A DNA stretch of 52,165 nucleotides from Deltaproteobacteria bacterium (GTDB lineage: Bacteria > Myxococcota > B64-G9): the NCBI GenBank assembly GCA_019307065.1, contig JAFDKH010000008.1:1-52165 (forward strand), written 5' to 3'. Shown here in pieces: positions 1-52,165 of the stretch. The notes below the pieces were generated by a model. That model was not told the origin of the DNA, did not search any database, and saw nothing but the letters and a program-made list of their open reading frames with translations. Numbering within the stretch: position 1 is the first letter of the stretch; each line of letters starts with the position of its first letter. The position numbers were made by a program, and so were the translations under genes.

Positions 1-56
1 AGTAGTCATATCAGAAGCTTACACAACCAGCCCCGCCGGATCAACTAAATTCGGAC

Positions 57-77
57 AATTCGAACACCGTTCGAATT
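57..77. terminator. perfect 9-bp hairpin after the small membrane-protein gene
   Basis: AATTCGAAC (57-65) is followed by a 3-nt loop and its exact complement GTTCGAATT (69-77). It lies 27 nt beyond the stop codon at 104 of the leftward gene set, so it could end that transcript or protect its 3' end. No T-run follows on the minus strand, so it is not a canonical intrinsic terminator. Confidence 0.4.
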
Positions 78-103
78 TCAGTGGACGTTGCTGAATATAC
101 GGA

Positions 104-304
104 TTAACGTAGAAAACCCCAAGTAACATAAGCAATTACAATTCCGGCGATCACGCCCAGCAGGAAAGTTCTTAGCGGGGTTACGAAGGCCGGTTTGCGT
201 TCAGGCGGATGGTTTTCGCCGAGCGCGTTTACCAGGCGGTCGCGTTCATCGGCGGTCAGTTCGCCGCGGGAACGTAGACTTTCGATTTTCAATTCGAGGG
301 CCAT
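104..304 (-). CDS. small single-pass membrane protein, 66 aa
   Basis: Unrecognised protein. Residues 1-40 are charged and probably helical, with LKIESLRSRGELTADERDRL resembling a short coiled or 'SHOCT-like' helix that often precedes a membrane segment. Residues 43-63 form one hydrophobic helix, so an N-in, C-terminally anchored topology is likely. The ATG at 302-304 lies 16 nt after the stop of the glycosyltransferase gene on the same strand, so the two are probably co-transcribed. Its role is unknown. An accessory to the envelope glycosyltransferase is only a guess from position. Confidence 0.6.
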   Translation of the reverse strand: MALELKIESLRSRGELTADERDRLVNALGENHPPERKPAFVTPLRTFLLGVIAGIVIAYVTWGFLR

Positions 305-320
305 GATTACGTTTGGGTTT

Positions 321-2495
321 CTACTTGAATATCAAAGTTCCGGCCCGAACCCGATTCGAGCCGTCCTGGGGGAAGCCGGGCAATACCTTCATACGCGGAT
401 CGCCCGAATAAAAACCAACATAGACCGTAAAACGTCCGGGCGAGAATTCGATTGGAATCTTTAATTTGATCTTGTCCCGGATAATATCGTCTTTCATCCA
501 GCGGTCGGTTGTGAACAGCCCTTTTAAAGGATAGTGGTCGCCGTGAATGCGATGAAACTCGTGCCCATGTCCGTCGATGTGTACGAACACCTGCCAGCTC
601 TTGCCGATTGGCTTGAGGCATTTCCAATATAGGGTCAACTCGAATTCATCGCCGATTTCAGGGGATTCAGGCTCGACGTCATAGCCCAAGAAAGCGGCCC
701 CTTCTTGGAATTCGGCCAGGAGTGGGTGAGATATTTCGGGCGGCTCGCTAAAGACGTTTTCAGACAACGGGTTTTGGTCTTCGACTCCGGGATCGAGCCG
801 ATTGGAGGCCAGCGTGTAGCGTATATTACTGCCGGGCAGAACATGTAAGTGTTTGCCGGTGGCGACCCGGGCGGCCCGATCGACAGCCGCGAAGCCGTCA
901 CTGACTGCGATGATGAACATGCGTTTGTCTTGTTTGAGGATATTTCTAACAGCAGTTTCGGAAGAGAGCTTGATGATTGTGTCGGCTGAGTAGAAGACTT
1001 CCCCGCGCCAGTTCATTTGGTATTGATACAACTTTTCGCCCGGTTTGGCGTATTTCGCATATGAATCAAACAGATCTTGTTGGGACATGGTGTGACCCAG
1101 GGCCGGCTGGTAAAACCAGGCCAGTAGCAGAGCACATACTCCGCCCAGGCCGCCCAGGGCATAACTGACCCATTTGTGGTCCTTGATGAAACGAACAACG
1201 ACCAAGGTGCTGCCAACCGCGGCCGCAATCCCGAACAATATCCAGCGCGGATACGACTCATTGGGCAAGGGGCGGTCATAGGCATAGGAATGCAGGTTGG
1301 ATAAATGCGCCTGGGAAGAAACGATGTCGTTGGTCACCATGGCCAATACCAGCACACCCAGCGGCCCGAGAATCAACCAACCGGTTTTATTCCTTTCAGC
1401 TAATGCCAGACCGGTCAGAATGGCAAGCGGCGGCAAAGCCGGAAAGACGTAATGGTGAAACTTGGTCACAATCAATGTGAAAGTTGCAAAAGTTACGACA
1501 AACCAGACCAGCAAGAAAAGATCCAACTTGCGTCGGGCGCATTCTGGTTCGAGCAGCGCTGGTTGGCCTGGAGGTCTAGGTTTCAAAGAGCCGAGCTTCG
1601 AAACGATCCGGCCGAAAGCCACCGGCAGCAAGGCCACCCAGGGGAAGAAGCCGTAACCCATTTGCTTGATAAAATAGTCGAAGGTGGCTCGATCGCCGTG
1701 TACGCCGGTAAAGGCCCGCTGAACGTTATGATGAATGAAAAACTCGTTGTAGAATTTGGCCTTGTACATGACCAGCATGGTTACGTACCAGGGAGCCGCG
1801 ATTAGGAAAAAAAGCGGAATGCCCAGATGAAGCTTGACCTTTTTCAGGACCCGCCAATCGCCGCTCAGCAGCAAATAGGCGAGCACAACCAAGATAGGTA
1901 TTGCCAGGCCGATCGGGGTTTTGCCCAGGGCCGCTAAGGCTGCAAAAATGTAAATACCGAGTACATCGCGCAGCTTGGGCTGCTTGCTAATGGCAACAAT
2001 CATGAAACACGACAGCGATCCGAGAATGAAGACACAAAAAACAATGTCGGTTATGGCCTGGCGCGCAATAAAAAAATAAAAAGGGCAGGTGGCCATGACG
2101 ACTGCGGCCCAGAGTCCCTTGCGCGGGCTGGTTGTGCGGGCCACCATCCGATAGGCTAGATAAACGCCGAGGATTCCGATCAGGGCGAACGGAATCCGGG
2201 CAGCCAGAGCACAAACACCGAACAGCTTGAAGCTGCCGGCCATCATCCAGAAGATCAGGACCGGCTTGGAAAAAAACAGTTCGTGACGCCAACGAGGCGT
2301 AAGCCAATCACCGTCGACCACCATCCGGCGAGCCACCTCGGCATAGTGGGTTTCCCAAGGATCCCACAGGCCCGAACTGCCTAAAAAGGGCAGGATTATT
2401 GCCGCTCCGATCAAGACCGCCCAGGTCCCCGGGCTGCGCAGCAGCCGGGCGGCTTCGGCGGGTAAACGAGATAATCTGGAACCTAACTCGAACAC
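321..2495 (-). CDS. ArnT/PMT-type membrane glycosyltransferase (GT39/GT83 clan), 724 aa
   Basis: GT-C fold glycosyltransferase expected to move a sugar from a polyprenyl-phosphate donor to an envelope acceptor at the outer face of the inner membrane. After the first membrane helix (about residues 27-44) comes the family's first periplasmic loop, DPWETHYAEVARRM (acidic catalytic region, about 46-59), then WLTPRW and a long series of membrane helices to about residue 450. The last 180 residues are soluble. They contain LYWKCLKPIGKSWQVFVHID and a beta-sandwich-like tail often attached to such enzymes. The start is GTG (2493-2495), one base after the TGA of the upstream glutamine-synthetase gene, so translation is probably coupled. 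Donor and acceptor cannot be read from the sequence. Confidence 0.85.
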   Translation of the reverse strand: MFELGSRLSRLPAEAARLLRSPGTWAVLIGAAIILPFLGSSGLWDPWETHYAEVARRMVVDGDWLTPRWRHELFFSKPVLIFWMMAGSFKLFGVCALAARIPFALIGILGVYLAYRMVARTTSPRKGLWAAVVMATCPFYFFIARQAITDIVFCVFILGSLSCFMIVAISKQPKLRDVLGIYIFAALAALGKTPIGLAIPILVVLAYLLLSGDWRVLKKVKLHLGIPLFFLIAAPWYVTMLVMYKAKFYNEFFIHHNVQRAFTGVHGDRATFDYFIKQMGYGFFPWVALLPVAFGRIVSKLGSLKPRPPGQPALLEPECARRKLDLFLLVWFVVTFATFTLIVTKFHHYVFPALPPLAILTGLALAERNKTGWLILGPLGVLVLAMVTNDIVSSQAHLSNLHSYAYDRPLPNESYPRWILFGIAAAVGSTLVVVRFIKDHKWVSYALGGLGGVCALLLAWFYQPALGHTMSQQDLFDSYAKYAKPGEKLYQYQMNWRGEVFYSADTIIKLSSETAVRNILKQDKRMFIIAVSDGFAAVDRAARVATGKHLHVLPGSNIRYTLASNRLDPGVEDQNPLSENVFSEPPEISHPLLAEFQEGAAFLGYDVEPESPEIGDEFELTLYWKCLKPIGKSWQVFVHIDGHGHEFHRIHGDHYPLKGLFTTDRWMKDDIIRDKIKLKIPIEFSPGRFTVYVGFYSGDPRMKVLPGFPQDGSNRVRAGTLIFK

Positions 2496-2496
2496 T

Positions 2497-3858
2497 TCAG
2501 ATTCTTTCGAAATAGCGGCGCAACTCTGCGTCGGTCACCATATTATCCAGGGTAGCCAACTCCAGTTCGGCCAGCAATTTATAGTGCCCGACGATGTCTT
2601 CACCGAAAGCCTCAATAGCCAGAGTCGAGTCTGCCAAGGTCTTGATCGCTTCCGCCATTGTAGTCGGCACTCGCTCGACACCCTCGGTTTTATAGGCGTT
2701 GCCGTGAACCGGTTCGACAAGTTTCATTTTCCGGCTGATTCCATCCAGCCCGGCGGCCAGGGTTGCGGCGAAGGCCAGGTATGGATTGACGTCGGCCCCG
2801 GGAATGCGGTTTTCGATTCGCTGAGATTTGCCGTGCCCGACAACTCTGAACCCACAAGTCCGATTGTCGGTATCCCAGGCCACACTGACCGGAGCAAAAC
2901 TGTTCGAGCGATAGCGCTTGTACGAGTTGACAGTCGGCGCAAAAAACAATGACAGCTGACTAGCGTGCTTCATGCAACCGGCCAGGAAAGAGCGGAAAGT
3001 ATCTGAGGGCTGATCTTTTTTAGGATCCCAGAAAAGGTTACGGCCGTCGGCGGCATGCAAACTAGTGTGAATATGACAAGAACTGCCGGCCATCAAGTGA
3101 GATACTTTGGCCATAAAGGTTGCCGAAACATTGTGTTGGCTGGCGAGTAGTTTGACACCCTCTTTAAAGACCACATGCCGGTCGGCCATTTCGAGGGCGT
3201 CGGCGTAGCGCAGATTGACTTCGTGCTGGCCACGTCCCCATTCACCCTTGCTGCTCTCAATCGGAATCGAGGCCCTGGGCATCAAGTTGCGTACCTGGCG
3301 CAAGAAGTCTTCGTCCTTGGTGGTGCCCAGAATATGATAATCGATCAGATATGGGGTGGTCGGAGTGAGATCGCGATAGTCGGACTCGGCTAAATCCTGA
3401 GGAGTTGACTGAAACAAATAGAATTCCAGCTCCGAGGCGGTTTCTGGAAAAAATCCTTGTTGCCGACAGGCCTCGATTTGACGCTGAAGAATCCGACGCG
3501 GGCTCTGTTCGATAGGTTTTCCATCCTCATGAAACAAATCGCATAGCACCAGGGCGCTGCCTTCCAGCCAGGGCACCAGCCGCAATGTCGACGGGTCCGG
3601 CTTCATGGTCATGTCCCCGTAGCCGGAGTCCCAACTGGAAAAATCAAAACCAGGTAAAGGTTCGAGCTCCATATCGCTAGTCAGCAGGTAGTCGCAGGCG
3701 TGGATTTCCGAATCCAGGATTCGTTCGTAGAAATAGTCAGCCGGAATCCGTTTTCCCATCAGGCGGCCATAATGATCAGGAAAGGCCACGATGACTGTGT
3801 CGATGCTGCCGTCTTTTATCAGGGGGCCTAGATCAATTGTCTGAGAGGATTCTTTCAT
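2497..3858 (-). CDS. glutamine synthetase family protein (GlnA/PuuA-like ligase), 453 aa
   Basis: Cytosolic ATP-dependent ligase joining an amine or ammonia to the gamma-carboxyl of glutamate. Family landmarks run in order: an N-terminal beta-grasp with DHYGRLMGKRI, the metal-binding stretch SELEFYLFQ (about residue 140), GEWGRGQHEVNLRYADAL, HIHTSLH, and C-terminal NSYKRYRSNSFAPVSVAWDTD followed by RIENRIPGADVNPYLA. The length of 453 is nearer to gamma-glutamylpolyamine synthetases and other non-canonical glutamine synthetases than to standard GlnA (about 470). The YRSNSFAPV segment also argues for the wider 'type III/PuuA-like' group, so nitrogen assimilation is not assured. It heads a leftward unit with the glycosyltransferase, an odd pairing. 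The ATG at 3856-3858 has a weak purine-rich stretch upstream. Confidence 0.85.
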   Translation of the reverse strand: MKESSQTIDLGPLIKDGSIDTVIVAFPDHYGRLMGKRIPADYFYERILDSEIHACDYLLTSDMELEPLPGFDFSSWDSGYGDMTMKPDPSTLRLVPWLEGSALVLCDLFHEDGKPIEQSPRRILQRQIEACRQQGFFPETASELEFYLFQSTPQDLAESDYRDLTPTTPYLIDYHILGTTKDEDFLRQVRNLMPRASIPIESSKGEWGRGQHEVNLRYADALEMADRHVVFKEGVKLLASQHNVSATFMAKVSHLMAGSSCHIHTSLHAADGRNLFWDPKKDQPSDTFRSFLAGCMKHASQLSLFFAPTVNSYKRYRSNSFAPVSVAWDTDNRTCGFRVVGHGKSQRIENRIPGADVNPYLAFAATLAAGLDGISRKMKLVEPVHGNAYKTEGVERVPTTMAEAIKTLADSTLAIEAFGEDIVGHYKLLAELELATLDNMVTDAELRRYFERI

Positions 3859-3946
3859 GATCGATTCCTTGTGCGTGCGAATTCTAGAGTATGGTGTAGC
3901 ACCCTTGGCCCGCTGTAATCAAGGCGGCATCTGCTGAAATAAAACT

Positions 3947-3985
3947 GTGTAAAGTGGGCTTACAAAAAGGTGTTTCTATTTACAC
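3947..3985. promoter_or_regulatory. spaced inverted repeat, candidate activator site
   Basis: GTGTAAA (3947-3953) and TTTACAC (3979-3985) are exact complements separated by 25 nt. They lie about 75-115 bp upstream of the sigma-54 promoter at 4061, the usual distance for an enhancer-binding activator. The assignment is inferred from position and symmetry only. Confidence 0.4.
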
Positions 3986-4060
3986 GTTCTGACCGGCCAA
4001 GATCATACCTAATCCCCAAAAATTACTGAATTAACCGAGCGTTACGAGCCGAGCTGATCG

Positions 4061-4076
4061 TGGCACTTTAGTTGCA
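4061..4076 (+). promoter_or_regulatory. sigma-54 (-24/-12) promoter of the NlpC/P60-like gene
   Basis: TGGCACTTTAGTTGCA matches the RpoN consensus TGGCACG-N4-TTGCA at all the key positions, with GG and GC exactly 10 nt apart. Transcription should start near 4088, leaving a 64-nt leader before the ATG at 4152. It points away from the neighbouring glutamine-synthetase gene. Confidence 0.75.
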
Positions 4077-4151
4077 ACGTAGTCATCTCAAACACAAACC
4101 GGCCCTCGGACTGGTGTTTGAGTGCGCCATTTGAGAAAGGAAGGGTGCAAA

Positions 4152-4940
4152 ATGAGATCCATTCGAATGCTGTGGTTTGCTTGTGGTTTCTCGATTTTAT
4201 TCTTGCACGGCCAGCTGAAGGCGGCCCAAAGCGTCGCGCCAAAAACGCTCAGTGCCAAGAGTACCTTCGAACAGGTCAACGAGTTCCCAGTCAAACTGGC
4301 CAGTATACAAGCGACACAGAAAGTGTTAGCCGGACAATGGAACAAGGCCCGCACAGCCAAGGAGAAGCAGAAAGTTATCAAGCGCGCCAGGAAATTCGTG
4401 GTCAAGAGCATCGTCGAAGACATTTTCCCGGTCTGGATGGGCACGCCCTGGCATATGGGCGAAGATGACGATGCGCTGATGCCTCACCAGGCCGGCAAAC
4501 GCGTGTCCTGCTCCATGTTCGTCACAGCTGTTTTACAAAATATAGGCCTGCGCCTGGATTCGAGATTGCGCTGGGCCGAGGCGCCGGCGTTGTATATTCA
4601 GCGTTCCTTAGCTCCCAAGCGCCAGGATCTGCAGCGCTATCTCAGCATTGAACCGAAGAAGCTTGCTCAGAAATTGGGCCGTCTCGACGATGGCTTGTAT
4701 GTGATCGGGCTGAATTGCCATGTTGGTTTCATCCTGGTTGAAAACGGCCAAGCCCGTTTTGTGCACTCGAACTACGTCGAACCCGCAGAAGGGGTAACCG
4801 ACGAACCGGTTGCCGAGTCAGCTGCGATTGCCAACTCGCAGACTACCGGGTACTGGGTTACACCGGCATTCCAAGACGAGCGCTTGATTAGATACTGGCT
4901 AACCGGTACACAGGTGCCTTTGCAGAAGCTGGGACAGTGA
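4152..4940 (+). CDS. secreted NlpC/P60-like (papain-fold) protein, 262 aa
   Basis: Probably a periplasmic cysteine peptidase or amidase acting on peptidoglycan peptides. A signal peptide covers about residues 1-25 and ends near LKAAQ. The fold is suggested by VSCSMFVTAVLQNIG with Cys120, matching the 'DCSGFV...G' nucleophile block of NlpC/P60 proteins, and by HVGFILV with His190, matching the catalytic His strand. HSNY soon after may supply the third polar residue. The start at 4152 is preferred over the in-frame ATG 30 nt upstream because AGGAAGGG sits 6-13 nt before it and a signal peptide follows at once. A sigma-54 promoter lies upstream. The overall sequence is divergent, so enzymatic activity is likely but not certain. 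Confidence 0.65.
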   Translation: MRSIRMLWFACGFSILFLHGQLKAAQSVAPKTLSAKSTFEQVNEFPVKLASIQATQKVLAGQWNKARTAKEKQKVIKRARKFVVKSIVEDIFPVWMGTPWHMGEDDDALMPHQAGKRVSCSMFVTAVLQNIGLRLDSRLRWAEAPALYIQRSLAPKRQDLQRYLSIEPKKLAQKLGRLDDGLYVIGLNCHVGFILVENGQARFVHSNYVEPAEGVTDEPVAESAAIANSQTTGYWVTPAFQDERLIRYWLTGTQVPLQKLGQ

Positions 4941-4956
4941 GTTCAATAGCTGTTGG

Positions 4957-7788
4957 TTAGTACAGGAGTATGTTGCCGTCTCGGGCGAAGCAGGCGCGCA
5001 CCTCGCGGTTTAGATCAAGTTCGATAGAGGGCCAGGCTTGATCTTGCGGACCTAGCTCTTTGTAAACCCAGTAGCTCTGCCCGTTCTCTCCGATGACTTC
5101 GATTGAGCTGCCGTGCCGATTGAGCAGGTAGGCCGTGTCGGAAGAAGGATCGTAGGTAAGATCGAAGTATGTCAGCCCGCTGCTCTCGACCGCCGACAAG
5201 CTCCAGTTGTTGCTTCCCAGGCGATGGTAGATCCCGTCAACGTGAATCACCAATGGCTGATCGGCGTCGTCAAGGGTCAGGCGGCTGGCATCGAGGTCAT
5301 AATAATATGCACCAGATTCTTCCGGGATGATGATTTCCGAGGTGCTCCAGCTGGCACCGCTGCGAACTGCGTAGATCAGATCTCCAAAGTCGTTCCAGCT
5401 ACTGTTTTCATAGCGACCGCTTATTGTGGCGTGCCGGGTGCCGTCGGTTTCAATTGCGAAACCTCCTGCGTAGGCGTAGTTGTTGCTTGGACCCCGCGTC
5501 TCGGTGTAAACAGTCACCTTGTTCCAGGATGACGCAATCGAGCAGTTGCCGCTACAGGCCGCGTGTTTGACCGAGTCTGTTGAGCTTGCGGTGTACAAGA
5601 TCTCCGGTTTGTCAGTTGCCGGATTGATTTTCAAGGTGAGATCCATCTCCCCCCGATCGGCCGCCTGATCGATCGAAACGAGGTCCCAGTCGAGACCGGT
5701 TTTCTGAGCATAGCGCAGCCAGGTCTCGCCGCTGGCATCTATGAGTAAGTAGGCCATGTGAATCACGCTGTTGCTGTCGACGTCCAGGCTGACATGAATG
5801 CCCGCGTCACCGCCGATGTCGAGGCCGAAACCTTCGACCGTTTCGATGACGAAGGTGCCGTCGATTTGCTGGGTGGCCAGGCGTACTCCCGGATGGGTGT
5901 TGTTACGATAGGCAACTAAAGCGAGATTATCGGTGTCGAACCCCAAGCTGCAGAAATTTCCCAGCCAGTCGCGACTGTCTTCGACTACCTCGGCGCTGCG
6001 GATGAATGGGCTGATATTTATCGGGTGGCTCGTGTCGGCATCCGCATCGTCGTTATCATAGACGGTCAGAGTCACGCTGTAGGGGCCCTCGTTTTGATAG
6101 GTGTGTTCGGCGCTTGAATCGGGGCCGTCCTGGACCGGGCTGCCGTCACCGAAATCGAAGACATAGCGGACGATTGTTCCGTCTTCGTCGGATGACCCGG
6201 AGCCGTCTAATATTACTACTGTACGTGCCATGGCATCGCTCGGGCCGGTCAGCCGGGCGGTGGGAGGCAAGTTCTCAATTTGCTGGGGGGTGATGGTCAG
6301 CAAGATGGTATCTTGATCGAAGGCCGCTTGAGAATCGAAGACAGTCAGGGTGATCGTATGTTGGCCTTCGGAAAGCGATGAGATGGTTAACGGCGAGCCG
6401 TTGCCGATCGAGCCATCCAGATCTGACGACCAGCTCAAAGACGGTCCGCTCAACTGGCCGTCTTCGGGATCAGTGCCAGTTCCGCTGAAGACGACTTGCT
6501 GGCCGCGCTCGAAACTTTCGCCGGTACCTGGCGTGACAATCTCGGCTACCGGCGGCTGGTTCTCGATCTTTTCGTTGATGCGAATATTGATCGAGGCAGT
6601 CCCGCTAGCCGAGCCCGAGTCGGTGGCTACCAGTCTGATCAAGTGCAGGCCGACCGACAGGTTGGAAATCGAAAACTCCTGGCCCTGGCCGATCTCGCCG
6701 TCTATGTCGGATGTCCAAACCAGGGCAGGGCCGCTCAGACTACCGTCTTCGGCATCAACGGCCTGGCCCTGAAAAGTGATTTCTTGCTCTTCTTCGAAGC
6801 TCGAGCCGTCGACCGGTGCCAGGATGGTTACTTCAGGGGCCGTATTACCGGCCGGGTTGACCGAAACCGTGACAAGAGCGGTCCCGGTTTTGCCGCCCGA
6901 GTCGGTGGCCGTGAGGCTTATGGCATGAACGCCAAGCGACAAAACAACGTTGTTCTGCCCGCCGGCACCCAAATCACCGTTGATGTCGGATGCCCAGGCC
7001 AGGGCGTTACCGGTCAGCGGTCCGTCTTCATCGTCGTTGGCGCTGCCGGAAAGTTGGACCTGCTGACCTTCTTCGAAGGTCGCCCCGTCGACGGGAGACA
7101 AGATTGTCACCAGCGGGGCATGGTTCTGGCCGACAGGTACGATCTCGATTCCGACCGTCGCCCGACCGGCCAGGCCCTGGCCGTCCAGGGCGGTCAGGGT
7201 TAGCAGATGTTCGCCCAGTGTAAGGTTACTGACCGTAAGTTGCTGCCCGTTACCCAGCATTCCGTTTACATTGCTGGTCCAGGTCAGGGCCGAGCTCGAT
7301 AAGACACCCTCTTCGGGATCAGTCGCTTGCCCGTTAAGGTTTACTTGACTGCCTTGGTCGAACTGAAAGCCTTCGCCAGGCGCAAGAATCTCGGCGACAG
7401 GCGGCAGGTTCTGGGTTCGTGGATTGATCGTGATCGTGACGCTGTCAGAATCGGTCTGGCCGGTTTCGTTCTGGGCCAGCAGGCTGATCGTGTGCTGGCC
7501 GACAGACAAGTCGTTGCGAGTCAGGGTTTCACCGCTGCCCAACTCTCCATTGAGACTGGATGACCAATCGAGCATGTCTCCGGAAAGAGTACCGATTGCA
7601 TCACGGGCCTGACCCTGAAAGACAATCGAATCACCTTGGTCGAATTCGGCCCCATCGACAGGGACCAGGATTACGACTTCCAGATCGACCGAAGTCGTGC
7701 TACCGCACGAACAAGCGGGACAGATTCCCAGACTAAGTATCCAAAAAGCCGTTGCCCACAAGGGGCCGGCGCGTACCCACTGTTTCAT
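4957..7788 (-). CDS. surface lipoprotein with five Ig-like modules and a PKD domain, 943 aa
   Basis: The signal sequence ends in a Cys-rich ICPACSCG that can serve as a lipobox (about residue 26). Then come five tandem beta-sandwich modules of about 95 residues (roughly 33-120, 127-218, 222-313, 316-408, 412-505). Each has the pattern 'P.V.I..P..G..F..G..V.F.G.A.D.EDG.LSG..L.W.S...G.IG.G' and ends 'H.I.L.A.D'. A PKD domain follows (508-592, YVFDFGDGSP). The C-terminal 340 residues are a repeat-containing, probably propeller-like domain shared with the preceding gene. The two genes are 9 nt apart on the same strand and look like an operon. A long stalk carrying a binding head at the cell surface is inferred. 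The ligand is unknown. Confidence 0.75.
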   Translation of the reverse strand: MKQWVRAGPLWATAFWILSLGICPACSCGSTTSVDLEVVILVPVDGAEFDQGDSIVFQGQARDAIGTLSGDMLDWSSSLNGELGSGETLTRNDLSVGQHTISLLAQNETGQTDSDSVTITINPRTQNLPPVAEILAPGEGFQFDQGSQVNLNGQATDPEEGVLSSSALTWTSNVNGMLGNGQQLTVSNLTLGEHLLTLTALDGQGLAGRATVGIEIVPVGQNHAPLVTILSPVDGATFEEGQQVQLSGSANDDEDGPLTGNALAWASDINGDLGAGGQNNVVLSLGVHAISLTATDSGGKTGTALVTVSVNPAGNTAPEVTILAPVDGSSFEEEQEITFQGQAVDAEDGSLSGPALVWTSDIDGEIGQGQEFSISNLSVGLHLIRLVATDSGSASGTASINIRINEKIENQPPVAEIVTPGTGESFERGQQVVFSGTGTDPEDGQLSGPSLSWSSDLDGSIGNGSPLTISSLSEGQHTITLTVFDSQAAFDQDTILLTITPQQIENLPPTARLTGPSDAMARTVVILDGSGSSDEDGTIVRYVFDFGDGSPVQDGPDSSAEHTYQNEGPYSVTLTVYDNDDADADTSHPINISPFIRSAEVVEDSRDWLGNFCSLGFDTDNLALVAYRNNTHPGVRLATQQIDGTFVIETVEGFGLDIGGDAGIHVSLDVDSNSVIHMAYLLIDASGETWLRYAQKTGLDWDLVSIDQAADRGEMDLTLKINPATDKPEILYTASSTDSVKHAACSGNCSIASSWNKVTVYTETRGPSNNYAYAGGFAIETDGTRHATISGRYENSSWNDFGDLIYAVRSGASWSTSEIIIPEESGAYYYDLDASRLTLDDADQPLVIHVDGIYHRLGSNNWSLSAVESSGLTYFDLTYDPSSDTAYLLNRHGSSIEVIGENGQSYWVYKELGPQDQAWPSIELDLNREVRACFARDGNILLY

Positions 7789-7797
7789 GACGGGCCC

Positions 7798-9285
7798 CTA
7801 TTGGAACATCAAGACGCCGCCATCCACCCAACAGATATGGCCGTCACCGGCGGAGTCGACCGCAATCGAGGCCCTGGCCATCGCAGTAGTCGTGATACTA
7901 CCGATGTAGGTGTATTCGAAGTATCCGCGGCTGTTGGTCTTGACCAGTTCGAGCGCGCCGCCGTGCGGAGATGCGAGCCAAACAACTCCGGAAGAAGGCG
8001 GTGTGCGGCTTTGATCGCAATCGATATCGAAGCGAGCATATGAGCTGGTTTGGTCCAGACCGGACGACTCGACCTCGGATAGGCTCCAATTGTTGCTCGA
8101 CAGGCGATGGTAGACCCCATCAAAATGCAGGACCAAGGGACGATCGTCTCGATCCAGGGCCAGGCGGCTTGTATCACTGTCATAGTAATATGCGCCGGAT
8201 TCTTCCGGGATGATAGTTTCCGAGGTGCTCCAGCTTGCTCCGCTGCGAACTGCGTAGATCAGATCTCCAAAGTCGTTCCAACTGCTGTTTTCATAGCGAC
8301 CGCTAATTGTGGCGTGCCGGGTGCCGTCGGTTTCAATCGCGAAACCGCCGGCGTAGGCGCGGTTGTTGCTCGGACCTCGCGTCTCGGTGTAAACAGTCAC
8401 CTTGCTCCAGGATGAAGAGCTCAAGCAGTTGCCGCTGCAAACGGCGTGTTTTGCCGAGGCCGTTGAGCTCGAGTTGTACAAGATTTCGGGCATGTTGGTG
8501 GCCGGATTGATCTTCAAAGTCACATTGAAGTGTCCCCTGGTATCGCTAGAGTCGACGGTTACCAAGTCCCAGGTTGCGCCGGACTTGGTTGCGTAGTTGA
8601 GCGAGATGTCCGTTTGGTCGGTATATTGGGTAAGATAGGCGATGTGCACATTGCCGCTCGAGTCTAATGCCAATGATGCATTTTGGCCGGCAGCCCCGCC
8701 GATGTCGAGCCCGTAGCCTTCGATAGTTTCAATTTCCCACTGGTTGCCGTCGTGGAAGGCATAGTGCAGCGATGGGTGAGTCGTGTTGTGGAAAGCGATG
8801 TGCGGATTGTCGTTTGTATCTATCTCCAGCGAGCAATGATAGCCAACCGAATCTCTGATGTCCATGACGGCCCCGGAAGGCAGATCATAGGGTACCGCTA
8901 CACCGAATGCCCCGCGTACCAGGTTGCCGGCCGGGTCTACGGCTTCGATCTCGATTTCGGCCCGCCCGACAGGTTCGGTGGCGGTAAAAAATGTTCGTTG
9001 ACCTTCGCTGCGCGACAGCTTGCCCGAAGTTGCTTTCCAGTGGAAAGTGACATCACTACCTTCGGGGTCGCTGGCCAGGGCCTTGAGTTCCCAGGTTGAA
9101 CCTACCTGGAGGCTGGTAGGTCCGGAGATGCGCAAGACTCGCAGTCCGCTCGGAGCAAGATCGAGATCGCTTTGTACTTGTTCAAGCCCGTGAAGCGGAA
9201 TATTGTAGCCGTCCGTACCGCCACAAGCCGAAAACATGCCCACAAGACCTGCCAAGATAGCCGCTAAAAATAGCCGATTAATCAT
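7798..9285 (-). CDS. lipoprotein with one Ig-like module and the shared C-terminal domain, 495 aa
   Basis: Start chosen at 9285: TGGGAGGCAAGTGAC gives a good ribosome site just upstream, and the product opens with a lipoprotein signal ending in FSACGG. The longer in-frame start at 9336 would bury the signal. Residues of about 45-135 form one Ig/cadherin-like module with the motif LKALASDPEGSDVTFHW. The rest is the same domain that ends the downstream 943-residue protein, including YTETRGPSNN, YAGGFAIETDGTRHATISG, RSGASWSTSE and PEESGAYYYD. Part of that domain is about 91% identical in DNA between the two genes. Short-stalk and long-stalk versions of one surface protein are inferred. Confidence 0.7.
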   Translation of the reverse strand: MINRLFLAAILAGLVGMFSACGGTDGYNIPLHGLEQVQSDLDLAPSGLRVLRISGPTSLQVGSTWELKALASDPEGSDVTFHWKATSGKLSRSEGQRTFFTATEPVGRAEIEIEAVDPAGNLVRGAFGVAVPYDLPSGAVMDIRDSVGYHCSLEIDTNDNPHIAFHNTTHPSLHYAFHDGNQWEIETIEGYGLDIGGAAGQNASLALDSSGNVHIAYLTQYTDQTDISLNYATKSGATWDLVTVDSSDTRGHFNVTLKINPATNMPEILYNSSSTASAKHAVCSGNCLSSSSWSKVTVYTETRGPSNNRAYAGGFAIETDGTRHATISGRYENSSWNDFGDLIYAVRSGASWSTSETIIPEESGAYYYDSDTSRLALDRDDRPLVLHFDGVYHRLSSNNWSLSEVESSGLDQTSSYARFDIDCDQSRTPPSSGVVWLASPHGGALELVKTNSRGYFEYTYIGSITTTAMARASIAVDSAGDGHICWVDGGVLMFQ

Positions 9286-9399
9286 GTCACTTGCCTCCCA
9301 AAAGTTATTTAACCTGGTTTTTATGAATTCAATCACCCAATAATTAGATAGATCAATTCAAATATTCATACGGAATGATTTCTACGATTCAGGCCGGGG

Positions 9400-9428
9400 T
9401 TTACCTTGGGCCTTCATTTTGCTAAAGT
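9400..9428 (+). promoter_or_regulatory. sigma-70-type promoter of the protease pair
   Basis: TTTACC (9400-9405) and TAAAGT (9423-9428) are separated by 17 nt and lie 36 nt before the ATG at 9464. The same arrangement, including the preceding CCGGGG, occurs before the third protease gene at 19183, which supports a real promoter. Confidence 0.55.
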
Positions 9429-9463
9429 AGACAGGTTGGCCACTGGACACAGGGAGAGCGGGC

Positions 9464-11035
9464 ATGGCAAGGTCACGTAGTTACTTGGTTATTTTTCTGC
9501 TCTGCTTGCCTCTGATCTCTTGCGGGGATCTGTCCGAACCCAAGCTGGACTTCATCGGCTGGCCAATTATTAATGGTCAGACGGACACCAGTCTCGATCA
9601 TATGTCGATTGTAATTGTGATGAGTAATGGCGGCATGTGTTCGGGTACCTTGATTGCTCCCCGGGTTATTATGACGGCCGCCCATTGTGCCGATGGAATA
9701 GCACCGAGTTCGTTTACGATAAAATTCGGCAACAGCATCTATACTGCAACAGACCGATATGTAGACGACAAGTGGGTTCATCCCTATTACAACGAACAGC
9801 AAATCACGAACGATATTGCACTTTTGAGACTCAGCAGCAATGCCCCCTCAGGGGTCGTGCCGATTCCGTCCTTGCCCAAGAGTATCGGCATAACCACTAG
9901 CGATGTCGGCAGCACTCCGATTGAATTCGTTGGTTTCGGCATGACCGATCCCTACGACGACTACAGTTCGGGTACTAAAATGACTTTGACCGATACCTTG
10001 AGCTGGGTTTGCTATTCGGGCGGTGGTTGCAGCTATAGCAATCCCGGGCAGATGAACACAATCTGCATCAATGATACTCCGGGCGGCTTGTGCTCAGGTG
10101 ACAGCGGCGGGCCGGCCCTGGTCACCCGTGGTGGTCAGGATTATGTGGCCGGGATCAGTTCTTATGTCGGCGGGAATTGTGAACAGTTCAGCTGTTGCAC
10201 AAAAGTCGACGAATTCGAGGATGAGATCAGGGATTTCATCGGCGGGCTGAACGGTGTCTCGTGTAGTTCGGCCGCCCAATGTGATTCGGGCAAATGCGTT
10301 GACGGCGTCTGTTGTGCATCAGACTGTTCAGCTGAATGTATGGGCTGCAATGTGCCCGGTTACCTGGGCGAATGTGTTGAAGTATCGAACGGCACTTTCT
10401 GTCTCGACAATGATCTCTGCAACGGTCCCGAAACTTGTCAGAACGGCGTGTGCACAACCGGGCAGCCGCTCGATTGTACTAACGCCAACAAATGTACCGG
10501 CGAGACCTGTGATTCCGTTCAGGGCTGTTTATTCGAGCCGATGGCCAACGGGACTTCATGCTCCAACGCTAACGCATGCGATGGCGCAGAGACCTGCCTG
10601 AACGGCATGTGTACTTCCGGGACCGCTCTAAATTGTAACGACAATAATCCGTGTACGGCCGACAGCTGCAGTCCGGCAGTTGGCGGGTGCCTGAATACTG
10701 ATTTGGCCGACGGCACAAATTGTGGCGGCGGGCAATGCGGCGAAGCGACTTGCAGCGCCGGCGAGTGTGTTTCGCACAATACCGCAATCTGCGACGATTT
10801 AGATCCTTGTACGCGCGACTGGTGCAACCCGGATACCGGCTGTATCAATGCCGCAGTCCCTGAAGGATATGCTTGCGGCGAATGCATGATGTGTACAGCC
10901 ACCCAACAGTGTATTGAAGTGGCGGACTGTGGTGCTTCAGGTGGTTGCGGTTGTGCAAGTTCAACAAATTCACCAGGGGGCATGTTTGGGCTGGCCGTGT
11001 TGCTGCTGGCCTTTGGGCTGAGACGCAAACCATGA
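9464..11035 (+). CDS. trypsin-fold serine protease lipoprotein with Cys-rich stalk and MYXO-CTERM-like tail, 523 aa
   Basis: The lipoprotein signal is at 1-20 (LISCGD). The S1A domain (about 32-265) starts at IINGQTD and carries His74 in MTAAHC, Asp117 in NDIALLRL and Ser214 in CSGDSGGPAL, so the triad is complete. The residue at the trypsin-189 position is Gly, not Asp, which predicts elastase- or chymotrypsin-like rather than Arg/Lys specificity. Residues 266-490 are disulfide-type repeats (CDSGKCVDGVCC, CNGPETCQNGVC and others). The tail GCGCASS, a hydrophobic helix and RRKP resemble a MYXO-CTERM sorting signal. GGGAGAG precedes the ATG. The stop overlaps the next protease gene as ATGA. 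Confidence 0.85.
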   Translation: MARSRSYLVIFLLCLPLISCGDLSEPKLDFIGWPIINGQTDTSLDHMSIVIVMSNGGMCSGTLIAPRVIMTAAHCADGIAPSSFTIKFGNSIYTATDRYVDDKWVHPYYNEQQITNDIALLRLSSNAPSGVVPIPSLPKSIGITTSDVGSTPIEFVGFGMTDPYDDYSSGTKMTLTDTLSWVCYSGGGCSYSNPGQMNTICINDTPGGLCSGDSGGPALVTRGGQDYVAGISSYVGGNCEQFSCCTKVDEFEDEIRDFIGGLNGVSCSSAAQCDSGKCVDGVCCASDCSAECMGCNVPGYLGECVEVSNGTFCLDNDLCNGPETCQNGVCTTGQPLDCTNANKCTGETCDSVQGCLFEPMANGTSCSNANACDGAETCLNGMCTSGTALNCNDNNPCTADSCSPAVGGCLNTDLADGTNCGGGQCGEATCSAGECVSHNTAICDDLDPCTRDWCNPDTGCINAAVPEGYACGECMMCTATQQCIEVADCGASGGCGCASSTNSPGGMFGLAVLLLAFGLRRKP

Positions 11036-12606
11036 GAATAATCAGGTCTCTGCTCGTTATTATTATCATTGTCGGCCTGGTCCCTGCCTGTGGGAACAAC
11101 GATCCTCAAGAATATTCGTTGCTGGGTAGATCGATTATCAACGGTGAACCCGATAATCGCCTGTCGCATATGGCCGTGGTAGCCGTTTTCAATGGTTGGG
11201 GTCTTTGTTCGGGTACCTTGATCTCAAAACGGGTTGTCATGACCGCCGGACATTGCGTCGAAAACGTCAATCCGGCCAATTTCCTGGTGCTATTCGGCAG
11301 CGATACCGGAGCAGCCTTTTCAAGACGGGTAGCCGAGGCCAGCCTGCATACCAACTACGATCCGGGAGGCGGTCAGACTCCAGCATTCGATATCGCCCTA
11401 TTGCTGTTGTCTTCCAGCCCGCCCCCGGGCATCAGTCCGATTCCGCATTTGCCCAATACGATGGCGCTGACCGACGCCGATCTTGGCAGTCCGCTCGATT
11501 TCGTCGGTTTCGGCCAGGACGAAAACGGCACGACCGGTTTTAAGCTATCGGTTGTCAATGACCTCGATTTCATTTGCCTCGATGCCGGGGGATGTGCTTT
11601 CGGGTTCCACCCGGCTCAGAGATACACTATCTGTTACGATCAATCCCCGGGCGGGCCGTGCTCAGGTGACAGCGGCGGACCTGCAATAATCGTTCGCAAT
11701 TCGAAAGAATATGTGGCCGGGATTACATCGTACGGCTCGGAAGGCTGCCTGGTGTACGGTTGCAGCACCAAGGTCGATGAGTTTACCAGCTACATTAACG
11801 ATTTCATTGCCGGTCGGCTCGGTGAAGACTGCAGTCAGAATGAAGACTGTCGTTCCAATCACTGCGCCAATGATGTTTGTTGTGAGGATGCCTGCCTCGA
11901 TTCATGCAAATCATGCGCGCTGCCGGGGTCGGCAGGTAACTGCCAGGCGGTTCCCGACGGCACTCCCTGTCCCGACGGCGACAAATGCAACGGTAACGAG
12001 ATATGTGACAGCGAAGGTGTCTGTCAGCCGGGCGAAGATCTGGTATGTGCCGACAGCAATGTGTGCTCATCTGATAGTTGTTTCCCGGCCAGCGGGTGTG
12101 TTTTCAATCAGGTGCCCAACGGGACTCCCTGCGACAACGATAATATGTGCGATGGGCGCGAGACTTGCGATTTTGGCTATTGCGCCAGCGGAGAGATTCC
12201 CGATTGCGACGATCAAAACCCCTGTACCACAGATAGTTGCGATCAGCAGCAGGGCTGCGTGAATGTGGTCCTGGCCGATGGAACTCCCTGCGGAGACGGA
12301 AACTGTGGCTCAAAAGAATGCCAGGCCGGCGAGTGTGTGACCAGTGAGTTGCAGTCCTGCGACGATCTCGATCCCTGTACTCGTGACGAGTGCGACCCGG
12401 ACATCGGTTGCATCAACGAGCCCTGGCCCGACGGAATGAAGTGCGGCGAGTGCCTGGTCTGCGAGAACCAGCGCTGCGTCGACGACCCCGACTGCGCCAG
12501 GGCCGGCGGCTGTAGCTGCAATGCCACATCGCAGGCCGCTTCGAAAAGCTGGCTGCTGTTTGGGTTGCTTATTCTATTTGTGTTTAGAACCTACCTACAC
12601 GACTGA
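11032..12606 (+). CDS. trypsin-fold serine protease lipoprotein with Cys-rich stalk, 524 aa
   Basis: Paralogue of the upstream gene and translationally coupled to it (ATG 11032-11034 overlaps TGA 11033-11035). The longer in-frame start at 10945 is rejected because the product from 11032 opens with a clean lipoprotein signal (GLVPACGN). The mature catalytic domain starts at SIINGEPD. MTAGHC, FDIALLLL and CSGDSGGPA supply His, Asp and Ser, with Gly at the S1-specificity position and the PGGPCSGDSGGP context common in bacterial S1A enzymes. A Cys-rich stalk follows. The end GCSCNATS, a hydrophobic helix and FRTYLHD keep the MYXO-CTERM-like layout but lack the terminal Arg cluster. The 3' end overlaps the convergent fibrinogen-domain gene by 16 nt. 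Confidence 0.82.
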   Translation: MRIIRSLLVIIIIVGLVPACGNNDPQEYSLLGRSIINGEPDNRLSHMAVVAVFNGWGLCSGTLISKRVVMTAGHCVENVNPANFLVLFGSDTGAAFSRRVAEASLHTNYDPGGGQTPAFDIALLLLSSSPPPGISPIPHLPNTMALTDADLGSPLDFVGFGQDENGTTGFKLSVVNDLDFICLDAGGCAFGFHPAQRYTICYDQSPGGPCSGDSGGPAIIVRNSKEYVAGITSYGSEGCLVYGCSTKVDEFTSYINDFIAGRLGEDCSQNEDCRSNHCANDVCCEDACLDSCKSCALPGSAGNCQAVPDGTPCPDGDKCNGNEICDSEGVCQPGEDLVCADSNVCSSDSCFPASGCVFNQVPNGTPCDNDNMCDGRETCDFGYCASGEIPDCDDQNPCTTDSCDQQQGCVNVVLADGTPCGDGNCGSKECQAGECVTSELQSCDDLDPCTRDECDPDIGCINEPWPDGMKCGECLVCENQRCVDDPDCARAGGCSCNATSQAASKSWLLFGLLILFVFRTYLHD

Positions 12607-15600
12607 GTTATAGTGGTGACGTGCCAGGGGAAACAATCACCAAACCAGGGATCAAAATACATGACTACCCATGCGCCTGATGCTCCACAATCCGGCACGC
12701 TGCCGTCCCAACCGTCCTGGCACGGATTATACGACCAAATCTGGGTCGACCATTTTTCGACTGTTTCGTCGCAATTCCAGTCCCATTCGCCGCAATTGTT
12801 GGCCAGGGTACGGAAGTCGCCGTCCGGGTTGGCATTCGGGTCGCTGTCGCAGCAATCATCAAAGTTGTGATATTCGCAGGGGCTGTAGCCGTCCTGATCG
12901 AGATCGATTTCGTCGATCAAAAGGTCGCCGTCGTCATCGACCCCGTTACAGACTTCGCGGGTGCGTACGAAAACACGGTGGAGAGTGTCGTAAGACGAAT
13001 CCGAACCGTCGTCGACTCTCCAGTTGGTGTCCAAGGTCCGGATGTGCCAAAACGATGGGCCCGAGTTGATGTCGGCCCCGAATTCGGCCATGGCCATTGT
13101 CGCGTTGTCGTCGATGAAGCCCAGGTGCCCGGGGCCGCCGCCGGCTACCGAACATTCGTCCGGGATTCTGGCATTGTGGAAGAGGAGCGGTTCCCACTTG
13201 TCGAGCGATTCGTCGTTACACAACTGGGCCGAGCCGCCGTCGGCGAAGTAATCCATGCATTCAGGGGCCCACAGGTTGAAATCGATAATCCGGGCGTGAA
13301 TACTCGAGCGGCCGTAGAAGCGCGCCTGGGTTGCGTTCAGCAGGCCGAAGAGGTTATTGGATACGTGGCCCCAGTTGAGGCTGCCGCTTTCATCGTCTCC
13401 TAAGACACTGCTGTGCAGAAGCGGGAAGCCGCTGTCGAGCACGCTCAGCTCCGGGTTGCTGCCGCCTTCGTGCAGGTAGTTGAGAATCAAGGTCCAACCC
13501 CCGCCGTCGGTTACCATGTCGCAATAGGCGCTGACCGGCGTAAAGCTGCCACCCCCGTCAGGATCGATCTGATAAACGCCCGAAGGGGCCAGCGGATTGT
13601 ACTCCTGAATGTCCGAACACTGTTTGGCATATTCGCAAGTGCCGGCCTGACAGACACCGGTCACGCACGGGCCGTGCTCCAGGCAAGCCTCGCCGGCCTC
13701 GATGATACAACGTGTCGGGCACTGGCCGCCGCAGTCGATTCCGTCTTCGTTGCCGTTCTGCTGGCCGTCTGAGCACTGGGCCGGCGTACTGCGAATGAAT
13801 ATTCGGTGTAGAGTATGAAAGTCGTCATTGCCGGTGTTGTCGTCGACTTCCCAGCGGGTGTTGGCTCCGCCGACACCCCAATAGAAGTTGCCGGCGTTCC
13901 AGAATGGGAAGTTGGTCATGGCCAGTTGGGTTTCACCGTCGTAGTAGTTGTTGATCTCCTGGGGCAGGTAGCCGCTGTGGCCGGCCAGGATTCTATGATC
14001 CTGGGCTACCTTGCCGCAGTTGCCTAGGCCGGTGCCGAAGTAGGCCAGGCAGTCGGGCTCGGTTGTGGCGAAATGCAGAATTCGTTCGTGATTGGATGTG
14101 CGCCCGAAGAAGCGTAGTTCGCTTGGCTCGAGTTCGCCGAAGAGCTCATTAGTGGCATGGCCCCAACTGGCGGTTCCGGATTCATCCCAACCCAGGACCT
14201 CGCTGCCGGCTATAGGCAGGCTGTTTGCCAAGAAGCTGACGGCCGGGTTGGTGTCACTCTTGTGCAGGTAATTCAACACCAGGGTCCAGCCCCCGCCGTC
14301 GGTCCGCATATCGCAGGTCGCCATGATCGGTTCGAGGACCTCGGTCCCGTCGACATCAATCAGGTAGTTGCCGTTTGAGGCCTGCTGGTTTTGGGTGAGG
14401 ATCTGACTGCAGTCTTGCATGATGGCGCAGATGCCTTGTTGACAGACGCCGCTGATGCAATCGCTGCCGTTTAGGCACTTGAGATCGACGGCGCAACGAG
14501 TCGGACAGAACCCGCCGCAATCGACATCGGTCTCGCTGAAGTTTTCTTCTTCGTCGTCGCAGTGTTGCGGGATACTGCGAATAAAAACGCGATGCAAAGT
14601 GTCGTTTTCGAGTCCCATGCCCGAGTCATCGACTTCCCATCTGCCGAGCAAGCCGACTGTCCAGTGGAATTCATCCGATTTGAAAAAAGGCATCGAGGTC
14701 GGGGCAAGTTGACCCAGGCCCAGGCTGAAGCCGTCCATGGCCAGCGGCAGCATAGCCGTGTGTCCTTCGAGTTCGCTATAGTTGAGCGAGATACCGCCGC
14801 AATCGCTCGAACCACCGGACAGGTAATCCAGGCACTCGGGCTTGCTGGTTTTGAAATCAATCACGCGCTCATGTCCGGATGTTTTGCCGAAGAAGCGCAC
14901 TTCGTTTGGAGCGAGAGCGGTAACCATTTCATTGCTGGCGTGGCCCCAGAAGTCTGTATCGTATTCCGAGCGCCCAAGTGTGCTGCTCTCGATTAACGGC
15001 AGAGCATCCAGTCGGACAGTCAAATCGGGATTGGTTCCGCCCTGGTGCAGGTAGTTGAGCGTAAGCGTCCAGCCCCCGCCGTCGGTGGTCATGTCGCAAT
15101 AGGCGTTTAGCGGGGCCAGGCCACCGGGCCCGTCAGGATCAATCAAGTAGATACCGTCCGGGGCGGTCGACTGCGCGGTAATAATCTCGGTGCAGTTCGC
15201 AAGAGTAACACAGGCATCATCGACGCAGACGCCTTTGCAGTCGGAGTTGCCTGAACAACTCGAACTATCCTCACAATCCGGGCACATCCCGCCGCAGTCG
15301 CTATCTGTTTCAGAGTAATTCTGGGTAAGGTCGCTGCAATGGTAGGGGAAAGAGCGTACGAAAATACGGTGCAGGGTATCGTAGTTGCCGCCGGTTTCCT
15401 GGCCGTCGGACGACCAATGTTCGTTTGTGCTGCGTATTCCCCAGTGGTGCTTGTCGTCCGTCGAGTAGAACGGGAAGTTTGTCATAGCCTGGTTGCCAAA
15501 GTCGGCATCGAAACCGTCGGCCACGCTCGGCAAATATGAACTGTGACCGGGCAGGGTGGTAAAGGCATGCCGCAACCCGTCGCAGCTGCCGCTGCCGGTA

Positions 15601-16940
15601 GAGAAGTAGTCGATACATCCAGCCAGTTTGGTTTTAAAATGAATAGCGCGTTCGTTGGCCGAAGTCACGGCGTAGAAGCGCAACTCGTCGACCGGCAGAA
15701 CGTCGAAGAGTTCGTTGTTGGCGTGGCCCCAGCTGAGGGTGCCTTCTTCATCGCCGCCCAACTCGCTGCTGACCTGGCGCGGCAGATATTCATATAGGTT
15801 GAACAGGGTTGGGTTAGTGCCGGCTTTATGCAGGTAGTTGAGTACCAGCATCCAGCCGCCGCCGTCGGTCGTCATGTCACACCAGGCCCAGATCGGATCG
15901 TGCGGGCCATATGTGTCCGGGTCGAGCATGTAGAAGCCATCCGTGACTTCACTGTTTTCAGACAAGATTTGGGCGCAACTGTCACCATGGATGCACTCGT
16001 CACTGCGACAGATACCGCTCTTGCAGTCGGCAAAAGTTGCACAACCTTCGCCCCAGGGGCATGACATGCACGAGCCTCCGCAGTCGATGCCGGTTTCGTC
16101 GCCGTTGAGCAACAGGTCGTCACAGGCCGGTGCTTCACAAATATTATCGGTACAGGTTAAGCTCAGACAGTCGGCATTGAGAATGCAGGGATTGCCGCCC
16201 GGACAGCCGGGACAGCCGCCGGCGCAATCTACTCCAAGTTCGTTGCCATTCATGACACCGTCGAGGCAACTGGGCTCCTGACAGATTTCGCTGTCGCAAA
16301 CTCCACTGGCACAATCACCGTCTTCAAAGCAAGCCAGTAAATCGGCGCAAGGATCACAATCGGGCCCGCCGCAATCCAGGGCGGTTTCTAAGCCGTTTAT
16401 TACCTGGTCGTTACAAGCCGGCGGTTGGCAAGTCCCCAGGCTGCAATTGCCGCTGATACAGCCAGTGTTGTCGCTACAGCCGTAGCCGTCCGGGCAGGGG
16501 CCGCAACCGGCCCCGCAATCCGGCCCGAGTTCGGCGCCGTTTTGGACGCCGTCCGTACAGGTTGCGGCCAGGCACTTGCCATTCAGGCAAACACCGGTTT
16601 CACAATTGCCGCCGACCTGACAGTTCTCGTCGACAGCGCAACCCGGGCAGTTGCCTCCGCAATCCAGATCGGTTTCGTAGCCGTTTTGGATGCCGTCCGA
16701 GCACGAGGCCCCGACACATTTTCCGTCCGTACAGATCGTGCTGCGGCAATCGGTGTTGCCGAGGCAATTACCGCCGGCGCCGCAAGGCTTGCAGTCGCCG
16801 CCGCAGTCGAGATCGGTCTCGTTGCCGTTGAGAAGCTGATCTTCACAAGTCGGATCGACCGTTGACCCGCCGCCGCAGCCAAAACCTGTAAATGCCAGGG
16901 GAATAAGAACCAACGCTAACAGTATATGAAAAACCTTCAT
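12591..16940 (-). CDS. giant lipoprotein with Cys-rich repeats and four fibrinogen-type domains, 1449 aa
   Basis: Lipobox TGFGCGG near residue 22. Six N-terminal repeats of about 48 residues follow the pattern 'C.D...NG.ETD.DCGG.C..C...C...DC.S..C....C', the acidic DCGG loop suggesting calcium-dependent folding. Four fibrinogen-related domains follow, each starting 'C..I......DG.Y.IDPDG' and carrying the hallmark CDMTTDGGGWTL, then NYLH, WGH and TLHR(I/V)F(V/I)R. Three more Cys-rich repeats separate them, giving nine in all. The C-terminus has CNGVDDDGD and a 100-residue Cys/Trp-rich module shared with the adjacent MopE-repeat protein. Fibrinogen-type and related intelectin domains commonly bind glycans, so a cell-surface lectin or adhesin is inferred. 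The start lies 21 nt after the stop of the gene upstream on the same strand. Confidence 0.8.
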   Translation of the reverse strand: MKVFHILLALVLIPLAFTGFGCGGGSTVDPTCEDQLLNGNETDLDCGGDCKPCGAGGNCLGNTDCRSTICTDGKCVGASCSDGIQNGYETDLDCGGNCPGCAVDENCQVGGNCETGVCLNGKCLAATCTDGVQNGAELGPDCGAGCGPCPDGYGCSDNTGCISGNCSLGTCQPPACNDQVINGLETALDCGGPDCDPCADLLACFEDGDCASGVCDSEICQEPSCLDGVMNGNELGVDCAGGCPGCPGGNPCILNADCLSLTCTDNICEAPACDDLLLNGDETGIDCGGSCMSCPWGEGCATFADCKSGICRSDECIHGDSCAQILSENSEVTDGFYMLDPDTYGPHDPIWAWCDMTTDGGGWMLVLNYLHKAGTNPTLFNLYEYLPRQVSSELGGDEEGTLSWGHANNELFDVLPVDELRFYAVTSANERAIHFKTKLAGCIDYFSTGSGSCDGLRHAFTTLPGHSSYLPSVADGFDADFGNQAMTNFPFYSTDDKHHWGIRSTNEHWSSDGQETGGNYDTLHRIFVRSFPYHCSDLTQNYSETDSDCGGMCPDCEDSSSCSGNSDCKGVCVDDACVTLANCTEIITAQSTAPDGIYLIDPDGPGGLAPLNAYCDMTTDGGGWTLTLNYLHQGGTNPDLTVRLDALPLIESSTLGRSEYDTDFWGHASNEMVTALAPNEVRFFGKTSGHERVIDFKTSKPECLDYLSGGSSDCGGISLNYSELEGHTAMLPLAMDGFSLGLGQLAPTSMPFFKSDEFHWTVGLLGRWEVDDSGMGLENDTLHRVFIRSIPQHCDDEEENFSETDVDCGGFCPTRCAVDLKCLNGSDCISGVCQQGICAIMQDCSQILTQNQQASNGNYLIDVDGTEVLEPIMATCDMRTDGGGWTLVLNYLHKSDTNPAVSFLANSLPIAGSEVLGWDESGTASWGHATNELFGELEPSELRFFGRTSNHERILHFATTEPDCLAYFGTGLGNCGKVAQDHRILAGHSGYLPQEINNYYDGETQLAMTNFPFWNAGNFYWGVGGANTRWEVDDNTGNDDFHTLHRIFIRSTPAQCSDGQQNGNEDGIDCGGQCPTRCIIEAGEACLEHGPCVTGVCQAGTCEYAKQCSDIQEYNPLAPSGVYQIDPDGGGSFTPVSAYCDMVTDGGGWTLILNYLHEGGSNPELSVLDSGFPLLHSSVLGDDESGSLNWGHVSNNLFGLLNATQARFYGRSSIHARIIDFNLWAPECMDYFADGGSAQLCNDESLDKWEPLLFHNARIPDECSVAGGGPGHLGFIDDNATMAMAEFGADINSGPSFWHIRTLDTNWRVDDGSDSSYDTLHRVFVRTREVCNGVDDDGDLLIDEIDLDQDGYSPCEYHNFDDCCDSDPNANPDGDFRTLANNCGEWDWNCDETVEKWSTQIWSYNPCQDGWDGSVPDCGASGAWVVMYFDPWFGDCFPWHVTTITQSCR

Positions 16941-16961
16941 GTCTTTCTCCTTGACGCCGTT

Positions 16962-18944
16962 CTATTTACACTGCTGCTGGCGGTCTTCTGTGCGGCCGGT
17001 ACAGGTGAATGCTTCGCAGCTCAACAACCATCGTTCGGTATCTTCACAGTCGGGCATCGAGTCCCAGGCATTCAAGTACCAGCCCTTGGTGGGCACCGTG
17101 CAAGTCGGCCAGATACACAGCCGGTAGCCGCGAACATCGGGGTATTTTTTCTCGATGACTCCGTTGCAGTTCCAGTCCCAGGAGGGAGTGGGGCAGCTGT
17201 AGGGAGGGCCGTGATAGTCGGCCCCGGGTTTGACCGAAGGATTCGAGTCGCAACAGTCCCAACGGTCGAGATCGTGGTCTTTAACATATTGGCAGCCGTA
17301 GTAACTGTCGGCATCCCCGTCGACGTCGTCGATATAGCCATCGCAGTCGTCATCGCGGCTGTTGCAGGTTTCGACCCCGTCGATGTCGTTTAAGCAGATT
17401 GCTTCGGATTCGTTGGCCAGATTACAACCGATTGCTCCATAAGCGCAGCCGTCGTTGTCGTCATCACAAGCTTGCCCCATGGCATATCCATCCCAGGCGC
17501 TGCCCTGCTTCGGATAATCTTCATCGATAGAACCGTCACAGTCATCGTCTATCAGGTTACATTTTTCGATTATATTGGTAGTGGTTTCATTGATGCACTC
17601 CAGCTCGGTCTTGTCGAACGAGCAGGTCCAGTGGCCGTGCTGACAGTCGTCTGAATCGTTCCCGTCACAAAATTCGCCGTAGAGCTCGTAGCCCTCATCG
17701 GTCTCGCCGTCGCAATCGTTATCCACGAAATCACACATTTCCTCGCTGATTTCGAAGTTGCTGCCGCCCGGGTTGGTGCTGCAGCGCGTGTTGGTTTCGC
17801 CGGCGCATTCGATCAGGCCTTCCCCGCAGCCGCCCATGCCGTGGCACAAGACGCCCACATCGAAGTCTTCGTCGGTTAGCCCGTCGCAGTCGTCGTCGAG
17901 CCGGTTGCACAGTTCGACGATGTCGACCACATACTCGTTGACACACTCTTTGCCGGATTGGTCGGCAATACAAGACCAGGTGCCGTTTTCACATAAATCA
18001 GAATCGTCGCCGTCGCAGGCTTGTCCGATTCCGCCGAAATCTTCGTCGGTCTCGCCGTCACAGTCATCATCCAGCTCGTTGCATAATTCGCTAACCGACA
18101 TGTCCTGAGATCCTGCCGGGCCGCTGCTGCAGCGCGCCATAAATGCAGCCCCGCACTCCAGGGTTCCTTCTCCGCAGATTCCGGTGACTTCGCAGGCGCC
18201 GCCGATGTTGAAACCGTCGTCGGTCAGCCCGTCGCAGTCGTTGTCTAAATCGTCGCAGGTTTCGAAGTCGTCCGGTAGAATTCCGTTGATACACTCTGAC
18301 CACTGGCCTTCGATGCATTTCTGAAAGCCGGCCACGCACTGGCCTTGATCGGTGCTGCAATCGAATTCGTCGCCTTCGATACAGGGGCAGATCTCATCGA
18401 CCAACCCATCGCAATCATTGTCCAGGCCGTCGCATTTTTCGAGTGTCGGGCCGGTTGCCGTACAGGCCTGCCAGCTTCCACCGAGACAGTTCATGGTGCC
18501 TGAAGTACATTCTCCCAGGTCGGTTCCGCACGGTCTGCTCACTCCTGATTCACAGGGCGGACAGTTCTCATCGGTTTGATTGTCGCAGTTGTTGTCGAAC
18601 CCGTCGCAGTATTCGAGAGCTTCGGGATGAATCGTGCGATCAAAATCGTCACAGTCCGCATCTGCCAGACTACCATCGCCGTCGCGGTCACTTGAATTAA
18701 TGATGACTTGGCAAACTTCGTTGAAGCAGGTTTCGTAGTCTTCGTTGCAGGCCGGCTCACAGGGTGTACCGCCCGGTCGGGTGCAGATGTTGTTCTCGCA
18801 TATCAACCCAATCATGCAGTCGCGGGCGTGTTCACAAAAAGCTCCCTGATTCTTGGCGTCACCGCCGCCGCAGGCGATGCCGATCAACAAAACCAGCCCT
18901 ACCAGGCCCGTAATACCAGCTGCTCTAAACAAGCGAATTGTCAT
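16962..18944 (-). CDS. MopE-type metal-binding-repeat lipoprotein, about 660 aa
   Basis: Secreted lipoprotein (lipobox IGIACGG). It has eight copies of the 'putative metal-binding motif' (E.C[DN]..D[ND]DCDG..DE), the repeat seen in MopE and in many myxobacterial surface proteins, separated by Cys-rich spacers (for example C..G.W.C). The last about 100 residues contain DCCDSNPS, SWDWNCNG, KGWYLNAW and PDCED and end QQQCK, matching the C-terminus of the next gene, 21 nt downstream. Start: the ATG at 18944 has GGAG 6 nt before it. A second in-frame ATG at 18956 would add four residues. Metal, probably Ca2+, is expected to hold the repeats rigid. The binding partner is unknown. Confidence 0.75.
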   Translation of the reverse strand: MTIRLFRAAGITGLVGLVLLIGIACGGGDAKNQGAFCEHARDCMIGLICENNICTRPGGTPCEPACNEDYETCFNEVCQVIINSSDRDGDGSLADADCDDFDRTIHPEALEYCDGFDNNCDNQTDENCPPCESGVSRPCGTDLGECTSGTMNCLGGSWQACTATGPTLEKCDGLDNDCDGLVDEICPCIEGDEFDCSTDQGQCVAGFQKCIEGQWSECINGILPDDFETCDDLDNDCDGLTDDGFNIGGACEVTGICGEGTLECGAAFMARCSSGPAGSQDMSVSELCNELDDDCDGETDEDFGGIGQACDGDDSDLCENGTWSCIADQSGKECVNEYVVDIVELCNRLDDDCDGLTDEDFDVGVLCHGMGGCGEGLIECAGETNTRCSTNPGGSNFEISEEMCDFVDNDCDGETDEGYELYGEFCDGNDSDDCQHGHWTCSFDKTELECINETTTNIIEKCNLIDDDCDGSIDEDYPKQGSAWDGYAMGQACDDDNDGCAYGAIGCNLANESEAICLNDIDGVETCNSRDDDCDGYIDDVDGDADSYYGCQYVKDHDLDRWDCCDSNPSVKPGADYHGPPYSCPTPSWDWNCNGVIEKKYPDVRGYRLCIWPTCTVPTKGWYLNAWDSMPDCEDTERWLLSCEAFTCTGRTEDRQQQCK

Positions 18945-18956
18945 TTTCGACTCCAT

Positions 18957-19265
18957 TCATAAATAATGAGGATCAAAACTGATGTAAAAAAACAAGCTAT
19001 CACATTATCTTAAAGCCAAAGTGAATGGAAGCGTCGCATGACTGTTAGAAGGAAAATTCAATATAGTCTTATAAGTCGATTGCGTATTTCTATTTTTATT
19101 TATAACTCAGGGCTTCAATTAGCTGTATGTTGTCGGGACGTCATTAAATTACATTCATATTGGATTCGTTCCGGTGCCGGGGTTTACCGACAGGAAACAT
19201 TCTGTTAGAGTGCAAAAAGCAGTTTTGAGTTGCATAAATTCCACGGGGGCTTTGGAGGCCAACCA
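18957..19265. promoter_or_regulatory. 309-bp divergent intergenic region
   Basis: AT-rich spacer between the leftward MopE-repeat gene and the rightward third protease gene. Apart from the promoter at 19183-19211 I see no reading frame, hairpin with a T-run, or sigma-54 element. A promoter for the leftward pair must lie here, but I could not pick one with confidence. Confidence 0.4.
19183..19211 (+). promoter_or_regulatory. sigma-70-type promoter of the third protease gene
   Basis: TTTACC (19183-19188), a 17-nt spacer and TAGAGT (19206-19211), preceded by CCGGGG, mirror the promoter at 9400. The ATG is at 19266, with GGAGG shortly before it. Confidence 0.55.
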
Positions 19266-20828
19266 ATGCGATTGAGTGCATTAACCCTGGTGATGTCCTT
19301 GCTGCTGGTCGGCTGTGGTGATTCGGATCGAGTAAATGTAGGTCAATACGGTCTTCCTATCATTAATGGCACCAATGACACCAATCCTGACCATGCTGCC
19401 GTAGTCGCCTTGACCGTGAAATACGGTTCACACTATATTTTCTGTACGGGTACCTTGATCTCGAGAGATGTCGTGCTAACCGCCGCCCATTGCTTGACTG
19501 ACCAGAGTACCAACTCATTCTACGTAGTCTTCGGCAATAACATGTTAAACGTGACCGAGCGCAGGGTCGCCGATTTCGACCAACACCCCCTATATGTCTC
19601 GCAACAATATCCTTACGACATCGGAGTTGTCCGGCTTCAAACTGATGCGCCGGCAAGTGTCACGCCAATTCCGTATTTGCCGCACAATATCGGTTTGAAC
19701 CAACTGGATATCAACAAGCCCATGGAGTTCGTCGGTTTCGGCGAGGATGAGAACAGAAACACCGGTGTCAAGCTGACCGTGACCAACGATCTCAACTGGC
19801 TGTGTACCAACAGCAGCGGTTGCAATGTGGGGCCCGGCTACTGGGCCGCCATGAATACCAATTGCCAGGATCAGCAACCCGGGGGACCCTGTTCGGGTGA
19901 CAGCGGCGGGCCGGCATTCATTACCCGCGATGGACAGGAGTACGTTGCAGGAATCACTTCATACGGAGATGAAAACTGCGCTTATTATGGTTGCAGCACG
20001 ACCGTCGACGAATACGAATCGTTCATCATCGACTATGTCGGTGGGGAAAATGGCGCTTCGTGTACTTCGAGCAGCCAGTGCGACTCGGGGAATTGCGTCG
20101 ACGGCGTGTGCTGCGCGACTACCTGTCCGGGCGAGTGCATGGCCTGCAACGTGGGCGGTTCCTGGGGCACTTGCGTAACTGTTCCCAACGGGACTGGCTG
20201 CCCCGATTCAAACCAGTGTAATGGAACCGAAACCTGCCAAAATGGAGTCTGCGCTAGCGGCCAGCCGCTCGATTGCAGCAACGCCAACAAATGCACCGAT
20301 GATGATTGTGCTCCCGCCTCGGGTTGTTTATACAGCCCGATGCCGGATGGAACCAATTGCGCCAATGCCAACATCTGTGACGGGCAGGAAAAATGTGTCA
20401 GCGGCATATGTCAGCCGGGCATTGCAGCCGATTGCGACGATCATAACCCCTGCACTCAAGACTCGTGTGTGAGTTCAATGGGTTGCCAGTATGCACATGT
20501 AGCCGACGGAACATCATGCGGCGGCGGCCAATGCGGAACTGCAACCTGCACAGCCGGCGAGTGCGTCGCAAGTGACCAAACCCTGTGTGAAGACAACAAT
20601 CCTTGCACCAAGGATTGGTGCAATCCCGAAACCGGTTGCGAACACGTAAACCTTCAATATGGCTATGCCTGTGGTGAGTGTTTGATGTGCAATGAGGGTC
20701 AATGCGTCGAAGCACCGGACTGTGAAGCTTCATCAGGGTGTGGCTGCAGTCACTCGAGCAGCCCGGTTGCCTCCGGCTTGGGATTTTTATTGCTCATGTT
20801 AGGATTGGTTTTAAGGCGCCGGCGATGA
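19266..20828 (+). CDS. trypsin-fold serine protease lipoprotein with Cys-rich stalk and MYXO-CTERM-like tail, 520 aa
   Basis: Third S1A paralogue. The start at 19266 is chosen over the in-frame ATG at 19230 because GGAGG precedes it and the signal LLLVGCGDS begins at once. The catalytic domain opens with IINGTND and carries LTAAHC, YDIGVVRL (catalytic Asp) and PGGPCSGDSGGPA. The S1 position is Gly, as in the other two. The Cys-rich stalk repeats CDSGNCVDGVCC and CNGTETCQNGVC, close to those of the first protease. The tail SGCGCSHSS, a hydrophobic helix and RRRR is the most canonical MYXO-CTERM-like signal of the three. The stop overlaps the next start as ATGA, so the protease and the following protein are made together. 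Confidence 0.85.
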   Translation: MRLSALTLVMSLLLVGCGDSDRVNVGQYGLPIINGTNDTNPDHAAVVALTVKYGSHYIFCTGTLISRDVVLTAAHCLTDQSTNSFYVVFGNNMLNVTERRVADFDQHPLYVSQQYPYDIGVVRLQTDAPASVTPIPYLPHNIGLNQLDINKPMEFVGFGEDENRNTGVKLTVTNDLNWLCTNSSGCNVGPGYWAAMNTNCQDQQPGGPCSGDSGGPAFITRDGQEYVAGITSYGDENCAYYGCSTTVDEYESFIIDYVGGENGASCTSSSQCDSGNCVDGVCCATTCPGECMACNVGGSWGTCVTVPNGTGCPDSNQCNGTETCQNGVCASGQPLDCSNANKCTDDDCAPASGCLYSPMPDGTNCANANICDGQEKCVSGICQPGIAADCDDHNPCTQDSCVSSMGCQYAHVADGTSCGGGQCGTATCTAGECVASDQTLCEDNNPCTKDWCNPETGCEHVNLQYGYACGECLMCNEGQCVEAPDCEASSGCGCSHSSSPVASGLGFLLLMLGLVLRRRR

Positions 20829-23041
20829 GAGATTCAGGCCAGGTCTTTGTCTGGCTGTCAGTTCTTCTGTTTTTCAACCCGGTTTTGGCCGGTCAAAAGG
20901 ATTTCAAGCCCCGAGTAGAAAAAATTGTGCCGGCTATTGGGGAGCAATTCGATCTGACCCTGTTGGCGGCCGGCCAGCCCGAAGATCGTTTCAAGCGCGC
21001 TATTCAACTCAAGGGATCGTTGCCGGCCCTTGGCAAGCTTGATCCGTTTCAGCATATGGATCAAATCACCAGCTGGCTGGGAGTATTGGCAATTGTGGAA
21101 TCGGCAGTTGCCGGAAGTAAAGAGGTGCCCGAGGCCTGGGACCTCGAATTGACCAGGTTGTATCACGACTTTTCGGTTTTGGAGCAGGGTTTGGGAATCT
21201 TTCGTTCGGCCATGGCGATTGTGGCCCTGCAACCGAACGGCGCCCAGCTGCCGGCCGTCAAATTTTCCAATCAGCTGATCGATTTGGTGTCCTACTCGAG
21301 AGACGCTATTCGCTGGATTGCTTCGAGAAGACTGAAAAACAATCCCGGCCCGGCCCTGCGGACTGCGTTGCTCGAAGGCCTGGTGACTGTCAATCTACGT
21401 GAAGGAAAATATCAGGCCATGCAAATGGCGGCGGCTACTTTATGTGACATCAAGCCCTCTGATGGCTGCATTATTTTAGAAGCCGAAGCCTTGTTCGAGT
21501 TGGGCAAGATTACTAAAGGAGACCAGCTTCTCAAACGAGTCGGCCCCAAAGCTTACGCCTATGACGTTGGGCGGGCAAAGTTGCGCAGGCAATTGGCAGT
21601 CGCCCGCAAAGCTATGGCCGTAAAGAGTACTCCGGCGGCCATGGCCAAAGTGGCTCAGACGATGGTCGAGCTAAAAGAACTGTGGAGAATAAACAAGAAT
21701 TTCCAAGAAGCACAGGTCATCAAGGCCGCTCACCCAAGACTGGACGAGGCCTATATCCAGGCCGCCATGGGGCATGGCCTCGATTATAAAAAAGCCTGGG
21801 CTTTCGGAACTCGAGTTAAATCGCGGTCACCGACTCCGGCTTTTTTATCGCGGCGCATTGGGGCCGGTCTGATGTTGATCATGAGTCAGTTCTACTCGAC
21901 AGGCGGTGCTTCCCGGACAGATAAGGCAGTATTGGCTTCGATCAAAAACGATCTCAAGCTGTTTAGAAAAACCGATGCCCGACTGGCGGATCTGACCTCG
22001 ATCTACCTGGCTCTTATTGGCTATATCACCGGTGATATGGGCGATCTGCAGGCCCTGAAAAAGATGGCTAAGAAGTTCAATGAGTTCAATCGTGCCTATC
22101 CGAAAGATCTGGCCGGTGTTCAAATTATCTATGTATTGGCCCAACTGGGTAAAGAAGGTCCGGACGCCTGGCAAGTAATTCAGCACTATAGAAAAGCGCT
22201 CGGTAAATCGCCGGCCGGGGCTGGTTTCTTGGTTGTCTATGCCGGAGCGGCAATCAAGCGGGCGCTAAGAACCAAAAAGGCCGAGCCAATTACCGAGGTT
22301 CTCGATTTTCTGGACAAACAAGCCGGGCATGAAACCGACCCGGCCCTTAAACTCTGGCGGGCGCATCTGTTGGCGGCCAAGGGATTGGTGGCGCCCGAAT
22401 CTGCATTGGCAGGCAGTTTACAACTGGCTGTAAGTTCGTATGGTGAAGCCATAAACGCCTGGGGAAATGCTTCCGAGTCAAGCAGAGATCCCGGCACGCT
22501 CTGTGATGCGGTGGCCAGTGTTTGCACTTTGATTATGCAAGGCGGATCACTCGCTGAGGCCCAGGGTCTTTTGAAGCAGGTCAATCCGGTCTGCGGGACA
22601 TATCCGGCGACGGCTGCCATTGGGGTCTTGTTGGATGTGGCTGATGCCAAGAAGTCCAGCCAAAAGCAGACAGTCTTGCAGCTGTTGAGTAAACTGGAAG
22701 AGCATTTGCCTAGCCACCAGGCCCGTATTCAGACGTTGTTGTGGCTGGGTGCTATTGCTGAAGCTGGTGATGACAAAAAGGCTGCCGATGAATATTATAT
22801 AAAAGCTGCAAAAATTATCAGGGACCAACGAGCCAAGGGAGCGCTGGCCTTGCTTGCGCCGGACCTGCGTTCGATGGTGGCTTTTTCCGGTGCCTTCAAC
22901 ATGGGGGTTGGATACTCGAGTAACAGCCCGTTTGGTCTGGTAATCGAAGTGACGGTTAGTACGCGTGTGGTTCTCTTTCCGCCGGCGATTGTCGACGAGA
23001 AAAAAATGGCTGCCTATCTGTCCGGCCTGGCCAAGAAATAA
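20825..23041 (+). CDS. secreted helical protein of unknown function, 738 aa
   Basis: Not recognised. The ATG at 20825 overlaps the protease stop (ATGA). An in-frame upstream start at 20738 would lie inside the protease tail and lose the signal peptide, so it is rejected. Residues 1-22 (VFVWLSVLLFFNPVLAGQK) are an export signal without an obvious lipobox. The rest is almost entirely helical, Ala/Leu-rich, with degenerate TPR/SEL1-like spacing (for example LFELGKITKGDQLLKRVG, LQALKKMAKKFNEFNRAYP, DEYYIKAAKIIRDQ). No catalytic motif is visible. The coupling suggests a dedicated partner of the third protease, such as a chaperone, inhibitor or scaffold. Confidence 0.65.
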   Translation: MRDSGQVFVWLSVLLFFNPVLAGQKDFKPRVEKIVPAIGEQFDLTLLAAGQPEDRFKRAIQLKGSLPALGKLDPFQHMDQITSWLGVLAIVESAVAGSKEVPEAWDLELTRLYHDFSVLEQGLGIFRSAMAIVALQPNGAQLPAVKFSNQLIDLVSYSRDAIRWIASRRLKNNPGPALRTALLEGLVTVNLREGKYQAMQMAAATLCDIKPSDGCIILEAEALFELGKITKGDQLLKRVGPKAYAYDVGRAKLRRQLAVARKAMAVKSTPAAMAKVAQTMVELKELWRINKNFQEAQVIKAAHPRLDEAYIQAAMGHGLDYKKAWAFGTRVKSRSPTPAFLSRRIGAGLMLIMSQFYSTGGASRTDKAVLASIKNDLKLFRKTDARLADLTSIYLALIGYITGDMGDLQALKKMAKKFNEFNRAYPKDLAGVQIIYVLAQLGKEGPDAWQVIQHYRKALGKSPAGAGFLVVYAGAAIKRALRTKKAEPITEVLDFLDKQAGHETDPALKLWRAHLLAAKGLVAPESALAGSLQLAVSSYGEAINAWGNASESSRDPGTLCDAVASVCTLIMQGGSLAEAQGLLKQVNPVCGTYPATAAIGVLLDVADAKKSSQKQTVLQLLSKLEEHLPSHQARIQTLLWLGAIAEAGDDKKAADEYYIKAAKIIRDQRAKGALALLAPDLRSMVAFSGAFNMGVGYSSNSPFGLVIEVTVSTRVVLFPPAIVDEKKMAAYLSGLAKK

Positions 23042-23131
23042 AGTCGTAAAAATAAATAGATCCATTGCATGATTGGTTCGTCGGTATCTGGGAATGAAAA
23101 GCTACCTGTTTTTTTAGCCAAGGAGGGCATG

Positions 23132-24097
23132 ATGAGCTGGACTTGCCCACATTGCAGCGAGACTATTGAAGAGCCCGAATCCGGGAGCATTCGTTTTTGC
23201 CTTCACTGTGGTGAACCATCAGAGTCAGAACCTATGGATAGTAGTGCTGCGCGACTGGACAGGCTGCTTCGGGTTGTCATGGTTTTTTTCGGTTTGAGCT
23301 GGCTGGTATGGTTCTTCATACCCTTTGGCCGGGCTAGCTTCGGTCTTGTCATGTCATGGGATTTACTGGCCAATCGAGAAGGCTTGGCCTATCTGGTTTC
23401 CTGGCCGCTCATGTTGGGCCTGTTGATCCTGGTGTTGGGGGCCGTAGCTCCCTTTCCGGGTTGGCTGCGCTCGGGCACGGCCGCCATCTTAGGGACCGCT
23501 TTTCTGATCATAATGGGCGTCGAAGAGCCTGGCGGACCCCTGGGCAGGGATATAAGTTTTGCCTTCGTCGGCGGAGGGGTCTGGATTTTGATGTTTCCGG
23601 TTGTTGGAGCAGGTTTGCTGCTGCGGACCAGGGTGGCTCGCTCTGTAACTGCCCGAGTTCTCATTGGAATAAGTATCTTATTCGGTCTGGTTGCTTACCT
23701 TACGAGTGCCGAGGGGCAGACGACCCTGGTTGGTGCTTTGCTACGCTATCTTGGGGAAGGTGAGGCAGTCCAGGCCATTAGCCGCATTCTGATTTTACTG
23801 CCGTTGTTTTTACTCCTGGCTGCCACAGTTGCGTTCAGAATGCCCAACGGCAAGGATGATCCGGCAGCCAAGTGGGTGTCGATTCTTTCCTGGATCTGGT
23901 TGTTGTACTTGCCCGTCTTCCTCTTGATCCACGGCTTGATGCTCTGGGTGTCCGAAGGCAGCGGTTATTACTTCTTGATGTTTTTCAGGCTTGCATTTTA
24001 TCTGGGCGGAATTATTGCAGTCTTGATGCTGTCAGCTTCCTGGTTGGCAGGTTATATTCCCGCACGATTGATTCCCTTACTCAAGCGAAATACGTAA
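23132..24097 (+). CDS. zinc-ribbon multi-pass membrane protein, about 321 aa
   Basis: An N-terminal zinc ribbon (CPHC at residues 5-8, CLHC about 20 residues on) is followed by a short acidic linker and about seven or eight hydrophobic helices (first near LRVVMVFFGLSWLVWFFIPF, last near AVLMLSASWLAGYIP). The start is ATG 23132. AAGGAGG lies 6 nt before it, and the ATG immediately upstream (23129) is too close to that site. An older frame start at 23069 has no ribosome site. I do not recognise a transporter or enzyme family. Zinc-ribbon membrane proteins of this shape are common but uncharacterised. It stands alone between the protease unit and the vWA genes. Confidence 0.7.
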   Translation: MSWTCPHCSETIEEPESGSIRFCLHCGEPSESEPMDSSAARLDRLLRVVMVFFGLSWLVWFFIPFGRASFGLVMSWDLLANREGLAYLVSWPLMLGLLILVLGAVAPFPGWLRSGTAAILGTAFLIIMGVEEPGGPLGRDISFAFVGGGVWILMFPVVGAGLLLRTRVARSVTARVLIGISILFGLVAYLTSAEGQTTLVGALLRYLGEGEAVQAISRILILLPLFLLLAATVAFRMPNGKDDPAAKWVSILSWIWLLYLPVFLLIHGLMLWVSEGSGYYFLMFFRLAFYLGGIIAVLMLSASWLAGYIPARLIPLLKRNT

Positions 24098-24181
24098 ATA
24101 GACGCGACCTACCTTGACGGTTTGTGATCTTCAAGGCTACACTCAAGTAGTAATGGATCAGTACATATCAAGGAGGCAGCC

Positions 24182-25276
24182 ATGAGGAAGTGTTTGTTTC
24201 CATGCGCGGTGTTGATTATAGGAATGTTGGCCTTATTCGGTTTGCCGGCCTGTAGTAGTTCCTCAAACGGCAGCGGGGATGGTAGTAATGATGACGGAAG
24301 CAACAACTCCGATGGCAACTCAGACGGCAGCAGCAACGGCGACATCAACAAAGATGGTGCCGTAGGCCCCGGAGACCTGCCGATTTGTGACGAGTTCGAG
24401 ATCCAGGCCGGGTCGATCCCACCCAATTTGTTATTGGTAGTTGATAAATCCGGGTCGATGGACTATGCCACCGCTGCTGGATCTAACCGCAAAAAGATCG
24501 ACGATGCCAAAGCTGCCCTGACCATGCTGCTTACTGAGGGCGACGGCAAGATTCGGTTTGGCTGGCTGCCGTATCCGATCGGCAGTGAATGCACACCGGG
24601 AGTAGTCACGGTCGAATGCGCCGACGACTCGGTCAGTGCTATTCAGATTCTTGTCAATACCTTGAGAGCCAACGGCGGTACGCCGACCGGCGAATCATTG
24701 AACAATGCCAACAGCTATACCGGTCTCCACGATGAGGGGCGTAATAACTTCGTCGTACTACTTACCGATGGTATGCCGACCTGCCCGAATGGCGACGGAA
24801 GGACGGAGAACGCGGCCGACAACGCCCTGGCTTTAACGGCTGTTGAGAGCTTGCATGCCGCCGGGATCGATACTTTCGTGATTGGCCTGGGCGAGGATAT
24901 AAACAACAGCAATCCCGACCTGCTCAACGACATGGCTGAGGCCGGCGGGCGTCCCCGGGCTGCGGCGGTCAAATACTATCAGGCCAACAGTTTAGCCGAT
25001 CTCGAAGCTGCCCTGCAGGACATCGGCGGAATGGTAATCGGCTGTAATTTGAGTCTCGATACGGAACCCGAGTATCCCAATTGGCTATGGGTGTTTTTCT
25101 GCGATGTAAACGGAGAGAATTGCGTAGCCCAGAGTCGCGATAGAGATCATGTCAACGGATGGGATTACAACGACGCTAACAACCAGATTAACTTCTACGG
25201 GCCAATGTGTGACCAGTTGCGGGCCGGAACGATCGAACACCTTGAAGTCTTGATGGGTTGCGCCCCGCCGGATTAA
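24182..25276 (+). CDS. von Willebrand factor A domain lipoprotein, 364 aa
   Basis: Lipoprotein signal with FGLPACSSSS, then a low-complexity Ser/Asn/Gly/Asp linker (about residues 23-60) that would hold the domain off the membrane. The vWA domain (about 80-290) carries the MIDAS site DKSGSM in NLLLVVDKSGSMDY, a TGES threonine segment and the acidic strand VVLLTDGMPTCPNGDG. The C-terminal 75 residues (CNLSLDTEPEYPNWLWVFF and NQINFYGPMCDQL, ending MGCAPPD) form a small Cys-containing domain shared with the next gene. AAGGAGGCAGCC gives a strong ribosome site. vWA domains bind protein ligands through a metal ion. The ligand is unknown. Confidence 0.8.
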   Translation: MRKCLFPCAVLIIGMLALFGLPACSSSSNGSGDGSNDDGSNNSDGNSDGSSNGDINKDGAVGPGDLPICDEFEIQAGSIPPNLLLVVDKSGSMDYATAAGSNRKKIDDAKAALTMLLTEGDGKIRFGWLPYPIGSECTPGVVTVECADDSVSAIQILVNTLRANGGTPTGESLNNANSYTGLHDEGRNNFVVLLTDGMPTCPNGDGRTENAADNALALTAVESLHAAGIDTFVIGLGEDINNSNPDLLNDMAEAGGRPRAAAVKYYQANSLADLEAALQDIGGMVIGCNLSLDTEPEYPNWLWVFFCDVNGENCVAQSRDRDHVNGWDYNDANNQINFYGPMCDQLRAGTIEHLEVLMGCAPPD

Positions 25277-25291
25277 TAGGAAATTCTTTTC

Positions 25292-26338
25292 ATGAGAGTT
25301 TTACGGATTCTATTATTGGGGATGGTCCCGGTTGCGCTCTGGGCCGTCCTTGTTTGGGTACCGGCCTGTTCTGAAAATGGATCTGCTGACCAGGATGGAA
25401 ACGGGCTCAATGACGGGGTTTCAGACGGCAACCCTGACGGTTCCGGAAACGCTGACAGCCCGGGAGACACAAACGGGGCCGATTTTCTAGTTTGCGACGA
25501 AGAGGTTCTCGATGCCAGCCCGCTATCCAACCTTTTACTGGTGGTTGATAAATCAGCCAGCATGAACGATCCGACCGCAGGCAGCGATCCTGATCGCACC
25601 AAAGTGATGGATCTGCGAGACGCAGTCAACTTCCTGCTCGACGAATATGATGGCAAGATCCGATTCGGCTGGATGCCTTTTCCCAATCAGGATGACTGCG
25701 ACCCCGGGGTAGTGTCGGTCGATGTCGGCGATGATTCGGCTTCAACTATAAGGATGCTGGTCAATGCCTTTGTTGCCTGGGGCAAGACGCCGACCGGCGA
25801 GACGCTCAGCAATGCCGCCGCTTATGAAGGCTTACAGGATCTTCAGCGCAACAATTTCGTAGTCTTAGTGACTGACGGCCTGCCGACCTGTCCTAACGGC
25901 GGCGGCCAGGCAGATAGCGACCTGGCCCTGGCCGGAGTGCAACAGCTCAAGGTTCAGGGAATCGATACATTCGTAATCGGGCTGGGAGAGGACATTAACA
26001 GTTCTAACCCGCAGCTGTTGACAGATATGGCTCTGGCCGGCGGAACGAACAACTATCACCCGGCCAGCTCACTCGATCAGCTCAAAGCAGCCTTCGAAGA
26101 GATTGGCAAGGCGATTTTCGACTGCAACCTGAGCCTCGAGGTTGTTCCCGAGACTCCGGACTGGATCTGGGTCTATTTCGACGGCCAGCCGGTCTCGCGC
26201 GATCGCAATCATCAGAACGGATTCGATTACAACGGGATTCTGAACCAGATTGATTTTTATGGCCCGGCCTGCGACAGGTTGCTGAATGGAGAAGTCAGCG
26301 AGATCGAGGTGAAAATGGGATGTGCCCCGCCTGATTGA
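25292..26338 (+). CDS. von Willebrand factor A domain lipoprotein, 348 aa (paralogue)
   Basis: Tandem copy of the preceding gene, 15 nt downstream. Lipobox VPACSEN, then an Asp/Gly/Asn-rich linker. The vWA domain has MIDAS DKSASM, so the middle Gly of the usual DxSGS is Ala, although the metal-binding Asp and Ser remain. VVLVTDGLPTCPNGGG, the TGET threonine loop and GLGEDINSSNPQLL also align with the first copy. The last 75 residues share CNLSLEVVPETPDWIWVYF, QIDFYGPACDRL and MGCAPPD. It converges on the TonB-receptor operon with only 9 nt between the two stop codons. Both copies look intact. Confidence 0.8.
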   Translation: MRVLRILLLGMVPVALWAVLVWVPACSENGSADQDGNGLNDGVSDGNPDGSGNADSPGDTNGADFLVCDEEVLDASPLSNLLLVVDKSASMNDPTAGSDPDRTKVMDLRDAVNFLLDEYDGKIRFGWMPFPNQDDCDPGVVSVDVGDDSASTIRMLVNAFVAWGKTPTGETLSNAAAYEGLQDLQRNNFVVLVTDGLPTCPNGGGQADSDLALAGVQQLKVQGIDTFVIGLGEDINSSNPQLLTDMALAGGTNNYHPASSLDQLKAAFEEIGKAIFDCNLSLEVVPETPDWIWVYFDGQPVSRDRNHQNGFDYNGILNQIDFYGPACDRLLNGEVSEIEVKMGCAPPD

Positions 26339-26347
26339 TATTTGCCT

Positions 26348-28414
26348 CTAGATCGTGCCTTGCAAGAAAAAGACAATCCTGCGACCCAGGCGTTCGCCGG
26401 CGAAATCGGGTGCGTTGGGAAAGAAGAACCCGCCCAGCTCTCTGAAGCGAGCACCCAGCAAATTAAACCCTTCAACTCCTGCGGAACCCTCGAAAGGTAG
26501 AATCGAGATTTTATATGCGATCCGGGCATTCAGCAGACAGTAGGCCGGGAGTTTCAGGCGAACCATGGGAACCAGGATAGAGTCCGGATGCCCGACAGAT
26601 CGATAGTAGCTGGTCGAAAAAAAAGCCCGGATTGAAGCAGTCAAGCCAAAAGGCGTGCTCCAATCGCCACCTGTTACAAATCGCCAGATTGGATTCGAAC
26701 CCGCAAAATCGCCGTTTTTGTTCTTGAAAACCTGACGGTAGCCGGCATTAAACAACAACCGGGTATGCTCGGTTGGTCGCACGACTATTTGCAGATCGAC
26801 GTTGTGGCCGTCCTCTCCTGCACGGTTGTTAGTGAACCCGAACCCGGAGCCGTTGATGTTGGGAATACGCACGCCGCCGATCACGATATATTCCATGTTG
26901 GCCGGGTTCAGGCTGAATCCGATGTTGTTGCGGTACCAGTTGTAGGCGAAGTCGAGCTTGAGCGACAGGTGGTCGTTAAAGAAGCTTCCCGCATAGCCCA
27001 GCTCGATGCTGTCGATAGTCTGGTTGTCGAGGTCGGGAGTGGCGACATCCAGACTTGTCAAGTTCAGGCCGCTTACATCGATAAGCTTGATATGCAATGA
27101 TGACTCGAAGAAAGTCGGCTTGAGAAATGCGTGGGCATAGCCGAAGCGCAGGCTGTGATCGTCGGTTGGGGCAAATATGACCGCAGCTCGCGGGCTGAGC
27201 TCGTAGCGTGTGATTGAATTGCGATCATAACGCAGTCCGGCCGTGATAATCAGCGGCGGTATGTCCGAGTCAGTGTTGTCGTTTATCAGGGAGCTGATAT
27301 CAAATTCATCTTGAAAAAAAACTCCAATGCGATGCTCATAATGATCGGGTTCTACGAATGTGTCGGAGTGATAGCCATTGAAGACATACTCGGCACCGAA
27401 AGTCAGCCGATTATGAAAGAACTTCAGAGTGTACTGTGAAAGAACTCCAACTTTGTCGACCACGCCGTCGATCGGCGGTGCCTCGGCCAGATCGAGATCT
27501 AGATCCGGATAGTAAAGGTTCAAACCGATGTCCAGATCGAAATAGGCACGGTCGTAGACAGTCTGGATTATCAGTTCTTCGAATTCGTAACGTGCCTGGG
27601 CATAAACGTTGGTAATGTTGTTCACATCCATCTCGCCGATATCTACGTGCAAGCGGCCCTGGCTTAGATAGGCGCCGGTTTCGAGCAATAGCCGGCCTTG
27701 TGAGCCCAGATCGATTTTTCCCCGCAGGCGGCCACGGATTACCTCGCGACCGCTCAGGTCACGACCGGTCCACAGGTCTTCCTGCTCCCAGCCGACCCCG
27801 ATCGATAGCGCCAGCGGACCGAAAGATGCGGTTCCCCGGCCTGACAGCTCGAGCTGGCCGTGTTCTCCGCCCCTGATCGAGGTCGAGGCAGTGGGACCCT
27901 CTCCGGGAGTACGAGTGATAACGTGGACTACACCCGAAAAAGCATTCGCACCGTACAGGGCCGAGCCCGGCCCGCGAATGATCTCGATCCGTTCGACGTC
28001 ATCCATGGAGAAATGCTGGACAGTCCACATGGGCGCCCCGAGAAGCTCAAAGGTCACGTCCCGGCCATCGACCAGAAGCAAAAGCGTGTCGGAGGCTTCG
28101 GTTGTTCCGCCGCGAACACCAACGGCGTACCAAAATGGCTTGACCATAGCAATATCCATGTTGGGAACCAGACGTAACACTTCAGGCAGCGTCCGGGCAC
28201 CCGCTGCTTCAATGTCCTCTCTGGTCAGGACCGTGACAGCGGAAGGGCTATGGGCCAGGGGTTGAGTATGTCTAGCCGCGCTGGTGACTGTTTCGGCCGG
28301 AGCGAAGAACATCTGCATTTCCAGGTCTTCATCCTGAGCGATGGCGTTATTTGCTATCAGCAAAGGCAACAATCCGCTGATAATCCCGGTAAGTTTTCCG
28401 AGTTCCCTGAGCAC
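26348..28414 (-). CDS. TonB-dependent outer-membrane receptor 3, 688 aa
   Basis: Last gene of a run of three. A signal peptide covers about residues 1-26, ending NNAIAQ. AETVTSAARHTQ (about 37-48) has the look of a TonB box. The plug domain (about 50-170) carries SAVTVLTREDIEAAGARTLP, DVERIEIIRGPGSALYG and AFSGVVHVITR. A beta-barrel fills the rest and ends with an aromatic residue-rich strand. The length and plug match BtuB/FepA-class receptors. The start is a GTG with no clear ribosome site, 38 nt after the middle receptor's stop. The ligand is unknown, and no TonB/ExbB/ExbD or ABC importer is in the window. Confidence 0.85.
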   Translation of the reverse strand: MLRELGKLTGIISGLLPLLIANNAIAQDEDLEMQMFFAPAETVTSAARHTQPLAHSPSAVTVLTREDIEAAGARTLPEVLRLVPNMDIAMVKPFWYAVGVRGGTTEASDTLLLLVDGRDVTFELLGAPMWTVQHFSMDDVERIEIIRGPGSALYGANAFSGVVHVITRTPGEGPTASTSIRGGEHGQLELSGRGTASFGPLALSIGVGWEQEDLWTGRDLSGREVIRGRLRGKIDLGSQGRLLLETGAYLSQGRLHVDIGEMDVNNITNVYAQARYEFEELIIQTVYDRAYFDLDIGLNLYYPDLDLDLAEAPPIDGVVDKVGVLSQYTLKFFHNRLTFGAEYVFNGYHSDTFVEPDHYEHRIGVFFQDEFDISSLINDNTDSDIPPLIITAGLRYDRNSITRYELSPRAAVIFAPTDDHSLRFGYAHAFLKPTFFESSLHIKLIDVSGLNLTSLDVATPDLDNQTIDSIELGYAGSFFNDHLSLKLDFAYNWYRNNIGFSLNPANMEYIVIGGVRIPNINGSGFGFTNNRAGEDGHNVDLQIVVRPTEHTRLLFNAGYRQVFKNKNGDFAGSNPIWRFVTGGDWSTPFGLTASIRAFFSTSYYRSVGHPDSILVPMVRLKLPAYCLLNARIAYKISILPFEGSAGVEGFNLLGARFRELGGFFFPNAPDFAGERLGRRIVFFLQGTI

Positions 28415-28452
28415 GCTTCAATCAAACATTTTTTATTGAGGCTGTCAATGTG

Positions 28453-30531
28453 TCAGAGTTGACCTTGTAGAAACAAAACGAAGCGCCGGCTGAGGCGTTC
28501 GGCAGAGAAATCCGGGCCATTGGGAGATGCCTGGCCGGCAAGTTCCCAGTGGACCGAGTCCAACAAATTGAAAGCCTCGATGCCGGTTGATAAATCCGTC
28601 GAGCCAATTGAGAACTTCCAGGCAATCCGGGCGTTCAGTAGAAAAGTTGTCGGGATGCGTATGTTGCTGGATGGCTCGAGTATGCTTATGGCACTTGGCA
28701 GATCTCGCCAGAAAGAATCGGTGTAATAGCCACGTATAGAAAGAGTCAGGCCATGACGGCTGCTAAGATCGATGCCGCTGCTAAAGCGAAACACAGGCTC
28801 ACGGTTCGAGAAAATTCCAGTTTCACTGTCGAATACCTGACGGTAGCCGGCCTGGAAGAAGAAGCGTGAGAATTCAGTCGGGCGGATAATGACTTGCACT
28901 TCGAGATTGTGTCCATGATGACCGGATTGATCGTTTTCGTATCGAAAACCCGGGCCTGGTTTCGAAATGTCAGGCACACTTATCGGGCCCACTTGCCGGG
29001 TTCCGATTATGTCCGGGTCGTATTTGAACCAGACTTGATTCCTGTTCCAGTTATAGGCCAAATCGATTCGCAGAATCAGTTTGTCATCGAAAAAATTACC
29101 TGCGTAACCCAATTCGATGCTGTCAATTCTCTGATTGTCCAGGTCGGGGTTGGCCGGGCTCAACTGGTCGAACACATTGCCGAGATCGCCTTCTATGAGT
29201 TTGATCTTCAAAGATGATTCTAAAAACGTGGGTTTTAAAAAGGCGTGAGAATAGCCGAAACGGAAACTATGCTGATCCGAAGGTGTACAAACCAGGGCAG
29301 CCCGCGGGCTCAATTCGTAGTTTCCGGTCATCGAGTTGAAATCAAAACGCAGCCCGGCCGTCAGGATTATCGGTGGTAAATCGGCATCTGCAAGATCTTC
29401 GAAAATTGCCCGGAAATCAATCTCGTCTTGCAGGTATATTCCGAAGCGATGCTCGTGCTGATCGTTCGGAATAACCGCCTCACCGAAAAAGCGGTTGAAA
29501 GTGTATTCCGCGCCGTAGATCAGCTGGTTGTAAAATAGATTTATCCCGTGTTGGGCCTGCAAGGTGAGCTTGTCGGTCTTGGCTTTAAAGGAAGGGATTC
29601 TGGCCAGAGTAATGCCTGCCTCCGGGTAGAACAACTTCATGTCCAGCTCGAGGTCGAATTCGTAATGATCAAAAACAACCTGGACTTCGAGATCGTCGTA
29701 TGAAAATCGTGTCCGACCGAAGGCGTTGACGGCGTTGTCGATAGTGACCGGCCCGAGATCGGTTACCAGAACACCGGAGCCGTAAAAACTACCGGCTTCC
29801 ACGGCCAGGTTGGCCCGGGAGCCCAAATCGATTTTTGCTCCCAAATGCCCACGGACTAGATCCTTGCCGCTGGTATCACGGTTGGTCCAAAGGTCTTCTT
29901 TGGTGAAATTAATCGAGGCTGCCAGGTCAAGCGGGCCAACTGTGTAGCGGCCCCGCCCGCTAATCTCGGTCTGGCCCTGTTCGCCTCCTCTGGTTGAAAA
30001 AGAGGCCATTGGCCCCTCGTCCGGTTGGCGGGTAATAACATGCACGGTTCCAGAAAAGGCATTCGAACCGTACAGGGCCGAGCCTGGTCCCCGAATGACT
30101 TCGATACGTTCTACGTCGTCCATCGAAAACGGGTAGACGGCCCAGATCGGGAAGCCGAAGAACTCCATGGTTACATCACGTCCGTCAATCAGTAACTGGA
30201 CGGTGTCAGAAGCTTCAGTCGTACGGCTGCGAACGCCTACCGAGTACCACATCGGTTTCAACATGTAGATGTCCATGCCCGGTACCAGGCGCAGTACTTC
30301 GGGTAGCGACCGGGCGCCCGAAGCCTCGATGTCTTCACGAGTCAGGACGGTCACAGCCGAGGGGCTTTCCATGAGCGGTTGGGAATGACGTGCCGCACTC
30401 GTGACCGTTTCGGCCGGGGCGAAGAACAGTTCTACTTCCAGTTCCTGATCATCATCTTGTGCCAAAGTAGCCGGGGCAACCAGAAGGATGCCTACCAGGC
30501 CCAGCCCCATAGTGATTTCAGAATGCCGCAT
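28453..30531 (-). CDS. TonB-dependent outer-membrane receptor 2, 692 aa
   Basis: Middle gene of the receptor run. Export signal residues 1-24 (LLVAPATLAQ), TonB-box-like AETVTSAARHSQ, plug motifs LTREDIEASGARSLPEVLRL and VERIEVIRGPGSALYG, then a barrel with alternating strands and a last strand ending RRFVLFLQGQL. ELSPRAALVCTPSDQHSFRFGYSHAF is a receptor-family strand pair conserved in all three copies. The ATG lies 12 nt after the stop of the first receptor, so the genes should be co-transcribed. Divergence among the copies is spread along the barrel and loops, compatible with different ligands. Confidence 0.85.
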   Translation of the reverse strand: MRHSEITMGLGLVGILLVAPATLAQDDDQELEVELFFAPAETVTSAARHSQPLMESPSAVTVLTREDIEASGARSLPEVLRLVPGMDIYMLKPMWYSVGVRSRTTEASDTVQLLIDGRDVTMEFFGFPIWAVYPFSMDDVERIEVIRGPGSALYGSNAFSGTVHVITRQPDEGPMASFSTRGGEQGQTEISGRGRYTVGPLDLAASINFTKEDLWTNRDTSGKDLVRGHLGAKIDLGSRANLAVEAGSFYGSGVLVTDLGPVTIDNAVNAFGRTRFSYDDLEVQVVFDHYEFDLELDMKLFYPEAGITLARIPSFKAKTDKLTLQAQHGINLFYNQLIYGAEYTFNRFFGEAVIPNDQHEHRFGIYLQDEIDFRAIFEDLADADLPPIILTAGLRFDFNSMTGNYELSPRAALVCTPSDQHSFRFGYSHAFLKPTFLESSLKIKLIEGDLGNVFDQLSPANPDLDNQRIDSIELGYAGNFFDDKLILRIDLAYNWNRNQVWFKYDPDIIGTRQVGPISVPDISKPGPGFRYENDQSGHHGHNLEVQVIIRPTEFSRFFFQAGYRQVFDSETGIFSNREPVFRFSSGIDLSSRHGLTLSIRGYYTDSFWRDLPSAISILEPSSNIRIPTTFLLNARIAWKFSIGSTDLSTGIEAFNLLDSVHWELAGQASPNGPDFSAERLSRRFVLFLQGQL

Positions 30532-30543
30532 GAGGACTATTAT

Positions 30544-32613
30544 CTAGATATTTCCCTGCAAGAACAAGACGAATTTTCTACCGAGCATTTCGGCGTTCAA
30601 ATCCGGCTCATTTGGAAGGGCCCGTCCGCCCAGCTCGCGAAAACGGAAATTCAACATATTAAATCCCTCCAGTCCGGTTGTGAGTTCCATCGCTCCTGCC
30701 CGGAAGCTATAGGCTATTCTGGCGTTCAGAAACCAGTTAGCTGGGATTTTTACACGGATGTCCTCGCCGAGGATGCCATCCGGACTGGAGAGGTAACGGT
30801 GGCAGCCGTCCGTGAAAAAGGCCCTGATTGACATCGTCCAGCCTTGGGCAATGCCCAGATCTCCTCCAGCAGCGAAACGCCAGACTGGTTCAAACTCGGA
30901 AAAGTTACCAGACTTGTTTTCGAAGACCTGGCGATAGCCGGCCTGAACGAAAAGACGGGTCCGATCGGAAGGCCTGATAATTACCTGTAGTTCGATATCG
31001 TGACCGTTGCTTCCCTCGGCAAGGTTTGTAAATCCGATTCCCTCACCGCTGATGTCGGGAACGCGTAAAGTTCCGACCTGTATATAGCTCATTCTGTCTT
31101 CGTCGATACTGAACCAAATGTTGTTTTGATACCAGTTGTAGGCCAGATCCAGCTTAAGCGTAAGGACGCCTTCAAAGAAATTGCCGTTATAGCCCAGCTC
31201 CAGGCTGTCAATTGTCTGGTTTTTCAAATCCGGATTTGCCATGTTGAGATCTTCGAATCCCAGCGAGCTGACGTCATTGACTTTGAAATGCAAGGAAGAC
31301 TGCAAGAAAGTCGGTTTGAGGAAAGCATGCGCAAACCCCAGCCGTAGACTGTGATTCTTGTTTGGCATGAAAACAAGGGCAGCCCGGGGACTTAGTTCCC
31401 AGTCGTCCCATTCGGAGACCTTGTTGTAATCGAAGCGCAGGCCTATATTTAGTATGAGAGTCGGGATTTTTACGTCCCATAGATCTTCGATGATTTCGTC
31501 GAGGTTACTCTCGACCTGGGCGAAAATTCCGATGCGGTGTTCGTAATGATGCTTGTTAACCAGGACATCGGCAGAGTAACGATTGAAGACATATTCGGCC
31601 CCGTAGGTAATTCGATTGTGAAAGCCCTCTAGTACGTGTTGAGTGAGGAAAGTAAGCTTGTCAACCAGGCCGTTGATTGGAGGAACCGTGGCAAGCGTCA
31701 GATCCAGTTCCTTCAAATACAGGGCCAGATCGATTTTGAGATCCAGGCTGGTGCGATCGTATATGGCTTGGATGGTCAAGTCGTGATACTCGAAGCGAAC
31801 CCGGCTAAAGAAATTCAGCATGTTCCTTAATTGTATTTCACCAAGAGCAGAGTGCACCAAGCCTTCGGCCCTGAGAAAGCCGGTATCGAGGACCAGAACG
31901 CTATCGGGTGTAAATTCTATTTCTGAGTTGAGTCGACTGTGAAAAATCCTTCTGGCGTTAATATCGCGGCCGGTCCACAGATCTTCCTGGACCAGACCGG
32001 CATTTACCGAGAGTGCCAGGCTGCCGAACCTTTCGCTGGCACGCGCATTTGCCTCGAAAAGGGAATGCTCGCCGCCGCGCAAGGCGGCCGATATTTTCGG
32101 CCCGCTGCCCGGCCGCCGAGTGATTACATGAACTACCCCCGAATAGGCATTTGCACCGTACAGAGCGGAACCGGGGCCGCGAATGATTTCGATTCGCTCG
32201 ACTTCATCCATCGAAAAGTGCTGAGTGGTCCACAACGGAGCCCCGATTAGCTCGGCGGTCACGTCGCGGCCGTCAACCAGTAACAGCATTTTGTCTGATT
32301 CTTCAGAGGTTCGCCCGCGTACTCCGACTGCGTACCATAGAGGTTTGAGTAGATAGATGTCCATATTGGGCACCAGTCGTAGCGCTTCGGGCAGAGTACG
32401 GGCACCCGAAGCCTCGATGTCTTGCCGAGTCAGAACTGTAATTGCCGATGGGCTTTCAGTCAGCGGTTGGACGTGACGGGTGGCAGTAGTCACGGTTTCG
32501 GCCGGCGCGAAGAAAAATTCCACTTCCTCGTCTTCAAAATCCTGGGCAAAACCAGATGTTCCCCAGAAAGTGACCAGTAGAAGCGATCCAAGTAATAAAC
32601 GTAATGCAGACAT
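30544..32613 (-). CDS. TonB-dependent outer-membrane receptor 1, about 689 aa
   Basis: First gene of the receptor run. The start is set at ATG 32613, where the product opens with a normal signal peptide (MSALRLLLGSLLLVTFWGTS...FAQ). A TTG 51 nt upstream would place a hydrophobic extension before the signal. Plug motifs: TonB-box-like AETVTTATRHVQ, LTRQDIEASGARTLPEALRL, and VERIEIIRGPGSALYGANAYSG. The barrel ends KFVLFLQGNI. The 129-bp divergent spacer to the TPM gene shows no B12 riboswitch or clear Fur box. Ligand unknown. Confidence 0.83.
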   Translation of the reverse strand: MSALRLLLGSLLLVTFWGTSGFAQDFEDEEVEFFFAPAETVTTATRHVQPLTESPSAITVLTRQDIEASGARTLPEALRLVPNMDIYLLKPLWYAVGVRGRTSEESDKMLLLVDGRDVTAELIGAPLWTTQHFSMDEVERIEIIRGPGSALYGANAYSGVVHVITRRPGSGPKISAALRGGEHSLFEANARASERFGSLALSVNAGLVQEDLWTGRDINARRIFHSRLNSEIEFTPDSVLVLDTGFLRAEGLVHSALGEIQLRNMLNFFSRVRFEYHDLTIQAIYDRTSLDLKIDLALYLKELDLTLATVPPINGLVDKLTFLTQHVLEGFHNRITYGAEYVFNRYSADVLVNKHHYEHRIGIFAQVESNLDEIIEDLWDVKIPTLILNIGLRFDYNKVSEWDDWELSPRAALVFMPNKNHSLRLGFAHAFLKPTFLQSSLHFKVNDVSSLGFEDLNMANPDLKNQTIDSLELGYNGNFFEGVLTLKLDLAYNWYQNNIWFSIDEDRMSYIQVGTLRVPDISGEGIGFTNLAEGSNGHDIELQVIIRPSDRTRLFVQAGYRQVFENKSGNFSEFEPVWRFAAGGDLGIAQGWTMSIRAFFTDGCHRYLSSPDGILGEDIRVKIPANWFLNARIAYSFRAGAMELTTGLEGFNMLNFRFRELGGRALPNEPDLNAEMLGRKFVLFLQGNI

Positions 32614-32742
32614 TTGTATGAGTATTATCTCTGAATGGCCGATAATCAAGAAGTGAAACAACAAGCAGATTGAATTGGGAAGCTAAGAAGTGATATATTT
32701 CGATGCAGTTTTTTACAACCAACTGCAAAGAGGGAAACAGGC

Positions 32743-33363
32743 ATGGCTCGCTATGAAGAGAAGGTGCTTGATGGCTTGGAAAAAATGGTAGAGGACTTCG
32801 AGGTCGGCACGACAGCCGAAATGGTTGTGGTTTTGGCGCATAAGTCTGAGCGTTATTGGGACGTGCCTTTCAAGGTGGGCTGCCTGGCAGCATTTGGCAC
32901 CCTGGCTGCCCTTATTTACCTGCCGATCGATTTCCTGGCCGACATGTTGTTGCTGGACACGTTTTTGGCTTTTGCGGTTGGATATGTGGCCGGGAGAACT
33001 TCACCGTTTCTAATTCGTTCTTTAACGACTAGAAAGCGTCGTGAGCGGGCCGTAAAGCTTGCGGCCCAGGCGGCCTATACCGCCCGGGGCGTATCGATGA
33101 CCCGCGAACGAAACGGGATACTCGTTTTTATTTCATGGCTGGAGCGAAGCGTCGAGCTGATTCCTGACGTTGGTGTTGATCGGTGTGTGGCCCTGCCTGT
33201 CTGGAATGCGGCTACCAGGTTGGTGATGTCGATCCCGATTCAGAAAGGGTTTCCCGAAACCTTCATCAGGGCCATGCAGCCGTTGAATCAGGCATTTGCA
33301 GAACATATGCCTTGCCGCGAAGATAATCCGGACGAAATTCCCAACCGGCCGGTGGTGATCTAA
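32743..33363 (+). CDS. TPM-domain (TLP18.3/Psb32/MOLO-1 type) membrane protein, 206 aa
   Basis: N-terminal EEKVLDGLEKMVEDFEVGTTAEMVVVLAHKS and GILVFISWLERSVELIPDVGVD are the two conserved strands of the TPM domain. Between them lie two hydrophobic helices (about residues 45-90), so the domain is split by a membrane hairpin, a layout known for bacterial members of this family. The family's biochemical role is poorly defined; phosphatase activity is reported for plant homologues. AGAGGGAAAC precedes the ATG. The TAA stop overlaps the next ATG (TAATG), coupling it to the Tim44-like gene. Confidence 0.7.
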   Translation: MARYEEKVLDGLEKMVEDFEVGTTAEMVVVLAHKSERYWDVPFKVGCLAAFGTLAALIYLPIDFLADMLLLDTFLAFAVGYVAGRTSPFLIRSLTTRKRRERAVKLAAQAAYTARGVSMTRERNGILVFISWLERSVELIPDVGVDRCVALPVWNAATRLVMSIPIQKGFPETFIRAMQPLNQAFAEHMPCREDNPDEIPNRPVVI

Positions 33364-34892
33364 TGTCAGGCAGACTACGACGGACGATTCGGCGACTGCT
33401 CGTAATTTTCGCCGGGCTTACGGTCTTGTTGGTTGCCGGATATTGCCTCGCTCGAGTGGGCGGCGGGCAGAGTTTTGGAGGCGGCGGTGGGGGTGGTGGT
33501 GATGGGGGCGGTGGCGGCGGAGATCTGATTGCCTATGCGATCTATCTGGCTATTCGTTATCCTGCCCTTGGTGTTCCTGTTCTGATTATCGTAGTCGGGG
33601 TCATGTATGCCAACCACAGGATGAAGCAACGCGGCCTCCAGGAGCGGGGGGTCAGGTCGGCCCATGCCGCTCGGTTGGGACAAATAACAGGTCGTCGCAA
33701 GAAGATAAAAGAGGGCCTGCAGGGACTGGTTGAGGATGATCCCAATTTCTCGGAGATATTATTTCTTGATTTTGCGCAGATGATTTACTCACGATTCCAG
33801 GAGATCCGCGGTTCTAAGCAGATCGAGGCCCTGCGCCCCTATCTTTGCCAAGAACTCATGCAAAGACTCGAGGGCCTGGCCCAAACTTTTGCCAAATCCC
33901 AGTTCAGGGTACATAGCGTGATTGTCGGGTCGACCGTTTTGAGTCAGGTTGGCGCCACGAAGGATTATTGGCAAATCGAGTGCGAAATCGAGGCAAACTA
34001 CACTGAGACATTCGGGGCCGCGGACGGCAAGGTCGATGAAATCGCCTATTTCTCGAAGACCAAAATGACTTTCCGACGCTCCAAGGGCGTTTTGTCAAAA
34101 GGTCCTGACCAGATCCAGAGTTTGGGATGTCCGGGCTGTGGCAGTCCAATGAAACTCGACAAAGAGGGAGTCTGTGCCTATTGCGGCCAGGCAGTTCGAG
34201 CGGGCGAATTCCATTGGGAACTCTTTGGTCTTTTAGAAAACTTACGAAAACCCAAGGTAGAAATCGCCCTGGATTTGAGCGGCGAGGAAATCGGGACTGA
34301 CTTTCCAACAATTCGCGATCCCGACCTTGACGTTTCTGCCAAGGCCTTCCGTATGCGCTATCCGGATGAATCGTTGCAGCATGTGATCGACCGATCGAAA
34401 TTTGTTTTTGAGACGCTTCAAGAAGCTTGGACTACAGGAAAATGGGAACAGGCCCGGGCCTTTGAGACGGACAGGTTGTTCCAAATGCACACATTCTGGA
34501 TGGAACGTTACCGTGACAAGGGTCTGCGCAATGTTCTCGAGCAGATTCAAGTGCTCGGCGTAACTATTGTCAAATTGAGTCGGGACGCCTATTACGAGTT
34601 GGCTTCCGTTCGCATCAAGGCTTCTATGCTTGACTATACTGTCGATCAAAAGGGTAAAGAAGTCGGCGGATCAAGTAAGAAAGAGAGAGTATTTTCAGAA
34701 TACTGGACTTTTATTCGCAAGTCGGGATTCGAGCCTGGCAAAGACCTCGATTCGGCTTCCTGCCCGAGCTGTGGTGCTCCAGTCAAAGTGTCAATGCACG
34801 GGCGTTGTGAGTATTGCGATGCCAATCTGACTACCGGTGATTTCGACTGGACTTTGGCAAAGATCGAACAAGACGAAGTCTACCTGGGTTGA
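33363..34892 (+). CDS. Tim44-like domain protein with two zinc ribbons, 509 aa
   Basis: An N-terminal membrane helix (residues 10-29) is followed by a Gly-rich stretch (about 34-53) and a second helix (58-80), so the C-terminal bulk is probably cytoplasmic. Residues of about 120-240 (FSEILFLDFAQMIYSRFQEIRG, EALRPYLCQEL) match a Tim44-like domain, and a second copy lies around 330-450 (FRMRYPDESLQ, FETDRLFQMHTFWMERY). Each copy ends with a zinc ribbon (CPGCGSPMKLDKEG-CAYCG and CPSCGAPVKVSMHG-CEYCD), so the protein is an internal duplication. Coupling to the TPM gene suggests a membrane complex. Function unknown. Confidence 0.75.
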   Translation: MSGRLRRTIRRLLVIFAGLTVLLVAGYCLARVGGGQSFGGGGGGGGDGGGGGGDLIAYAIYLAIRYPALGVPVLIIVVGVMYANHRMKQRGLQERGVRSAHAARLGQITGRRKKIKEGLQGLVEDDPNFSEILFLDFAQMIYSRFQEIRGSKQIEALRPYLCQELMQRLEGLAQTFAKSQFRVHSVIVGSTVLSQVGATKDYWQIECEIEANYTETFGAADGKVDEIAYFSKTKMTFRRSKGVLSKGPDQIQSLGCPGCGSPMKLDKEGVCAYCGQAVRAGEFHWELFGLLENLRKPKVEIALDLSGEEIGTDFPTIRDPDLDVSAKAFRMRYPDESLQHVIDRSKFVFETLQEAWTTGKWEQARAFETDRLFQMHTFWMERYRDKGLRNVLEQIQVLGVTIVKLSRDAYYELASVRIKASMLDYTVDQKGKEVGGSSKKERVFSEYWTFIRKSGFEPGKDLDSASCPSCGAPVKVSMHGRCEYCDANLTTGDFDWTLAKIEQDEVYLG

Positions 34893-34921
34893 GATTGGTC
34901 TTTGATCGGGAAATTTGAAAT

Positions 34922-35842
34922 ATGATTACCCGAATTAGAATCATAGAAATCTTCTCGATCGTTTTGTTGTTGCAGGCCGGACAGTTTGCCCGGGCTGAAG
35001 ATAGCCCTGATGAAAAGAGTTTGAAGTTTGCCGAAGCTCTTTTTGGCGATCACGATTACTACCGGGCTATCACCGAGTATAAGCGGTTTCTCTTTTTCAA
35101 CCCCGACTCAGCCAGGTCAGCCTGGGTGAGGTTTCGGATTGGTCAGAGCTACCTGGAGGGCGGCAAACTCGATGCTGCCAGGCATATCTTCAATGAGCTG
35201 GCTCGCTTAGCACCTGAAGCAAGGTTGAAGAGTTGGGCAATGCTTGCCAATGCTCGGGCCTTTTATCTTCAGGATAGGTATGCCCAAGTAGATCAACTCC
35301 TCGATGATTTACTGAAGAAGGATATAAGTGACGAGCTGCGCAGTAACACTCACTATTTATTGGGTTGTAACCGGCTAAAAACGGGTACCTTCAATGACGC
35401 CAAGCTGGCATTCGAGAAGGTTGCTTATGAGCATGAACTGGCCCAGCCGGCCGCTTGGCTGTCTCAAAAAATGATCGAGGCCGATGACCTGCCCCGCAAG
35501 AGTCCGGCCCTGGCCGGAATACTCTCGCTGATCCCCGGATTGGGGCATGTGTATCTCGGTGAATATTCGATTGCGATAACCGCCTTGATGTGGAACGGCT
35601 TGTTCGGGTACGCAACTTATGACGCTTTTCGTCGCAGAAATTACGGTATTGGTGCTGTCTTAGCAACTATGGAGTTGCTTTGGTATTCCGGTACAATCTA
35701 CGGAGCTGTCTCAGGTGCTGATCGCTTCAACCGAGACGCACGCTTGAACTTTTTCGATGAATTGAACAACGGCGCAGGCCTGGATATTAAATTTCCAGAC
35801 CCTGCCGCAGTTGGCGGGATTCTGATGACCGGTGAGTTTTAG
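34922..35842 (+). CDS. TPR protein with C-terminal membrane segments, 306 aa
   Basis: The signal peptide ends near ARAED (residue 26). Tetratricopeptide-type helices (about 33-195) include DYYRAITEYKRFLFFNPDSA and AWVRFRIGQSYLEGGKLDAARHIF, like YfiO/YbgF-type periplasmic scaffolds. Residues 200-275 are hydrophobic, opening with PALAGILSLIPGLGHVYLGE, a motif common in small membrane domains appended to such proteins. The stop is TAG 35840-35842. The next bases copy the end of the thiolase gene found at 47033, which shows that the two genes were once convergent neighbours and were separated by the island. The gene itself is intact. Confidence 0.72.
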   Translation: MITRIRIIEIFSIVLLLQAGQFARAEDSPDEKSLKFAEALFGDHDYYRAITEYKRFLFFNPDSARSAWVRFRIGQSYLEGGKLDAARHIFNELARLAPEARLKSWAMLANARAFYLQDRYAQVDQLLDDLLKKDISDELRSNTHYLLGCNRLKTGTFNDAKLAFEKVAYEHELAQPAAWLSQKMIEADDLPRKSPALAGILSLIPGLGHVYLGEYSIAITALMWNGLFGYATYDAFRRRNYGIGAVLATMELLWYSGTIYGAVSGADRFNRDARLNFFDELNNGAGLDIKFPDPAAVGGILMTGEF

Positions 35843-35875
35843 CTCTCGCGCTCGAACAGCCCGGCCGCTCCCATT
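35803..35875. repeat. left 73-bp direct repeat bounding the island
   Basis: Matches 46998-47069 in the same orientation with one single-base indel and two substitutions. Its first part is the 3' end of the TPR gene. Its second part, after the TAG, is a perfect copy of the last 39 bp region of the thiolase gene, whose intact version is at the right end. Confidence 0.9.
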
Positions 35876-35912
35876 TCGTTTTGTTGGCTCATTCCTGTGG
35901 TTTTGCAACCGG

Positions 35913-36611
35913 CTAATGGTCCTTCAGGTATTCAACGGCTACCGTTTCCACGGTCCGCTCCGGCACTGCATGCGGCGGCAAAATGATATTTTCCCGTCGG
36001 AAAACCCACTCTGGCTTTTTCCAGAAATCATCCGGCAGCTCATTACTGATGACCTTGAAGTCGTCTGCAAAGAAGTAGATACAGCGCCTCTCGTAAACTG
36101 ACAGGGAAAGCCATTGAGCTCGCTTCAAAGACAATCCATCGGCCGACCAGTCGTTGCCTGCAACCTCGTGAGGCCTCTGGAAAAACGTCAAAGGACCGTT
36201 GGCGACGACCGCCCTGACGCTCAAGCCGTCTGTGCCGTACCGGTTCTGAACGACCTGGCGGCAGAACGCAACGGTCTCTTTGTAGCCAGCTCCTAGCCCG
36301 AAGTATTCGCTGAAAACCACATAAATGCCGTCGCTGTCACTGCTGAGGAAAAAACCGCCGTGCTGCTCGAGAGCTAGCACCATCTTCGACAGGAAATCCT
36401 CGATCAAAATGACTTTGTTTGATACATTTTGTTCAAGGGCCCAGCTTAGGTAGTTATTCAGATCGACACGAACGACCAAAGATTTCTCCAAAGACTCACC
36501 ACGGAATCTGTACTTTCCTGCTCCCCGTCCGGATTCGTCGAACACATAGATCTCCTGCTTCTTCGACAAAAGGTAGAAATCGTGAAAAAGTTGTCTCATG
36601 GATACCATCAT
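35913..36611 (-). CDS. class III nucleotide-cyclase-like domain protein, 232 aa
   Basis: Cytosolic protein whose core resembles the adenylate/guanylate cyclase homology domain. LVVRVDLNNYLSWAL supplies an Asp at the first metal position. ALEQHGGFFLSSDSDGIYVVFSEYF matches the 'G......GDG....F' strand-loop-strand with Asp. VRAVVANGPLTF fits the 'i.iG.h.G.v' strand, and NDWSADGLSLKRAQWLS the following helix. Lys/Asp adenine-selecting residues are not obvious, and the GDG Gly is Ser-Asp-Ser-Asp, so activity is uncertain. It could be a regulatory or defence-type cyclase. The ATG has AGGCGG just before it. It is the last gene of a leftward unit. Confidence 0.5.
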   Translation of the reverse strand: MMVSMRQLFHDFYLLSKKQEIYVFDESGRGAGKYRFRGESLEKSLVVRVDLNNYLSWALEQNVSNKVILIEDFLSKMVLALEQHGGFFLSSDSDGIYVVFSEYFGLGAGYKETVAFCRQVVQNRYGTDGLSVRAVVANGPLTFFQRPHEVAGNDWSADGLSLKRAQWLSLSVYERRCIYFFADDFKVISNELPDDFWKKPEWVFRRENIILPPHAVPERTVETVAVEYLKDH

Positions 36612-36657
36612 GTCCGCCTATCCTGTTTGAAAATATACACTATTGAACCTGTAACTT

Positions 36658-37392
36658 TTATTTCGTCTTCGCCCTCACGCCATTCAGGCTTTCGGCAACT
36701 TGACTGTTGTGATCTCGAACATGCGCAATTTCCTCCTGAAGCGGCCGGGACACTGTGTTCAGCAGTTCTTGTGACAGTTTCTGGTCCGAGGCCAGCGATT
36801 TACCGAGATCGTATGCCGCATCGAAGATGTCTTGCGGTTTCTTGCCCAGGCAAGCGAGAGCCATCAGGCTCGAAACATGTGGCCGGATCAGTGCGCCTAA
36901 GAAATCAAGGAATCCATGCTTGCAGCAAATGGACATGAGTTGAAACAATGTCGGATGAAAGTCGTCAACACTCCACTCGTTCGACACTGAAACGAGAACG
37001 ACTTTTTTATTTTTCTGCGTATCCAAAAGAGGGTGAATTATTTGCAGCCTCTGTTTTGCCAGCATCGGATTGACAAGTGGCATCAGTCGCTCGAGAAAGA
37101 GCACCAGGGAGCCACTCAACCCAAAAAGACCCATCTGGGAAACGAGCACCAGAGCGTCCGCTTCGGCAATGACCGGAAGGACCTTTTGCATTTCGTCGTC
37201 TTGGCGGCAGACTCCATTCGAGTCTTGAAGACAACTTAGATCTCGCAGGCATGGCTTCACATGATACTTCTCGACCCGAATCCTCTTGATCGTTGCGCCC
37301 GCGCACTCGACGCCTAAAAGGAATGGAGTGAGGATCAAGCCCATGTAATCGTTTTCCAGTCCTATGCAGGCGTCTATGACCGTGATCTTCAT
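36658..37392 (-). CDS. iron-sulfur flavoprotein (NADPH-dependent FMN reductase family), 244 aa
   Basis: Flavodoxin-fold protein: MKITVIDACIGLENDYMG has the FMN-phosphate loop position, and ADALVLVSQMGLFGLSGSLVLFLERL is the typical second FMN-binding segment of the Isf/FMN-reductase family. PCLRDLSCLQDSNGVC followed by QDDEM matches the compact Cys cluster and 'DDM' of archaeal and bacterial iron-sulfur flavoproteins, although only three Cys are well placed. A two-electron redox or redox-sensing role in the cytosol is likely. It lies between the PAS-LuxR gene and the cyclase-like gene with 30- and 46-nt gaps. A redox signal feeding this operon is a reasonable guess, unproven. Confidence 0.65.
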   Translation of the reverse strand: MKITVIDACIGLENDYMGLILTPFLLGVECAGATIKRIRVEKYHVKPCLRDLSCLQDSNGVCRQDDEMQKVLPVIAEADALVLVSQMGLFGLSGSLVLFLERLMPLVNPMLAKQRLQIIHPLLDTQKNKKVVLVSVSNEWSVDDFHPTLFQLMSICCKHGFLDFLGALIRPHVSSLMALACLGKKPQDIFDAAYDLGKSLASDQKLSQELLNTVSRPLQEEIAHVRDHNSQVAESLNGVRAKTK

Positions 37393-37422
37393 CTTGCAAC
37401 TCTTTTTCTCTCTCGAGTTCCC

Positions 37423-38094
37423 TTACACCAGCTTGAGCAGGATGGCGCTGACGGCTGCTTGCACACGATCGTTGACGCCCAGCTTGTCGAATATGTTGGT
37501 TATGTGACGCTTCGCGGTGTTCACGCTGATTCCGAGTACTTTCGCGATCTCCCGATTTGTATGACCCTTAACTATTAGCAGCAGAACCTCTTTTTCCCGC
37601 TCGGTCAGGCAGAAGACGGTCTCGATTCCCCGAGAAAACGCCGTCTCAAGAGTGTGCGGTTGTTTCAGGTATAGAGGATCCTTGTCTCTTGAATCCTTCC
37701 TGCGTTTGGACACAAAGCAAATCACCAGAACAACCATGTCCGGTGGTTTTCCCAATCCCTTGACCGGAAATGCGTTTGCTCGTCCCGTAACTAGCTTCTT
37801 GGGAGCGAAAGCAAACTCCTTTTCGATAATGCAGGCGTAGCCCTTGTCCATGGCCTCGTCCACGGGGCAAAAATCCAAGCACGGTTTTTTCCTGCCCTGG
37901 AATAACTGATGACAAGTTATTCCAATGATCTTCTTGCCAGTGCGTTTTTGGTCCCCAACATAGAAATCGTTTGACCAGACGATCCGGTGGTTCCGATCGA
38001 TGATACACACCGGGATTGTCAGATGTCCGAGGATGGTTCTCGAGATGGCGTTGATAATTTCCTTTTCGTCTTGTAATTTCGGCATCATTGTCAT
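37423..38094 (-). CDS. PAS-LuxR family transcriptional regulator, 223 aa
   Basis: N-terminal PAS domain (about residues 15-125, opening IPVCIIDRNHRIVWSNDFYVG). It has a CHQLFQGRKKPCLDFCP block, a Cys-containing PAS insert common in deltaproteobacterial sensors and possibly cofactor- or redox-binding. The C-terminal GerE/LuxR helix-turn-helix (about 160-220) runs LTEREKEVLLLIVKGHTNREIAKVLGISVNTAKRHITNIFDKL. The first Met of several (MTMMPK) lies 5 nt after the stop of the 125-residue reading frame upstream. With no receiver domain it should respond directly to a ligand or redox state. It is the likely regulator of its own operon or of another island unit. Confidence 0.82.
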   Translation of the reverse strand: MTMMPKLQDEKEIINAISRTILGHLTIPVCIIDRNHRIVWSNDFYVGDQKRTGKKIIGITCHQLFQGRKKPCLDFCPVDEAMDKGYACIIEKEFAFAPKKLVTGRANAFPVKGLGKPPDMVVLVICFVSKRRKDSRDKDPLYLKQPHTLETAFSRGIETVFCLTEREKEVLLLIVKGHTNREIAKVLGISVNTAKRHITNIFDKLGVNDRVQAAVSAILLKLV

Positions 38095-38099
38095 TTAGC

Positions 38100-38477
38100 T
38101 TATGCCCTTTCGGGAGGCGAATTCGTCGTCTCTCCAAAAGGCACTTTGAAAAAACGGGTTCGAAGCGCTGGTGAAAAAAGCGAGTCGAGTATACGAAACA
38201 TAGTTCCAAACAAATCGAATCCATCCCGAACTCCATCAAATTGCGGAGCATAGAAGCACACGGGAAATCTCCCGACATCACCCATTTGGTGGCCTGCTGG
38301 ACCCACAATCCAAGCCATTGCAATATAAGAACAAAACAGACGATGCGGACTATAAGGTGCCGGAATATCCGTTGTTTTTATCTGTGAGGAATTCGATGCG
38401 TTTAGCAAACCGAAACTTCTTGTTGGTTTTACGGCTGTTGGCTTTGTATCAGGTGTGTATGATTGTTTCAGATACAT
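38100..38477 (-). CDS. small unrecognised protein, 125 aa, first gene of the sigma-54 operon
   Basis: Kept as a gene because it fills the space between a sigma-54 promoter (38520-38535) and the PAS-LuxR gene, starts with an ATG preceded by GAGAGG, and ends 5 nt before that gene's ATG. The product has a polar, Ser/Thr/Pro-rich first 40 residues, then CSYIAMAWIVGPAGHQMGDVGRFPVCFYAPQFDGVRDGFDLFGTMFRILDSLF, and a basic tail. I recognise no family. If it is not translated, the region would be a long untranslated leader. A sensor ligand or small regulator is only a possibility. Confidence 0.45.
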   Translation of the reverse strand: MYLKQSYTPDTKPTAVKPTRSFGLLNASNSSQIKTTDIPAPYSPHRLFCSYIAMAWIVGPAGHQMGDVGRFPVCFYAPQFDGVRDGFDLFGTMFRILDSLFSPALRTRFFKVPFGETTNSPPERA

Positions 38478-38519
38478 TGAAATCGATCCTCTCCACGAGT
38501 TTTCTCCACATCACTGTAT

Positions 38520-38535
38520 TGCATAGAGTGTGCCA
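38520..38535 (-). promoter_or_regulatory. sigma-54 promoter of the LuxR/flavoprotein/cyclase-like operon
   Basis: Read on the minus strand: TGGCACACTCTATGCA, with GG and GC 10 nt apart (consensus TGGCACG-N4-TTGCA). The predicted start is near 38509, 32 nt before the ATG at 38477. Confidence 0.65.
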
Positions 38536-38696
38536 GGATTTTCACGGTGATCGGGTGATTGGGTACCGCGATCTGAGCAACTACAGAAATCGCTTCGATT
38601 CTTACCGTTTTCTATCTTCGTTGGGCATTTAGTTCCGGGTTTGTCTGATACCTAGTTTTCGACAACGGTGAGAGATCTCTAGAACAATGGCACACG

Positions 38697-38735
38697 ATTT
38701 CTAAATAATTCTAAAATCTCGGCCAAAGTTCTCAA
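38697..38735. promoter_or_regulatory. candidate enhancer site A (AT-rich TTCTAAA patch)
   Basis: Two TTCTAAA copies (within 38697-38717) are followed by AAAGTTCTCAA at 38725-38735. The latter is identical to 38 kb-unrelated DNA at 44634-44644. It lies about 160-200 bp upstream of the promoter at 38520-38535, the standard distance for a sigma-54 activator. Confidence 0.45.
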
Positions 38736-38748
38736 TTTTGGTCAACAG

Positions 38749-38769
38749 AAAAAAGCCCAGGACAGGCTT
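38749..38769 (-). terminator. rho-independent terminator after the GGDEF gene
   Basis: On the minus strand AAGCC, a 7-nt loop and GGCTT form a short stem directly followed by a run of T (A-run at 38749-38754 on the given strand). It lies 63 nt beyond the stop at 38832. Confidence 0.6.
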
Positions 38770-38822
38770 AATTCTTCAAATCGGCGTTTTTAAATCAAGC
38801 CGGGTCCATTTTGCCCATATTT

Positions 38823-38865
38823 CTCAGACTGTTACTGGAAATTGCCGGTCTTCTTAAAGAGCTTC
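38823..38865. repeat. 43-bp repeat, copy 1 (3' end of the GGDEF gene)
   Basis: Aligns without gaps to 46907-46949 in the same orientation with 36 of 43 identical bases. Here it encodes the end of the GGDEF protein (KTGNFQ-stop) and a few bases beyond. Confidence 0.65.
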
Positions 38866-40076
38866 ACACGGTTTCTTCCATTCAGTTTTGCTTCGTATAA
38901 AGCCTTGTCAGAAGCGGCTATGAGATCTTGTGGCGTGGTAGCTTCTATAGGAAAACTTGCCACTCCTATACTAATCGTCGACGCAATTCCCAACCCGGAT
39001 TTGGCTTTTTGAAACCATTCAGCCTCAATCTTGGCGCGCAATCTGTCGGCTACATCTACGGCTATCGCGCAGGGTGTATCGACCAGAAGAATCGCAAATT
39101 CATCCCCGCCGTAACGTGCCACAACATCATTTTGTCTGCGGTCTGCCAAAAGGATTTGACCTAATTTATGAAGTACAGCATCTCCCATTTGATGACCATG
39201 CCTGTCGTTGACAAGCTTAAAGTGGTCAACGTCGATCATCAGTAAAGAAAGAGGTTGACCACTGCGCCGGCTTCGCTCTATTTCCGAATTCAAAATGGCT
39301 TTAAGATGACGACTATTGTAAAGCCCGGTAAGTTCATCTGTTATTGATACCTGTTCGAGATTTTTATACGCCATGGAAAGAGATAGTACCTGCTGCTTCT
39401 CAGAAATATCTCGAATAGCGGCCATTTGGGCAAATTGACCTTTGTACACACACGGCTTGCCAATGATTTCAAGCAATAATTTAGAGCCATTTTTTCTTAG
39501 CCCAAATGCATGATACGGCCTGTCGAACCCTGTCTGGATTTTATTAAGTATAGACTTGTGTGATTCTTGTGCAGAAATGTCTGAAACCTGCATGCCAATC
39601 AAATCAGACAACTTGTAGCCCAACATAGATGCCAAGGCTGGATTGACAAGGCGTATTCTGCCGGAATCGTGAATCAAAACTCCCTCGAAAGCATTCTCTT
39701 CCAAAATGCGGAAACGTTCCTCCGCTTCACTCGATCCATTTCCACCCTGCTTACCAAACTGGATGTCATTGGGTTTGAGTCCCGAAGGCGTCTGGTGTCC
39801 CTGAGAAACATTGGGTAACGATTTGTCCTGACCAAGTAGACAAAACACTGCAGTCCGGAAGTCATCGATATCAAACTGTGATTCGAAAACCAGAACATTA
39901 CCCATTTTACGCGCTTCAAATGCCAGCTCCTTCTCATTTTCTTGGGCAAAAAGGATAAAAGGTATTTTCCAATTTGAGTTGCGCAGATCAGCAAGCAGGT
40001 CGATGCCTTTTCGTCCCGGTAAGTTGATGTCCGCGATTATCATAACCGGTTGCTCATAGTGCTTTTCATCGATCAA
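38832..40076 (-). CDS. PAS-GGDEF diguanylate cyclase with a truncated receiver domain, up to 414 aa
   Basis: Makes the second messenger cyclic di-GMP from GTP. A PAS domain (about residues 125-240, RFRILEENAFEGVLIHDSGRIRLVNPALASMLGY) precedes a complete GGDEF domain (250-410). The latter has LTGLYNSRHL, RYGGDEFAILL with GGDEF at 323-327, and an RQND inhibitory I-site five residues before it. Residues 10-100 are the back half of a receiver domain (IIADINLPGRKGIDLLADLR has the phosphoacceptor Asp). Its front half lies in another frame upstream (40073-40189), so the gene appears frameshifted. The given start is a TTG. Translation might instead begin further in. A terminator follows. Confidence 0.7.
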   Translation of the reverse strand: MIDEKHYEQPVMIIADINLPGRKGIDLLADLRNSNWKIPFILFAQENEKELAFEARKMGNVLVFESQFDIDDFRTAVFCLLGQDKSLPNVSQGHQTPSGLKPNDIQFGKQGGNGSSEAEERFRILEENAFEGVLIHDSGRIRLVNPALASMLGYKLSDLIGMQVSDISAQESHKSILNKIQTGFDRPYHAFGLRKNGSKLLLEIIGKPCVYKGQFAQMAAIRDISEKQQVLSLSMAYKNLEQVSITDELTGLYNSRHLKAILNSEIERSRRSGQPLSLLMIDVDHFKLVNDRHGHQMGDAVLHKLGQILLADRRQNDVVARYGGDEFAILLVDTPCAIAVDVADRLRAKIEAEWFQKAKSGLGIASTISIGVASFPIEATTPQDLIAASDKALYEAKLNGRNRVKLFKKTGNFQ

Positions 40077-40189
40077 CGCAAGCGCAAGTCTGAGTGGGCC
40101 AGTATTATTCGTTTTTTATTTTGAAATGTAGTTCCGACGGTAGGAATAGCGTTTCGATACTCAACTAGAATGTTGTCAATTGAGTCCAT
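40073..40189 (-). pseudogene. out-of-frame 5' fragment of the GGDEF gene
   Basis: ATG 40189, preceded by AAGGGGTG, opens a 38-codon frame ending KKRIILAHSDLRLR. The hydrophobic strand IILAHSD is the first receiver strand with its acidic pair position. The following receiver part continues one frame over at about 40080. Only about 23 residues separate the two acidic positions instead of about 45, so a deletion of about 65 bp is inferred. Confidence 0.55.
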
Positions 40190-40257
40190 CAAGATCACCC
40201 CTTGATAAGTAATTTCGAGTCATTTATAAATACGCTGTCATTTTGGGATATTCACCT

Positions 40258-41106
40258 TCAGTGCTCCATGTCGCCCGATGTATGCTTGGCCTCTATCGAA
40301 TCTGCAGATAATCGAAGCCATCTTCTTACTACAAGCTTTGACTCGATACTAAAACAACGCTCAAGCTCTTTTTCATTGTGTTCAAGTAGCCTCTTGATCA
40401 TACCGACTTGAAGTGGGTCTAATTCTTTCAATTCTTGAGCTCTTCTCATACTCATCTCGTCAAAATCACGATCCGGCATCACCTCGTCAACCAGATTCAT
40501 CTTTAGGGCCATCTCGGCATTGATCGGGCTGCTTTTCAGCAGGATTCGTTTCGTTTCTGCATATCCAATACACCTTGATAACAAATGTGTAATTGCCCCC
40601 TGGGGGGGCATCCCAATTTTCACATGAGGGAAGGAAAATACTGTTGATTCTGAAGCTATTCTATAATCGGCGGCTAAAGCCATGCTAAGGAATTGTTCAA
40701 CCACCGAACCATTTACAGTTGCTATTATGAGCTTCCCACAAGTGAGAACCTTCGTGATAAGTTGAGAAAGCGTATTTTCTTCTCTAGCGACTTGCATTTC
40801 CAGCGAGGCGCTATATGGAAAAGCGCTTCGCAAGTTACTGTTTTTTGCTAAAGAGACATTTTTCCAAAACTGATTGTAATTCTCTTCACCCAGCGCAGAC
40901 GGATCACTCCGAAGTAAAACAACACGAATCTCATCTCTCACTTCTGCCAAACTCAAACGTTGCAGAAGCAAATCTTTTTGGCAGAGATCTGCGATAATTT
41001 CGAAGGCGTTGTCTTTTAGATCTATTACTCCAACGCCATCTTCTATGAAACATCGAAGATGTTCTTCAGAATGTGTAAAAGAGCCTATTTTTGAAATAGC
41101 GTACAT
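40258..41106 (-). CDS. crotonase-fold protein lacking the catalytic glutamates, 282 aa
   Basis: The enoyl-CoA hydratase/isomerase fold is clear from KLIIATVNG, ALAADYRIASESTVFSFPHVKIGMPPQGAITHLLSRCIGYAETKRILL and NAEMALKMNLVDEVMP. By eye-alignment to rat enoyl-CoA hydratase, the GGG of the oxyanion hole reads Glu-Gln-Phe, Glu144 is Ser and Glu164 is His. Hydration of enoyl-CoA is therefore unlikely. Ligand binding, a different acyl-CoA chemistry or signalling is possible. The start at 41106 has AAAGGAG 5 nt upstream, preferred over the frame start at 41136. A sigma-54 promoter lies 60 nt before it. The GGDEF gene follows on the same strand. Confidence 0.75.
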   Translation of the reverse strand: MYAISKIGSFTHSEEHLRCFIEDGVGVIDLKDNAFEIIADLCQKDLLLQRLSLAEVRDEIRVVLLRSDPSALGEENYNQFWKNVSLAKNSNLRSAFPYSASLEMQVAREENTLSQLITKVLTCGKLIIATVNGSVVEQFLSMALAADYRIASESTVFSFPHVKIGMPPQGAITHLLSRCIGYAETKRILLKSSPINAEMALKMNLVDEVMPDRDFDEMSMRRAQELKELDPLQVGMIKRLLEHNEKELERCFSIESKLVVRRWLRLSADSIEAKHTSGDMEH

Positions 41107-41165
41107 TTTGGCTCCTTTGCCTATGCTAATGAGCAATCAGCTTGTTGTGCCCGCTTTAGATAGAA

Positions 41166-41181
41166 AGCATAATGCGTGCCA
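41166..41181 (-). promoter_or_regulatory. sigma-54 promoter of the crotonase-GGDEF unit
   Basis: Minus strand TGGCACGCATTATGCT: the seven-base -24 block is perfect and GC is correctly spaced. The start is near 41154, about 48 nt before the ATG at 41106. Confidence 0.75.
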
Positions 41182-41257
41182 AGATATTGCGAACGGGCAA
41201 TAGGTAGTTGCAATGGGCTGAATACAAGTAAAATATGGCAGATTAGGACTCCTCCTT

Positions 41258-41345
41258 CTGTAGAAATCTCGAAAATTGTCAGGTGGAAAGTCAAAAATTT
41301 GCTAAATTTTTGGTCAAGAAACGTAGAAATATTTCGAAAAAGTTA
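41258..41345. promoter_or_regulatory. candidate enhancer site B, shared by two divergent sigma-54 promoters
   Basis: AT-rich patch with CTCGAAAA and TTTCGAAAAA, a long AAAAATTT-GCT-AAATTTTT inverted repeat and GAAATATTTC. It lies 77-164 bp from the leftward promoter (41166) and 121-208 bp from the rightward one (41466), within the usual enhancer range of both. Confidence 0.45.
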
Positions 41346-41465
41346 GATGAAAAATCTAATCCTTCCGACACGGCCGATTCACGAAAAAGATCATAATTGA
41401 CAAATTACCCTATTATAACACTACGTTGGCGATAGAGTAATACCCTCCCACATACCTTCTTTGCC

Positions 41466-41481
41466 TGGCTTGACTCTTGCT
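41466..41481 (+). promoter_or_regulatory. sigma-54 promoter of the kinase-activator operon
   Basis: TGGCTTGACTCTTGCT: TGGC and TTGCT with exact spacing. The start is near 41493. AGGTGG and ATG 41518 follow. Confidence 0.65.
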
Positions 41482-41517
41482 ATCGGTCCTGATGTAGTTT
41501 TCTCAGGTGGAAACCAA

Positions 41518-43170
41518 ATGACTGATATGAAAATCGAACGCCTAAACCTCGTTCTGCGAACAATCAGGAATGTCAACCAACTCCTCGTAAAGGAAAGAGA
41601 TTGCGCCAATCTCTTACAGGGCATATGTGATAACCTCACGGAAAATAGAGGTTACTATAACGTCTGGATTGCTCATTTGGACGGCTCAGGGCAATTGATC
41701 GGAGCGGCAGAATCAGGCTTAGGTAATGAATTCCAGCCAATAGTCAACCTGATGAAACAAGGGGAATTGACTGATTGTGGTAAAAAGGCTGTGAGTAAAT
41801 CTGAAGCGTTCTTGATTGAAGATCCTTTTACTTCCTGCCCCGACTGCCCACTTGCTAAAAAATATGAAGGCAGGTCGGGCTTGGCAATTGGTCTGCGGCA
41901 CAATGAAAGAATCTTCGGATTGCTATGTGTATCAATTCCAAAGGAATTTATTTCAGACAAGGATGAGCGTGACCTATTGCAAGAAATAGCCGGAGACATT
42001 GCATTTGGTTTGCACAATATTGAGGCGGAAGAAAGTCGTATAAAAACCGAAAAGAAACTGACTAAAATCCAACAAGCTTTGCTCGAAAGCGATAAGGGTC
42101 TCCGTGATCTTGTGGAGAATTCACTTACCGGCATTTCTATAATCCAAGGTGACAAGGTTTCTTACAGAAACCCAACGCAGAAAATTCTACTAGCTGGGTT
42201 ACCGCATTTATTCCACCATAAAGACACCGGACATATCTATCCAGATGATGTAGATAAAGTAGAATCATACTATCAGGAATTACTATCTAACAATATAGAG
42301 ACAGAAAGCATTGATTTCAGGTTCTATCCTTTAGGAAAAATTGGTAGTAAACCCGATCTGAAATGGGTTCATTGCCAAGCAAGGCAAGTAGATTTCAAGG
42401 GAGAAAAGGCAATACTAATCAATTTGATGGATATAACAACGTCCAAGGAGCTCGAGGTACTGTTGTCCGCTCAGGATAAAATGGCCTCGCTTGGAAGAGT
42501 GGCTGCCGGCATAGCACATGAAATCAGAAATCCGCTGTCTGGTATCAATATCTACCTCAACGCCCTGGAGAAGTGTTATGATTCCGGAGACCGTGATGGA
42601 AACTTCAAGCAGATTATTGAGCAGCTACAATCCGCATCACGCAGAATAGAGTCGGTCATCAAGAGAGTCATGGACTTCTCCAAGACCAGCGAGCCTTCTT
42701 TCGTCCAAGTAGACATTAACCGGTCTGTTAAAGAGGCTATTGATTTATCTTCGGTTACCCTGCGTAAGAGTGGTGTTGCTATCGAGCATCTGTTGGCGGA
42801 TGACTTGGCGCATTGCAATGCTGACCCGCAACTTATAACCCAAGTGCTACTAAACCTGATTACCAACGCAGCTGAGGCCATGAAGAACCTCGAACGAGGG
42901 AAACATATTAGAGTTGCGACATATATGGATAATGAACAAGTTACAATAAGTGTATCTGACTCTGGTCCTGGTGTACCCTTGCGTATCAGAGAAAAGATAT
43001 TCGATCCTTTCTATACCACCAAGGACTGGAGTACAGGAATTGGCCTCAGTCTATGCCATAGGGTCATTTCAGATCACCGAGGCACGATAAAAGTACATGA
43101 AGGTGAATTGGGGGGAGCGGAATTTAGAGTTTCAATTCCCACGGAAATCAGCGAGGACAGCTCGAAATGA
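41518..43170 (+). CDS. GAF-PAS sensor histidine kinase, 550 aa
   Basis: Soluble kinase with no membrane segment. A GAF-like domain (about 15-165) contains TSCPDCPLAKKYEG, a Cys block suggesting redox or cofactor sensing. Next come a linker helix, a PAS-like domain (190-310), the dimerisation domain with His334 in AAGIAHEIRNPLSG, and an ATPase domain with NLITNAAEAM (N box), SDSGPGVP (G1) and GIGLSLCHRVI. The start at 41518 has AGGTGG 7 nt upstream; a TTG frame start at 41461 lies inside the promoter. The stop overlaps the next start (ATGA), pairing it with the NtrC-type activator. It should phosphorylate that protein and perhaps the single receiver downstream. Confidence 0.88.
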   Translation: MTDMKIERLNLVLRTIRNVNQLLVKERDCANLLQGICDNLTENRGYYNVWIAHLDGSGQLIGAAESGLGNEFQPIVNLMKQGELTDCGKKAVSKSEAFLIEDPFTSCPDCPLAKKYEGRSGLAIGLRHNERIFGLLCVSIPKEFISDKDERDLLQEIAGDIAFGLHNIEAEESRIKTEKKLTKIQQALLESDKGLRDLVENSLTGISIIQGDKVSYRNPTQKILLAGLPHLFHHKDTGHIYPDDVDKVESYYQELLSNNIETESIDFRFYPLGKIGSKPDLKWVHCQARQVDFKGEKAILINLMDITTSKELEVLLSAQDKMASLGRVAAGIAHEIRNPLSGINIYLNALEKCYDSGDRDGNFKQIIEQLQSASRRIESVIKRVMDFSKTSEPSFVQVDINRSVKEAIDLSSVTLRKSGVAIEHLLADDLAHCNADPQLITQVLLNLITNAAEAMKNLERGKHIRVATYMDNEQVTISVSDSGPGVPLRIREKIFDPFYTTKDWSTGIGLSLCHRVISDHRGTIKVHEGELGGAEFRVSIPTEISEDSSK

Positions 43171-44564
43171 TCAACTACTCAGTCTACATCGTCGATGACG
43201 AGAAAACGATAAGAGAAGGCCTTACAATGGCCCTTCAGGCTAAATACAGTGTAAGTTCATTCCGAACAGCCGAATCCGGCCTCGAGGCTATAGGCAAACA
43301 ACAGCCCGATTTGATACTACTCGATATTGGACTGCCGGGAATGAGCGGCATTGATGCTCTTCGAGAAATCAAACAGAACTTTCCGGAAGTACTGGTAATC
43401 ATGATCACCGCCTATGAAGACATCAACACCGTCATATCCACCATGAAACTTGGGGCCTACGACTACGTCGTAAAACCAATCCAACCAGATAGTCTTGAAA
43501 TATCGATCCAAAACGCGCTTGACACTATCAAGCTCAAGAAAGAAGTGCAGGCCCTCCAAGATAAATTCCTCCAGGAGAACCTTCCCTGCTTTATCGGAGA
43601 AAGCAATGTCATACAAGACATGATCGAATTCATGGGAATGGTAGCAAAAAGTCCGGACACTCCGATCCTGATCCTGGGAGAAACCGGGACAGGCAAGGAG
43701 TTGATTGCCAGTGCGATACACTACCGAAGTCCGAACTACAAAGGCCCACTAATCACCGTAAACTGTCCGGCAATTCCTAAAAATCTCATTGAAAGCGAGC
43801 TTTTTGGTTATGAAAAAGGAGCTTTTACTGGGGCGAAAGCATCAGGTAAGCATGGGCTAATAGAAGAGGCAGCCAATGGCACGCTGTTCTTAGACGAGGT
43901 CGGCGACTTGAGCCTTGAGGCGCAGTCCAAGATGCTTCGTTTCTTAGAAGATAACGAGTTTTACAGGGTCGGAGGCATTAAGAAGGTAAAAGTTGAAACC
44001 AGGGTTGTTTCTGCAACCAACCGAAACCTGGACGACATGATTGCGAATGATCTCTTCAGAAAAGATCTATACTACCGATTGGGAGTCATCAAGATTGAGA
44101 TTCCTTCGCTCAACGAGCGGCGCAACGACATATTACCTTTGACAAAACACTTTGTTGAATTCTTTGCTGATAAGTTCGCGAAAGAAGTCACTGGCATCGA
44201 ACAACAGGCGGAATCCGCTTTGCTGGAACACAAATGGGAGGGTAACGTTCGTGAGCTAAAGAACATAGTCGAACGGGCAGTCCTGACTAGCAAGGGATCG
44301 AAACTAAACTTATATGATTTTGGCTTTGACGATCATGGAGACAAGCCTAAACAGCTCGACTCAGTTCATGGAGGCACTTTCCTGTCTCCTCTGTCGGAAG
44401 ATGGTATAGATCTTTCAGAAATGCAAGAATCTGTAGAGAAGTATTACATCTCTGAAGCCCTTAAGATATCCGGCGGAAACGAAAGTAAGGCAGCAAAGCT
44501 CCTCAATATCAATCACCACACCTTTCGTTACCGTAGGAGAAAACTCGGTATCGAGCCCCACTAG
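43167..44564 (+). CDS. NtrC-family sigma-54 activator (response regulator), 465 aa
   Basis: Receiver domain 1-120 with Asp10/Asp11, phosphoacceptor Asp53 (ILLDIGLPG) and Lys in VVKP. AAA+ domain about 140-375: GETGTGKE (Walker A), the sigma-54 contact loop GAFTGA intact, LFLDEVGDLS (Walker B), and R fingers in FRKDLYYRLGVI. A Fis-type helix-turn-helix ends the protein (ESKAAKLLNINHHTFRYRRRKL). A fully equipped activator of RpoN promoters, encoded amid six such promoters, is the obvious regulator of the island. It probably also drives its own operon through the promoter at 41466. Confidence 0.93.
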   Translation: MINYSVYIVDDEKTIREGLTMALQAKYSVSSFRTAESGLEAIGKQQPDLILLDIGLPGMSGIDALREIKQNFPEVLVIMITAYEDINTVISTMKLGAYDYVVKPIQPDSLEISIQNALDTIKLKKEVQALQDKFLQENLPCFIGESNVIQDMIEFMGMVAKSPDTPILILGETGTGKELIASAIHYRSPNYKGPLITVNCPAIPKNLIESELFGYEKGAFTGAKASGKHGLIEEAANGTLFLDEVGDLSLEAQSKMLRFLEDNEFYRVGGIKKVKVETRVVSATNRNLDDMIANDLFRKDLYYRLGVIKIEIPSLNERRNDILPLTKHFVEFFADKFAKEVTGIEQQAESALLEHKWEGNVRELKNIVERAVLTSKGSKLNLYDFGFDDHGDKPKQLDSVHGGTFLSPLSEDGIDLSEMQESVEKYYISEALKISGGNESKAAKLLNINHHTFRYRRRKLGIEPH

Positions 44565-44601
44565 TTTTAGAAAATCTTCAACATTTTTCCTGTTTAGTTG
44601 T

Positions 44602-44648
44602 CTAGGTTCTAAATTTATCAAAAAACACAGTCTAAAGTTCTCAAGATT
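44602..44648. promoter_or_regulatory. candidate enhancer site C
   Basis: TTCTAAA (44608-44614) and AAAGTTCTCAA (44634-44644), the latter an exact 11-base match to site A, lie about 85-125 bp upstream of the promoter at 44730. A reverse-strand TTCTAAAA occurs a little upstream, just after the activator stop. Confidence 0.45.
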
Positions 44649-44729
44649 CACCTTCAAAAAGATCTATTCGCACAACACTCCAACCACCTAACTATTTGTA
44701 CTTTCGCGCATTCCAACAAGAACGCTCCA

Positions 44730-44745
44730 TGGCACGATTGGTGCT
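44730..44745 (+). promoter_or_regulatory. sigma-54 promoter of the single-receiver gene
   Basis: TGGCACGATTGGTGCT: a perfect -24 block and correctly spaced TGCT. The start is near 44757. AGGAG precedes ATG 44792. Confidence 0.75.
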
Positions 44746-44791
44746 ATGAAAATAAGGAGTGTCAACATTTCAAATTCAGGAGCGATAGCAG

Positions 44792-45238
44792 ATGGACATA
44801 TACAGCAAGTTAAAATCAATGACAATTCTGCTTGTTGACGATAATGAGGTGATTCGAGGTTCGATGCAATTCCATTTTGACAGCCACGGATGCCGCCTAA
44901 AGACTGTTGAAACCGGTGAAGAAGCACTGAAGGCAATTAGGCAAGAGAAATACGACATTGTCATTGTGGACTATAGGTTGCCAGGTATTGATGGTTTGAA
45001 GTTTCTAGAGCTAGTCCAGAAGTCACATCCCAAAACTCTGAAGGTACTCATTACAGCCTATGGCAGTAAAAAGGTCTTCGCCAAAGCCGCAAAGCTGGGG
45101 GTCCATGAATTCATAGAAAAACCGCTGACCGTAAATAGTCTTGAAGAGTCACTAAGGCGGTTGGTGAATAACAAAGAATATCTCAGTACCCAGGCAAATA
45201 ACTACAGTGGGTTGGAACAAGGGTCACGCTGCTTGTGA
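44792..45238 (+). CDS. single-domain response regulator, 148 aa
   Basis: CheY-like receiver: ILLVDDNEVIR with Asp16/Asp17, phosphoacceptor Asp60 in IVIVDYRLPGIDG, Thr in VLITAYG and Lys in FIEKPL. A 25-residue tail has no DNA-binding or enzymatic domain. Such stand-alone receivers act as phosphate sinks, relay modules or partners for kinases. Its own sigma-54 promoter makes it a target of the adjacent activator, so a feedback element on the island kinase is plausible. AGGAG lies 9 nt before the ATG. The 3' end overlaps the convergent UspA gene by 15 nt. Confidence 0.85.
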   Translation: MDIYSKLKSMTILLVDDNEVIRGSMQFHFDSHGCRLKTVETGEEALKAIRQEKYDIVIVDYRLPGIDGLKFLELVQKSHPKTLKVLITAYGSKKVFAKAAKLGVHEFIEKPLTVNSLEESLRRLVNNKEYLSTQANNYSGLEQGSRCL

Positions 45239-45700
45239 CTTGTTCTTGTTTTTTTTTGAATCCCTGATTGTTACTACAGGACAGCCTGCGTGGCGGACGA
45301 CTTTCTCGGCGACAGAACCGAAGACCAGGTGCCGCCATCCGGTGTGGCCGTGGGTTGCAATGACAATCATGTCAACAGGCTCAGCGGCGGCAAATTTTTC
45401 GATCTCATCGGCGGGAACGCCCGTGGCTGTAACGATTCGAGTAGGTACAGCGGTTGATATCTTCTTTTCAGCCAGTTTCTCGAGAGAATTTCTTGCCGCT
45501 GCATCTGCCTTGCTAAGAATAGCTTCAAGATCTACACCGAATACGCCGCCATACGGTGGGAGTTTTGGTATAGGATCAAGGACATGGAACAAGATCAGCT
45601 CAGCCGAAAATTGTCTCGCCAATTCATTGGCCGCTTTGATGGCTTCGTGTGATGGTTTGCTGAAATCAGTAGGGCATAGAATACATCGTATTGGGAACAT
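45224..45700 (-). CDS. universal stress protein (UspA family), 158 aa
   Basis: Alpha/beta fold with CILCPTDFSKPSHEA at the start and the ATP-binding signature G-x2-G-x9-G-S in GHTGWRHLVFGSVAEKVVRHAGCPVV near the end, so it is an ATP-binding UspA of the UspFG/MJ0577 type. A short Lys/Asn tail follows. AAGGAGG lies 6 nt before the ATG. A sigma-54 promoter 59 nt upstream (45759-45774) ties its expression to the island activator. UspA proteins protect cells during growth arrest or redox and energy stress, which fits a stress-response role for the regulon. Confidence 0.88.
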   Translation of the reverse strand: MFPIRCILCPTDFSKPSHEAIKAANELARQFSAELILFHVLDPIPKLPPYGGVFGVDLEAILSKADAAARNSLEKLAEKKISTAVPTRIVTATGVPADEIEKFAAAEPVDMIVIATHGHTGWRHLVFGSVAEKVVRHAGCPVVTIRDSKKNKNKSQAA

Positions 45701-45758
45701 ACCGCCCCTCCTTCCTGGTAGTGGTAAAACACAAACTTTCCTTACGACTGATTACGAC

Positions 45759-45774
45759 AGCATGAAGTGTGCCA
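45759..45774 (-). promoter_or_regulatory. sigma-54 promoter of the uspA-like gene
   Basis: Minus strand TGGCACACTTCATGCT: TGGCAC and TGCT with correct spacing. The start is near 45747. Confidence 0.72.
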
Positions 45775-45884
45775 GCCCCGCCTATGAAGCAATATCTATA
45801 TTGTCACAATAATTTCAGAGATTTTCGTCCTGGGGCGTAAGGTAGTTTACTCATCAGCTTCAATGATTTTGAATGTGTTCGAAC

Positions 45885-45950
45885 AATTCATTTCGGAATT
45901 TCGAAAAATTTCTAATCTCAAAGCGCCTGGGTTTTGAAATTCTAAAACAA
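45885..45950. promoter_or_regulatory. candidate enhancer site D, shared by two divergent sigma-54 promoters
   Basis: TTCGAAAAATTTCTAA (45900-45915) and TTCTAAAA (45940-45947) in AT-rich DNA. The distances are about 110-175 bp to the leftward promoter (45774) and 80-145 bp to the rightward one (46032). Confidence 0.45.
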
Positions 45951-46031
45951 AACATTTTGCGATTCTTCTTAAAACTGGTTATGCCTTGACATTCACTAGA
46001 CATCCCATGCCATCGACAACTCTGTCTTCTT

Positions 46032-46047
46032 CGGCACAAGTCTTGCG
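46032..46047 (+). promoter_or_regulatory. sigma-54 promoter of the 292-residue protein gene
   Basis: CGGCACAAGTCTTGCG: GGCAC and TTGC correctly spaced. The start would fall near 46058, only about 8 nt before ATG 46066, so the message would be almost leaderless. Confidence 0.6.
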
Positions 46048-46065
46048 TACTTATGATTTACGAAA

Positions 46066-46944
46066 ATGGCAAATCAAGCAAATAGGCTGAAAGAGATATT
46101 TAGACGTCGGAATGCTGCTGGCTGTTGCGATCCGATTGGCGCCCGATTTGAAAAAATATCGAACGAGTTAAGCCAAGAAGAGCTTTTTGGAAGTGTGTTC
46201 TGCACACAGGACGAGATTGCTCAGAGCCTTCACATTAGAGTCCCTAGCCAATTGCGTTTGCTTGGGAGGTACACTGCTGAAGGTGTAGATTATGCACTCG
46301 GTCGGTATGGAATCATCCAATTTCTTAGACGATTGGGTTACACTCACCCAAAAATAACGCTAGACAACAATGAAGTCGGCGACAGAATACGTATCTGCGG
46401 ACTAGCTAATAATGAGGAGTATCTGCTAATCGAGTGCGTACTCGAACATAAAAACCTCTTTGGTAGCAACATGCTCTACGTGCACTGGTTAACACTTCGC
46501 AATCCTCGTACCAGGTTTGTCTCTAAACGTCCTCAACTCCCCGGCCAGGAAGTCCCAGGCCTTGGGTTGGCTCGTGAATCGGTCGAGCTACTGATTCGTA
46601 TCGCAAAACGCCTTTATCTTGATGGTATTGCCTTCAGGCCATCTTGGTACCACACGGCCTATGCAGCAAGATACCACCTGCGCTTTGTCAACCCAATCCA
46701 CCAAGGACAATTCGAGGCCATGATGCGTGATCTTTCAAGCTTCCCCTTGTGGGAAGCCTCTGTAGCCATTTCAGATGGTCGTGTGTTTTTGAACAATGAA
46801 CCCTATTCGTGGGAAGCTGATCCCATGGCCTATTGGTTCTCTGACTCACAATATGAACAGGATGCGATAAAGGATGAGTACAACCGTGTCCATTTTGCTC
46901 TTTTTCCTCAGAGTGTAACTGGAAATCGCCAGTCTTCACAATGA
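46066..46944 (+). CDS. unrecognised protein, 292 aa
   Basis: Soluble, no signal peptide. The best-conserved-looking stretch runs from about residue 140: VHWLTLRNPR, then RPQLPGQEVPGLGLARESVELLIRIAKRLYLDGIAFRPSWYHTAYAARYHLRFVNPIHQGQFEAMMRDL, rich in invariant-type Pro, Gly, Trp and His. I have seen similar RPxLPGQxxPGLG blocks in uncharacterised proteins but cannot name the family. The ATG has no ribosome site and sits just after the sigma-54 start point. The last codons (VTGNRQSSQ) lie in a repeat derived from a GGDEF gene end, so the native C-terminus may have been replaced. Confidence 0.65.
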   Translation: MANQANRLKEIFRRRNAAGCCDPIGARFEKISNELSQEELFGSVFCTQDEIAQSLHIRVPSQLRLLGRYTAEGVDYALGRYGIIQFLRRLGYTHPKITLDNNEVGDRIRICGLANNEEYLLIECVLEHKNLFGSNMLYVHWLTLRNPRTRFVSKRPQLPGQEVPGLGLARESVELLIRIAKRLYLDGIAFRPSWYHTAYAARYHLRFVNPIHQGQFEAMMRDLSSFPLWEASVAISDGRVFLNNEPYSWEADPMAYWFSDSQYEQDAIKDEYNRVHFALFPQSVTGNRQSSQ

Positions 46945-46949
46945 GCTTC
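46907..46949. repeat. 43-bp repeat, copy 2 (remnant of a second GGDEF gene end)
   Basis: 84% identical to 38823-38865, same orientation. Read on the minus strand from about 46985, the codons give YDKAG, a stop and then KTGDFQ, echoing SDKAL and KTGNFQ of the intact gene. Confidence 0.6.
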
Positions 46950-46997
46950 TACGAGATGAGGCCCGCCTTGTCGTAGTACTCGGTTTTTGTTATACGG

Positions 46998-47069
46998 TGC
47001 CGCAGTTGGCGGATTCTGATGAGTGGTGAGTTTTAGCTCTCGCGCTCGAACAGCCCGGCCGCTCCCATT
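46998..47069. repeat. right 72-bp direct repeat bounding the island
   Basis: Contains a decayed copy of the TPR gene's 3' end (one base lost, two changed) followed by the intact thiolase 3' end. It pairs with 35803-35875. Confidence 0.9.
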
Positions 47070-48220
47070 CCGCCGCCGATGCACATCGCGACCACGCCCC
47101 AGCGCAGGTTCTGTCGATCCATTTCATAGAGCAATTTTGTGGTCAAAAATGCGCCGGTGCAGCCCAATGGGTGGCCTAACGCAATCGCGCCGCCGTTGAC
47201 ATTGACCTTGTCCATGTCCAGTTTGAGAACATCTTCACAGCAATAAAGAGCCTGGGAGGCAAAAGCTTCGTTTATTTCCCACAGTTCGATGTCGTCAGTT
47301 TTCATTCCGGCCTTTTCCATCAACTTGGGAATGGCATAAGCCGGACCGACACCCATGATCTCGGGCGGGGTGCCGGCTACCTGATAGCGCCGGTAAACGG
47401 CCAGTGGTTTTAGTCCCAACTCCTTGGCTTTTTCACGGCTCATGACCACAACCGCGGCCGCTCCATCGTTCATCTGAGATGAATTGCCGGCCGTCACACT
47501 GCCTTTAGGATCGAATACGGTTCTCAACTTGGCCAGCACTTCGACCGTCGTGCCTGGCCGGGGGCCTTCATCGGTGTCGACCGTGACTGTTGTGGCGATT
47601 GGTCTGCCCTCCGGATCGGCGCTGAATGTCTCTGTTTCAATCGGGAGTATCTGAGATTTGAAGCGGCCTTCCTTGATAGCATTCAGTGCTCGCTCGTTAG
47701 ACCGAACCGCGAAGATGTCCTGGCGCTCGCGCGAGATGTTGAATCTATTGGCCACGTTTTCGGCGGTTAGACCCATGGGAGTATAGCCCTCGACCCAGTC
47801 ATTGATTAATGGCAGGTAGGCCACCGGCTTGTTGCCGCCCATCGGGACTAAGGTCATGGATTCGATTCCGCCGGCCACGATTACATCGGCTTCATCGAGC
47901 ATGACTCGTTCTGCGGCTTGAGAGATGGCCTGCAGACCTGATGCACAAAAGCGGTTGACCGTTTGGGCCGCAACACCAAAAGGTAATTTGGCCGCCATAC
48001 CCACCAGACGAGCCAGATTCATGCCAAGTTCGCCTTCCGGCATGGCACAACCGATGATTAAATCGTCGATATCTTCATCTTTCAATCCCTTGGCGCGCTT
48101 GACTGCTTCACGAACTACCAAGGAACCATAATGGACAGGATGAGTCTCTCTGAAATTCCCGCGTTTATAGCGGGTGATCGGCGACCGGACTGCACTGACG
48201 ATGACGGCTTCTTTGGTCAT
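47033..48220 (-). CDS. fadA: acetyl-CoA C-acyltransferase (thiolase), 395 aa
   Basis: Last step of fatty-acid beta-oxidation: cleaves 3-ketoacyl-CoA with CoA to acetyl-CoA and a shortened acyl-CoA. The nucleophile Cys is in NRFCASGLQA, the His in GGAIALGHPLGCTG and the second Cys in CIGGGMGAA. Length is typical. It follows the FadN-type gene by 28 nt on the same strand, so the two form the usual fadN-fadA pair. GGAGAATC precedes the ATG. Its stop codon overlaps the right island repeat; before the island arrived it met the TPR gene's stop head-on within a few bases. Confidence 0.93.
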   Translation of the reverse strand: MTKEAVIVSAVRSPITRYKRGNFRETHPVHYGSLVVREAVKRAKGLKDEDIDDLIIGCAMPEGELGMNLARLVGMAAKLPFGVAAQTVNRFCASGLQAISQAAERVMLDEADVIVAGGIESMTLVPMGGNKPVAYLPLINDWVEGYTPMGLTAENVANRFNISRERQDIFAVRSNERALNAIKEGRFKSQILPIETETFSADPEGRPIATTVTVDTDEGPRPGTTVEVLAKLRTVFDPKGSVTAGNSSQMNDGAAAVVVMSREKAKELGLKPLAVYRRYQVAGTPPEIMGVGPAYAIPKLMEKAGMKTDDIELWEINEAFASQALYCCEDVLKLDMDKVNVNGGAIALGHPLGCTGAFLTTKLLYEMDRQNLRWGVVAMCIGGGMGAAGLFERES

Positions 48221-48248
48221 GTCGATTCTCCTTAACGTAAGACCGCCG

Positions 48249-50666
48249 CTAGTTGCGCAGCGGTTTACCTTTCATCAGGAAGTGGGAGATGCGCTCTTGA
48301 GATTTTTCGGTTCCCAGCAAGAACAAGAAGGCTTCCCGTTCGAGATCCAGCAAGTACTGTTCGCTGACCGCAACGTTCTGGCTGGTTCTGCCTCCGCACA
48401 GGACCCAAGACAGCTTCTCGGCCATTAGTTGCTCATGCTCGGTGATCTGGTGTTGTTTGCACATCGAGTCAATCACCATTTTCAAAGTTGCGTAACCGAA
48501 CTCGCCCGGCAGTTTGAGTTTGCGCGGTAACGGTTGTTGGTAGCCTTCCAAGGACATGGCCTGGACCATGCGCTTGGAAGTATCTAAGACGTGTTCTTTG
48601 TTGGTGACGATCTTGTCGGTCGGCCGTAAGAATTTCAGCCCTTTGGCCTCGTCGGCGCTCATCGATACTTTGGCCATCCCGATGGCCTCGAAGACACCTT
48701 GCAGATAGGGCAGGTAGTTGACGTTTTGGGCCGACTCGGGAATACCCTCCATGTAACGAATCAACAATTCTTTATTGCCGCCGCCGCCGGGAATCAAACC
48801 CACGCCCAACTCGACCTGGCCCATGAATAGATCGGCGTGGGCGCAGATGCGGTCGGCGCCCATGCTGATTTCCATGCCGCCACCCAGGGTCATGCCGAAA
48901 GGCGCTGCGACTACCGGTTTGGGTGAGTATTTCATGCGCTGGCAGGTGTCCTGGAAAGCCTTGACCGCAAATTCGACGTCGTCCCAGTTGCCGGCCTTGG
49001 CGTTCATCAACAGCAGCATTACATTGGCGCCCACGCAGAAGTTCTCGCCGTGGTTGCCAACGACCATGCCGACATACTTGTCGTCTTTCTCGAGCAGGTT
49101 CAGGCCTTCATGCATCATGCGGATAATGTCGTCATCGATCGCATTCATTTTCGCGTGGAACTCACAGCAGATGACCCCGTCGCCCATGTCGATCAGGGTG
49201 GCATTCGCGTTGCCGGTAATTTCCTGCTTGCGATCTTTGAGAGCCGGTAGCCAGATAGACTTGGGGTCTTCCGGATAGGGCTGATAGCTCTTGGTTTTGA
49301 GATCGAAGAAAAACTTATTGCCGTTTTCGCTCTTGTAGAAACCTTTACCACCCGCTTCAATAATGGCAGTTGCGATGGGCGGGAGCGTTTTACCGTCGGC
49401 TTTCATACGCTCGCAGGTTTCTGCGAAGCCGACTGCATCCCAGGCCTCGAAGGGGCCGGCGTCCCAGTTGTAACCCCATTTCATGGCGTTATCGATCTGG
49501 ATTATGTCCTCGGCGATTTCACCAACACGATTGCCGGAGTAGATCAGCGAATCTGACATGACCGCCCAGGCGAATTGACCGGCCCGATCGTCGGCCTTGA
49601 TGAGCTCCTGCAGGCGCTTGACCGGATCGTCGGTGTTCTTGGCTACGCCTACCGAATCGAAGCGGACTTTTGCTTTGGGCATATACTCGCCGGTCTTCCA
49701 GTCGAGCACCATGATCTCTTTCTTGCCATCCTCGCCCGTGACCTTTTTGTAGAATCCGCCCTTGGTCTTGTTGCCAAATTGTTTTTTCTCGATCATGGTT
49801 GCGATGAACTCGGGTGTCTTGAAGATATCCCGGGCTTCATCATCGACCAGGCTCTCTACGCAGTTCTCCATGATGTGCACAACGGTGTCGAGCCCGACCA
49901 GGTCGATAGTGCGGAAAGCGGCACTCTTGGGACGGCCCATCGGCTGGCCCACAATAGTGTCGACTTCCTGGATAGAGTAGTCTTTCTCCGTCATTTCTTT
50001 TATGGTCCGCATCATTCCGTATATGCCGATGCGGTTGCCGACGAAGTTGGGAGTGTCGTTTCCGAAAACGACGCCTTTGCCCATGACGTTGGTACCGAAG
50101 TCGGAAATGAATTTTGTGATTTCCGGATCGGTTTCCGGCCCGGTAACCACCTCGAGCAAGCGCATGTAACGCACTGGATTGAAAAAGTGGGTCACCAAAA
50201 ACTGCTTCTTGAAAGAGTCGGAACGTCCTTCAACCATATCCTTGATAGGTATGCCGGAGGTGTTGGAGGAAATAATCGCGTCTTTCTTCATGTGTTTTTC
50301 GACATTTGTGAAAACTTTGCGCTTGATATCCAGGTTTTCGATAACGACTTCGACTATCCAGTCGCACTCCGAGAGCAGCTCCATGTCGTCTTCGAAGTTG
50401 CCGCAGGTGATTAAGTCGGCGAAGCTGTTGTGGTAGAAGGCCGGAATTGGTTTACGGTTTTTTATAGCCGCTTTAACTGCCCCGAGTGCCAGCTTGTTTC
50501 TGAAGGCTTTTGTTTTGGTAATACCTTTTTTCTCTTCTTCATCGGTTGGCCTGGGCACAATGTCTAATAAATAGGTCTTGATCCCGCAGTTTGCCAGATG
50601 GGCGGCGATACCCATGCCCATAATTCCGGCACCCAGCACCGCTGCCTTCTCGATCTTTCGGCTCAT
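48249..50666 (-). CDS. fadN: 3-hydroxyacyl-CoA dehydrogenase / enoyl-CoA hydratase fusion (FadN type), 805 aa
   Basis: Two beta-oxidation activities in one protein, dehydrogenase first: the NAD loop VLGAGIMGMGIAAHLAN begins at about residue 9, HFFNPVRYMRLLEVV contains the catalytic His, and dehydrogenase C-terminal domains follow to about 450. The crotonase half (about 500-700) has CEFHAKMNAID, GANVMLLLMNAK and AAPFGMTLGGGMEISMGADRICAHADLFMGQVELGVGLIPGGGG, with both catalytic Glu residues (EIS, VELG) present. The order dehydrogenase-hydratase is that of FadN, opposite to FadB. AAGGAGG precedes the ATG. The operator candidate at 50723-50745 lies 57 nt upstream. Confidence 0.92.
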   Translation of the reverse strand: MSRKIEKAAVLGAGIMGMGIAAHLANCGIKTYLLDIVPRPTDEEEKKGITKTKAFRNKLALGAVKAAIKNRKPIPAFYHNSFADLITCGNFEDDMELLSECDWIVEVVIENLDIKRKVFTNVEKHMKKDAIISSNTSGIPIKDMVEGRSDSFKKQFLVTHFFNPVRYMRLLEVVTGPETDPEITKFISDFGTNVMGKGVVFGNDTPNFVGNRIGIYGMMRTIKEMTEKDYSIQEVDTIVGQPMGRPKSAAFRTIDLVGLDTVVHIMENCVESLVDDEARDIFKTPEFIATMIEKKQFGNKTKGGFYKKVTGEDGKKEIMVLDWKTGEYMPKAKVRFDSVGVAKNTDDPVKRLQELIKADDRAGQFAWAVMSDSLIYSGNRVGEIAEDIIQIDNAMKWGYNWDAGPFEAWDAVGFAETCERMKADGKTLPPIATAIIEAGGKGFYKSENGNKFFFDLKTKSYQPYPEDPKSIWLPALKDRKQEITGNANATLIDMGDGVICCEFHAKMNAIDDDIIRMMHEGLNLLEKDDKYVGMVVGNHGENFCVGANVMLLLMNAKAGNWDDVEFAVKAFQDTCQRMKYSPKPVVAAPFGMTLGGGMEISMGADRICAHADLFMGQVELGVGLIPGGGGNKELLIRYMEGIPESAQNVNYLPYLQGVFEAIGMAKVSMSADEAKGLKFLRPTDKIVTNKEHVLDTSKRMVQAMSLEGYQQPLPRKLKLPGEFGYATLKMVIDSMCKQHQITEHEQLMAEKLSWVLCGGRTSQNVAVSEQYLLDLEREAFLFLLGTEKSQERISHFLMKGKPLRN

Positions 50667-50722
50667 GAAATAACCTCCTTAAGAAGGGACACTTCGTAAA
50701 ATGACGCGCCAAGTCTAAGCAT

Positions 50723-50745
50723 GGGTTGACTGAAATGTCAATCCC
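50723..50745. promoter_or_regulatory. palindrome upstream of fadN, operator candidate
   Basis: TTGAC, 6 nt and GTCAA, within GGGTTGACTGAAATGTCAATCCC, is a near-perfect palindrome of the size used by TetR/GntR regulators that control fatty-acid degradation. It lies 57 nt upstream of the fadN ATG. Confidence 0.45.
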
Positions 50746-50762
50746 AAAACCAGGGCTCAAAA

Positions 50763-50801
50763 GTGTCCGAATTCCGGTCACAGTGCCTCGAAATCGGACA
50801 C
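50763..50801. promoter_or_regulatory. spaced inverted repeat between fadN and the export gene
   Basis: GTGTCCGA (50763-50770) and TCGGACAC (50794-50801) are exact complements 23 nt apart. They lie 53-91 bp upstream of the sigma-54 promoter at 50854, so they could be an activator site for it. Confidence 0.4.
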
Positions 50802-50853
50802 CCCAACGGGGACAGGGTAAGTATAGAATGTTGTATTTGTTGAGTTATATGAC

Positions 50854-50869
50854 TGGCACAGCATTTGCG
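50854..50869 (+). promoter_or_regulatory. sigma-54 promoter of the FlhB/SctU-family gene
   Basis: TGGCACAGCATTTGCG: TGGCAC and TTGC with exact spacing. The start is near 50880, 15 nt before the ATG at 50895. Sigma-54 control is common for middle flagellar genes. Confidence 0.72.
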
Positions 50870-50894
50870 AGGTAGCAATCTCGAAAGACGCCAA

Positions 50895-51941
50895 ATGGAT
50901 AAAGACGCAGGACAAAGAACCGAGCCGCCAAGCAGGAGAAAGCTGGCTCGAGCCCGGAAAAAAGGTGATGTGGCAGTCTCTCGCGAGCTGGCCGGAGTGT
51001 CTGCTTTGGTTGCTGGAGGTGCTTGTCTGGTTCTTGGTGGAGGATCATTTGTATCGAGATTATGCGAACTTGCCAGGCATTGTTTTTCATCCGCTGATCC
51101 AAATCACTGGACCGTAGCAATTTGGCTGGTCATCAAATTTGTTGGCCTGATTGGGGGCGCAGCGGCTCTGGCTGCATTCCTGGCAATGGGTGTCCAGGTC
51201 GGTTTCCGCTTCAGGTTGAGATTCAGGTTTTCAAAACTGAACCCTGTCAAGGGCCTAGCTCGCATGTTCAGTCGCCAGAGGTTGTTGGATTTACTACTAA
51301 TGCTGATCAAGTTGGGGATGCTTACATCGATTGGATTTTGGATAGGGGCCCGAGCGGTTGGCAAAATTGTTACCAGTGATCCTGTTGAACTCGATCGGCT
51401 CGTTGCGGCAGCCTTGAAGATCTTGTTGATTGTTCAGGGAGGTTTGGCGTCCGTAGTCGTGTCTATGGGATTAATGGACTTTTTTCTACAGCGTAGCCGA
51501 TATCGCAAGCGAATGCGCATGACCCGCAAGGAAGTTCTAGACGAACATAAAGAAGAAGACGGAGACCCACATATAAAGTCGGAGCGAAAACGTCTCCATC
51601 GTCAGATTCTCCAGGGAGGAAATCTGCTTGGACTCAGCCAAGCTCGGGTAGTCGTCGTTAACCCAACTCATCTGGCAGTCGCGCTTGGGTATGATGCCGA
51701 GCATGATGAGGCACCCTGGGTGGTAACCTCGGGTAAAGGATCGCAAGCTGCCAAGATCCGCAATGAGGCGAATCGAATGGGGATACCAATCGTTCAGCAC
51801 GTGCCTTTGGCGCGGGCGCTTATCAATGTTGATGCTGGAAGCGAAATACCTGAGCAATTGTATAAAGCAGCCGCAGAAATCATTCAGGCAATTTTGAACC
51901 TGGGTTATCAAGGGGTAAACCTGAGAAGTAAACCAACGTAG
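50895..51941 (+). CDS. type III export substrate-switch protein (FlhB/SctU family), 348 aa
   Basis: Inner-membrane component of a type III export apparatus that cleaves itself to switch substrate class. N-terminal TEPPSRRKLARARKKGDVAVSREL is the family opening. Four hydrophobic segments follow to about residue 205. The soluble domain contains the self-cleavage motif Asn256-Pro-Thr-His (VVNPTHLAVAL) and ends IPIVQHVPLARAL...IPEQLYKAAAEII. The connector DPHIKSERKRLHRQI and the QHVPLARAL wording lean towards injectisome SctU/YscU. FlhB remains possible because no neighbours are visible. The start at 50895 is chosen; a TTG 30 nt upstream lies inside the promoter. Confidence 0.85.
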   Translation: MDKDAGQRTEPPSRRKLARARKKGDVAVSRELAGVSALVAGGACLVLGGGSFVSRLCELARHCFSSADPNHWTVAIWLVIKFVGLIGGAAALAAFLAMGVQVGFRFRLRFRFSKLNPVKGLARMFSRQRLLDLLLMLIKLGMLTSIGFWIGARAVGKIVTSDPVELDRLVAAALKILLIVQGGLASVVVSMGLMDFFLQRSRYRKRMRMTRKEVLDEHKEEDGDPHIKSERKRLHRQILQGGNLLGLSQARVVVVNPTHLAVALGYDAEHDEAPWVVTSGKGSQAAKIRNEANRMGIPIVQHVPLARALINVDAGSEIPEQLYKAAAEIIQAILNLGYQGVNLRSKPT

Positions 51942-51996
51942 AAATCGAACCTTCAGTTCTGTGTTTCGGCCAGGTTTTCGAGTTTGGTTAGCTTGG

Positions 51997-52165
51997 TCAT
52001 TTTAGCGGGTTTTCGATTTCCCCAAGGGCCATGCGGGCCAGATCCCCGATGAAAATAAGCGGCAGCTCATTTGCCTTGGCAACCGAGCTGAGTGTGTTTC
52101 TGCACATGGGACACAGGTAAACCATTACCCCGGCCCCGGCGTTCTTGGCGTCGAGAATGTTCATT
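51997..52165 (-). CDS. partial CxxC protein resembling HdrB/CCG-domain C-terminus
   Basis: The 5' part lies beyond the window. The last 56 codons read NILDAKNAGAGVMVYL, CPMCRNTLSS, ANELPLIFIGDLARMALGE and NPLK-stop. The order 'GA.v.v..CP.C...L......LP.....L..lALG' is the usual end of heterodisulfide-reductase-B-like CCG domains and related subunits that hold Fe-S clusters or sit in electron-transfer complexes. With only the tail visible, the subunit type cannot be fixed. It converges on the export gene with a 55-bp gap. Confidence 0.5.
   Translation of the reverse strand, partial: MNILDAKNAGAGVMVYLCPMCRNTLSSVAKANELPLIFIGDLARMALGEIENPLK

Follow-up and report, generated by a model that had tools for sequence, protein, structure and literature searches.

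A probably acquired gene island with five predicted sigma-54 promoters and its own candidate activator in a Myxococcota genome

The window analysed in this work is the whole 52,165-nt stretch of the contig. Within it, a block at 38.1-46.9 kb, here called the island, is compositionally atypical. The genes and terminator-like elements of the island and its left flank are the following:

35913..36611, minus strand: 232-aa protein with no family match (at E<=1e-5, absent from the 194 other genomes searched in the phylum)
36658..37392, minus strand: NADPH-dependent FMN reductase-like protein (PF03358)
37423..38094, minus strand: LuxR-type HTH regulator (GerE); its cysteine-containing N-terminal part is PAS-like by eye only
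38100..38477, minus strand: orf125, a possible gene of 125 aa, without family match, with a GGAGAG ribosome-binding-like stretch
38753..38769, minus strand: weak terminator-like hairpin after the PAS-GGDEF gene
38832..40076, minus strand: PAS-GGDEF diguanylate cyclase (Pfam); N-terminal receiver domain incomplete in this frame
40258..41103, minus strand: crotonase-fold protein, its active-site region degenerate and ~107 N-terminal residues (counted from the ATG at 41103) unmatched
41518..43170, plus strand: histidine kinase (Pfam GAF, HisKA, HATPase_c; HEIRNP motif)
43167..44564, plus strand: NtrC-type response regulator (REC, Sigma54_activat with GAFTGA, Fis-type HTH); its start overlaps the kinase stop
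44792..45238, plus strand: single-domain receiver protein (PF00072)
45221..45241, plus strand: weak terminator-like hairpin where the receiver and stress-protein genes converge
45224..45700, minus strand: universal stress protein (PF00582)
46066..46944, plus strand: related to the C-terminal half of a Hist_deacetyl protein of ~600 aa, deacetylase half absent; possible island edge

From orf125 through the 46066 gene, codon usage scores no higher than the 1.8th percentile of 495 host ORFs that were selected by length. In the leftmost unit, the three distal genes are near-host in composition, and this unit may therefore be composite. A low codon score (0.8th percentile) is also found for flhB at 50865, a gene that is probably native. 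With this caution, the atypical composition suggests that the island was probably acquired horizontally. No integrase was found by Pfam among the 21 window proteins, and no donor in the genomes, plasmids and viral contigs searched, among which the donor phylum may not be represented. The hairpin evidence is weak, since 13 terminator-like sites occur at 35.8-47.2 kb vs 10.4 in shuffles; a search across the window for Rfam RNAs and tRNAs returned none. For the 35913 protein, the AlphaFold model is poor (mean pLDDT 39.9) and a PDB sequence search gave chance-level matches only.

The island had been described as encoding an NtrC-type activator with an intact GAFTGA loop together with its kinase, and Pfam domains and motifs confirm both. 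The regulator combines a receiver, an AAA+ sigma-54 interaction domain with GAFTGA and a Fis-type HTH, and it has a partner kinase, as an NtrC-type two-component system should. The best NCBIfam matches, AtoS for the kinase and AtoC for the regulator, mark the likeness to AtoSC and ZraSR-type pairs; the difference is that the scores stay below the curated equivalog cut-offs, at 207 vs 646 bits for the kinase and, for the regulator, 392/714 (AtoC), 305/760 (ZraR) and 385/559 bits (NtrC). The pair is therefore neither AtoSC nor ZraSR. The sensor half of the kinase has matches in 24 of 384 genomes, the source genome included, at E<=1e-12, mostly through residues ~3-200 and often within longer proteins; a paralogue (39%) is encoded in the source genome at C458.

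The earlier note had placed six sigma-54 promoters in this region. All six 16-mers are present at the positions and on the strands it gave, and four of them (38520, 41166, 44730 and 45759) indeed have an intact TGGCAC...TGC. They were scored with a matrix trained on 77 upstream sites, all of them outside the window:

38520..38535, minus strand: predicted sigma-54 promoter TGGCACACTCTATGCA, 18.1 bits, predicted leader 33 nt; unit of orf125, LuxR-type regulator, FMN-reductase-like protein and the 35913 protein of unknown family
41166..41181, minus strand: predicted sigma-54 promoter TGGCACGCATTATGCT, 19.7 bits, predicted leader 53 nt; unit of crotonase-like protein and PAS-GGDEF
41466..41481, plus strand: predicted sigma-54 promoter TGGCTTGACTCTTGCT, 15.8 bits, predicted leader 27 nt; unit of histidine kinase and NtrC-type regulator
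44730..44745, plus strand: predicted sigma-54 promoter TGGCACGATTGGTGCT, 15.7 bits, predicted leader 37 nt; single-domain receiver
45759..45774, minus strand: predicted sigma-54 promoter TGGCACACTTCATGCT, 16.9 bits, predicted leader 49 nt; universal stress protein
46032..46047, plus strand: claimed sixth promoter CGGCACAAGTCTTGCG, 8.6 bits (chance level), predicted leader 9 nt

Five sites are thus strong by sequence, at 15.7-19.7 bits and with predicted leaders of 27-53 nt. Measured against TGGCAC-N5-TTGC, with its GG and GC dinucleotides 10 bp apart, the five sites of at least 15.7 bits qualify and the 46032 site (8.6 bits) does not; the core at 41466 is TGGCTT-N5-TTGC and that at 46032 is CGGCAC-N5-TTGC. 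None of the four strict island sites has a T before TGC, vs 49 of 75 comparable host sites (p 0.02).

Two checks bear on whether such sites mean anything in this genome, namely the presence of rpoN and the density of hits in the island relative to the background, and neither went against the regulon. The genome does encode rpoN (PF04552 match at C382, E 2.4e-63). The strict pattern TGGCACN6TGCW occurs 81 times genome-wide vs 13 for a reversed-pattern control, and TGGCACN5TTGC 73 times vs 2. The island is the denser, with four of the 81 strict matches in its 8.85 kb (another lies at window position 4061) and no more than two in every other 8.85-kb stretch of the genome; the Poisson probability of at least four is 5e-6 per stretch, or 0.004 after multiplying by the number of stretches. 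With the matrix at >=15.7 bits, 37 background loci (633 kb) gave 12 matches, 11 of them intergenic and upstream, vs five for the reversed matrix, none so placed. This sample is biased low because its loci were chosen away from known strict matches; 63 loci around strict matches (512 kb) gave 63 matches, and combining both samples by arithmetic yields at most ~1 match per 37 kb genome-wide.

It could be argued that AT-rich DNA matches a loose consensus by chance here and that the genes use other promoters. A pattern allowing two mismatches does occur 39 times in the window vs 27 expected, and the 46032 site is of that kind. However, when the four intergenic regions of the island were shuffled by a first-order Markov model (2000 sets), 0.007 matches >=15.7 bits appeared per set, compared with five in the island, and the five sites are uniformly placed. 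Sigma-70-like sites number nine at 35.8-47.2 kb vs 15.4 in shuffles, and one of them is suitably placed (38735-38708, minus strand). We regard this explanation as very improbable. That sigma-70-like site lies upstream of orf125 and is a point against the regulon reading favoured below.

The same shuffles yield 0.27 matches >=8.5 bits per set, so the 46032 site is indistinguishable from chance. A reading that accepts 46032 as a sixth real promoter, with the 46066 gene as its target, has several points in its favour: the site is on the correct strand 19 nt before the ATG, the 45901 palindrome described below sits between it and the stress-protein promoter, and the gene shares the atypical codon usage. 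The gene may also be a real one, as weaker free-standing relatives of its domain exist as ~310-360-aa frames, one of them in the source genome, which makes its status as a remnant less certain. Set against this are the chance-level score, the 9-nt leader and the fact that the closest relatives are mostly ~580-680-aa frames; the two inspected both start with a deacetylase-like half (by Pfam for one), absent here. We find the six-promoter reading very unlikely and consider that the 46032 site is probably not a promoter. Of the six promoters proposed, five stand, and the claim that they cover all transcription units holds once the 46066 gene is set aside.

A motif search indicated that upstream regions of the island share a palindrome close to TAGAAATATTTCGA:

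41324..41337: palindrome TAGAAATATTTCGA in the divergent crotonase-like/kinase region, candidate activator (enhancer) site; when this region was held out, the best site was 41323, with a score reached by 0 of 1000 controls
45901..45914: palindrome TCGAAAAATTTCTA, a candidate activator site ahead of the universal stress protein gene; the best held-out site, 45896, overlaps it and was equalled by 0 of 1000 controls, though the motif model had shifted
44568..44581: TAGAAAATCTTCAA, a weaker candidate for an activator site, ahead of the receiver gene; held-out 0.046, best site 44572, shifted model
38700..38713: TCTAAATAATTCTA, the weakest of the candidate activator sites; its held-out value of 0.242 is not significant

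Held-out tests are therefore firm for two of four regions (41324 and 45901), weak at 44568 and unsupportive at 38700; when the 44568 or the 45901 region was held out, the motif learned was another AT-rich palindrome. As a 16-mer the palindrome scored 98.3 vs a mean of 52.8 and a maximum of 65.9 in 15 shuffles, the island having been given more random starts. With equal starts, 2, 1, 0 and 2 of 100 AT-rich host DNA sets reached the island score at widths 12, 14, 16 and 18. An unconstrained search at width 12 scored 62.8, below the best of 15 shuffles (64.2). Sites with at most two mismatches lie upstream of five of five island promoters vs 3 of 70 other host promoters, and of 1 of 21 host promoters with AT-rich upstream DNA, both comparisons being partly circular. 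Site density is also higher upstream (seven in 981 bp) than in island coding DNA (three in 7484 bp; p 2e-5). Two one-mismatch sites are inside the GGDEF gene (39355 and 39401), and two exact palindromes occur in a 1.2-Mb host sample away from the island. A phylogenetic footprint is absent because no orthologous island was found. The palindrome is a candidate site of the resident activator, supported but not proved, and lends moderate support to that activator as the driver.

Alternatively, the five sigma-54 promoters could be real and answer to several host activators rather than to the resident regulator alone, the island being a patchwork of stress genes. High activator counts are reported for Myxococcota in the parts of PMC12316311 and PMC4641369 available to us, the palindrome has firm held-out support in just two of the four upstream regions and is equalled in 0-2 of 100 control sets, and the 35.9-38.1 kb genes have a different composition. 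Yet the kinase/activator pair resides at the island centre, and the palindrome ranks within the top 2% of the host control sets at all four widths and is rare at other host promoters (the 3 of 70 above). We judge several host activators to be a rather unlikely explanation.

With fair confidence, we favour the reading that the 38.1-46.9 kb block probably arrived by horizontal transfer and forms a self-wired sigma-54 regulon, whose resident kinase/NtrC-type pair activates both the operon that encodes it and four units nearby. What can be read directly from the DNA is five predicted promoters, intact activator motifs, rpoN and the atypical composition. Because the island has its own two-part switch and five matching promoters, it probably switches itself and its neighbours on jointly. 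The GAF-containing kinase would phosphorylate the regulator encoded next to it, which would bind palindromes ~160-195 bp upstream of the predicted starts and open the promoters of its own operon (hence autoregulation), of the crotonase-like/diguanylate-cyclase unit, of the receiver, of the universal stress protein and of the orf125/LuxR/FMN-reductase unit, the last giving a transcript that would run on to 35.9 kb. The output may be of a stress/redox type. The compact RpoN regulon with mixed outputs suggested earlier thus survives as a module, probably self-regulating, with a universal stress protein, a diguanylate cyclase and a flavoprotein, and loses its sixth promoter.

The block appears to keep its own regulation, activator, enhancer sites and sigma-54 promoters travelling together and host RpoN alone being required. 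If confirmed, it would offer five promoters and one activator as a small set with which to study circuit insulation in an activator-rich host. More speculatively, and we think this unlikely as a whole, it may be a portable sigma-54 cassette moved between lineages together with its kinase/activator, its enhancer palindrome and perhaps a promoter dialect of its own, borrowing only the host sigma factor, in which a crotonase-like pseudoenzyme might sense acyl-CoA and feed c-di-GMP and the stress response.

The same gene set was not found elsewhere in limited searches of genomes, plasmids and viral contigs, and no title on it in a limited literature search. Counting the source genome, as all these figures do, the 35913 protein (E<=1e-5) and the 37423 protein (E<=1e-15) each matched 1 of 195 genomes of the phylum, the source itself, and the crotonase-like protein 1 of 384 (E<=1e-25), being absent from the 383 others with at most six candidates scored in the genomes listed. 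Viral contigs held no match to the 37423 or crotonase-like proteins. Among plasmids, the crotonase-like query returned 592 records, distant crotonases only and all below 60% identity; the 37423 query returned 893, two at 60-80% identity but outside the eight matches listed, which are at 26-41%. A concatenated query was run against two small phyla, of 4 and 8 genomes, chosen via a dsrA search of 37 genomes; it gave relatives of the FMN reductase (32% and 29%), which stand in unrelated context, and short weak matches.

Crotonase-type signal synthases, such as RpfF, occur with GGDEF/REC partners, and the island resembles them in that one operon encodes a crotonase-fold protein and, beside it, a c-di-GMP enzyme. 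Pfam ECH_1 begins at residue 119 of the 292-aa crotonase-like ORF (start 41136). In an alignment to 2ej5, S and H stand at the catalytic-glutamate positions, which we take to be those of rat crotonase; on these reference positions, both glutamates of an active crotonase or RpfF are absent in the aligned segment. We do not claim membership, and no RpfC/RpfG-type partner was found among the genes examined.

The closest known arrangement is that of the co-localised sigma-54 activator regulons of Desulfovibrio vulgaris Hildenborough (PMC4641369, PMC3333781, both as far as available to us), where activator genes adjoin their own sigma-54 promoters with inverted-repeat sites (PMC4641369) and figure legends mention UspA and GGDEF domains (PMC3333781). 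Common to both are an activator beside its own promoter, divergent operons with a shared upstream region, and inverted repeats. They differ in gene content and phylum, and the D. vulgaris motifs rest on cross-species conservation or DAP-chip, whereas the island palindrome rests on one locus. The earlier statement that the island could not be matched to a described system must be narrowed accordingly: its architecture is known (PMC4641369), and what went unmatched in the searches made is its gene content. The island is a new example, with a gene set unmatched in limited searches, of a kind of circuit already known from Desulfovibrio.

The window is one whole contig of a 6.6-Mb genome in 471 contigs. 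This genome encodes rpoN, on whose presence the earlier note had made its sigma-54 regulon depend, and a sigma-54 reading is therefore possible. All six 16-mers proposed as promoters of the 38.1–46.9 kb island lie at the positions claimed for them, with predicted starts 27–53 nt 5′ of an ATG in five cases and 9 nt in the sixth, 46032 (+). The five units are as follows:

Promoter 38520, minus strand: orf125 (a possible 125-aa gene at 38100-38477), a LuxR-type regulator, an FMN-reductase-like protein and an unknown protein
Promoter 41166, minus strand: a crotonase-like protein and a PAS-GGDEF protein
Promoter 41466, plus strand: a kinase and an NtrC-type regulator, in overlapping reading frames
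Promoter 44730, plus strand: a receiver protein
Promoter 45759, minus strand: a universal stress protein

Genome-wide, the pattern TGGCACN6TGCW has 81 matches versus 13 for its reverse, and TGGCACN5TTGC has 73 versus 2, which indicates that most such matches exceed chance. Four of the 81 strict matches fall within 38,520–45,774, and the island is richer in them than any other 8.85-kb stretch (at most two, among contigs with at least two matches). Under a Poisson model, four matches would arise with a probability of 5e-6 per stretch, or about 0.004 across all stretches, for island limits set post hoc. A position weight matrix trained on 77 upstream sites, all outside the window, gives 18.1 (38520), 19.7 (41166), 15.8 (41466), 15.7 (44730), 16.9 (45759) and 8.6 bits (46032). 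In 37 background loci (633 kb, biased low as they were chosen away from known strict matches), 12 matches reach at least 15.7 bits, 11 of them intergenic and upstream, versus 5 and 0 for the reversed matrix; another 63 loci, 512 kb in all and each fetched for a strict match, contain 63. Shuffled island intergenic DNA yields 0.007 matches of at least 15.7 bits per set and 0.27 of at least 8.5. On these grounds five sites stand as predicted sigma-54 promoters (15.7–19.7 bits), but 46032, with its short leader and chance-level score, does not. Two further sigma-54-like sites are 50854-50869 (+), where an flhB-like export gene begins (14.2 bits), and 4061-4076 (+), which precedes an unknown gene at 4122/4167 (13.6 bits).

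In the four strict sites of the island the base preceding TGC is A, A, G and A, versus T in 49 of 75 host matches to the same T-neutral pattern (p 0.02), a hint that the island promoters may use a dialect unlike the host's. Sigma-70-like sites number 9, fewer than the 15.4 of shuffled sequence, and one of them, at 38735-38708 (-), could be an alternative promoter of the orf125 unit. Terminator-like hairpins, hardly above shuffles in number (13 versus 10.4), include one 3′ of the GGDEF gene and one between the convergent receiver and stress genes.

A resident activator beside its kinase had also been proposed, and domain and motif searches bear this out: the NtrC-type regulator carries GAFTGA and a Fis-type HTH, and the kinase contains a GAF domain. 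An unconstrained motif search of the upstream regions A (38540-38831), B (41186-41461), C (44565-44726) and D (45778-46028) returned a palindrome, about TTcgAAAatTTTcgAA, a candidate activator site with these copies:

41324-41337: TAGAAATATTTCGA, one of the two best copies, divergent region
45901-45914: TCGAAAAATTTCTA, one of the two best copies, divergent region
44568: weaker copy, about -180 from the predicted start
38700: weaker copy, about -196 from the predicted start

The two best copies lie about 160–175 bp from predicted starts. At width 16 the palindrome scores 98.3 versus a mean of 52.8 and a maximum of 65.9 in 15 dinucleotide shuffles, and at widths 16 and 18 none of 60 control sets of AT-rich host intergenic DNA matches the island, which had more random starts than the controls in both comparisons; at width 12 the island (62.8) falls below the best shuffle (64.2). 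With equal starts, 2, 1, 0 and 2 of 100 host sets equal the island at widths 12, 14, 16 and 18. A simplified 14-mer (at most two mismatches), whose counts are partly circular since the motif derives from the island itself, occurs upstream of 5/5 island promoters versus 3/70 host promoters (1/21 of those with AT-rich upstream DNA); it has seven copies in 981 bp upstream versus three in 7,484 bp of coding DNA within the island. In held-out tests B and D pass (0/1000), C is marginal (0.046) and A fails (0.242); the motif learned without C or without D is a different AT-rich palindrome. The evidence for a candidate common site is thus fair in the two divergent regions and modest across the whole set. 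Two one-mismatch matches, 46 bp apart, also lie inside the GGDEF gene (39355, 39401).

Two encoded proteins may bear on function, read from sequence:

38832-40260, minus strand: PAS-GGDEF gene
40258-41103, minus strand: crotonase-fold protein, about 107 N-terminal residues unmatched

The GGDEF gene retains YGGDEF in translation. Its receiver domain starts part-way, the expected start reads in another frame and the stretch seems shorter than a normal receiver; this broken receiver may reflect decay or an assembly error. The crotonase-like protein matched nothing in 383 other genomes at E<=1e-25. What we take to be the usual catalytic residues are absent from its aligned segment, from which we would guess that it binds acyl-CoA or has a regulatory role.

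At the probable right edge lies one gene:

46066-46944: domain that neither Pfam nor NCBIfam recognises

Its protein aligns to the last ~275 residues of longer proteins, and most of the best matches are in frames of about 580–680 aa; the two long relatives inspected (loci L008 and L009) have a deacetylase-like N-terminal half, Hist_deacetyl by Pfam in L009. Four more loci, displayed in an incorrect frame, were set aside. Matches occur in 63 of 97 genomes, its own counted (none other of the genus, eight of the family, the remainder of the same phylum, inferred to be Myxococcota). The N-terminal half of the same-family relative finds only weak matches in the genome of the window (E 7.5e-9, 4.9e-8). 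Many weaker relatives (about 28–39% identity), one on another contig of this genome (C44), lie in ~310–360-aa frames; free-standing forms thus exist, which counts against 46066 being a remnant. We take it as a putative orphan domain, here without the deacetylase half, and it probably marks the island edge.

The genes from orf125 through 46066 have a GC of 0.42–0.50 and a codon usage no higher than the 1.8th percentile of 495 length-selected host ORFs. Of the flanking genes tested, flhB at 50865 also scores low (0.8th percentile), a caution against over-reading atypical composition; the others look ordinary, at about the 12th percentile or above. In the 38520 unit, the last three genes are near the host's composition. 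Among 194 other genomes of the phylum, the 35913 protein has no match at E<=1e-5 and the LuxR-type 37423 protein none at E<=1e-15; the former (35913-36611, minus strand, 232 aa, without family) resembles a degenerate nucleotidyl cyclase by eye only. A tRNA search of the window found none at the island edge, and Pfam no integrase among 21 window proteins.

The earlier note could match the island to no described system. This holds for the gene set, which none of the titles found in literature searches concerns, though it may still be described; both kinase and regulator fall below the cut-offs of AtoSC, ZraSR and NtrC. It does not hold for the design. In Desulfovibrio vulgaris, 10 of 13 one-component activator genes are reported to be co-localised with sigma-54 promoters, some divergent and some with inverted-repeat sites (PMC4641369). 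The island resembles these in its activator gene beside sigma-54 promoters, divergent arrangement and candidate inverted-repeat sites. Myxococcota are reported to be rich in sigma-54 activators (PMC12316311). Given these reports, the design of the island is already known.
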